From Bacteroidales bacterium (lineage in GTDB: Bacteria; Bacteroidota; Bacteroidia; Bacteroidales; UBA932), in contig JAFTBU010000026.1 of NCBI GenBank assembly GCA_017455065.1, positions 1 through 36,186 on the forward strand: DNA of 36,186 nt, in the 5' to 3' direction. The notes beneath the pieces were generated by a model, which was not told the origin of the DNA, searched no databases, and saw nothing but the letters and a program-made list of their open reading frames with translations. Positions 1-36,186 of the stretch are shown piece by piece. Position numbers and translations under genes: made by a program. Position 1 is the first letter of the stretch. Every line of letters begins with the position of its first letter.

Positions 1-44
1 AAAACCCTCGTTTTTTGAACGGGTCGTTTCGGACGATTGGTTAG

Positions 45-52
45 TAGGTTTG
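45..52 (+). promoter_or_regulatory. Possible -7 promoter element of susC
   Basis: TAGGTTTG fits the Bacteroidota -7 consensus TAnnTTTG and lies 49 bases before the susC start. No TTG at the usual 19-23 base spacing upstream supports it; the nearest T-run plus G, at 11-17, leaves 27 bases. The 101 bases before susC are otherwise AT-rich with no other feature I recognise. Confidence 0.3.
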
Positions 53-101
53 GTTAATTGAATTGAAGATACACAATTATTGTTCAACTAAAAATTAATT
101 T

Positions 102-3100
102 ATGAAGAAAATCAAGTTTTTCCTTTCGCTTGTGCTTCTTACGGTAGCTACGCTCGTGTCTGCACAGACCATCAATGTGAGCGGTACTGTCCGTGAAAGC
201 AATGGCGAGGCAGTCTCCGGAGCCGCAGTGCAGCTGAAAGGCAGCACCACCGTCTATACCATGACTGACGCTCTCGGAAACTTCAGCATCAGCGTTCCCG
301 CCAACGGAACTCTCGCTGTCAGCTGCCTCGGTTACGATTCAGTCGAGGTGCCCGTCAACGGACGCAGGACCATTGAGATCACCCTCGACCAGGACCTCGA
401 ACTCCTTGACGAAGTGACCGTCGTTGCTTACGGCACCAAGAGAAAGCAGGATCTCGTAGGTTCTGTCAGCACCGTGAAATCCAACATCCTCCAGAACACC
501 CAGGCGACTTCCGTCACCCAGGCTCTCGAAGGTGCTGTGGCAGGTCTCCAGGTTATCACATCATCCGGTCAGCCCGGTCAGGACGCCAACATGTACGTCC
601 GTGGTGTCGGTTCCCTCTCTGCCAGCAACTCAGCTCTCATAGTGCTTGACGGTGTTCCTTACACTGGAGCCCTCTCCAACATCAACCCCAACGACATCGA
701 GTCCATCACCGTGTCCAAGGACGCAGTTTCCAACTCCCTGTACGGCGCCCGTGCTGCCGGCGGTGTCATCATGGTCACCACCAAGTCCGGTGCAAGGGAC
801 AAGGCCAATGTGAGGTTCTCTGCAAATGCAGGTGTGCTTAACCGCGCATATAAGGACTACAGCATGGCTACCGATCCCGCCGAGTTCTACAGACTGACAT
901 GGTACGGTATCAGGAACACCCAGTACAAGGCTGGTTATTCCCTCGAAGATGCCGCTGTCTATGCATCTGAGAACCTCCTCGGAGAACTTGGTGATTACAA
1001 TGCATTCATCATCCCTGCAGGCGAGTATCTCGTAGGTACCGACGGCAAGCTCAACCCCGCTGCCAAGGTCCGCTACAACGATTCTTTCGCCGACAATATG
1101 TTCCAGACCGCTACCAGGCAGGAGTACAACCTCTCCGCCTCCGGTACCACCGGCAAGACTGACTACTATCTCTCCATGGGATACCTTGACAACCAGTCTT
1201 ACATCGTCGGTTCCAACTACAACCGTCTTTCCGCCAGGGTCAACGTCAGCACCCAGCTCAAGAGCTGGCTCCGCGTCGGTATGAACCTCGGTTATTCCAA
1301 GACCAACACCAACGGTGTGCAGGAAAGCACCACCGCTGCTTCCAACCCCTTCAGCGTCGCCAGAGGCTGGGCTCCTATCTACCCCGTCCACGCTTATGAC
1401 GCAAACGGCAACATGATCATGAAGAACGGCCAGCCCGTCTGGGATGCCGGTACCGGCCAGACCGCAGGTACTGTTTCCCGTCCTGTTGCCACCAACCAGA
1501 ACGTTATCTGCAACCTCTATGAGGATATCCGTCAGTCTGTCGTACATGCTGTGACCACCAGGTCTTTCGTGGAATTCCGCTTCCTCAAGGACTTCACCTT
1601 CACTGCCAACTACAGCTACGACTTCCGCAACGCCACCGGCGTGACCTACTACACTCCGACCATCGGTGACGGTGCTTCCTTCAAGGGCCGTGGTACCCAC
1701 AGTGCCAACACTTACATGACTCAGACCACTCAGCAGATCCTCGCTTACGAGAAGATCTTCGGTGACAACCACAGCGTTTCCGCCAAGATCGGTCACGAGT
1801 ATGAGAACCGCGTGCAGAAATCCTTCTCCGGCCAGAAGACCAACTTCTACGATCCTTACAACCCTGAGCTCAGCAATGGTGGTCCCATGCAGGAAATGAC
1901 CTCCAGCACCGATACTCAGAACATCGAAGGTTTCTTCGCAATGGCTGACTACAACTACGCTTCCAGGTATTACCTCTCCGCTGCGTTCCGTCGCGACGGT
2001 ACTTCCCGCTTCATCAACAGGTGGGGTAACTTCTGGGCAGTCGGCGCAGCTTACAGAATCTCCGCTGAGCCTTGGATGGCTGATACCAAGGGCTGGCTTG
2101 ATGACCTCAAGCTCCGCGCTTCCTACGGTACCCAGGGTAACCAGGGCACTACCAACTGGTATCCTTGCTACGACCAGTATGCAATTTCCTGGGACGGTGC
2201 AGCTCTCGGATATTCATATTCTTACTACGGAAATCCCGACCTCTCCTGGGAGAAGCAGAAGACCCTCGACTTCGGTCTCGACTTCGGTTTCCTGAACCGC
2301 ATCCGCGGTACTGTAGATTACTTCATCCGCAGGACTGACGACATGCTCTTCCAGCGTCCTCTCGCATTCTCTACCGGCGGCCGTCCCTACAACTGGGAGA
2401 ACATCGGTGCCATGGAGAACAGGGGTATAGAGTTCGATTTCAGCTTCGATATCCTGAAGAACAAGGACATCACCTGGACCGTGAGCATCCTCGGTTCACA
2501 CTATGCCAACAAGATTCTCACCCTGCCTGAGGAGAACCGTGAAGAGGGTATCGTGAGCAGCACCTTCAAGCTCATGGAGAACCGCGACAGGTACGAGTAC
2601 TACACTTGGATGTACGCAGGTATGGATGATGAGGGTAACGCCATGTGGTACATGGATGAGGTTGATGAGAATGGTGACAAGACCGGCAACAAGACCACTA
2701 CCACCGACTACAACGACGCTCAGAAGTACTATCTCGGCAAGACCGCCCTCCCCAAGGTCACCGGTGGTCTCAACAGCACCCTGACTTGGAAAGGCATCGA
2801 CTTCACCGTCCAGACTTCCTACCAGATCGGCGGATGGGCTTATGACAGCGAGTATCTCGACGGTATGTCCAACTCCTTCTATGTAGGTCACAGCACCGAC
2901 CTCTGGGATACTTGGAACCCCGAGACCAAGACTGGTAAGTATCCTGTCTGGAATGCCAACAACAACTCCAACTCTTACACCCAGACTTCAGATGCTCACC
3001 TCATCGACGCATCCTACTTCTCCATCAAGAACCTGACCATCGGCTACAGCTTCCCTCAGAAGTGGATGAACAAGCTCGGTGTCCAGGGTATCAGGATCTT

Positions 3101-3239
3101 CTGCACCGCTGACAACCTCGCTCTCTTCAGCAGGCGTCAGGGCTTCGACCCCAGGGTATCCTTCACAGGTGCCACAGGTTCCTTCAGTGGTTATGCTCCT
3201 ATCAGGACCATCTCCGGAGGTCTCACCTTTACATTCTAA
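102..3239 (+). CDS. SusC/RagA-type TonB-dependent outer-membrane transporter
   Basis: This is a SusC-family outer-membrane barrel that imports a ligand captured by its SusD partner, powered by TonB. The 1045 residues begin with a Sec signal peptide ending near SAQ (residues 20-22). A CarboxypepD_reg-like domain follows (about 25-100; sequence VSGTVRESNGEAV...GNFSISV). Next come the typical LLDEVTVVAYGTKRK TonB-box segment (about 101-115), a plug domain ending in LYGARAAGGVIMVTTKSG (about 213-230), and a long barrel ending in aromatic LTFTF. Length and order are normal for the family. It is followed after 12 bases by susD. No glycosidase, peptidase or sigma/anti-sigma gene is visible beside it, so the substrate cannot be deduced. 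Whether a regulator lies upstream is unknown because the window starts here. Confidence 0.95.
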   Translation: MKKIKFFLSLVLLTVATLVSAQTINVSGTVRESNGEAVSGAAVQLKGSTTVYTMTDALGNFSISVPANGTLAVSCLGYDSVEVPVNGRRTIEITLDQDLELLDEVTVVAYGTKRKQDLVGSVSTVKSNILQNTQATSVTQALEGAVAGLQVITSSGQPGQDANMYVRGVGSLSASNSALIVLDGVPYTGALSNINPNDIESITVSKDAVSNSLYGARAAGGVIMVTTKSGARDKANVRFSANAGVLNRAYKDYSMATDPAEFYRLTWYGIRNTQYKAGYSLEDAAVYASENLLGELGDYNAFIIPAGEYLVGTDGKLNPAAKVRYNDSFADNMFQTATRQEYNLSASGTTGKTDYYLSMGYLDNQSYIVGSNYNRLSARVNVSTQLKSWLRVGMNLGYSKTNTNGVQESTTAASNPFSVARGWAPIYPVHAYDANGNMIMKNGQPVWDAGTGQTAGTVSRPVATNQNVICNLYEDIRQSVVHAVTTRSFVEFRFLKDFTFTANYSYDFRNATGVTYYTPTIGDGASFKGRGTHSANTYMTQTTQQILAYEKIFGDNHSVSAKIGHEYENRVQKSFSGQKTNFYDPYNPELSNGGPMQEMTSSTDTQNIEGFFAMADYNYASRYYLSAAFRRDGTSRFINRWGNFWAVGAAYRISAEPWMADTKGWLDDLKLRASYGTQGNQGTTNWYPCYDQYAISWDGAALGYSYSYYGNPDLSWEKQKTLDFGLDFGFLNRIRGTVDYFIRRTDDMLFQRPLAFSTGGRPYNWENIGAMENRGIEFDFSFDILKNKDITWTVSILGSHYANKILTLPEENREEGIVSSTFKLMENRDRYEYYTWMYAGMDDEGNAMWYMDEVDENGDKTGNKTTTTDYNDAQKYYLGKTALPKVTGGLNSTLTWKGIDFTVQTSYQIGGWAYDSEYLDGMSNSFYVGHSTDLWDTWNPETKTGKYPVWNANNNSNSYTQTSDAHLIDASYFSIKNLTIGYSFPQKWMNKLGVQGIRIFCTADNLALFSRRQGFDPRVSFTGATGSFSGYAPIRTISGGLTFTF

Positions 3240-3251
3240 TTTTCAAGGATA

Positions 3252-4841
3252 ATGAATATGAAAAGCATTTTCAAACATATACTTATCGTCCTTCCCGCTA
3301 CCGTAGTGCTCTCATCCTGCATCAAGGATGCCATGCCTACCGGAACTATCACCCAGGAGAGACTTGCAGAGGTCATCGAGATGGATCCTTCCAAGTTTTC
3401 TGCTACGATCAATGGTATGTACACTGACATACAGCAGTATGTGTACACCAACATGTCGCACAACTACTTCGGACAGAAGAGCTTCGACTATCTCTCTTCC
3501 TTGGAAGGCAACGACATGATCATGACCGGCCGCTATGGCATGAGTCTGTATCACTACCTGCTTGATTACTGGCAGGAGAACTACAACCCCACCAACAACC
3601 GTTGGAGAGAGTACTACAACCATATCGCCAACGCCAACAGCGTCCTCAAGGTCGCTACCGCAGATATGACCAACGAGACCATGCTCCAGTACAGGGCTGT
3701 CGCTCTCGGAATCAGGTCCTACGCTTACCTTCAGCTCTCTTACCTGTATCAGTACTCCTACTATACCGGTGCTGACGGCACCAAGTGGGGCAAGGGCGCC
3801 AAGTACGACCACTCAAATGATCCTCTCGTACCCCTCATCGACGAGAATACCACCGAGGATCAGCCCAGGGCTTCTGTGAAGGATGTCTTTGACAAGATGA
3901 TCATCCCCGGCCTGGAAGAGGCTTACGCTATCTTCTCAAAGATCGGTATGGTCAAGACCGCCAGCCCCACCGACTTCGACGGCTGCGTAGTGGCCAACTA
4001 CCTCGCCCGTGCCTATATGATCAAGCATGATTGGGACAACGCTCTCAAGTATGCCCAGGTCGTCAAGGCCAACTACCCTGTCCTCACCGGCGAAAGCCAG
4101 ATTCTCCAGGGCTTCAGCGATATCAATCTCCCCGACGTAGTCTTCGGTGCCGACATCACTGCTGACAACTCCACCATCTACATGTCCTTCTTCTCTCAGA
4201 TGGACTACTTCGGTGACGGTTATGCAGCTATCGGTGTCTGGAGGGCTGGTTTCAAACCCTTCGTAGACCGTATCGCTGACGACGACATCCGCCTCGACTG
4301 GTTCTTCACCAGCAGGAACATGGACAGGTGGCCCGCAATGCCCGTGATGTACTATCAGTCAATGAAGTTCATCGGCGGCGGCCGTGCCAACATCACCTAT
4401 GATTCTGAGAATGATTACTACTACTCTCCTAACTGGGAGCTCGGTGACTACATCTACCTGAGGTCCGAAGAGGCTTACTTCATGGAGGCCGAGATTCTCG
4501 CCCACCAGGGCAAGAACAACGAGGCAGTCGCTGCTCTCAACGCCCTCATGCAGACCCGTCAGCCCAGCTACAACTACACTTTCACCGACAAGGCTTCCCT
4601 CATCGAGGAAATCAACTTCCAGAAGAGGGTCGAGTTCTGGGGCGAGGGTATCGAGTTCATCGACAACAGGCGTCTGAACATCCCTGTCGACAGGACCGAC
4701 GCTACCTGGGGTGCTGCTAACAACAATCACCTGGCAGCTGCCAAGATGAAGGTTGAGCAGGAGTCCGAGAACTTCCTCTATCAGCTCCCTCTCTCTGAGA
4801 TCGAGAACAACAAGATGATCGGCCCTGAGGATCAGAACTAA
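3252..4841 (+). CDS. SusD/RagB-family outer-membrane lipoprotein
   Basis: This is the surface lipoprotein that pairs with the preceding SusC transporter and binds the nutrient. The 529-residue product has a lipoprotein signal with lipobox LSSC and the lipidated Cys at residue 23. The helical repeat segments typical of SusD follow (for example AVALGIRSYAYLQLSYLYQY and the C-terminal LRSEEAYFMEAEILAHQGKNNEAVAALNALMQTRQ). The final region contains the usual IEEINFQKRVEFWGEGIEFID motif. Translation may begin at the ATG at 3252 or at the ATG at 3258; the difference is only two residues. Ligand unknown. A bidirectional terminator lies just downstream. Confidence 0.94.
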   Translation: MNMKSIFKHILIVLPATVVLSSCIKDAMPTGTITQERLAEVIEMDPSKFSATINGMYTDIQQYVYTNMSHNYFGQKSFDYLSSLEGNDMIMTGRYGMSLYHYLLDYWQENYNPTNNRWREYYNHIANANSVLKVATADMTNETMLQYRAVALGIRSYAYLQLSYLYQYSYYTGADGTKWGKGAKYDHSNDPLVPLIDENTTEDQPRASVKDVFDKMIIPGLEEAYAIFSKIGMVKTASPTDFDGCVVANYLARAYMIKHDWDNALKYAQVVKANYPVLTGESQILQGFSDINLPDVVFGADITADNSTIYMSFFSQMDYFGDGYAAIGVWRAGFKPFVDRIADDDIRLDWFFTSRNMDRWPAMPVMYYQSMKFIGGGRANITYDSENDYYYSPNWELGDYIYLRSEEAYFMEAEILAHQGKNNEAVAALNALMQTRQPSYNYTFTDKASLIEEINFQKRVEFWGEGIEFIDNRRLNIPVDRTDATWGAANNNHLAAAKMKVEQESENFLYQLPLSEIENNKMIGPEDQN

Positions 4842-4866
4842 TCCTCACGGATCCATACGAAAAAAA

Positions 4867-4895
4867 GGGTGACCGCTTCGGCGGCCACCCTCTTT
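4867..4895. terminator. Bidirectional intrinsic terminator, UUCG loop
   Basis: GGGTGACCGC (4867-4876) pairs with GCGGCCACCC (4881-4890) across a TTCG tetraloop. The 10-position stem has one A-C mismatch at 4872/4885. It is flanked by an A-run (4859-4866) and by TCTTT (4891-4895), so it can end both susD transcription on the plus strand and the convergent reductase operon on the minus strand. Confidence 0.85.
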
Positions 4896-4911
4896 AATTA
4901 TAAGCAAAAGC

Positions 4912-6222
4912 TTAAAGCGTATCCTGCTTGATCTGCTCCAGATAGTGGTCTATCCTGCTGAGCTGGGCTGGGATGTCGATGTACTGCGGGCAGGCCGGAC
5001 GGCATTTGCCGCAGCCTATGCAATGGTCAGCCTGGCGTACGGTAGGGATGGCCTTGCTGTACTGCAGCAGATATTTGCGCTTGGCCCTGGCATAGTCCTC
5101 CTGCTCGCCGTTGGACACATAAGTGCCGGCGTTGATATTGTCGTTGTAGAACTTGAATAAACCGGGGATGTCGATACCGTACTGGCAGGGCATGCAATAC
5201 TGGCAGTTGGTGCAGGGGATGAGAGGATAGTTGATCATGTCATCGGCGATGCCGAGGATGAACTTCTTCTCGTCGTCGCTCATGGGCTCGAAATCCAGGA
5301 AAGTGTCCAGATTGTCCTCGAGATGCTCCATGTAGGTCATGCCGCTGAGAGCCGCCATCACCCTGGGATAGCTTCCCACGAAACGGAATGCCCAGGAGGC
5401 GAGGGATTTCTCGGGCTCGCGGGCTTTCAGCTTGTCAGCCAGACCTGCGGCCATGTTGGACAGGGCGCCGCCGCGGAGGGGCTCCATGATCACGACGGGG
5501 ATCTCCCGTTTGTCCAGCTCGTTGTAGAGGAAATCGGCGTTGCAGTTGCGTCCGCTGGCGTGCTGCCAGTCCACGTAGTTCATCTGGATCTGCACGAAAT
5601 CCCAGTGGTATTTCTCATGCAGGGACATCATATAAAGGAATCCGGGCTCGTGTCCGTGGAAGGAGAATCCCAGGTGCCTGATGTGTCCGAGCTCGCGCTC
5701 CTTCATGAGGAAATCCATGATGCCGGTGCTTCCGAAACGCCTTTCGAAATCGGCCTGGTCCCTCACGGAGTGCAGCAGATAGTAGTCTATGTAGTCTGTC
5801 TTGAAAAACTCGAGGGAGCGATGGTACATCGCCACCGAAGCGTCGTAGCTGGGGTTGGACATGTTGGAGAGTTTGGTGGCGAGAAGCCAGCTCTCTCTGG
5901 GATGTCTGTTGAGGGCTATGGATGTGGCGGTCTCACTTTCACCCCTCGTGTACACGGGTGAGGTGTCGAAATAGTTGACTCCGTGTTCCAGCGCGAAGTC
6001 CACCAGACGGTTGACCTCGTCCTGGTCTATGTGGCCGTCCTTGGTGGGCCATCTCATGCACCCGTAGCCGAGGGTCCCGATGCCGGGATAGTTCTGCAGC
6101 ATCTTGCCGCTTAAATCCTTGACCCCTTCTGTCTTTCCCGAGGTCTTTCCGGAAGTGCAGGCGGCGAGTCCCAGGGCTGCCGCTCCCATTCCTGTGGTCT
6201 TAAGAAAATCTCTTCTGTCCAT
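4912..6222 (-). CDS. Tat-signalled aldo/keto reductase with C-terminal dicluster ferredoxin domain
   Basis: This 436-residue protein combines an aldo/keto reductase barrel with a two-cluster ferredoxin tail. The N terminus has the twin-arginine motif RRDFLK (3-8) and a hydrophobic stretch ending LAAC (Cys22), so it may be exported folded by Tat and lipidated. The reductase tetrad is intact: D86 and Y91 in FDTSPVY, K117 in ATKLS, H151 in YYLLHS. The tail carries C337/C340/C343/C346 (CTNCQYCMPC) and C401/C404/C407/C411 (CIGCGKCRPACP), enough for two [4Fe-4S] clusters. Such AKR-ferredoxin proteins are common in Bacteroidota, but their substrate is generally unknown. It follows the membrane polyferredoxin gene by 1 base, so the two probably form one redox unit. 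An electron-fed extracytoplasmic reductase is my inference. Confidence 0.9.
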   Translation of the reverse strand: MDRRDFLKTTGMGAAALGLAACTSGKTSGKTEGVKDLSGKMLQNYPGIGTLGYGCMRWPTKDGHIDQDEVNRLVDFALEHGVNYFDTSPVYTRGESETATSIALNRHPRESWLLATKLSNMSNPSYDASVAMYHRSLEFFKTDYIDYYLLHSVRDQADFERRFGSTGIMDFLMKERELGHIRHLGFSFHGHEPGFLYMMSLHEKYHWDFVQIQMNYVDWQHASGRNCNADFLYNELDKREIPVVIMEPLRGGALSNMAAGLADKLKAREPEKSLASWAFRFVGSYPRVMAALSGMTYMEHLEDNLDTFLDFEPMSDDEKKFILGIADDMINYPLIPCTNCQYCMPCQYGIDIPGLFKFYNDNINAGTYVSNGEQEDYARAKRKYLLQYSKAIPTVRQADHCIGCGKCRPACPQYIDIPAQLSRIDHYLEQIKQDTL

Positions 6223-6223
6223 G

Positions 6224-7729
6224 TCAGTTGTTGTTACGGTGAACGGAAAGTCCGGAGACGGTGATGGCGCTTATGGGCCTGGACGGGCAGAGGAACTCGC
6301 AGGCACCGCAGCCGATGCACTGGTCTTCCACCACTACAGGTATCTTGTGGCCGTATTTGTCGTTATCCACCATGCGGATGGCACCGACGGGGCAATGGCG
6401 GGAGCAGTTGCCGCAGTCGGCTTCACCGTTGGCGGCGAAGCACAGGTCATAATTGACCGAAGCGGTACCGATGTGGATGGTGAATTTCTCGGCGGGCTGC
6501 ACCGGCAGTATGGCGCCGGCGGGGCAGACCTGCGAGCACTCGGTGCACTCGGGGCGGCAGTAGCCCTTCTCGTAGCCCATCTGGGGCTGCAGCAGATGCT
6601 CCAGGTCGCCGCTGGGGCGGAGCACTCCGTTGGGGCAGGCGCTGACGCACAGCTGGCAGGCGGTGCAATGGTCGTAGAAATTTTTCACGCTGCCGGAGCC
6701 GAAAGGCACGAGCCTCTCCGAGCGGGAAGGAATCTGCTTGTCAATGACATCGGCGAATCCTCCGTCCACCTTCATCTCCTGGGCCTTCAGCGCCGCTCCT
6801 CCGAGCAGCAATGCTGCGCTGGCGGCGAAGGTGCGGCGGCCGGTATCCACGGCCTCTTCCTTGGCAGGACTGGCCTTCGCGGGGGCGGAATCCTTCTTCC
6901 CCCAGGCGAAGCGGTATTTGATGGCGCCTTCCTGGCAATTGTCAATGCAGTCGAAGCAGTCCACGCAGCGGCTGTAGTCGATGCTGTGGCTGAAGCTGCT
7001 GATGCAGGAGGCCTTGCAAGCCTTTTCGCACTTGGCGCAGCCTATGCACTTGGAAGTGTCGATAGTGGGGCGGAACATGGCGAAGCGGCTGAACAGGCTG
7101 AGCACCGTGCCGACGGGGCAGACGGTGTTGCAGTAGGCTCGGCCCCAGAACCAGGCGCACAGGAAGATGGCGATGCAGGTGAGCAGTCCGACGATGGTCA
7201 CGGACACGACCCCGGCGGCGAAGGCGTTGCCCTCTGCTATGCCGACGAAGCTGCGGACCATGCGGCCGTAGGCGCTGTAGGGTGCCAGGATCGCGACTAT
7301 CACCTGTAATCCGGCGCAGATCGCGACTACCAGCAGGGCCAGGACGGCGTAGCGCACCCATTTGTGCTCAGGGGAGTACGCGAAGCGCTTGACCCACTGC
7401 TTGGGTTTGCCGACTTCCTTTCCTTCAGCCTTGGCTTTTTTCATCTTGTTTGCCTGGGACTTCTGGAGTCCGAGGCCGATCCGGCGGCGAAGCCAGATGA
7501 CGACATCCTGGAATATGCCCATGGGACATATCACGGAACAGTAAAGGCGACCCAGAATCAGAGTAAGGATGGTGATCAGGGCGATGACACCGAAATTGAG
7601 GGCGAGGCAGGAAGGAAGGAATTGCAATTTGGCCATCCATCCCCACCATTCATGACCGATGCCGATGAGGAGCAGCGTGATGCCTACTAACACCAGAGCT
7701 GCAAGTGCTATTCTGATTTTGCGTAACAT
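6224..7729 (-). CDS. NapH/YccM-like membrane polyferredoxin with internal twin-arginine segment
   Basis: This 501-residue membrane iron-sulfur protein probably carries electrons across or along the inner membrane to the adjoining reductase. The N-terminal half has about five hydrophobic segments (near 8-25, 40-60, 126-150, 170-195) with two NapH-type motifs, CSVICPMG (64-71) and CNTVCPVG (200-207). Two ferredoxin motifs follow: CIGCAKCEKACK (228-239) and CVDCFDCIDNC (255-265). At residues 297-316 there is a Tat-like segment: GRRTF, a small hydrophobic run, then ALKAQE. It leads into a second ferredoxin region with CTACQLCVSACP, CRPECTECSQVCP, CGNCSRHCP and CIGCGACEFLCP. The layout looks like a NapH-type anchor joined to a Tat-exported ferredoxin. 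First gene of a two-gene operon, divergent from alaS. Exact partner and donor are unknown. Confidence 0.85.
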   Translation of the reverse strand: MLRKIRIALAALVLVGITLLLIGIGHEWWGWMAKLQFLPSCLALNFGVIALITILTLILGRLYCSVICPMGIFQDVVIWLRRRIGLGLQKSQANKMKKAKAEGKEVGKPKQWVKRFAYSPEHKWVRYAVLALLVVAICAGLQVIVAILAPYSAYGRMVRSFVGIAEGNAFAAGVVSVTIVGLLTCIAIFLCAWFWGRAYCNTVCPVGTVLSLFSRFAMFRPTIDTSKCIGCAKCEKACKASCISSFSHSIDYSRCVDCFDCIDNCQEGAIKYRFAWGKKDSAPAKASPAKEEAVDTGRRTFAASAALLLGGAALKAQEMKVDGGFADVIDKQIPSRSERLVPFGSGSVKNFYDHCTACQLCVSACPNGVLRPSGDLEHLLQPQMGYEKGYCRPECTECSQVCPAGAILPVQPAEKFTIHIGTASVNYDLCFAANGEADCGNCSRHCPVGAIRMVDNDKYGHKIPVVVEDQCIGCGACEFLCPSRPISAITVSGLSVHRNNN

Positions 7730-7747
7730 AACGGGATAAAAATAGTC

Positions 7748-7781
7748 TTTTTGGGGAAATTATCAAAATGTAGTACTTTTG
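7748..7781 (+). promoter_or_regulatory. Promoter of the alaS operon
   Basis: TTTTTG (7748-7753) and TACTTTTG (7774-7781) match the Bacteroidota -33 (TTTG/TTG) and -7 (TAnnTTTG) elements with a 20-base spacer. The alaS start codon is 25 bases further on. The intergenic region is only 76 bases and also has to hold the start of the divergent minus-strand operon. Confidence 0.75.
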
Positions 7782-7805
7782 TAGATTGTATAAAATGCTT
7801 TTTTT

Positions 7806-10421
7806 ATGACCTCAAAGGAAATCAGACAGCAGTTTCTGGACTTTTTCGCAGCAAAGGGGCACACGGTGGTCCCTTCTGCCCCCATGGTAGTCAAGAATGA
7901 CCCGACGCTCATGTTCACCAACGCGGGCATGAACCAGTTCAAAGATATATTCCTGGGCAACACAGCCCGCAAGTTCAACCGTGCGGCGGACTCCCAGAAG
8001 TGCCTCCGCGTGAGCGGCAAGCACAACGACCTCGAAGAGGTGGGACATGACACCTACCACCACCCCATGTTCGAGATGCTGGGCAACTGGAGCTTCGGCG
8101 ACTATTTCAAGAAAGAAGCCATCGACTGGGCATGGGAACTGCTCACCGAGGTTTACAAGATAGACAAGAACATACTCTACGCCACCGTCTTCGAAGGCTC
8201 CGAGGAGGACGGCACCCCCATGGACACCGAGGCCATGGAAGCCTGGCGCAAGCACCTTCCCGACGACCACATCGTCCTGGGCAACAAGCATGACAATTTC
8301 TGGGAGATGGGCGACACCGGTCCCTGCGGCCCTTCGTCCGAGATCCATGTGGATATCCGCAGCGAAGAGGAGAAGAAGGCTACCGGCCTGAGCGGCCGTG
8401 AGCTCGTCAACAAATCCGACCCCCATGTGATCGAGATCTGGAACCTGGTGTTCATGGAGTTCCAGAGGATGGCCGACGGCCACCTGGAGAGCCTCCCCGC
8501 CAAGAATATCGACACCGGCATGGGCTTCGAGCGCCTCTGCGCCGTGCTGCAGCAGAAAAACAGCAACTACGACACCGACGTGTTCACAGCCATGCTTGGC
8601 CGCATAGCCGAGCTCTCCGGACACAAGTACGGTGAGAGCGAAAACGTGGACGTGGCCATGAGGGTCATCGCCGACCACATCAGGGCCATCAGCTTCTCCA
8701 TCGCCGACGGACAGCTGCCCTCCAATGTCAAGGCCGGCTATGTGATCCGCAGGATCCTGCGCCGTGCGGTCCGCTACGGCTACACCTTCCTCGGCTTCAC
8801 CGAGCCCTTCCTCTGCCGCCTGGTGCCCCAGCTGATTGCCGACATGGGCGAGGCCTATCCTGAGATCAAGGCCCAGCAGAAACTTATCGAGAGCGTGATA
8901 CGCGAGGAGGAAATGGCCTTCCTTCGCACCCTGGACAGGGGTATCAAGCTCCTCGACGACTATATGGCCAGGAACGCCGAAGGCCGCGTCATCCCCGGAG
9001 TGGACGCCTTCGTGCTCTATGATACCTACGGATTCCCCATCGACCTCACCGAGCTCATCGCAGGTGAGAACGGCTACAAGGTGGACCTCGACGGCTTCCA
9101 GAAAGAGCTTGCCAAGCAGAAGGAGCGCGCCCGCAACGCCACCGCCAACGAATTCGGCGACTGGACGGTCTATGCCGAAGAGGAGGAGGTCCGTTTCACC
9201 GGCTACGACGTGACCCGCCAGGAGGGCGCCAGGCTCCTCAAGAGCCGCAAGGTGGTCCAGAAAAACAAGGAGATGCTCCAGCTCGTCTTCGACTGCACTC
9301 CTTTCTACGGAGAGATGGGCGGCGAGGTCGGTGACACCGGCACTGCCACTTCAGCCTCCGGCGAGGTCGTCAAGATCCTCAACACCGTCAAGGAAAACAA
9401 CCTCACCATCCATATCGCCGACCATCTTCCCGCCGACTGCGAAGGCGGGTTCACCCTCGAGGTGGATGCCGCCCGCCGTCAGAAGATAGCCGCCAACCAC
9501 AGTGCCACCCACCTCCTCGACCAGGCCCTCCGCGAAATCGTCGGCACCCATGTCGAGCAGAAGGGTTCCTTCGTCTGCGACAAATACTTCCGCTTCGACT
9601 TCTCCCATTTCGAGAAGCTCGGCGACGATACCATCACCAAGGTGGAGCACCGTGTCAATGAGATGATACGCAGCAACTTCCCTCTCGTCGAGAACCGTGA
9701 GGCCACCATGGAGGAGGCCAATGCCATGGGCGCCATCGCCCTCTTCGGAGAGAAGTACGGCGACCGCGTCAGGGTGGTCAAGTTCGGCCCCAGCGTAGAG
9801 CTCTGCGGCGGCTGCCATACCGCTGCCACCGGCAAGATAGGATACTTCAAGATTGTCTCCGAAAGCGCCATCGCCGCCGGCGTGCGCCGTATCGAGGCTG
9901 TCACTGGGGAAGAGGCTGAAACCATGGTGGACGCCCTACAGGAAGTGGTCCGCACCACCCGCGCCATGCTGGGCGGAGCTCCCGGACTCGCCGACGCCAT
10001 CCGCAAGATCATCGACGAGAACGACAGCTACAAGAAGCAGATCAATGAGATCGCCAAGGAAAAGACCCTCCGCCTCAAGGAGGCCCTGGTGAATGCCAGC
10101 GAGGAGATCAACGGCCACCGAGTCGTCAAGATCACCGGCGAGAGGGATATAGTGATGCTGCGCAATGCAGCCACGATGCTGCAGGCTGAGGCCGAGAACC
10201 TCATCGTCGCCGGGGCCGTGGTCTCCGGAGGCAAGCCCCAGCTGCTGCTGATGTACTCCGCCGACCTCGTCGCCGCGGGCCGCAACGCCGGAGCCGACAT
10301 CCGTGATGCCGCCAAGTTCATCCAGGGCGGCGGCGGTGGCCAGAGCGGCCTCGCCACTGCCGGCGGCAAGGACCTCTCCGGTCTCGACAAGGCTCTCGAA
10401 GCCATGATTGCCAAGATCTGA
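7806..10421 (+). CDS. alaS: Alanyl-tRNA synthetase
   Basis: This cytoplasmic class II synthetase charges tRNA-Ala with alanine. The 871-residue length is normal. The N-terminal catalytic core starts [14 protein letters not shown] and holds [15 protein letters not shown], followed by the tRNA-recognition region. The editing domain has [14 protein letters not shown] (the HxxxH zinc site) and [14 protein letters not shown], with Cys where many species have Thr, as is usual in Bacteroidota. The C-Ala domain ends with [15 protein letters not shown] good promoter lies directly upstream. Its stop codon overlaps the next ATG by one base, so it is transcribed and probably translationally coupled with the permease-Fmt gene. 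Confidence 0.98.
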
Positions 10422-12868
10422 TGAAAAGACTCGACAGGCTCATACTGAAGTCGTTCGTGGGACCGTTCTTCGCGATCCTGCTGGTGGTGATCTTCATCCT
10501 GATGCTGCAGCTGCTCTGGCTGTACGTCGATGAGCTTGTCGGAAAAGGTCTCGGTCTGCGGATCATACTGGAGTTCATGTTCTGGGGAGGGTGCACCTCC
10601 CTGCCTCTGGCCCTGCCTCTGGCGACACTGCTCTCATCGGTGATGACGATGGGGTCCCTGTCCGAGAACAATGAACTGATGGCCATGAAGGCGGCGGGCA
10701 TCTCCGTGCGCCGCGTCATGCTCCCCATCATGCTCGCTTCGCTGGTCATCAGCGTGGGCGCCTTCTTCGCCGGCAACGACCTGGTTCCCAAGGCCAACAA
10801 CGAGATCTATACCCTCAGGGCGGATATCCTGAAGACCAAGAAAGAGATCAAGATCCCGTCCGGAATCTTCTACGACGGTATCGAGGGCTACATCCTCAGG
10901 GTGGACGGCCAGAACAAGGAGACTGGAATGTTCTACGGGATGATGGTCTATGACCACAATTCCTCCCAGGGCAACACTTCCGTCACCATGGCCGACTCGG
11001 CCCTGATCACGATTTCCAAGGAAAAGGACTTCCTGATCTTCACCCTCTTCAACGGTACCAATTACAAGGAGGACAATCTGCGCAACTACTCCGACACCTC
11101 GATGAAGCTGCAGCGCATAGATTTCGACAGGCAGGAGCTCCGCGTGCAGCTGGACAACTACGCCTTCGAGAAATCCGACTCCGTGCAGTTCAGCGACCAG
11201 GCCAAGACCATGCCCGTCAAAGAGCTCCGCTACCACGCGGACTCCCTGCAGGCCCTGGCCGACAAGTCCAAGAAATCCCAGCTGGAGTATCTCCAGAAGG
11301 GACTATTCTTCCAGTTCAGCGACCAGCTCGACACGACCAAGCACTACGACTACAGCGCCCCCGTGTTCAAGGCGGACAATTTCCTGAAGGCCTCCAATCT
11401 CGAGGAAGAGAGGAACATGTACGCCCGCGCCCACGACATCATGGGACATTACGTGTCTTCCCTGATGACTTACAGGCAGAGCACCTACGAGTACTACTTC
11501 TACCTGCGCCGCTGCCTGGTCGAGCTGCTCAAGAAACTGGCCCAGGCCCTGGCCTGCTTCATCCTCTTCTTCATCGGCGCCCCGCTCGGGGCCCTGGTCC
11601 GGAGGGGCAAGATGGGTACGATGTTCATCGTGGCCGTGCTTTTCTTCGTGCTGTACTGGGTGGTGGACATCTCCGGTATCAAGCTCGCCACCGACGGAGC
11701 GATCAACGCCTACATAGGTGTGTTCATCTCGGCCCAGGTGCTGTTCCCCATAGGTATCTACATGACCTCACGCGCCGTGCACGACGCTGACATATTCAAT
11801 ACTGATTCGATGAAAAACTGGTGGAGAAAACTCAAGAGCCGCATCGCCGGCCTCTTCCATAAGCCGCGCATAGTATATATGGGTACGCCCGAGTTTGCCG
11901 TCGCACCCCTCGACAACCTGGTCCGCAAGGGCTACAAGGTGGTGGGTGTGGTGACTGTCGCCGACAAGCCCAGCGGCCGTGGTCTCAAGGTCAACATGAG
12001 CGCCGTCAAGCAGTACGCCGAAGCTCACGGCATCCCCGTGCTGCAGCCGCTCAAGCTCAAGGATCCCGAGTTCCTGGAGGCCCTCGCCGCCTGGAAGGCC
12101 GACCTCTTCGTGGTCGTAGCCTTCAGGATGCTGCCGGAGGAAGTCTGGAGGATGCCCAAGCTCGGCACCTTCAACCTCCACGCCGCCCTGCTGCCGCAGT
12201 ACAGGGGCGCCGCTCCTATCAACTGGGCCGTCATCAACGGGGAACACATCACCGGTGTCACGACCTTCATGATCGACAAGGACATCGACACCGGCGGCAT
12301 CATGCTCCGCCAGGAGAGCCGCATCGGACCCGACGACACCGCCGGAGACGTCCACGACCGCCTGATGGAGCTGGGCACCGCCCTGGTGGAGGATACCGTC
12401 GAGGGCCTGATCCAGCACAATCTCGAGTTGAGGGTCCAGCGTTCCTTCATCCAGGGCTCCGAGGTCCTGAAGAAGGCGCCGAAGCTCACCAGGGAGCTCT
12501 GCCACATAGATTGGGACGACACCACCGCTTCGGTATACAACCTCATCCGCGGTCTCAGCCCCTATCCCGCCGCATACACCGAACTTGTTCCCGCTTCCGC
12601 CGGGGAAGATGTTCCGCCGGTGGCGCTCAAGATATACGGCGCCGCCAAGATGGAGGGCGTGAGCGCCGCTCCCGGCACGGTGCTGAGCGACGGCAAGACC
12701 TGGCTCGCGATCGCCACATCCGACGGAGCCATCTCCCTGACCGACATCCAGATGGCCGGCAAGAAGCGGATGGACGTCAAGTCCTTCCTGCTGGGCTTCC
12801 GGGAGCCGGAGTCATATATCTGCACCAAGGGCACTTCCAAGGCCGAAATGGCCAAAGCCAGGGAATAA
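10421..12868 (+). CDS. fmt: LptF/LptG-family permease fused to methionyl-tRNA formyltransferase
   Basis: One uninterrupted 815-codon frame joins two proteins that are normally separate. Residues 1 to about 463 form a YjgP/YjgQ (LptF/G) lipopolysaccharide-export permease. It has three N-terminal membrane segments (about 12-33, 46-72, 88-110), a large periplasmic domain, the FFIGAPLGALVRRGKMG motif (about 383-398) and three C-terminal membrane segments. Residues 464-482 are a basic linker (MKNWWRKLKSRIAGLFHK). Residues 483-815 are a complete Fmt, which formylates Met-tRNA-fMet. The Fmt part has RIVYMGTPEFAV, the catalytic Asn585 and His587 in FNLHAALLPQYRGAAP, and Asp623 in DIDTGG. The Fmt half would sit on the cytoplasmic face. 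An internal ATG at 11810 could also yield a free Fmt with a short extension. The gene overlaps alaS by one base and thiN follows after 3 bases. Confidence 0.93.
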   Translation: MKRLDRLILKSFVGPFFAILLVVIFILMLQLLWLYVDELVGKGLGLRIILEFMFWGGCTSLPLALPLATLLSSVMTMGSLSENNELMAMKAAGISVRRVMLPIMLASLVISVGAFFAGNDLVPKANNEIYTLRADILKTKKEIKIPSGIFYDGIEGYILRVDGQNKETGMFYGMMVYDHNSSQGNTSVTMADSALITISKEKDFLIFTLFNGTNYKEDNLRNYSDTSMKLQRIDFDRQELRVQLDNYAFEKSDSVQFSDQAKTMPVKELRYHADSLQALADKSKKSQLEYLQKGLFFQFSDQLDTTKHYDYSAPVFKADNFLKASNLEEERNMYARAHDIMGHYVSSLMTYRQSTYEYYFYLRRCLVELLKKLAQALACFILFFIGAPLGALVRRGKMGTMFIVAVLFFVLYWVVDISGIKLATDGAINAYIGVFISAQVLFPIGIYMTSRAVHDADIFNTDSMKNWWRKLKSRIAGLFHKPRIVYMGTPEFAVAPLDNLVRKGYKVVGVVTVADKPSGRGLKVNMSAVKQYAEAHGIPVLQPLKLKDPEFLEALAAWKADLFVVVAFRMLPEEVWRMPKLGTFNLHAALLPQYRGAAPINWAVINGEHITGVTTFMIDKDIDTGGIMLRQESRIGPDDTAGDVHDRLMELGTALVEDTVEGLIQHNLELRVQRSFIQGSEVLKKAPKLTRELCHIDWDDTTASVYNLIRGLSPYPAAYTELVPASAGEDVPPVALKIYGAAKMEGVSAAPGTVLSDGKTWLAIATSDGAISLTDIQMAGKKRMDVKSFLLGFREPESYICTKGTSKAEMAKARE

Positions 12869-12871
12869 GCC

Positions 12872-13513
12872 ATGAAGACTGCCGTGATCGTAGCGGCGGG
12901 GGCCTTCCCCCGCACGGAGTATCCCCGTTACCTCATTTCCACGGCGGACCTGGTGGTCTGCTGCGACGGGGCGCTGAGCACCCTGGAGAAGCATGCCATA
13001 GTGCCGGACGTGGTGATAGGGGACATGGATTCCGTGTGCGGACGGGCGCTGAAACGCTTCGGAGGCACCAAGATCCACATCTCCGGGCAGGATGACAACG
13101 ACCTCACCAAGGCCTTCGACCACATCATGACGGAGCATCCCGAAGTGGGGACGGTGCACATCCTGGGCGCGTCGGGGCGCCGGGAGGACCACACCATTGC
13201 CAATTACTCCCTGCTCATGGAATATGAGACCCGGTACGGGCTTTCCGACAGGGGGATAGCCGTGGACATGGTCTCCGACTACAGCACTGCGATGGCGGTG
13301 AGCGACAGCGTCACCCTGCACGTCGGCGAAGGCAGGCAGGTGTCCATATTCACCCCCGACAGCACCCTCTCCATAAAATCTTCCGGACTGCACTGGCCCC
13401 TGGAAGGGGTCCGCTTCGACAATTGGTGGAAAGCCAGCCTGAACAGGGCCGACCAGGACGCCATACGGTTGGAACTGTCCCACAGGGCCCCTGTTCTCAT
13501 AATTTTGACTTGA
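12872..13513 (+). CDS. thiN: Thiamine diphosphokinase
   Basis: This enzyme transfers pyrophosphate from ATP to thiamine, giving thiamine diphosphate in the cytoplasm. The 213-residue protein shows the family motifs: VCCDGAL (about 29-35), PDVVIGDMDSV (about 47-57), QDDNDLTKAF (about 73-82) and LGASGRREDHTIAN (about 97-110). It ends with the C-terminal beta-sandwich region that forms part of the dimeric active site. Length is normal. It starts 3 bases after the permease-Fmt gene and is probably the last gene of the alaS transcript. A new promoter-like element follows it. No thiamine biosynthesis genes are nearby and I see no TPP riboswitch. Confidence 0.93.
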   Translation: MKTAVIVAAGAFPRTEYPRYLISTADLVVCCDGALSTLEKHAIVPDVVIGDMDSVCGRALKRFGGTKIHISGQDDNDLTKAFDHIMTEHPEVGTVHILGASGRREDHTIANYSLLMEYETRYGLSDRGIAVDMVSDYSTAMAVSDSVTLHVGEGRQVSIFTPDSTLSIKSSGLHWPLEGVRFDNWWKASLNRADQDAIRLELSHRAPVLIILT

Positions 13514-13548
13514 CTTAAGGTAAAGGGTGATAATTTACTAAAAATTAG

Positions 13549-13556
13549 TATATTTG
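13549..13556 (+). promoter_or_regulatory. -7 promoter element before the M23 peptidase pair
   Basis: TATATTTG is an exact TAnnTTTG match in a 52-base AT-rich gap, and it ends only 9 bases before the likely ATG at 13566. If used, the transcript would be leaderless or nearly so. I see no good -33 TTG at normal spacing; the closest is at 13510-13512, 36 bases away. Confidence 0.45.
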
Positions 13557-13565
13557 CCCTCCCTT

Positions 13566-14594
13566 ATGGCGACCAGACGGAAATACGTTTTCAATCCCAC
13601 CACCTTCATGTACGAAATACATGAGGAGCCCAAGTCGCACCGTATCATACGTACGGTGGTCTTTGTGGTCGTGGGCGTGGGACTGGCCTGGTTTTATTTC
13701 TGGCTCTATACCTCCGTCCTGGGACTCGAACTGCCCAAGACCGTCCGTCTCAAGAAGATCCATGCCCGCTGGGAGTCCAAGATGGACGTCCTGAACCGCC
13801 GTATCGATGTGTACGACATCACCCTCAAGGGCATAGAAGACAGGGACGACGATGTGTACCGCTCCATCTACGGCCTGGACCCCATCCCGGACGAGATAAA
13901 GATGGCTGGCTACGGGGGAGTCAACAGGTACGGCTACCTGGATGATTTCGGAGCCAGCCCCTATCTGAAGAGCACCCTGAAGCGCCTGGACGTCATGACC
14001 AAGCGCTCCTATCTGCAGAGCCGCTCCCTGGATGAGATCAAGGAGATCGCGGTGCAGGCGGGAGACATGATTTCCTGCATACCGGCAGTCCCTCCTTTCA
14101 ATCCCGCCCCCGGCTCATACCATCTCTCGAGCCCCTTCGGCTACCGCTCCGACCCCATGTCGGGCTCGCACAAGTTCCATGAGGGCCAGGATTTCGCAGC
14201 CCAGAAGGGCAAGGAAGTGTACGCCACCGGCGACGGAGTCGTGGAATATGTCAAATTCCAGTTCACCGGCTACGGCAACGAGATACTCATAAACCACGGA
14301 TTCGGCTACCAGACCCGCTACGCCCACCTCAATTCAGTTACGGTAGGCGCGGGCATGAAAGTGCGCCGCGGACAGCTCATCGGCACGATAGGCAGCAGCG
14401 GCAAGTCCACCGGCCCCCACCTTCACTATGAGGTGATCCTGAGGGGCAACCGCGTGAACCCGCGCAACTATATGGACCTGGATATGTCGGTGGAGGAGTA
14501 TCAGGCCATGGTGGACAAAAGGGAGGAGGAGAACCAGCCTTCCAGGCCCACTTCCACGGGAGAGATTTTAAGACGCCGCCGTGCGGTAGAATAG
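13566..14594 (+). CDS. Membrane-anchored M23 (LytM-type) peptidase, first of a tandem pair
   Basis: This protein probably cleaves peptidoglycan cross-links at the cell envelope. From the ATG at 13566 it has 342 residues. A short cytoplasmic N terminus (MATRRKYVFNPTTF) precedes one membrane segment (about 28-50), a helical stalk and a C-terminal M23 domain. Zinc-site motifs are complete: HEGQD (the HxxxD pair), then YAHL and HLHYEV, so an active metallopeptidase is expected. An in-frame TTG at 13554 would add four residues, but it falls inside the -7 promoter element, so I prefer the ATG. The next gene is a divergent paralogue one base after the stop. Role (division, growth or turnover) cannot be told from sequence. 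Confidence 0.92.
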   Translation: MATRRKYVFNPTTFMYEIHEEPKSHRIIRTVVFVVVGVGLAWFYFWLYTSVLGLELPKTVRLKKIHARWESKMDVLNRRIDVYDITLKGIEDRDDDVYRSIYGLDPIPDEIKMAGYGGVNRYGYLDDFGASPYLKSTLKRLDVMTKRSYLQSRSLDEIKEIAVQAGDMISCIPAVPPFNPAPGSYHLSSPFGYRSDPMSGSHKFHEGQDFAAQKGKEVYATGDGVVEYVKFQFTGYGNEILINHGFGYQTRYAHLNSVTVGAGMKVRRGQLIGTIGSSGKSTGPHLHYEVILRGNRVNPRNYMDLDMSVEEYQAMVDKREEENQPSRPTSTGEILRRRRAVE

Positions 14595-14595
14595 G

Positions 14596-15555
14596 ATGGC
14601 AGGAAAGGACAGCAAATACGTATTCGACCGGGGAAGCTTCAGTTTCAAGGAAGCTCCGCGCCGTATCTGGAGGGTGCTCAGGAACATCGTCCTGCTCCTG
14701 CTGGTCTCGGCTTCCGGCACCATACTCATGTATTTCGCCGTGTCCCTTTTCGCCAGCACCAAGACCGAGAGGCAGCTGCGCCGCGAGATCAGGATGTACG
14801 AGAAGAACTATGCCCTGCTCGAGCCCAAGGCCGACCTGCTGGCGGATGTCATCACCGGTCTCCAGGTCAAGGACAATGAAATCTACGAGACGGTCTTCCA
14901 CACCGGGGCCCCCGACGTGGATCCCATCAATTCCCTGGATTTCCTGTTCGGCAGCGACACTATCCCCGATTCCCGCCTGGTCCTGTACACGGCGGAGAAG
15001 GCGGCTGACCTGTCCGCACGCACCTCTTCGGTGGAAGCTGCGTTCCGCAACATCCTCGCCCATGCCGCAGTGGACGCCGGCAGCATGCCTCCCATGATAT
15101 TGCCCCTGGAAAACATGACCTATCCGCAGGTCGGCGCCACGAAGGGACAGAAGATAAATCCTTTCTACAAAGCCTACGTGCAGCACAACGGGCTCGACCT
15201 CATCGCACCCCAGGAATCTCCTGTGCTGGCCACGGCCGACGGGGTGGTCTGCGATGTGGAGCGCTCGTCCAAGGGCCTCGGCAACAGGGTCACGGTGAAG
15301 CATTCCGGAGGATATCAGACCGTGTATGCGCATCTGTCGGACATCTCGGTCAAGAAAGACCAGAAGGTGACCAAGGGCCAGAAGATAGGCTCGGTGGGCA
15401 TGAGCGGTGCATCCTATGCTCCGCACCTTCATTACGAAGTACTCAAGGACGGGGAGTATATGGACCCGGTCAACTATATATTCGCATCCGTCTCTCCCGA
15501 AGAGTATGCCAACATGCTCTTCATGGCCGTGAACACACAACAATCCATGGATTGA
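14596..15555 (+). CDS. Membrane-anchored M23 (LytM-type) peptidase, second of a tandem pair
   Basis: This is a 319-residue paralogue of the preceding gene with the same plan: a short cytoplasmic N terminus containing KYVFDRGSFSF, one membrane segment (about 33-55), a helical region, and a C-terminal M23 domain. Zinc-site motifs HNGLD, YAHL and HLHYEV are present, so catalysis is likely retained. The KYVF-x3-[TS]F motif is shared with its neighbour and may be a cytoplasmic docking or targeting signal (inference). The gene begins one base after its neighbour's stop and is followed after 9 bases by the MerR-like gene, so all belong to one operon. Confidence 0.9.
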   Translation: MAGKDSKYVFDRGSFSFKEAPRRIWRVLRNIVLLLLVSASGTILMYFAVSLFASTKTERQLRREIRMYEKNYALLEPKADLLADVITGLQVKDNEIYETVFHTGAPDVDPINSLDFLFGSDTIPDSRLVLYTAEKAADLSARTSSVEAAFRNILAHAAVDAGSMPPMILPLENMTYPQVGATKGQKINPFYKAYVQHNGLDLIAPQESPVLATADGVVCDVERSSKGLGNRVTVKHSGGYQTVYAHLSDISVKKDQKVTKGQKIGSVGMSGASYAPHLHYEVLKDGEYMDPVNYIFASVSPEEYANMLFMAVNTQQSMD

Positions 15556-15564
15556 CCATAAGAT

Positions 15565-15882
15565 ATGGAAAAACTATTCTACACTATCAGTGAAGTGGCC
15601 GCGATACTTGGGGAAAGCACTTCCCTTGTACGCTTCTGGACGAATTCGTTTCCCAAGCTCCTGAAGCCCAGGCGCAATGCCAAGGGCAACAGGATGTACA
15701 CGGCGGACGAAATCGAGACTCTCAAGCAGATACATCTGCTGGTCAAGGAAAAAGGCATGACCCTGGAAGGCGCCAACAATACCCTGCGCGCCGAGAGGGC
15801 CAAGGTGGAAAAGAGGGTGAAAGCCCTGGATGCCCTGAAGGAGATCCGGAGCCAGCTCGTGGAAATCAAAGAATCGTTATGA
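15565..15882 (+). CDS. MerR-family DNA-binding regulator (short)
   Basis: This is a 105-residue winged-helix protein of the MerR type. The N terminus (YTISEVAAILGESTSLVRFWTN) is the recognition helix-turn-helix, and NRMYTADEIETLKQIHLLVKEKGMTLEGA is the usual wing and following helices. A short C-terminal helix for dimerisation ends the protein, and there is no effector domain or metal-binding Cys. Proteins like this sit beside M23 and Nif3 genes in several Bacteroidota. The stop overlaps the next start (ATGA). The target is unknown; the adjoining envelope genes are the simplest candidates. Confidence 0.9.
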   Translation: MEKLFYTISEVAAILGESTSLVRFWTNSFPKLLKPRRNAKGNRMYTADEIETLKQIHLLVKEKGMTLEGANNTLRAERAKVEKRVKALDALKEIRSQLVEIKESL

Positions 15883-16679
15883 AAGTAAGGGATATAGTGA
15901 AGGCCGTCGAGGAGTTCGCTCCTTTCGATGTCCAGAAGCCCGGGGACAACACCGGACTGCAGATCGGTTCCCTCGACCAGGAGGTGCACGGCATCATGCT
16001 CGGTTTCGACTGCACCCCCGAGCTCGTGGATGAGGCCGTGGCGGCTGGTTGCGACATGATCATCAACCATCACCCGCTGCTCTATCATCCCGCCCGCAGC
16101 ATCAATCCCGACGACCCCACCGGTGCGGCTGTGTGCAAGGCAATACGCGGAGGCGTGGCTGTCTATGCCGCCCATACCAGCGCCGACCGGGTGATCGCGG
16201 GGGTGAGCGGTGCCATGGCGCGCAAGCTCGGATTGACCGGCATCCGCATCCTCGACCCGGAAGGGCAGAGGCGCGATGTCAGCGGCGAGAGCTACGGTTT
16301 CGGCGCCATCGGCGACCTCCCCGCCGCCCTCGAGCCCATGGAGGCCCTGGAGCTTGTCAAAAAGACTTTCGGCACCGCCGTGGTGCGTCATTCCCGCCCG
16401 ATACGGGGCAAGGTCAGGACCATCGCCATGTGCGGCGGGTCCGGTTCCTCCCTCATCGAGGCCGCCCGTGCCGCCGGCGCCCAGCTGTACATCTGCGGCG
16501 ACATCTCCTACCATTATTTCTTCACCCCCGACGACATCATGATAGCCGATATCGGACACTTCGAGAGCGAGGTGGAGATTGTACGGGTATTTGATGCCTT
16601 ATTAAGGAAAAAATTTCCTAACTTTGCAGTTCGCATAAGCGGCTCAATCAACGACAGTAATCCGATTTATTATTTGTAG
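15879..16679 (+). CDS. Nif3-like dinuclear metal centre protein (YqfO/GTP cyclohydrolase I type 2 family)
   Basis: The 266-residue product belongs to the Nif3/DUF34 family, which forms a toroidal oligomer with a two-metal site; its physiological role is unsettled despite the GTP cyclohydrolase annotation. Metal-binding motifs are present: INHHPLLYHP (about 61-70), HTSADRV (about 99-105), and near the C terminus YICGDISYHYF and ADIGHFESE. Length is that of the short family form. Start is fixed by the 4-base overlap with the MerR gene. The last 80 bases are unusually AT-rich and contain a palindrome and a promoter-like element for the next gene. Confidence 0.92.
   Translation: MKVRDIVKAVEEFAPFDVQKPGDNTGLQIGSLDQEVHGIMLGFDCTPELVDEAVAAGCDMIINHHPLLYHPARSINPDDPTGAAVCKAIRGGVAVYAAHTSADRVIAGVSGAMARKLGLTGIRILDPEGQRRDVSGESYGFGAIGDLPAALEPMEALELVKKTFGTAVVRHSRPIRGKVRTIAMCGGSGSSLIEAARAAGAQLYICGDISYHYFFTPDDIMIADIGHFESEVEIVRVFDALLRKKFPNFAVRISGSINDSNPIYYL
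16619..16626 (+). promoter_or_regulatory. Possible internal promoter for the zinc-ribbon gene and dnaB
   Basis: TAACTTTG fits TAnnTTTG and is preceded by TATTTG (16588-16593) with a somewhat long 25-base spacer. A perfect palindrome, AGGAAA-AAA-TTTCCT (16605-16619), overlaps the element. It lies inside the 3' end of the Nif3 gene, 60 bases before the next ATG, in a locally AT-rich patch. Confidence 0.35.
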
Positions 16680-16685
16680 ATATAT

Positions 16686-17495
16686 ATGGCTACCACCAAG
16701 AAAACCAAGAAAATCGAAACCCCTATCGACCAGAGGGAAACATTCGTATCCCTGCAGAAGTCATTTGCAGACAGCGAGGCCAACGTCCATGAGAAACTGA
16801 AGGTTCTTTATGAGCTCCAGGCCACCGACAACGCCATCGACAAGCTTGTGCAGCTTCGCGGAGAGCTTCCCGGAGAGGTTTCCGCCCTCGAGGATGAGCT
16901 CGCGGGACTCAAGGCCAAGACTGCCCATATCGGCGAGGTCATCGAGCAGTACAACAACTCCATCGAGGCCAACAAGCAGCAGATAGTGGACCTGGATGCC
17001 GAGATCACCAAGTACCAGCACCAGCTCGAAGGCATTTCCAACAGCCGTGAGTTCGACTCCATAAACAAGGAGCTCGAGAACCTGGGCTATGAGCGCCAGA
17101 TCGCAGAGAAACACATCAACGAAGCCCGCGCTGCCATCGAGGAGCGCAAGAACGATATCGAAATCCTCAAGGACAGGCTCACCATCAGGGAGCAGGATCT
17201 CGAGGCCAAGAAAGAGGAGCTCGCCACCATCGTGGAGTCCACCGCCAAGGACGAGGCCGCTCTCCAGGCCAAGAGGGAAGAGTGCGCCGGCAAGATCGAC
17301 GCCAGGACCCTGAGCGCATACGACCGTATCCGCGCCAGCGTGCACAACCATCTCGCAGTGGTGCCCATCAAGAACGAGGATTCCTGCGGCGGCTGCTTCA
17401 GCGCCATCACTCCCCAGAGGATCATCGACATCAAATCCGGCACCAAGCTGATCATCTGCGAGCACTGCGGAAGGATCATCGTCAACCCTGAATAA
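16686..17495 (+). CDS. Coiled-coil protein with C-terminal C4 zinc ribbon (CT398-like)
   Basis: The 269-residue protein is mostly a long antiparallel coiled coil (about 25-200, heptad-rich, with many Glu, Lys, Leu and Ala). It ends in a four-cysteine zinc ribbon: CGGC (about 232-235) and CEHC (about 256-259). This is the DUF164/CT398 family found widely in bacteria. Structures of relatives show a coiled-coil hairpin, and roles in secretion or sigma-factor binding have been suggested for some, but none is certain here. It lies 6 bases after the Nif3 gene, a conserved neighbour, and 5 bases before dnaB. Confidence 0.9.
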   Translation: MATTKKTKKIETPIDQRETFVSLQKSFADSEANVHEKLKVLYELQATDNAIDKLVQLRGELPGEVSALEDELAGLKAKTAHIGEVIEQYNNSIEANKQQIVDLDAEITKYQHQLEGISNSREFDSINKELENLGYERQIAEKHINEARAAIEERKNDIEILKDRLTIREQDLEAKKEELATIVESTAKDEAALQAKREECAGKIDARTLSAYDRIRASVHNHLAVVPIKNEDSCGGCFSAITPQRIIDIKSGTKLIICEHCGRIIVNPE

Positions 17496-17500
17496 TCCAG

Positions 17501-18985
17501 ATGCCGGACCAGAAGTCACGCAACACACGAAAAAGGGACCAGGCGGTCAACCTTGAAAATCTTGGGCTTGAGATGGGCAATAAACCCCCTCAGGCTCTTG
17601 ATGTTGAGGAGGCTGTCCTCGGCGCGATGCTTCTGGAGCCCAACTGCGTGGACCAGGCCATGGAAGAGCTCGTCCCGGGCTGCTTCTATGACCCCCGCCA
17701 CAGGATGATCTACGAGGCCATGTCCTCGCTGGTCAGGGACCATACTTCAGTGGACATAATCACCGTCACGGCCAAGCTCAAGGAACTCGGCAACCTCGAG
17801 GCGGTGGGCGGCCCGGTGGTGCTGGCGAACCTCTCCGAAAAGGTGGGTTCCGCCGCCCACATGGAGTATTACATGAAGATATTGAAGCAGAAGACGATCC
17901 AGAGGGACCTGATCTCCGCTTCATACGAGATACTCAAAGATTCCTTCGACGACACCGTCAAGGTGGACGACCTCATCGACAAGGCCCAGACCAGGGTCTT
18001 CGACGCTATCCAGAGCAATACCAAGAGGGAAGTCCAGGAAATCGGATCCATCATCAACTCGGCCCTCGCCGGCATCCAGGAGATGCAGGGCAACACCGGC
18101 CTGAGCGGAGTCCCTTCCGGCTTCGTGTCCATCGACCGCATCACCATGGGCTGGCAGCCTTCGGACCTCATCATCCTGGCGGCCCGTCCTTCCGTGGGTA
18201 AGACGGCCTTCGCCCTGAACCTCGCGCGCAACGCTTCCGTGGACCACCACATGCCTGTGGCTTTCTTCTCCCTGGAAATGTCGGCCATCCAGCTCGCCAA
18301 GCGTCTGATGACCTCCGAGTCCGGCCTGAGCGCCGACAAGATCAAGGGCGGCGTCAAGCTGGAGGACTACGAGTGGGAGCAGCTCGAGTACAAGCTCAAG
18401 GACCTGGCCAAGGCCCCGCTCTACATCGACGACACTCCCGGCATGCAGATCATGGAGTTCCGCACCAAGGCCAAGAATCTCGTCAAGAACAAAGGCGTGA
18501 GGCTCATAGTCGTGGACTACCTGCAGCTCATGCAGGGTCCCGTGGAGATGAAGGGCATGCGCGAGCAGGAAGTCGCCGCCATCTCCCGCACCCTCAAGGC
18601 CACGGCCAAGGAATTGAACATCCCCATCATCGCCCTCTCGCAGCTCTCCCGCCAGGCAGTGCAGCGCACGGGCGGCAGCGGAAAACCGCAGTTGAGCGAC
18701 CTCCGCGAGTCCGGCTCCATCGAGCAGGACGCCGATATGGTCCTCTTCATACACAGACCCGACTACATAGGCCTTTCGGACAATCCGGAAGACAAGGATA
18801 AGACTCAAATCATAATAGCCAAGCACCGTAACGGTGAAACCGCAGAAATCGACATGCTGTTCCGCAGCGAGCAGATCCGCTTCATGGAAGAGGAGGATGC
18901 GCTGCTGGCCCAGGCCATGTCCACGGTGGATTCGAGGATGAACGCCCCCGAATTCTCAGACGGTATCCCGGCGGAGTTCCAGTAG
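17501..18985 (+). CDS. dnaB: Replicative DNA helicase
   Basis: This hexameric helicase unwinds DNA at the replication fork. Within its 494 residues are the N-terminal primase-interacting domain (about 24-130, PPQALDVEEAVLGAMLLEP) and a RecA-like C-terminal domain. The Walker A is ARPSVGKTA (Lys234), with VALFSLEM-like FFSLEMSA, Walker B LIVVDYLQLM, and the SQLSRQ and DLRESGSIEQDAD motifs. No intein is present, and length is normal. It is followed after 3 bases by rseC, so transcription from here may continue into the rnf genes. Confidence 0.97.
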   Translation: MPDQKSRNTRKRDQAVNLENLGLEMGNKPPQALDVEEAVLGAMLLEPNCVDQAMEELVPGCFYDPRHRMIYEAMSSLVRDHTSVDIITVTAKLKELGNLEAVGGPVVLANLSEKVGSAAHMEYYMKILKQKTIQRDLISASYEILKDSFDDTVKVDDLIDKAQTRVFDAIQSNTKREVQEIGSIINSALAGIQEMQGNTGLSGVPSGFVSIDRITMGWQPSDLIILAARPSVGKTAFALNLARNASVDHHMPVAFFSLEMSAIQLAKRLMTSESGLSADKIKGGVKLEDYEWEQLEYKLKDLAKAPLYIDDTPGMQIMEFRTKAKNLVKNKGVRLIVVDYLQLMQGPVEMKGMREQEVAAISRTLKATAKELNIPIIALSQLSRQAVQRTGGSGKPQLSDLRESGSIEQDADMVLFIHRPDYIGLSDNPEDKDKTQIIIAKHRNGETAEIDMLFRSEQIRFMEEEDALLAQAMSTVDSRMNAPEFSDGIPAEFQ

Positions 18986-18988
18986 GAT

Positions 18989-19408
18989 ATGCGTAAAGAT
19001 CAGGAGATCTCCCACGAGGGACGTATAATCAGCATCACGCCCGAGTTCACGACGGTGGAAATACTGTCGGAATCGGCCTGTGCCTCATGCCATGCGGCTT
19101 CCCTCTGCGGGATGTCCGAGGCGAAGCGCAAGGAGATCGAGCTTCCCACCACCCTGGGTGACTGGGAGGTAGGGCAGACCGTATTGGTCAACCTCAAGCG
19201 CTCCATGGGCATCAAGGCCGTCTGGCTGGCCTACGTGCTGCCTCTGGTCGTGCTCGTCGCCTGCATCATCCTGCTTTCGGGGACAGGCCGCGGGGAGCTT
19301 TTCACAGGACTTGTGTCCATAGCCGCGGTGGCCGTGTACTACCTGATACTTTTCTTGTTCAGGGACCGCTTACGTAACGAATATTCATTTTACATAAAAA
19401 AGAAATGA
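18989..19408 (+). CDS. rseC: RseC/MucC-like membrane protein heading the rnf operon
   Basis: The 139-residue protein belongs to the SoxR-reducing/RseC family. An N-terminal soluble part contains clustered cysteines, CASCHAASLCGMS (about 31-43), a possible metal or Fe-S site. Two membrane helices follow (about 74-95 and 102-124). In Bacteroidota this gene commonly precedes rnfB, as here, where the stop overlaps the rnfB start (ATGA). The link suggests a part in assembly, or redox exchange, with the Rnf complex; the molecular role is not established. Confidence 0.9.
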   Translation: MRKDQEISHEGRIISITPEFTTVEILSESACASCHAASLCGMSEAKRKEIELPTTLGDWEVGQTVLVNLKRSMGIKAVWLAYVLPLVVLVACIILLSGTGRGELFTGLVSIAAVAVYYLILFLFRDRLRNEYSFYIKKK

Positions 19409-20358
19409 CTCAAATCATCATCTGGACCGTCGTGATCCTTTCCGCTCTCGGCCTGATCCTCGCCCTGGTTCTGTTCCTGGTGGCGAAGAAGTTCAAGGTG
19501 GAGGAGGATCCGCGTATCGACGAGGTGGAGAAGGTGATGCCCGGTGCCAATTGCGGCGGCTGCGGCTTCGCCGGTTGCCGTGCATTCGCCGATGCCGCCG
19601 TCAAGGCCCCCAACCTTGACAACAACTATTGCCCTGTTGGAGGCAATGAAGTAATGAAGAAGGTCGCCGCCATCCTGGGATACACCCTCGAGGAGAAGGA
19701 TCCCCAGGTGGCCGTGGTGCGTTGCAACGGTTCCTGCGAGAACCGTCCCCGCATCAACGAGTATGACGGTGCCGCTTCCTGCCGTGTCAAGGCCGCCCTG
19801 TACAGCGGTGACACCGCATGCTCCTTCGGTTGCCTCGGCTGCGGAGACTGCGTGGCCGCCTGCCAGTTCGGCGCCCTTTCCATGGACCCCGCCGCGGGAC
19901 TTCCCGTAGTGGACGAGGAGAAGTGCACCGCCTGCGGTTCCTGCGTCAAGGCTTGCCCGAAGCACATCATCGAGCTTCGCAAGAAAGGCCCCAGGAACAT
20001 GCGCGAGTTCGTCTCCTGCGTCAACCATGACAAGGGACCCGTCGCCAAGGCCGCCTGCAAGGCCGCCTGCATCGGTTGCGGCATCTGCGTCAAGACCTGC
20101 ACCCACGGAGCCATAGTCCTGGACAACAATGTCGCCTACATCGATCCGCTCAAGTGCAAGCTCTGCCGCGAGTGCGAGGCCATGTGCCCCACCGGAGCCA
20201 TCCATGGCGTGAATTTCCCCAAGCCACTGGACAAAGAGGCCGTCAAGGAGCGCATCAAGCAGCGCCAGCAGAAGGCCAAGGAAGCCGCCGCTGCAGCTGC
20301 AGCAGCCGCTGCCGAGAAAAAGGAAGAACCCGTAAAGAAGGAGGCTACCAATGAATAA
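19405..20358 (+). CDS. rnfB: Rnf complex subunit B, polyferredoxin
   Basis: RnfB accepts electrons from reduced ferredoxin at the entry side of the ion-pumping Rnf complex. The 317-residue protein has one N-terminal membrane helix (about 2-28) and the RnfB-type cluster site C50, C53, C58, C76. Four CxxCxxCxxxC motifs follow: CLGCGDCVAAC, CTACGSCVKACP, CIGCGICVKTC and CKLCRECEAMCP. The C terminus is a low-complexity, charged and Ala-rich tail containing ten consecutive Ala residues (encoded around 20284-20313). It overlaps rseC by 4 bases and rnfC by 8 bases. Confidence 0.96.
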   Translation: MTQIIIWTVVILSALGLILALVLFLVAKKFKVEEDPRIDEVEKVMPGANCGGCGFAGCRAFADAAVKAPNLDNNYCPVGGNEVMKKVAAILGYTLEEKDPQVAVVRCNGSCENRPRINEYDGAASCRVKAALYSGDTACSFGCLGCGDCVAACQFGALSMDPAAGLPVVDEEKCTACGSCVKACPKHIIELRKKGPRNMREFVSCVNHDKGPVAKAACKAACIGCGICVKTCTHGAIVLDNNVAYIDPLKCKLCRECEAMCPTGAIHGVNFPKPLDKEAVKERIKQRQQKAKEAAAAAAAAAAEKKEEPVKKEATNE

Positions 20359-21703
20359 ACTGACTTTCTCCATCGGCGGTGTCCATCCGCATGACAGCAA
20401 ACTCGCCCGCGAGTGCAAGATAGAGACCCTGCCTCTGCCGCAGACCGTATATGTGTCCATGTCCCAGCATCTGGGAGCTCCCGCCAAACCCCTCGTGAAC
20501 GTGGGTGACTTCGTCAAGGTGGGCCAGGTGATAGCCGAGCCCGGCGGATTCATCTCCGCCTTCGTGCATTCCCCCGTGTCCGGTACCGTCAAGTCCATCG
20601 CTCCCCGCAAGGACCTCGCCGGCAACTTCCAGACCCATGTGGAGATAGCCGTCGAAGGCGACGTGTGGATGGAAGACATAGACCGCAGCAAGACTCTGGT
20701 CAAGGAAATAACCATGGACAAGGAAGCCATCCTCGAGAGGATCAAGGCCTGCGGAGTCGTGGGACTCGGCGGCGCCACCTTCCCCACCCATGTCAAGTTG
20801 AACCCCGCACCCGGCAAGGTGGCCGAGTGCCTCATCATCAACGGCACCGAGTGTGAGCCTTTCCTCACCAGCGACTACCGCATCATGATCGAGAGCCCGA
20901 AGGAAATCATCGTCGGCGCAGCGATCATGCAGAAGGTCCTGGGCGGCTGCCGCTGCGTGGTCGGCATCGAGGAGAACAAGCCTGAAGCCATCAAGACCAT
21001 GTCCGCAGCCATCAAGGAGCTGGGCTATCCCGGCATCGAGGTCAAGGTGCTCAAGAAGCGCTACCCCCAGGGCGGTGAGAAACAGCTCATCGACGCCGTC
21101 ATGCACCGCCAGGTGCGCTCCGGCGGCCTCCCTATCGACGTGGGCGCCGTTGTCCAGAACACCGGCACTTCCCTGGCCGTCTATGAGGCCGTGCAGAAAA
21201 ACAAGCCTCTGTTCACCAATGTGCTCACCGTCACCGGTGACAGCATCCCCGTGGGCATGCAGCACAACTACCTCTTCCGCATCGGCACCCCGCTCTCCTT
21301 CATCGTAGAGCAGGCCGGCGGACTGCCCGAGCACGCCGCCAAGATCATCAGCGGCGGTCCCATGATGGGCAAGGCCATAGCCAACCTGGAGGCCACCACG
21401 GTCAAGGGCTCTTCGTCCATACTCTACCTCTCCGAGGAGAAGACCATACGCCAGAGCGCTTCCAACTGTATCCGCTGCGGCCGTTGCGCCGACGCCTGCC
21501 CCATGGGTCTCGAACCCTTCCTGCTCTACCGCCTCACCAAGGCCGCGGACATGGAGGGCCTCGAGCAGAATGCAGTGCAGGATTGCATCGAATGCGGCTG
21601 CTGCCTCTACAGCTGCCCCGCCAACATCCCTCTCCTGGACTACATCCGTCAGTCCAAGGCACAGGTGATGGGTATCATCAGATCTAGAAACGTCAAAAAG
21701 TAA
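20351..21703 (+). CDS. rnfC: Rnf complex subunit C, NADH/FMN and Fe-S protein
   Basis: RnfC is the NAD-reducing module, with FMN and NADH sites plus two [4Fe-4S] clusters. Its 450 residues start with the biotinyl-like barrel found in the family (residues 1-110). The flavin and NADH domain follows (GLGGATFPTHVK near 139; GGEKQLIDA near 243; then a SLBB segment), and two ferredoxin motifs close it: CIRCGRCADACP from C373 and CIECGCCLYSCP from C412. Length is normal without the long Ala-rich tail seen in gammaproteobacteria. It is translationally coupled to rnfB by an 8-base overlap, and rnfD begins 6 bases later. Confidence 0.97.
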   Translation: MNKLTFSIGGVHPHDSKLARECKIETLPLPQTVYVSMSQHLGAPAKPLVNVGDFVKVGQVIAEPGGFISAFVHSPVSGTVKSIAPRKDLAGNFQTHVEIAVEGDVWMEDIDRSKTLVKEITMDKEAILERIKACGVVGLGGATFPTHVKLNPAPGKVAECLIINGTECEPFLTSDYRIMIESPKEIIVGAAIMQKVLGGCRCVVGIEENKPEAIKTMSAAIKELGYPGIEVKVLKKRYPQGGEKQLIDAVMHRQVRSGGLPIDVGAVVQNTGTSLAVYEAVQKNKPLFTNVLTVTGDSIPVGMQHNYLFRIGTPLSFIVEQAGGLPEHAAKIISGGPMMGKAIANLEATTVKGSSSILYLSEEKTIRQSASNCIRCGRCADACPMGLEPFLLYRLTKAADMEGLEQNAVQDCIECGCCLYSCPANIPLLDYIRQSKAQVMGIIRSRNVKK

Positions 21704-21709
21704 ATAAAG

Positions 21710-22678
21710 ATGGAAAAAATGCTGGTTTCACCATCTCCACACATCCATGCAGACGTGTCCACCCGCAGGATCATGCTCGACGTGATCCTCGCACTGCTGC
21801 CTGCGGTGATCATCTCCTTCCTCTTCTACGGATGGTCCGAGATCCTCATCATGGCGGTGAGCGTGGCTTCCTGCGTGCTTCTGGAGTGGGCCATTACCAA
21901 ATGGCTCCTTAAGGCTCCGTCCACCATCGGCGACCTCTCCGCAGTGGTCACAGGTATCCTGCTGGCCATGAACCTGCCTTCCACCACTCCCTGGTGGATC
22001 GTCATCATAGGCGCTGTCGTCGCCATCGGAGTCGCCAAGATGACCTTCGGAGGTCTGGGACAGAATGTCTTCAATCCCGCCATCACCGGCCGCGTGTTCC
22101 TGCTCATCTCCTTCCCTCAGCAGATGACCGACTGGACCGCAGCCCCCGGCTTCATCCACGCTACCGACGCCATCTCCGGCTCCACCCTGCTCGGAGTTTA
22201 CAGCGAAGGCGGCATGGACGCCCTGCAGGCGATGGGATATCCCCTGGACACCTCGCTGTTCTTCGACATCGGCGGTTCCGCGGGTGAGATTTCCGTATTG
22301 GCACTTCTGCTCGGCTTCATCTACCTGCTCATCCGCAAGGTCGTGAAGCCCTGGATACCCCTTTCCATCTTCGCTACCGTGATAGTCTTCTCCGGCATAT
22401 GCTACCTCGTCGATCCCGAGGTCTATACCGGCCCCGCATTCAACCTCCTCACCGGCGGTCTCGTGCTCGGCGCCTGCTTCATGGCCACCGACTATGTGAC
22501 TTCTCCCATGAGCAACTGGGGCGGAGTGATCTACGGTATAGGCATAGGTATCATCGTGATGCTTATCCGCTACTTCGGATCCTATCCCGAGGGCATGTCC
22601 TTCGCTATCCTTATCATGAACATGACGGTGCCTCTGCTCAACAGGTGGTTCCATCAGAAAAAGTACGGGAGGGCTTAA
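21710..22678 (+). CDS. rnfD: Rnf complex subunit D, membrane flavoprotein
   Basis: RnfD is an integral subunit carrying a covalent FMN and part of the ion path. The 322-residue protein has about nine to ten hydrophobic helices and begins with the typical SPHIHADVSTRRIMLDVILALLP segment (given here in two parts: SPHIHADVSTRR and IMLDVILALLP). The flavinylation site is DAISGSTLLG with the candidate acceptor Thr159; the residue before Thr is Ser rather than the usual Ala. The C-terminal half retains the FMATDYVTSPM and GxIYGIGIG motifs. Spacing to rnfG is 3 bases. Confidence 0.96.
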   Translation: MEKMLVSPSPHIHADVSTRRIMLDVILALLPAVIISFLFYGWSEILIMAVSVASCVLLEWAITKWLLKAPSTIGDLSAVVTGILLAMNLPSTTPWWIVIIGAVVAIGVAKMTFGGLGQNVFNPAITGRVFLLISFPQQMTDWTAAPGFIHATDAISGSTLLGVYSEGGMDALQAMGYPLDTSLFFDIGGSAGEISVLALLLGFIYLLIRKVVKPWIPLSIFATVIVFSGICYLVDPEVYTGPAFNLLTGGLVLGACFMATDYVTSPMSNWGGVIYGIGIGIIVMLIRYFGSYPEGMSFAILIMNMTVPLLNRWFHQKKYGRA

Positions 22679-22681
22679 GTT

Positions 22682-23257
22682 ATGGCAGCTAAATCTACTC
22701 TTACCAACATGGCCCTCTGCCTGACGGCGGTGTGCCTGGTGTGCTCCGCACTTCTGGGCGCCACCTATGCCGTGACCGCAGAACCTATCGCCGAGGCCAG
22801 CCGCAAGGCTCTCGTCGAGGCCATCTCCCAGGTGCTTCCTGAGGGAGGCGAAATCTCCGAGGCCAACACCGTGGAATTCGGCGGGCAGAAATACGAGTAC
22901 TACACCCAGAGCATCGACGGACAGACATCCGCCTGGGCCGTCAAGTCCACCACCTCCGGTTTCGGAGGTCCCCTGACCGTGCTCGTGGGCGTCGGCACCG
23001 ACGGCTCCGTCTATTCCACCAAGGTGCTTTCCCACACTGAGACTCCGGGTCTCGGCGCCAAGTGCCAGACCGACGAGGGCTTCCTGGGACAGTTCCGCGG
23101 ACTCGACCCTTCGGTCAAGATCCTCAAGGTCACCAAGGACGGCGGCAATATCGACGCCATCACCGCTTCGACCATCACTTCCCGCGCCTACACCCTGGCA
23201 GTCTCCAATGCGGTGGAGGTCGCCAAGACTCTGAAACCTGAAAACAAGGAGGAATAA
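22682..23257 (+). CDS. rnfG: Rnf complex subunit G, extracytoplasmic FMN-binding subunit
   Basis: RnfG carries a covalently bound FMN on the outer face of the membrane. The 191-residue protein has an N-terminal membrane anchor (about 10-32) and an FMN-binding domain with GFGGPLTVLVGV and SHTETPGLGAKC. The acceptor motif is DAITASTITSRA with Thr164. It departs from the common D-x-x-[ST]-G-A-T form by having Ala and Ser where Gly and Ala are usual. An ApbE flavin transferase is required for attachment and is not encoded in this window. rnfE follows after 3 bases. Confidence 0.95.
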   Translation: MAAKSTLTNMALCLTAVCLVCSALLGATYAVTAEPIAEASRKALVEAISQVLPEGGEISEANTVEFGGQKYEYYTQSIDGQTSAWAVKSTTSGFGGPLTVLVGVGTDGSVYSTKVLSHTETPGLGAKCQTDEGFLGQFRGLDPSVKILKVTKDGGNIDAITASTITSRAYTLAVSNAVEVAKTLKPENKEE

Positions 23258-23260
23258 GCC

Positions 23261-23845
23261 ATGGCCAGCAAACTCTCAATAATCACCAACGGTATTATCA
23301 AGAACAACCCGACCTTCGTGCTTGTTCTGGGTATGTGCCCGACCCTCGCCACCACCACCTCCGCCATGAACGGACTGGAGATGGGCCTCGCGACGATGTT
23401 CGTGCTCATCCTTTCCAATATCTTCATCTCCTTGATAGCACCGGTAGTGCCCGACAAGGTGCACATACCTGTCTATATCGTGGTCATCGCGACCTTCGTG
23501 ACCCTGCTCCAGCTGCTCATGCAGGCTTTCGTCCCCGATGTGTATGCTACCCTGGGTCTCTTCATCCCCCTGATCGTGGTCAACTGCATCGTGCTCGGAC
23601 GCGCTGAGGCTTTCGCCAACAAGAACACCGTGCTGGATTCCCTGCTCGACGGTATCGGCGTGGGTATAGGTTTCACCCTGTCCCTTACGGTGCTGGGCAT
23701 CGTCCGTGAGATCCTCGGAAGCGGCTCCATCTTCGGCTGGAAGTTCATCGCCGGCGACGGCATCCTCGCTTTCGTCATGGCTCCGGGCGCATTCCTGGTG
23801 CTTGGCTACCTGATGGCACTGTTCAACAAATTCTTCAAAAAGTAG
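23261..23845 (+). CDS. rnfE: Rnf complex subunit E
   Basis: This is a six-helix membrane subunit that, with RnfA, forms a symmetrical pair holding a [2Fe-2S] cluster inside the membrane. The 194-residue sequence has both conserved half-motifs, GMCPTLATT with Cys26 and VVNCIVLGRAEAFA with Cys109, which supply cluster ligands in the family. The C terminus is the usual lysine-rich FNKFFKK. It sits 6 bases before rnfA. Confidence 0.96.
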   Translation: MASKLSIITNGIIKNNPTFVLVLGMCPTLATTTSAMNGLEMGLATMFVLILSNIFISLIAPVVPDKVHIPVYIVVIATFVTLLQLLMQAFVPDVYATLGLFIPLIVVNCIVLGRAEAFANKNTVLDSLLDGIGVGIGFTLSLTVLGIVREILGSGSIFGWKFIAGDGILAFVMAPGAFLVLGYLMALFNKFFKK

Positions 23846-23851
23846 GCTTCC

Positions 23852-24457
23852 ATGGAATACATTCTCATCATAGTCTCAGCGATATTCGTAAACAATATCC
23901 TGCTGGCCCAGTTCCTGGGCATATGCCCGTTCCTGGGTGTTTCCAACAAGCTTTCCACCGCGACAGGCATGTCCGGAGCCGTGTGCTTCGTCATCACCCT
24001 CGCCACGGTGGTCACCTACTTGCTGAACCAGTATCTGCTGGTGCCGTTCGGCCTTGACAAGTTCATGCAGACCATAGTCTTCATCCTGGTCATCGCAGCC
24101 CTCGTGCAGATGGTCGAGATCGTCCTCAAGAAAATCTCCCCCTCACTGTACCAGGCCCTCGGAATCTTCCTTCCCCTGATCACCACCAACTGCGCCGTGC
24201 TCGGCGTAGCCATCACCGTGGTCACCAAGGAGTTCTCCTTCGGCGGCAGCGCCCCTCACCTGATGAATCTCGGCGAAGCGACAGTCTATGCGTTCGCAAC
24301 TTCCCTCGGTTACGGTCTGGCCATGATACTGTTTGCTGGTCTGCGCGAGCATCTGGCCGGAAACGACGTCCCCAAGCTTTTCAAAGGACTCCCCATAGCC
24401 CTTGTCACAGTAAGTATCATGGCCATGGCTTTCCTGGGTTTCTCAGGGATGGTTTAA
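23852..24457 (+). CDS. rnfA: Rnf complex subunit A
   Basis: RnfA is the six-helix partner of RnfE and shares the membrane-buried [2Fe-2S] cluster. The 201 residues include LGICPFLGVSNK with Cys25 and TTNCAVLGVA with Cys114, giving the second pair of ligands. Length is normal, though the family is often slightly shorter at the C terminus. It is the last rnf gene, in the order rseC-B-C-D-G-E-A usual for Bacteroidota, and a strong hairpin terminator begins 24 bases after its stop. Confidence 0.96.
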   Translation: MEYILIIVSAIFVNNILLAQFLGICPFLGVSNKLSTATGMSGAVCFVITLATVVTYLLNQYLLVPFGLDKFMQTIVFILVIAALVQMVEIVLKKISPSLYQALGIFLPLITTNCAVLGVAITVVTKEFSFGGSAPHLMNLGEATVYAFATSLGYGLAMILFAGLREHLAGNDVPKLFKGLPIALVTVSIMAMAFLGFSGMV

Positions 24458-24480
24458 CGGTAGAGGTGCGTGACAAATAT

Positions 24481-24520
24481 GAAGAAAGCCGTCCGAAAAC
24501 CGGACGGCTTCCTTCTTTCT
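24481..24520. terminator. Strong bidirectional intrinsic terminator after rnfA
   Basis: Arms 24481-24495 and 24501-24515 pair over 15 positions with a single A-C mismatch (24485/24511) around an AAAAC loop; the core AAGCCGTCCG/CGGACGGCTT is perfect. TTTCT follows on the plus strand, and the left arm contributes pyrimidines on the minus strand. It ends the rnf operon and may also end the convergent lipoprotein gene. Confidence 0.85.
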
Positions 24521-24552
24521 ACATTTTCGGGCACCGGAGAGGGTCCTTCGGA

Positions 24553-25632
24553 CTAAAGATCGTAACGTATTATGACACTTTGGCCGGAATCCAGATCCAT
24601 GGTCATCGTATATAAGTATTTGTTGTCGTAAGAGACTGCAAATGTAGAAAAAGGCAAGCTGGTCCGGTAGTTGTCGATGAAATTGCCATCCCAGTCATAC
24701 ACTTCGAGTTCATCGAGATATCCCCGGGGATAGTCTTTGAATTTATAATTATCATCTTTGATTTCTTTGATCAGCTTTCCAATCTTCGCATATATGCGGG
24801 TGCTGGTGGCATAAGGTCTGATGCCTTCGTCTCCGTCGGCGGTCCTAACGGAGTTTCCATCTGATTTAATCTCATATTTGGGAAGGGAGGAGTAAACCAT
24901 CGCAATTTCATTTATGCCATTCTCTTTGATTTCTGCTACAAACATATACCGGGCGTACATATTGGCATATAGAAAACGATCTCCGCGAGAGCAAAGGTAT
25001 GATTGCATATAAACCATCTGCTTTGCGAACAGAGGTCCCGGTGTCTGGTCATCCGGCCAAAACTGAATAGGGATACGTTTTTCACCCTCATCATAATCAA
25101 ACAGCGAGAATATCTCTTTTGTATCTGCTTTCCCACCTGCTACCACGAAATTATCATGCTGATATGGAACGAAACTCAAGCCGGTCTGTATATCCCTTTC
25201 TGACACCGGATATTCTTTCCAGAGATCCCGGTCATCTATCCGGTCCATGTCGTTCAGGGGTATCGAATAGAAGGCCTTCAGCCCGGTAGGATCGGAGTTC
25301 GAAATATATAAGGTGTCTTCGCCCAGAGAAAACTCCACATAATAAAACTCTTTAGGTCCACGTCCCCTGTCGATAAGCCCTTTATGATAGATCAGGGAAT
25401 CCCCTTCCACTTTGTAAACCACCAGCCTGGACGTATCCCTGTCTTCCTGCATGAAGAGGTAGTCTTTATATGATGCCACTATCCTGTATCCCCACAAGTC
25501 ACGGACCTTCAGCTCCGTGCCGGTTATTGTCTTCGTGACAGGTTTGGTCTCGTTAGAGACCTTCGGCGTGGTGGTACAGGCGGCGACAAGAGTCGCGGCC
25601 AATACGGTGAGCAGTACCCCATTTGCTTTCAT
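24553..25632 (-). CDS. Six-bladed beta-propeller lipoprotein (BF3164/TolB-like)
   Basis: The 359-residue protein has a lipoprotein signal ending TLVAAC (Cys19). The mature part is rich in beta-strand repeats with recurring aromatic and Asp motifs (VYDWDGNFIDNYRTS, SYDNKYLYTM), as in the 6-bladed propeller lipoproteins widespread in Bacteroidota. No catalytic residues can be assigned; the function is unknown, possibly ligand or surface binding. The gene stands alone between two terminator-like regions and is clearly more AT-rich than its neighbours, with codons such as ATA, TAT and AAA frequent. That suggests a different history, perhaps horizontal gain. Stop codon is 33 bases from the rnf terminator. 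Confidence 0.8.
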   Translation of the reverse strand: MKANGVLLTVLAATLVAACTTTPKVSNETKPVTKTITGTELKVRDLWGYRIVASYKDYLFMQEDRDTSRLVVYKVEGDSLIYHKGLIDRGRGPKEFYYVEFSLGEDTLYISNSDPTGLKAFYSIPLNDMDRIDDRDLWKEYPVSERDIQTGLSFVPYQHDNFVVAGGKADTKEIFSLFDYDEGEKRIPIQFWPDDQTPGPLFAKQMVYMQSYLCSRGDRFLYANMYARYMFVAEIKENGINEIAMVYSSLPKYEIKSDGNSVRTADGDEGIRPYATSTRIYAKIGKLIKEIKDDNYKFKDYPRGYLDELEVYDWDGNFIDNYRTSLPFSTFAVSYDNKYLYTMTMDLDSGQSVIIRYDL

Positions 25633-25787
25633 GACAGAATATAGAGGAAATAAGTTGATTCACCGACGTTTACTCACAAAAGATATAATATCCTTTTGAA
25701 TAATACAAGCAAAAGAGCAGACCTATCATTGCGAAAAGGGGGCCCCTTCGCCTTTACTGAAAAGCTGTTCTTTCCGCGAGCCTGGTA

Positions 25788-27179
25788 CTATTCGCCCTGG
25801 AGGTATTTGTGTATGGCGGCAGCGGCGGTGCGGCCGGCGCCCATGGCGAGGATGACTGTGGCAGCGCCGGTCACGGCATCACCTCCGGCGAAGATGCCGG
25901 CTCTGGTGGTGGCGCCGGCCTCATCTGCCACGAGGCAGCCCCTGCGGTTGGTGTCCAGACCATCGGTGGTCTTGGCAATGAGAGGGTTGGGGCTGGTGCC
26001 GAGGGCCATGATCACGGTCTCGGTCGGGATCTCGAATTCGGAACCCTCGATGGGGACGGGGGAGCGGCGGCCGCTTTCATCGGGCTCGCCAAGCTCCATG
26101 CGTATGCACTTGAGGGCGCGCACCCAGCCTTTTTCATCTCCGAGGATCTCCACGGGATTGGTCAGCATGGCGAAGTGTATGCCTTCCTGCTTGGCGTGAT
26201 GGACCTCCTCCCGGCGGGCAGGCAGCTCCACCTCGGTACGGCGGTACACTATGGTGGTGTCGGCGCCGAGCCTGAGGGCGGTACGGGCGGCATCCATTGC
26301 CACATTGCCTCCTCCCACCACACATACTTTCTTGCCGGCATGGATAGGGGTGAGGTAATCCTCGCGGAAGGCCTTCATCAGGTTGTTGCGGGTGAGGAAC
26401 TCATTGGCGGAGAATACGCCGCAGAGGTTCTCTCCGGGGATGCCCATGAACTTGGGCAGTCCGGCTCCTGTGCCGACGAACACGGCCTTGAAGCCTTCAT
26501 TGTCCATCAGCTCGTCGATGGTGATGGTGCGGCCGATGATAACATTGGTCTCTATCTTTACGCCGAGCGCACGTACGGCGTCGATCTCATGCTTGAGGAC
26601 TTTCTCCTTGGGGAGACGGAACTCGGGGATGCCGTATTCCAGCACTCCGCCGGCCTTGTGCAGGGCCTCGAAAATGGTGACGTCGTAGCCCCATTTGGCA
26701 AGGTCGGAAGCGCAGGCGAGTCCTGCAGGGCCGGAGCCGATGACGGCCACCTTGACAGCTCCCTTCGCGGGGGCCTTGGGGGTGGTGTCGGCGGCGGGAG
26801 CCTCGTGCATGGTGTCGGCGACGAATCTCTCGAGCTTGCCGATGGCTACCGGCTCACCCTTGACACCGAGTATGCAACTGCCTTCGCACTGGGTCTCCTG
26901 CGGGCACACGCGGCCGCAGACGGCGGGCAATGATGAATCTTCGGCAATCACGGCAGCGGCAGCGGCGAAATCACCGGTGACGATGTGTGAGATGAAGTCG
27001 GGAATCTTGATCCCGACAGGGCAGGCGCTCACGCAGCGGGGGTTCTTGCAATGCAGGCAGCGAGTCGCTTCCAGCATGGCTTCCTCGGCGTTGTAGCCGT
27101 AGCATACTTCTTCGAAATTGTGTGCCCTCACGAGAGGATCCTGCTCGCGGACCGGCACTCTAGGTATCTTGTTGGCCAT
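25788..27179 (-). CDS. nfnB: NfnB-type subunit (GltD/GltA-like, NADPH-dependent)
   Basis: This is the large subunit of NADH-dependent reduced ferredoxin:NADP oxidoreductase, a flavin-bifurcating enzyme. The 463-residue protein resembles the glutamate synthase small subunit. N-terminal cysteines C41/C44/C49/C53 (CLHCKNPRCVSAC) and C88/C92/C98/C102 (CGRVCPQETQCEGSC) suit two [4Fe-4S] clusters. The FAD-binding IGSGPAGLACASDLAKWG follows (about 146-163), then an NADPH-binding VVGGGNVAMDAARTALRLGA. It directly abuts nfnA, whose stop shares a base with this start. No glutamate synthase large subunit is present, so I favour Nfn over GltD; the older name for such pairs is sulfide dehydrogenase alpha/beta. 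Confidence 0.88.
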   Translation of the reverse strand: MANKIPRVPVREQDPLVRAHNFEEVCYGYNAEEAMLEATRCLHCKNPRCVSACPVGIKIPDFISHIVTGDFAAAAAVIAEDSSLPAVCGRVCPQETQCEGSCILGVKGEPVAIGKLERFVADTMHEAPAADTTPKAPAKGAVKVAVIGSGPAGLACASDLAKWGYDVTIFEALHKAGGVLEYGIPEFRLPKEKVLKHEIDAVRALGVKIETNVIIGRTITIDELMDNEGFKAVFVGTGAGLPKFMGIPGENLCGVFSANEFLTRNNLMKAFREDYLTPIHAGKKVCVVGGGNVAMDAARTALRLGADTTIVYRRTEVELPARREEVHHAKQEGIHFAMLTNPVEILGDEKGWVRALKCIRMELGEPDESGRRSPVPIEGSEFEIPTETVIMALGTSPNPLIAKTTDGLDTNRRGCLVADEAGATTRAGIFAGGDAVTGAATVILAMGAGRTAAAAIHKYLQGE

Positions 27180-28039
27180 TATTTACCCCTCCCTATACGA
27201 CAAATGTGATGTTCATTGGTTGCTGCTTCTTCGGTCTTGTACTGACCCTGGCGGCGCATAGCCTCGTCGAAATCGACTTCGTATCCGTCAAACTCCGGAC
27301 CGTCCACGCAGGCGAAGCGGGTCTTGCCGCCCACGGTGACCCTGCAGGCGCCGCACATGCCGGTGCCGTCCACCATCAGGGTGTTGAGGCTGACGATGAC
27401 GGGGATGCCGAGCTTGCGGCAGGTGAGAGTGGCGAATTTCATCATGATCATGGGGCCGATGGCGACAGCCTGGTCGTAATGGGCTCCGTCGGCTACCAGT
27501 TTCTCGAGCATGGCGGTCACCAGGCCGTGGAATCCGTAGCTGCCGTCGTCGGTGCAGAGGTGCAGTTTGTCGCAGACCTGGGACATCTCCTGCTCATAGA
27601 TCATGAGGTCCTTGGTCTTGGCACCGATGATGACTTCCACGTGCACGCCGTGGGAGTGGAGCCACTTGGCCTGCGGATAGACAGGGGCCGTGCCGACTCC
27701 TCCGGCGATGAAGATGTAGCGCTTCTTGCGGAGTTCCTCGAGGGGAATCTCCATGAAATCGGAGGCCAGTCCGAGAGGGCCGACCACGTCGCTGAAGCAC
27801 TCACCGGGCTCGAAGGCGACGATGTCCTTGGTGGAAGCGCCGATGGGTTGTGTGACTATGGTTACGCTCCCTTCCCGGGTGTCGTAGTCACTGATAGTGA
27901 GCGGGATACGCTCTCCTTTTTCATCGGCGCGGACGATGAGGAACTGTCCGGGTTTCGCCGATTTGGCAAGTCTGGGAGCCGACACCTTCATCCTGCAGAT
28001 GTTAGGGGTCAGCATCTCTTTAGTCAGTATTTCGTACAT
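27179..28039 (-). CDS. nfnA: NfnA-type subunit (ferredoxin-NADP reductase-like, FAD/[2Fe-2S])
   Basis: This is the small, NAD-binding subunit of the Nfn complex. Domains are an FAD-binding barrel (PGQFLIVRADEKGERIPLTI), a NAD-binding Rossmann part (FIAGGVGTAPVYPQAKWL) and a C-terminal [2Fe-2S] site with GTGMCGACRV and FACVDGPEFDG. A TTG at 28060 would add seven residues, but the ATG at 28039 gives the usual family start MYEILTKEML (286 residues), so I place the start there. It lies 27 bases after the lactonase gene in the same direction and probably shares its transcript. Confidence 0.9.
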   Translation of the reverse strand: MYEILTKEMLTPNICRMKVSAPRLAKSAKPGQFLIVRADEKGERIPLTISDYDTREGSVTIVTQPIGASTKDIVAFEPGECFSDVVGPLGLASDFMEIPLEELRKKRYIFIAGGVGTAPVYPQAKWLHSHGVHVEVIIGAKTKDLMIYEQEMSQVCDKLHLCTDDGSYGFHGLVTAMLEKLVADGAHYDQAVAIGPMIMMKFATLTCRKLGIPVIVSLNTLMVDGTGMCGACRVTVGGKTRFACVDGPEFDGYEVDFDEAMRRQGQYKTEEAATNEHHICRIGRGK

Positions 28040-28066
28040 ATCTGCAATTGGTTGTGACAATAGGTA

Positions 28067-29167
28067 TTACTGCGGGAAGTACACACAGATCGGGTGGCTC
28101 ACCTTGAAGACTTCGCCCGTATCCGTGAGGAGCCCTGTCCGGGGATTCCTTTTGAAAATCTGCACTGCGTTGCCGTTGCGGCAGGCGCAGAGTATGTATT
28201 TGCCGTTGGGGGTCATGTTGAAATGGCGCGGGTGCTCTTCGCTGGGCTGGAAGCCTATCCTGGTCAGAAGGCCGCTCTTGCGGTCCACCTTGAATACGGA
28301 GATGCCCTCGCCCTGGAGGCGGTGGCTGGTGTAGAGGAACTTGCCGTCGGGGCTCATGTGGATGTCGGCGCTGCCCGCGGCTCCCACCTGCTCGTCGGCC
28401 ATGATGACCTGCTTTGTCTCAAGTATGCCGTCGTGGTAGCTGAACACGGTGACCTCTCCGGAAAGCTCGCTGATCACATAGACCATCTTGCCGTCGTTGC
28501 TGAAGAGTATGTGCCTGGGGCCGCTGCCCGGCTTGACCTCGGTGTAGGGATGTGATGCGAGGGGCTCCAGACCTTCTTCGCCTACTTTGAAATGCATGAT
28601 GCGGTCGGCGCTGAAGTCGGTGGCCAGGGCATATTTGCCGTCAGGGGTGAACACTGCGCAGTGCACGTGTGGGACCTCCTGGTTGGGCATTACGGGGCCG
28701 GAAGCCGTACCCTTGAAGACCTGGCTGCAGGGCAGCAGCTTGCCTTCGCTATCAAGCTTGAACACATCCAGGGAACCGCCGGCGTAATTGGCCGCCAGGA
28801 CGAGTTTCCCGTTGGTGGATACGTAGCAGGGGCCTATGGTGGCGGTCAGCTGCGCCTCGTGGGCGGTCATGGCTCCTGTAGCGGGATCGTAACTGTATCT
28901 CTCCACCGCGTCTTCGGGGGTCTTGTTCTGGTTGGACACGAATATGGTGCTGGTCCCGGGAAGCTGGGCGAAATAGGAAGGGTTTGCGGATTTGGACACT
29001 GTGACGAGTTTCCAGGTACCTTTCTCCTGGTCAACCTTCAGGGTGTAGATGCCCTCGCTGCCTTCGTCAGTGTGTGTTCCGATCAGGACATCTACCTGAT
29101 TGTCTTTGGTACTGCAGGCGACGAGACCGCACAGTGCAAGGCATGAAATAAAGGATGTCTTGAGCAT
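28067..29167 (-). CDS. Exported lactonase-family (YbhE-type) seven-bladed propeller lipoprotein
   Basis: The 366-residue protein matches the 6-phosphogluconolactonase/lactonase beta-propeller family along its length (IGTHTDEGSEGIYTLKVD at the start, GPRHILFSNDGKMVYVISE in the middle, HPRHFNMTPNGKYILCACRNGN near the end). It has a lipoprotein signal with lipobox LVAC (Cys18), so it should sit outside the cytoplasm, unlike a canonical pentose-phosphate-pathway lactonase. The substrate may be an extracytoplasmic sugar lactone, or the domain may be used for something else. It heads a minus-strand operon with nfnA and nfnB, and its promoter region lies back-to-back with the trp-type attenuator promoter. 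Confidence 0.85.
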   Translation of the reverse strand: MLKTSFISCLALCGLVACSTKDNQVDVLIGTHTDEGSEGIYTLKVDQEKGTWKLVTVSKSANPSYFAQLPGTSTIFVSNQNKTPEDAVERYSYDPATGAMTAHEAQLTATIGPCYVSTNGKLVLAANYAGGSLDVFKLDSEGKLLPCSQVFKGTASGPVMPNQEVPHVHCAVFTPDGKYALATDFSADRIMHFKVGEEGLEPLASHPYTEVKPGSGPRHILFSNDGKMVYVISELSGEVTVFSYHDGILETKQVIMADEQVGAAGSADIHMSPDGKFLYTSHRLQGEGISVFKVDRKSGLLTRIGFQPSEEHPRHFNMTPNGKYILCACRNGNAVQIFKRNPRTGLLTDTGEVFKVSHPICVYFPQ

Positions 29168-29184
29168 TAGGTCAGATTTTTACT

Positions 29185-29192
29185 CAAAGATA
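29185..29192 (-). promoter_or_regulatory. -7 promoter element of the lactonase-nfnAB operon
   Basis: CAAAGATA on the plus strand reads TATCTTTG on the minus strand, an exact TAnnTTTG, 17 bases before the lactonase ATG. No clear -33 TTG is seen at the expected distance. It faces away from, and lies within 30 bases of, the attenuator promoter at 29214-29243. Confidence 0.5.
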
Positions 29193-29213
29193 CGATTTTT
29201 TTTGCCTCCCTAC

Positions 29214-29243
29214 TTGTTTTTTCGTATTTATTGCATAGATTTG
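29214..29243 (+). promoter_or_regulatory. Promoter of the leader peptide-trpB2-paaK-ACT operon
   Basis: TTG (29214-29216) and TAGATTTG (29236-29243) match the Bacteroidota -33 and -7 elements with a 19-base spacer, the textbook distance. The leader-peptide ATG begins 6 bases after the -7 element, so the transcript should start at or within a few bases of the start codon. Confidence 0.8.
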
Positions 29244-29249
29244 CAGGTA

Positions 29250-29297
29250 ATGATACGCGTTTCTCATTTTTTCTTCTGGTGGCGTCTGGCTGGATAA
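29250..29297 (+). CDS. Leader peptide with Phe-Phe-Phe-Trp-Trp regulatory codons
   Basis: A 15-codon frame encodes MIRVSHFFFWWRLAG and stops with TAA at 29295-29297. Codons 7-9 are Phe (TTT TTC TTC, 29268-29276) and codons 10-11 are Trp (TGG TGG, 29277-29282). The WWR ending resembles the E. coli trp leader peptide, whereas the Phe run recalls the E. coli phe leader. The frame lies between a good promoter and an antiterminator/terminator pair, 107 bases before trpB2. Its role would be to sense charged tRNA-Phe and tRNA-Trp through ribosome stalling, not to act as a protein. It is too short for normal gene finders. Confidence 0.85.
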   Translation: MIRVSHFFFWWRLAG

Positions 29298-29355
29298 CCC
29301 GGGCAGACCGAAAGGTCGTGTGTCATTACGATAAGTAAGTTTAGACTGTCCGGGA
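29298..29355 (+). promoter_or_regulatory. Antiterminator stem of the trpB2-operon attenuator
   Basis: CCCGGGCAG (29298-29306), starting right after the leader stop codon, is complementary to CTGTCCGGG (29347-29355) over nine positions, one of them G-U. The second arm covers most of the terminator's left arm, so the two structures exclude each other. A ribosome at the leader stop would cover the first arm, whereas one stalled at the Phe or Trp codons would leave it free. Between the arms sits a small GACC-GAAA-GGTC hairpin (29306-29317). GTCTG (29284-29288) could pair with CAGAC (29304-29308) as a protecting hairpin. Confidence 0.78.
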
Positions 29356-29376
29356 TTCTGGGCGGTCGTTTTTTTA
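29345..29376 (+). terminator. Attenuator terminator before trpB2
   Basis: GACTGTCC (29345-29352) pairs with GGGCGGTC (29361-29368) over eight positions including two G-U pairs, with loop GGGATTCT, and is followed by seven T (29370-29376). It lies 29 bases upstream of the trpB2 start and downstream of the leader peptide, where a regulated terminator is expected; there is no plus-strand gene before it other than the leader. Confidence 0.8.
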
Positions 29377-29404
29377 TATTAGTAGTACCTTAAAAGTTAA
29401 GACA

Positions 29405-30769
29405 ATGAGACAGAAAAAGTATTTGCTCCCGGAGAGCGAGATTCCTACAGCATGGTTCAACATCCAGGCGATCATGCCCAACAAGCCTCTCCCCATCCTG
29501 AATCCCGCTACCAGGGAAGCCCTCAAGGCCCAGGATCTCTATCCCATCTTCTGTGAAGAGTGCGCCAACCAGGAACTCGACACTGTCAACGAGTGGATCC
29601 CCATCCCGGAGCCTGTCCGTGAGCAGTACGCCGCCTATCGCTGTACTCCTCTTGTCAGGGCATACGAGCTCGAGGAGGCCCTCGGCACCCCCGCTCATAT
29701 ATATTTCAAGAATGAAAGTGTCTCGCCCGCAGGTTCGCACAAGCTCAACTCAGCATTGGCCCAGGCCTATTATGCCAAGCAGCAGGGCATCACGAACATC
29801 ACCACCGAGACCGGCGCCGGCCAGTGGGGAGGTGCCCTCTCCTACGCCGCCAAGAAATTCGGCATCGACTGCGCTGTATATATGGTGAAGACCAGCTACA
29901 ACCAGAAGCCTTACCGTCGCAGCATCATGCAGACCTTCGGTGCGGCCATCACCCCTTCACCTTCGATGTCCACCCGTGCCGGCAAGGATATCCTGACTGT
30001 CAATCCCAATGACGGCGGCTCCCTGGGCACAGCCATTTCAGAGGCCATCGAGCTCGCTGTCTCCACCCCCAACTGCAAATACACCCTCGGCTCAGTGCTG
30101 AACCATGTGTGCCTCCACCAGAGTGTCATCGGCCTCGAAGCCGAGAAGCAGATGGAGATGACCGGAGAGTATCCCGACATCGTGATCGCATGCTTCGGCG
30201 GCGGCTCCAACTTCAGCGGCATCGCCTATCCTTTCATGCGTCACAACATCCAGGACGGCAAGAAGACCCGTTTCATCGCAGCCGAGCCTTCATCCTGCCC
30301 GAAACTCACCAGGGGCAAGTTTGAATATGACTTCGGCGACGAAGCCGGTCTCACTCCGCTCCTTCCCATGTACACCATAGGCCATACCTTCAAGCCGGCC
30401 AGCATCCACGCAGGCGGTCTCCGCTATCACGGCGCAGGTGTCATCATGTCCCAGCTGATGAAAGACGGCTTCATGGAAGCCCAGGATTTCGCCCAGACCG
30501 AGACCTTCAAGGCCGGCGTGCTCTTCGCCCAGACCGAAGGTATCATCCCCGCTCCCGAGTCCTGCCACGCCATCGCCTGCACCATCAAGGAAGCCCTCAA
30601 GTGCAAGGAGACCGGTGAGCAGAAGACCATACTCTTCAACCTCTCCGGCCACGGATTCGTGGACATGGGCGCATATGACCACTACCTCTCCGGTGAGATG
30701 CAGAATTATGTAGTAAGCGACGAGGAACTGGCCGGATATATCGCCAGCGCAGACGCACTCAACAAATAG
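29405..30769 (+). CDS. trpB: TrpB2-type tryptophan synthase beta chain
   Basis: This PLP enzyme condenses indole with serine to give tryptophan. The 454-residue length and motifs are those of the TrpB2 (long, stand-alone) class: SPAGSHKLNSALA with PLP-binding Lys113, ETGAGQWGGALSYAAKKF, and the phosphate-binding GGGSNFSG. TrpB2 enzymes typically work without close TrpA partnership, and no trpA or other trp gene is present here. The gene is preceded by the Phe/Trp leader attenuator and followed after 6 bases by the aryl-CoA ligase gene. Use of free indole from the surroundings is a plausible role (inference); serine or phosphoserine as the amino donor cannot be settled from sequence. Confidence 0.93.
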   Translation: MRQKKYLLPESEIPTAWFNIQAIMPNKPLPILNPATREALKAQDLYPIFCEECANQELDTVNEWIPIPEPVREQYAAYRCTPLVRAYELEEALGTPAHIYFKNESVSPAGSHKLNSALAQAYYAKQQGITNITTETGAGQWGGALSYAAKKFGIDCAVYMVKTSYNQKPYRRSIMQTFGAAITPSPSMSTRAGKDILTVNPNDGGSLGTAISEAIELAVSTPNCKYTLGSVLNHVCLHQSVIGLEAEKQMEMTGEYPDIVIACFGGGSNFSGIAYPFMRHNIQDGKKTRFIAAEPSSCPKLTRGKFEYDFGDEAGLTPLLPMYTIGHTFKPASIHAGGLRYHGAGVIMSQLMKDGFMEAQDFAQTETFKAGVLFAQTEGIIPAPESCHAIACTIKEALKCKETGEQKTILFNLSGHGFVDMGAYDHYLSGEMQNYVVSDEELAGYIASADALNK

Positions 30770-30775
30770 ACCGGC

Positions 30776-32086
30776 ATGATCTGGAACGGCAACAAAGAAT
30801 CCATGAGCCGGGAGGACATGCGTGCCCTCCAGGGCAGGCGTCTGGCGAAGATAGTCTCGTACGTGTATCACAACGTGCCTTTCTATCGCAGCAAGATGCA
30901 GGAGATGGATGTTTCGCCGGAGGATATCAGATCCATCGACGATATAGTCAAGCTCCCCTTCACTACGAAACAGGACCTCAGGGACAATTATCCTTTCGGC
31001 CTGCAGGCTGCGCCTGCGAGTGAGGTGGTGCGCATCCATGCATCGTCAGGTACCACGGGTAAGCCCACCATCGTGGGCTATACCCGAAAGGACCTGGAAG
31101 TGTGGAGCGAATGCATGTCCCGGTGCCTGGCCTCCTACGGGGTGACCCGGGAGGATGTCTTTTCCGTGGCCTACGGCTACGGCCTCTTCACCGGAGGCCT
31201 GGGCGTCCATTACGGAGTGGAGAACCTCGGAGCCTCCGTGGTCCCCACCTCCACCGGCAACACCGAAAAGCATATACGGCTCATAAAGGACCTCGGCATC
31301 ACCGGCATTGCCTGCACCCCTTCCTATGCCCTGCATCTGGCGGAGACCATGGAGAAGATGGGCATAGACAAATCTGAGCTCAAGCTCAGGGTGGGCGCTT
31401 TCGGCGCCGAGCCCTGGACAGAGAACATGCGCAAGGAGATAGAGTCCCGGCTCGGCCTCAAGGCTTTCAACCTCTACGGTCTGAGTGAGATCATGGGCCC
31501 CTGCGTGAGCTATGAATGCGAGTGCCAGAACCACTCCCATGTCAATGAAGACCATTTCTTCCCCGAAATCATAGATCCCGAGACCCTCGCCTCCCTGCCT
31601 TACGGGGATACCGGCGAACTCGTGTTCACCACCCTCACCAAGACGGGCATGCCCCTGCTGCGCTACCGTACCAGGGACCTCTGTTCGCTCGTGGACGAGC
31701 CTTGCGCCTGCGGACGCACCAACGTGCGCATGACCAGGATCCTGGGCCGCAGCGACGACATGCTCATCATCAGGGGTATCAATGTCTTCCCTTCACAGGT
31801 GGAGAGCGTCCTGCTCAGCATCTCCGAGTGCGCGCCTTACTACCGCATCATCGTGGACAGGGTGAACAATCTCGACACCCTCACCGTCCAGGTCGAGGTG
31901 CGCCAGGAATTCTTCTCCCAGGGCTTCGATACGCTCAGTCCTATCACCGCCCTCGAGAAGAAGGTGGCGGCCGCCCTGAAGAGCGTGCTCAGCATCTCGC
32001 CCATAGTCCAGGTCAAACAGCCCGGTTCGCTCGGAAGGGTGGACGGCAAGACCAAAGTAGTCACCGATCTTAGAGTCCTGAAGTAA
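30776..32086 (+). CDS. paaK: Phenylacetate-CoA ligase family (aryl-acetate-CoA ligase)
   Basis: This adenylate-forming enzyme would activate phenylacetate or indoleacetate to the CoA thioester using ATP. The 436 residues contain the AMP-binding loop SSGTTGKP (90-97), YGLSEIMGP, RYRTRDL, the hinge GRSDDMLIIRGINVFPSQVE, and a C-terminal GRVDGKTK with the catalytic-type Lys. Length is normal for PaaK. No ring epoxidase or other catabolic paa genes are nearby. Known chemistry in anaerobic gut and rumen bacteria, reductive carboxylation of arylacetyl-CoA by indolepyruvate:ferredoxin oxidoreductase, offers a biosynthetic role that fits the operon's Phe/Trp leader. Sits 1 base before the ACT gene. 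Confidence 0.9.
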   Translation: MIWNGNKESMSREDMRALQGRRLAKIVSYVYHNVPFYRSKMQEMDVSPEDIRSIDDIVKLPFTTKQDLRDNYPFGLQAAPASEVVRIHASSGTTGKPTIVGYTRKDLEVWSECMSRCLASYGVTREDVFSVAYGYGLFTGGLGVHYGVENLGASVVPTSTGNTEKHIRLIKDLGITGIACTPSYALHLAETMEKMGIDKSELKLRVGAFGAEPWTENMRKEIESRLGLKAFNLYGLSEIMGPCVSYECECQNHSHVNEDHFFPEIIDPETLASLPYGDTGELVFTTLTKTGMPLLRYRTRDLCSLVDEPCACGRTNVRMTRILGRSDDMLIIRGINVFPSQVESVLLSISECAPYYRIIVDRVNNLDTLTVQVEVRQEFFSQGFDTLSPITALEKKVAAALKSVLSISPIVQVKQPGSLGRVDGKTKVVTDLRVLK

Positions 32087-32087
32087 T

Positions 32088-32486
32088 ATGAAACAGTTAT
32101 CAGTCTTCCTGTCCAATGAATCCGGCACCCTGCTGAAGGTTCTGGACCTCCTCGGCGAAGCCGGCATCCAACTCTACGCCCTGAGCATAGCCGATACGGA
32201 TAGCTACGGCATCTGCCGTATGATATGCGACAAGCCCGACGAGGCCGACGCCCTGCTCATCAAGGCCGGCTACGCAGTGTCCGAGTCGGATGTGAGGGCC
32301 ATCAGGATCGGGGACAAGCCCGGTGCCGCGGCGGATATCATCAGGATATTCGCCCGGGAGCACCTGAGCATCGCCTATCTGTACACCTTCCTGTACGAGG
32401 GTGACCCCGTGCTCGTCTTCCGTACCGACGACAAGGAAAAGGCCAGCGCCATCATCGAGAGCAACAAGCTGGAAACCTTGGGTTAA
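32088..32486 (+). CDS. Tandem ACT-domain protein
   Basis: The 132-residue protein has two ACT folds (about 1-65 and 70-130): KQLSVFLSNESGTLLKVLDL begins the first, with GIQLYALSIADT, and AADIIRIFAREHLSIAYLYTF is in the second. ACT domains bind small ligands, most often amino acids. Proteins like this frequently follow paaK-type genes, and may sense Phe or Trp to modulate the ligase or oxidoreductase; no catalytic or DNA-binding part is present. It is the last gene of the leader-controlled operon. Confidence 0.88.
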   Translation: MKQLSVFLSNESGTLLKVLDLLGEAGIQLYALSIADTDSYGICRMICDKPDEADALLIKAGYAVSESDVRAIRIGDKPGAAADIIRIFAREHLSIAYLYTFLYEGDPVLVFRTDDKEKASAIIESNKLETLG

Positions 32487-32538
32487 GCTGCGGACGAGCT
32501 GTCGCCAAAACCACTGAAAGTGGCCGCAAAATTCAAAA

Positions 32539-32578
32539 TCGGGCCGTATTTGAAATTTTTTTCAAATTTTTCGCCCGA
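32539..32578. repeat. 40-base nested inverted repeat upstream of glnN
   Basis: Outer arms TCGGGC (32539-32544) and GCCCGA (32573-32578) enclose inner arms ATTTGAAA (32548-32555) and TTTCAAAT (32560-32567) around TTTT. It ends 26 bases before the glnN -7 element, so it lies just above the -33 region. It may be a regulator binding site or a weak terminator of the upstream operon; there is no T-run after the outer arm. The rest of the 160-base gap has a CCACT-GAA-AGTGG hairpin (32511-32523) inside TGCGG/CCGCA arms. Confidence 0.6.
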
Positions 32579-32604
32579 AAATGAATAATGCGGCTACTTT
32601 TTAT

Positions 32605-32612
32605 TATATTTG
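32605..32612 (+). promoter_or_regulatory. -7 promoter element of glnN
   Basis: TATATTTG is an exact TAnnTTTG match, 34 bases before the ATG and preceded by AT-rich DNA. A -33 TTG is not obvious at 19-23 bases upstream, which could mean the promoter needs an activator, in keeping with the inverted repeat above it. Confidence 0.55.
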
Positions 32613-32646
32613 TGGAGGTTAGTTAGTAGTTTATTTTTTATCAGTT

Positions 32647-34824
32647 ATGAGCAGGCTCAGATTTGACTGTCTGGAGAAGTCCTTCTCCAAGGCTCCCGTC
32701 GTGGTGGAAAGTCCCGGTAAACCGAGCGACTTTTTCGGCTGCAAGGTCTTCGACAAACCCAAGATGTACAAATATCTGTCTTCCGCCGCCTACGCACAGA
32801 TGGAGGCGGTGATGGAAGGAGAGGCATCCCTGGAGCCTTCTGTGGTGAATGAAGTCGCAGAGGGCATGAAGAGGTGGGCCCTGGAAAACGGAGCCACCCA
32901 CTACACCCATTGGTTCTCGCCCCTCACCGGCACCACCGCCGAAAAGCACGACAGCTTCATCGAAAAGGACGGCAAATCCGGAGTCATCGAGGAATTCTCG
33001 GGCAAACTGCTCAGCCAGCAGGAGCCGGACGCTTCCTCATTCCCCAACGGAGGCATACGCAGCACCTTCGAGGCACGCGGCTACAGCGCCTGGGACCCGA
33101 CCTCCCCGGCCTTCATCATGGATGACGTGCTCTGCATCCCTACCGTCTTCATTGCCTACACCGGCGAAGCATTGGACTACAAGGCACCCCTGCTGAAATC
33201 GGTCGCCGCAGTGGACAAGGCCGCCACGGCCGTCTGCCGCCTCTTCGACAAGAGTGTGCACGGCGTCACCACCAACGTGGGCTGGGAGCAGGAGTATTTC
33301 CTGGTGGACTACGACCTCGCCATGGCCCGCCCGGACCTGGTGATGACCGGCCGCACCCTGATGGGCCACGAAGGCGCCAAGAACCAGCAGCTGGACGACC
33401 ATTATTTCGGAGCCATCCCCGAGAGGGTCGCCGCTTTCATGACCGACCTGGAGATAGAGTCCCACAAGCTCGGCATCCCCGTCAAGACCTGCCACAACGA
33501 AGTCGCACCCAACCAGTTCGAGGTGGCTTCCATCTATGAGAAATGCAGCCTTTCGATAGACCACAACATGATCCTGATGTCGCTGATGAAGAAAGTCGCG
33601 CGCAGGCATGGTCTGATGGTGCTGCTCCATGAAAAGCCCTTCAAAGGCATCAACGGATCCGGCAAGCACTGCAACTGGTCGCTCAACACCGACACCGGAG
33701 CCCTTCTCACCGCGCCCGGCAAGACCGACAAGGACAATCTCCGCTTCATCACCTTCGTGGTGAACATACTCAGCGCCATCTACCGTCACAACGGCCTGCT
33801 CAAGGCCAGCGTGATGAACGCCTCCAACGAGCACAGGCTCGGGGCCAATGAGGCGCCTCCCGCGATCATCTCCAGTTTCCTGGGCTCCGACATCTCGTCG
33901 GTGCTCGACCATATGGAGCAGAGCGAAGAGTTCGTGAGGCTCCTGAGCAAGAGGGAGATCAAGCTCAGCATCCCCCAGATACCCGAGCTCCTCATTGACA
34001 ATACCGACCGTAACCGTACCTCTCCCTTCGCCTTCACCGGCAACCGCTTCGAATTCAGGGCGGTGGGTTCCGAGGCCAACTGCTCCGCCGCCATGATAGT
34101 GCTGAACACCGCCGTCGCGGAGCAGCTCCAGATCTTCAGGCAGGAAGTCGAAGATATGGTGGAGAAAGGCGAGGAGAAGGAATTCGCCATAGAGAAAGTA
34201 CTGCGCAAGTACATCAAATACTGCAAGCCCGTCCGTTTCGACGGCAACGGCTATTCCGACGAATGGAAGGCCGAAGCCGCCCGCCGCGGCCTGGACTGCG
34301 AGACCAGCTCCCCGCTGCTGTACGACCGCTACCTCGACGAGGACAGCGTGAAGATGTTCTCCGCGCAGGGAGTGATGGGGGAGAGCGAGCTCCGCGCCCG
34401 CGACGAGATTAAGTGGAGCACCTACACCAAGAAAGTCCAGATCGAAGGCCGTGTGCTCGGCGACCTTGCCGTCAACCACATCATCCCCATCGCGACCGCC
34501 TACCAGAGCCGCCTGCTGGACAATGTCCTCAAGATGGAGACCGCGTTCGGCAAGGAGGAAGGCGACAGCCTTTCCAAGGAAAATCTCGACTGCATAAGGC
34601 TCCTGGCCGGGCATATCTCCGCCATACGCAAGAAAGTGCTGGAACTGGTGGATTGCCGCCGGCATGCCAATGTCATCACCTCCGAGAGGGAGAAGGCCAT
34701 AGCCTACCACGACAACGTCGCTCCCATGATGGATGAGATACGCTATCACATCGACCACATCGAACTGATGGTGGACGATGAGCTCTGGGCTCTGCCGAAG
34801 TACCGCGAACTCCTTTACATCTAG
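32647..34824 (+). CDS. glnN: Glutamine synthetase type III
   Basis: The enzyme joins ammonia and glutamate to make glutamine, using ATP. The 725-residue length and dissimilarity to GSI mark it as the large GSIII form first known from Bacteroides fragilis. Metal and substrate motifs are visible: VGWEQEYFLVD (Glu214/Glu216), HNEVAPNQFEVA, and KPFKGINGSGKHCNWSLNT, then EANCSAAMIVLNTAVAEQ. The C-terminal part is helical, as in other GSIII. A promoter element and an inverted repeat lie upstream. An aminotransferase gene follows after 6 bases, so amino-group capture and transfer may be expressed together. Confidence 0.97.
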   Translation: MSRLRFDCLEKSFSKAPVVVESPGKPSDFFGCKVFDKPKMYKYLSSAAYAQMEAVMEGEASLEPSVVNEVAEGMKRWALENGATHYTHWFSPLTGTTAEKHDSFIEKDGKSGVIEEFSGKLLSQQEPDASSFPNGGIRSTFEARGYSAWDPTSPAFIMDDVLCIPTVFIAYTGEALDYKAPLLKSVAAVDKAATAVCRLFDKSVHGVTTNVGWEQEYFLVDYDLAMARPDLVMTGRTLMGHEGAKNQQLDDHYFGAIPERVAAFMTDLEIESHKLGIPVKTCHNEVAPNQFEVASIYEKCSLSIDHNMILMSLMKKVARRHGLMVLLHEKPFKGINGSGKHCNWSLNTDTGALLTAPGKTDKDNLRFITFVVNILSAIYRHNGLLKASVMNASNEHRLGANEAPPAIISSFLGSDISSVLDHMEQSEEFVRLLSKREIKLSIPQIPELLIDNTDRNRTSPFAFTGNRFEFRAVGSEANCSAAMIVLNTAVAEQLQIFRQEVEDMVEKGEEKEFAIEKVLRKYIKYCKPVRFDGNGYSDEWKAEAARRGLDCETSSPLLYDRYLDEDSVKMFSAQGVMGESELRARDEIKWSTYTKKVQIEGRVLGDLAVNHIIPIATAYQSRLLDNVLKMETAFGKEEGDSLSKENLDCIRLLAGHISAIRKKVLELVDCRRHANVITSEREKAIAYHDNVAPMMDEIRYHIDHIELMVDDELWALPKYRELLYI

Positions 34825-34830
34825 TAAGCC

Positions 34831-36150
34831 ATGAGGGTGTTTTCCGAAGAACTGATGTCCCGCGCCGCTGCAGCCTGCAACATAAAGGACTTCAGGGCAG
34901 CATCCATTATGGAGACCTCACAGGCCTCCTCCTGGCTCGAGAAAGAGACAGGGATACCATTCATCCACCTGGAGCTTGGGTCCCCCGGTTTCAGTCCCAA
35001 TCCCTGGGGCGTGGCGGCCGAGAAAGAGGCTCTGGACCTGGGCTATGGAGCCCAGTACCCGCCTCTGGGGGGCCTGCCCAAGGCCCGTCAGGCAGTGTCC
35101 CGCTTCCTGAAATCCTTCCTGGACATAGAGCTGCCAGCCGATTGCTGCATGATCACATCCGGTTCCATGCAGGGTTCCCTGGTGTCTTTCATCTCATTGA
35201 CCCAGAGGGTCCCCGGAAAGGACAAGATTCTTTTCCTCAATCCCTGTTTCTCCTCCCAGCGCAACCAGCTTTCCATGCTGGGTGTAGGATACCGGGCCGT
35301 CGAGGAATACGGCTGCCGCGGTGAGGCCCTCGTCGCCAGGATAGGGGAGGAACTCTCCCGGGGCGACATCGCCGCATTGATATACTCCAACCCCAGCAAT
35401 CCCGCGTGGACCTGCCTGGAGGAGAGTGAGCTGAAGGGGATAGCCGCGCAGTGCGAACGCTATGACACCATTCCCATCGAAGACCTGGCGTACTTCGGGA
35501 TGGACTTCCGCCACGAGGGCTACGGCACCCCCGGCAAGGCACCCTATCCTCCCACCATCGCCCGCTATACCTCCCGCTTCGTGCTGCTGCTGTCCTCCTC
35601 CAAGATATTCTCCTTCGCGGGGCAGAGGGCTGCTGCAATGTGCATAGGGGAGCCATTGGCAAGGGAGCATTCTCCCGCGCTGGCCCAGCGCTACCACGGC
35701 ATCGGGGAGTTCGCCCATACGGTCGAGGCCGACCTCATCGACCTGATGTCCTGCGGCACTGCCATGACGGTGCAGTACGCATTCGCCCGCATGCTGGAGC
35801 TCAGCTGCGAGGGGGTGATAGATTTCGTCGGCGACACGGCCGAATACGGACGCAGGGCCGCCAGGATGAAGGAGATATTCCTCCGCCATGGCTTCAGCGT
35901 AGTCTATGACCGGGATCTCAGCGCCCCCACGGGGGACGGATTTTTCTTCACCCTGGGCTATCCCGGGATGAGCGGCGCCGAGCTGGCATCGGAGCTGGTC
36001 GCCTACGGCGTGGCGGTGGTGAACCTCAAGGCTTCGGGCAGCGTGCGCGAAGGGGTGAGGATATGCTCGAGCCGTATCAGCGGCTCCCAGTTCGATGTCC
36101 TGAAGTCCAGAATGTCGGATTTTGCTGAAGACCACCCTTCAGCCCGCTGA
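34831..36150 (+). CDS. PLP-dependent class I/II aminotransferase
   Basis: The 439-residue fold-type I aminotransferase has no N-terminal GntR DNA-binding domain. Family signs are LGSPGFSPNPWG and GYGAQYPPLGGLPKARQAV near the start, ITSGSMQGSLVSF, IYSNPSNPAW, a PIEDLAYFGMDF segment, and SSSKIFSFAGQR with the probable PLP Lys. Its organisation suggests a MocR-like or aromatic/alpha-aminoadipate-type aminotransferase, but the substrate is not determinable. Position directly after glnN and close to the trpB2-paaK operon makes an aromatic 2-oxo acid a testable candidate. It ends just before the window edge. Confidence 0.85.
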   Translation: MRVFSEELMSRAAAACNIKDFRAASIMETSQASSWLEKETGIPFIHLELGSPGFSPNPWGVAAEKEALDLGYGAQYPPLGGLPKARQAVSRFLKSFLDIELPADCCMITSGSMQGSLVSFISLTQRVPGKDKILFLNPCFSSQRNQLSMLGVGYRAVEEYGCRGEALVARIGEELSRGDIAALIYSNPSNPAWTCLEESELKGIAAQCERYDTIPIEDLAYFGMDFRHEGYGTPGKAPYPPTIARYTSRFVLLLSSSKIFSFAGQRAAAMCIGEPLAREHSPALAQRYHGIGEFAHTVEADLIDLMSCGTAMTVQYAFARMLELSCEGVIDFVGDTAEYGRRAARMKEIFLRHGFSVVYDRDLSAPTGDGFFFTLGYPGMSGAELASELVAYGVAVVNLKASGSVREGVRICSSRISGSQFDVLKSRMSDFAEDHPSAR

Positions 36151-36157
36151 ATTTTTT
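36124..36157 (+). terminator. Possible weak terminator at the end of the aminotransferase gene
   Basis: GCTGAAG (36124-36130) and CTTCAGC (36137-36143) form a perfect 7-bp stem across the last codons; a T-run (36152-36157) begins eight bases later, which is far for an intrinsic terminator. The final 36 bases are AT-rich with TATATTGC at 36169-36176, a poor -7 element, perhaps belonging to a gene outside the window. Confidence 0.3.
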
Positions 36158-36186
36158 CAGAATTTTTTTATATTGCAAAGTTTTTA

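Follow-up and report, generated by a model that had tools for sequence, protein, structure and literature searches.

A close described counterpart of the locus considered here is the attenuator of the E. coli trp operon, catalogued in Rfam as Trp_leader (RF00513). In the E. coli pheA and pheST leaders, runs of Phe codons precede a terminator and the genes that follow are biosynthesis or synthetase genes; the ilvGMEDA and thrABC leaders show in addition that one leader can read more than one end product. The present locus shares with pheA and pheST a Phe run before a terminator, but the codons there are for Phe only and here for Phe and Trp. With ilvGMEDA and thrABC it would share a multi-product leader, although the products are branched-chain amino acids or Thr and Ile in those operons and an aromatic pair here. 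Some attenuators in Bacteroidetes/Chlorobi were reportedly predicted by Vitreschak et al. in 2004. Attenuators of trp genes in Actinobacteria, as described in the available text of PMC1262725, combine two or three UGG codons with alternative hairpins before the genes; both features are found in our locus, but the phylum and the genes differ and the Actinobacterial leaders have Trp codons only. The uORFC-13-1 motif before aroF in Acholeplasma comprises a predicted uORF with at least one Phe beside a terminator (PMC8632094, accessible portion), again much as here, although gene and phylum are different and that portion makes no mention of Trp.

According to the part of PMC2965389 (2010) that is available, leader systems had to its authors' knowledge been shown only in Proteobacteria and Actinobacteria, to which that study added Firmicutes. 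Short ORFs recalling attenuation leaders have been noted in B. thetaiotaomicron in a paper whose main text does not use the word tryptophan (PMC7366714), and a 2010 survey of attenuators in bacteria by Lopatovskaya and colleagues is cited in the accessible text of PMC4833913. Our own literature search, which is weak evidence given that it took in few subscription journals, turned up neither a description of leaders before trpB2 in Bacteroidota nor one of a leader mixing Phe and Trp codons. The attenuators of Vitreschak and of Lopatovskaya probably work by the same general mechanism. The attenuation mechanism is known, and its presence in the Bacteroidota has probably been predicted already; what appears to be new, as judged from sequence comparison, is a mixed Phe and Trp leader that was apparently gained twice together with paaK. 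The original prediction for this DNA had known of no such mixed leader in Bacteroidota, a remark to be tempered, since leaders with Trp runs before trpB2 occur in other classes of the phylum as well.

The window, by which we mean the whole 36,186-nt stretch of DNA analysed, carries on its forward strand a gene for a TrpB-like PLP enzyme, trpB2 (29405-30769; NF009057, 689.9 bits against a cut-off of 366), a paaK-like gene for a phenylacetate-CoA ligase (30776-32086; TIGR02155, 562.8 bits, below the cut-off of 646.3) and a gene for an ACT-domain pair protein (32088-32486; PF19571). From the sequence in front of trpB2 and its modelled folding, we consider it likely that these genes lie behind a ribosome-mediated attenuator of the E. 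coli trp kind, one that reads Trp and, probably more weakly, Phe.

A promoter of Bacteroidota type can be read directly from the forward strand, with a −33 element TTG (29214-29216) and, 19 bases after it, a −7 element TAGATTTG (29236-29243); the consensus for the primary sigma factor is given as TTTG / TAnnTTTG in the available text of PMC7366714. The position of the −7 element predicts a start site at about 29247. The leader ORF on the same strand, MIRVSHFFFWWRLAG followed by TAA, extends from an ATG at 29250 to 29297 and contains three Phe codons (TTT TTC TTC, 29268-29276), a run that tracks paaK across relatives, and two adjacent Trp codons (29277-29282). The Trp codons are conserved in relatives, and the locus thus has the short ORF with end-product codons 5′ of the operon that is typical of trp attenuators. 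Because the frame remains open for another 50 codons 5′ of this ATG, the start codon was assigned from the position of the promoter. Both the promoter, with its 19-base spacing, and the short Phe/Trp frame before trpB2 had featured in the original prediction, and direct reading confirms them.

Six nucleotides separate the end of the −7 box from the leader ATG in the window, and five and four do so in two related loci (L002 and L140, respectively). TAnnTTTG is found within 60 nt in 63 of 135 leaders and ends 4-11 nt before the start codon in 19 of those 63; the exact motif is absent from leaders of the FFFWRAWFWQ clade. Going by the distance from −7 box to ATG, the leader transcript may be nearly leaderless. 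5′ UTRs of less than 10 nt make up only about 3.7% in B. thetaiotaomicron (PMC7366714, accessible text).

Between the leader and trpB2 lies an intrinsic terminator on the forward strand, a hairpin at 29344-29367 with a 10-bp stem, a 4-nt loop and an energy of −14.8 kcal/mol, followed by seven T at 29369-29375 as read from the sequence. Directly 3′ of the leader stop is the antiterminator 5′ arm CCCGGGCAG (29298-29306, +), the partner of which, CTGTCCGGG (29346-29354, +), is part of the terminator 5′ arm, so that the two helices exclude one another; all nine positions of the duplex form standard pairs, one of them G-U. A nine-position pairing had been proposed earlier with a partner at 29347-29355, which is off by one, and the terminator with seven T sharing its DNA with that partner was proposed correctly. 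Folding adds an element absent from that proposal, a predicted protector (anti-antiterminator) hairpin with its 5′ arm GTCTGGCTGG within the leader ORF (29284-29293, +) and its 3′ arm CCGGGCAGAC (29299-29308, +) overlapping the antiterminator arm. Of 200 dinucleotide shuffles of the region 29240-29390, all but one fold less well than the native sequence (z = −3.15).

A search of the window against Rfam returned no family at gathering score, and in 14 related loci tRNA was the sole match, with no leader family. Relaxed matches in Rfam (RcsR1, L20_leader and two more) fell far below cut-offs and were taken as chance. Like the E. coli trp attenuator, the locus has a short Trp-coded leader, a protector (1:2), an antiterminator (2:3) and a terminator (3:4), and its stall, stop and no-ribosome logic is alike in silico. 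Unlike it, the window has Phe as well as Trp codons and no Rfam match at gathering score, and it precedes a trpB2-led salvage operon rather than trpEDCBA, with a Bacteroidota promoter and perhaps a nearly leaderless start.

To model the effect of ribosome position, ribosome-free RNA was folded, the ribosome's edge being placed 13 nt 3′ of the first nucleotide of the codon in its A site. With the terminator 5′ arm and loop out and its 3′ arm not yet out, the antiterminator has a probability of 0.21 when no ribosome is present. Placing the A site on any of Phe7, Phe8, Phe9, Trp10 and Trp11 raises this to 0.86-0.88, and Arg12 likewise gives 0.88; the value drops to 0.66 at Leu13 and is 0.00 for every position between Ala14 and the stop, both included. 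At the earlier stage, with the terminator arm still to emerge, the protector has a probability of 0.98 with no ribosome, which in silico would give termination without translation, and of 0.99, 0.85 and 0.51 with the ribosome on Phe7, Phe8 and Phe9, falling to 0.16 on Trp10 and 0.00 on Trp11. By these values, a Trp stall would be enough to release the antiterminator arm, but after a Phe stall the protector would still have to be displaced. Once complete, the terminator prevails in all states (0.56 on Phe7, 0.74-1.00 elsewhere), the antiterminator then having a probability of 0.11-0.39 in Phe stalls versus 0.01-0.02 in Trp stalls; in the Trp11 stall, the terminator stands at −26.3 kcal/mol against −21.7 kcal/mol for an enforced antiterminator. 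Since equilibrium favours the complete terminator, the choice between helices must be kinetic.

In the switch that we propose, RNA polymerase would start just 5′ of the leader ORF, and where Trp-tRNA or Phe-tRNA is scarce the ribosome would stall at codons 7-11. A stall on the Trp codons would remove the protector hairpin, and one on the Phe codons would merely destabilise it. The freed arm at 29298-29306 would pair with 29346-29354, the terminator would not be formed in time and trpB2-paaK-ACT would be transcribed. With Trp and Phe plentiful, a ribosome at the stop codon would cover 29298-29306 and the terminator at 29344-29367 would end transcription; with no ribosome, the protector would hold 29298-29306 and the same terminator would again end transcription. 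The E. coli trp-type logic first suggested for this leader appears to hold in its anatomy, its modelled switching geometry and its conservation.

Relatives of TrpB2 were drawn mostly from rumen and gut Bacteroidales assemblies, plus further genomes, and gave 245 trpB2 loci, of which 239 were kept (four with short upstream DNA and two duplicates were dropped). Under a strict definition (an ATG-started ORF of 8-40 codons containing TGGTGG, within up to 350 nt 5′ of trpB2), leaders precede 61 of the 69 genes whose products are at least 80% identical to TrpB2, the window's own included. At 70-80% identity the count is 14/75, at 60-70% 19/52 and below 60% 16/43. Random windows from the same loci satisfied the definition in 98 of 8,885 cases and shuffles in 18 of 2,390, about 1%, and conservation in 61/69 loci against such controls excludes a chance origin of the leader. 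By eye, the eight misses in the closest band include a GTG-started leader (L042) and a locus with neither leader nor terminator (L094). In the remaining six (L082, L083, L008, L015, L028 and L032) the last 230 nt hold, again by eye, only the terminator of the upstream gene and no leader; these are apparent losses of the attenuator.

A first detector found terminators at 104 of 114 leader loci, a count in which the window figures twice; it overlooked hairpins separated from their T-run by a gap, as in the window. Among the accepted 104, three hairpins weaker than −8 kcal/mol (L072, L121 and L237) and one far downstream (L043) are doubtful. A relaxed detector recovered nine of the remaining ten, L052 still being without. 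Trp-run leaders with terminators are also present before trpB2 in other classes of the phylum (L129, L135, L136, L137, L138, L228 and L230). Their presence suggests that this type of leader is either old in the phylum or arose repeatedly.

The stretch from Trp run to terminator pairs with the first half of the terminator better than shuffles do in 78 of 104 loci (p ≤ 0.05). The antiterminator's own partner beats at least 95% of foreign terminators in 48 of 100 loci, against an expectation of about five (30/51 at ≥80% identity, 3/15 at 70-80% and 15/34 below 70%), with mean duplex energies of −19.9 kcal/mol for own and −13.0 kcal/mol for foreign partners. The arms vary by lineage, being CCCGGGCAG/CTGTCCGGG in the window, CTGTAAGTC/GACTTACAG in L004 and GTCGCAAG/CTTGCGAC in L085, and would thus seem to differ between lineages yet tend to remain complementary. 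In 23 close relatives sharing one leader type (group A), the terminator stem covaries: 94.6% of cells are paired and 7 of 12 pairs have changed on both sides, which none of 500 shuffles equalled, although 36 of 500 were as high in number of pair types. The antiterminator helix of the same 23 relatives is near-invariant and gives no covariation. An alignment of relatives had been suggested as a check on conservation of the Phe/Trp run and on compensating stem changes; comparison of relatives bears out the Trp codons and terminator covariation, finds the Phe run only together with paaK, and lends no covariation to the group A antiterminator.

Sequestration loss on going from a Trp stall to the stop has a median of 0.30 across 130 loci (0.10 when the spacers are shuffled), and 64 of the 130 show a loss above 0.3; as the loci are related, the p-value computed for this difference is not a true probability. 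For the 14 leaders with an FFF run the median change is 0.11 versus 0.12 when shuffled, and it exceeds 0.3 in four. Ten of these 14 belong to a second FFF clade, in which FFF, Trp codons and terminator are present and an exclusive antiterminator sharing the terminator 5′ arm, seen in the window, is not clear. These ten leaders, of the form FFFWRAWFWQ or FFFWRTWFWQ (L172, L173, L181, L183, L184, L306-L309 and L311), are strongly conserved in the codons after the Trp codons and perhaps have a different switching geometry.

For the relation between the Phe run and paaK, a looser definition was used (two Trp separated by no more than four residues; ATG, GTG or TTG start), the random-window and shuffle control belonging to the strict definition. 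The 245 distinct loci include 231 with enough downstream DNA. Here paaK adjoins trpB2 in 11, and all 11 leaders have FFF and at least two Trp; the other 220 loci comprise 117 with a leader, none of them with FFF, and 103 without. The Phe run is thus found with its Phe-linked gene in 11/11 leaders and without it in 0/117, as expected if the Phe signal is functional; Fisher's test gives p = 4e-16 on the assumption that loci are independent, which they are not. Three further FFF loci (L306, L309 and L311) are on contigs that end inside trpB2, and their genomes have paaK on a different contig, next to a fragment of trpB2; in L305, a trpB2-paaK locus, the contig is cut before the leader. The leader forms in the FFF loci are unlike one another (FFFWWRL, FFFWRAWFWQ and FFFWWWQM), and 101 of 113 adjacent-Trp leaders have at most one Phe in the four positions just ahead of the Trp run. 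Across 14 leaders, TTT accounts for 23 and TTC for 20 of the 43 Phe codons within FFF runs, synonymous change only; such variation would be an indirect sign that the leader is translated, and Trp, with its single codon, allows no equivalent comparison. Of the Phe and Trp sensing in the original prediction, the Trp part is the better supported; Phe is not general in the leader family and tracks paaK.

A PaaK tree of 55 rows places the 12 trpB2-linked genes in two groups kept apart by starred branches, the window's three arising from among mainly iorAB-linked paaK genes and the other nine from a distant branch. On a TrpB2 tree of 112 leader-bearing rows (at least 60% identity), paaK and FFF need three changes each. 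The association appears, from these trees, to rest on two well-supported origins, three on the best tree, and the two independent contrasts on supported branches agree but are too few for significance. At order level, adjacency of trpB2 and paaK was seen by eye, besides the window, only in G667, which is L140 and already counted. No aromatic leader precedes a separate paaK (0/29 upstream regions) or iorA (0/12 informative regions; of 18 loci, 14 matched iorA, and in two of these 14 the contig ended too early). In the window's own genome FFFW is found six times and the reversed control pattern four times, so that FFFW is at about chance level; of the other places, two are in frames of 71 and 29 amino acids and the rest in frames of at least 237. 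We lean, by a little, towards a history in which paaK-ACT joined a Trp-only trpB2 operon at least twice, from different paaK sources, and the leader gained a Phe run each time to become a two-input switch on a nearly leaderless transcript. Pairing of Phe and Trp in the leader was apparently gained together with gene capture. If this is true, leader peptides are an evolvable codon register of operon content.

Against the Phe half of that history stands the possibility, which we regard as real if rather unlikely, that the attenuator senses Trp alone and that its Phe codons carry no signal of their own, forming just a U-rich stretch or a spacer ahead of the Trp codons. The Trp codons are the conserved part, no or one Phe preceding the Trp run in the 101/113 leaders noted above, the FFF run has just two or three origins, and the genome has a prephenate dehydratase yet no TrpE- or TrpA-type match. 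The protector also persists with the ribosome on Phe7 (0.99) and Phe8 (0.85), for which reason we give the two-input model less weight, and this Trp-only explanation more, than we otherwise would. Sensing of Trp alone does not, however, account for FFF in 11/11 paaK loci versus 0/117 others across unlike leader forms, nor for Phe codons that vary synonymously only. Furthermore, once the 5′ arm of the terminator is out, the antiterminator is as probable in Phe stalls as in Trp stalls, and with the whole terminator out Phe stalls retain it at 0.11-0.39 against 0.01-0.02.

Arrest peptides keep specific residues, which in the TnaC type lie after Trp and hold the peptide in the exit tunnel. A TnaC-like peptide sensing free Trp or indole would suit a short leader before an operon that probably uses indole, but we judge it very unlikely: by eye, the residues after the Trp run are not conserved and vary by lineage (RTCSS, QPLQL, RLAG, HSSVRSV), and runs of two to four Trp with lineage-specific alternative helices fit codon-starvation attenuation. 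That the hairpin is a plain intergenic terminator beside a chance ORF, with trpB2 transcribed from a start of its own below 29376, is less probable still; six of 69 close relatives do, by eye, have a terminator only and no leader, but leader ORFs in 61/69 against about 1% of controls, and the preference for own over foreign arms in 48/100 loci, are hard to square with it. Last in probability we place a metabolite-binding riboswitch or protein-dependent attenuator to which the short ORF is irrelevant. The region folds well, but no Rfam family matched the window at gathering score and only tRNA matched in 14 related loci, and across lineages it is the helix sequences that change and the Trp codons that stay. 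Attenuation by a ribosome translating the leader remains our preferred reading.

The genome containing the window (2.1 Mb in 64 contigs, 96.68% complete) has no match to Chorismate_bind (TrpE-type) or TrpA, families that both match in 14/14 control genomes, and Trp is therefore presumably salvaged; TrpB2 would make it from external indole. A prephenate dehydratase gene is present, adjoining an ORF that we take to be chorismate synthase, and given this enzyme Phe supply may not depend on the trpB2-paaK-ACT operon. On another contig an iorA-iorB pair, its IorA match (505.2 bits) below the family cut-off of 650.9, begins about 70 nt after the preceding gene. PaaK and IorAB could together convert phenylacetate or indoleacetate to Phe or Trp. 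Reductive carboxylation of aryl acids of this sort in rumen bacteria is known from the old literature. The proposed attenuator suggests that bacteria lacking TrpE and TrpA may obtain amino acids from indole and phenylacetate. Attenuation of the classic form is well studied in the Proteobacteria; here it would be extended to a salvage operon in the Bacteroidota, one of the main phyla of gut and rumen, in which little of the RNA regulation has been mapped. That one switch occurs with a Phe run in some operons and without it in others, according to their gene content, amounts to a natural comparative experiment, and makes directly testable whether leader codons follow operon products.

Three further observations concern neighbouring or related genes. 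A second PaaK-like gene (46% identity) is encoded in the window's own genome, on the reverse strand of a contig other than that of trpB2 (G000 contig C58, 6528-7796). Within the window, the operon is followed after a gap of about 160 bases by genes for glutamine synthetase III and an aminotransferase on the same strand (32647-36150, +). Further upstream, an 815-amino acid ORF (10421-12868, +) fuses an LptF/LptG permease domain with a complete methionyl-tRNA formyltransferase-like protein (Formyl_trans_N and C).
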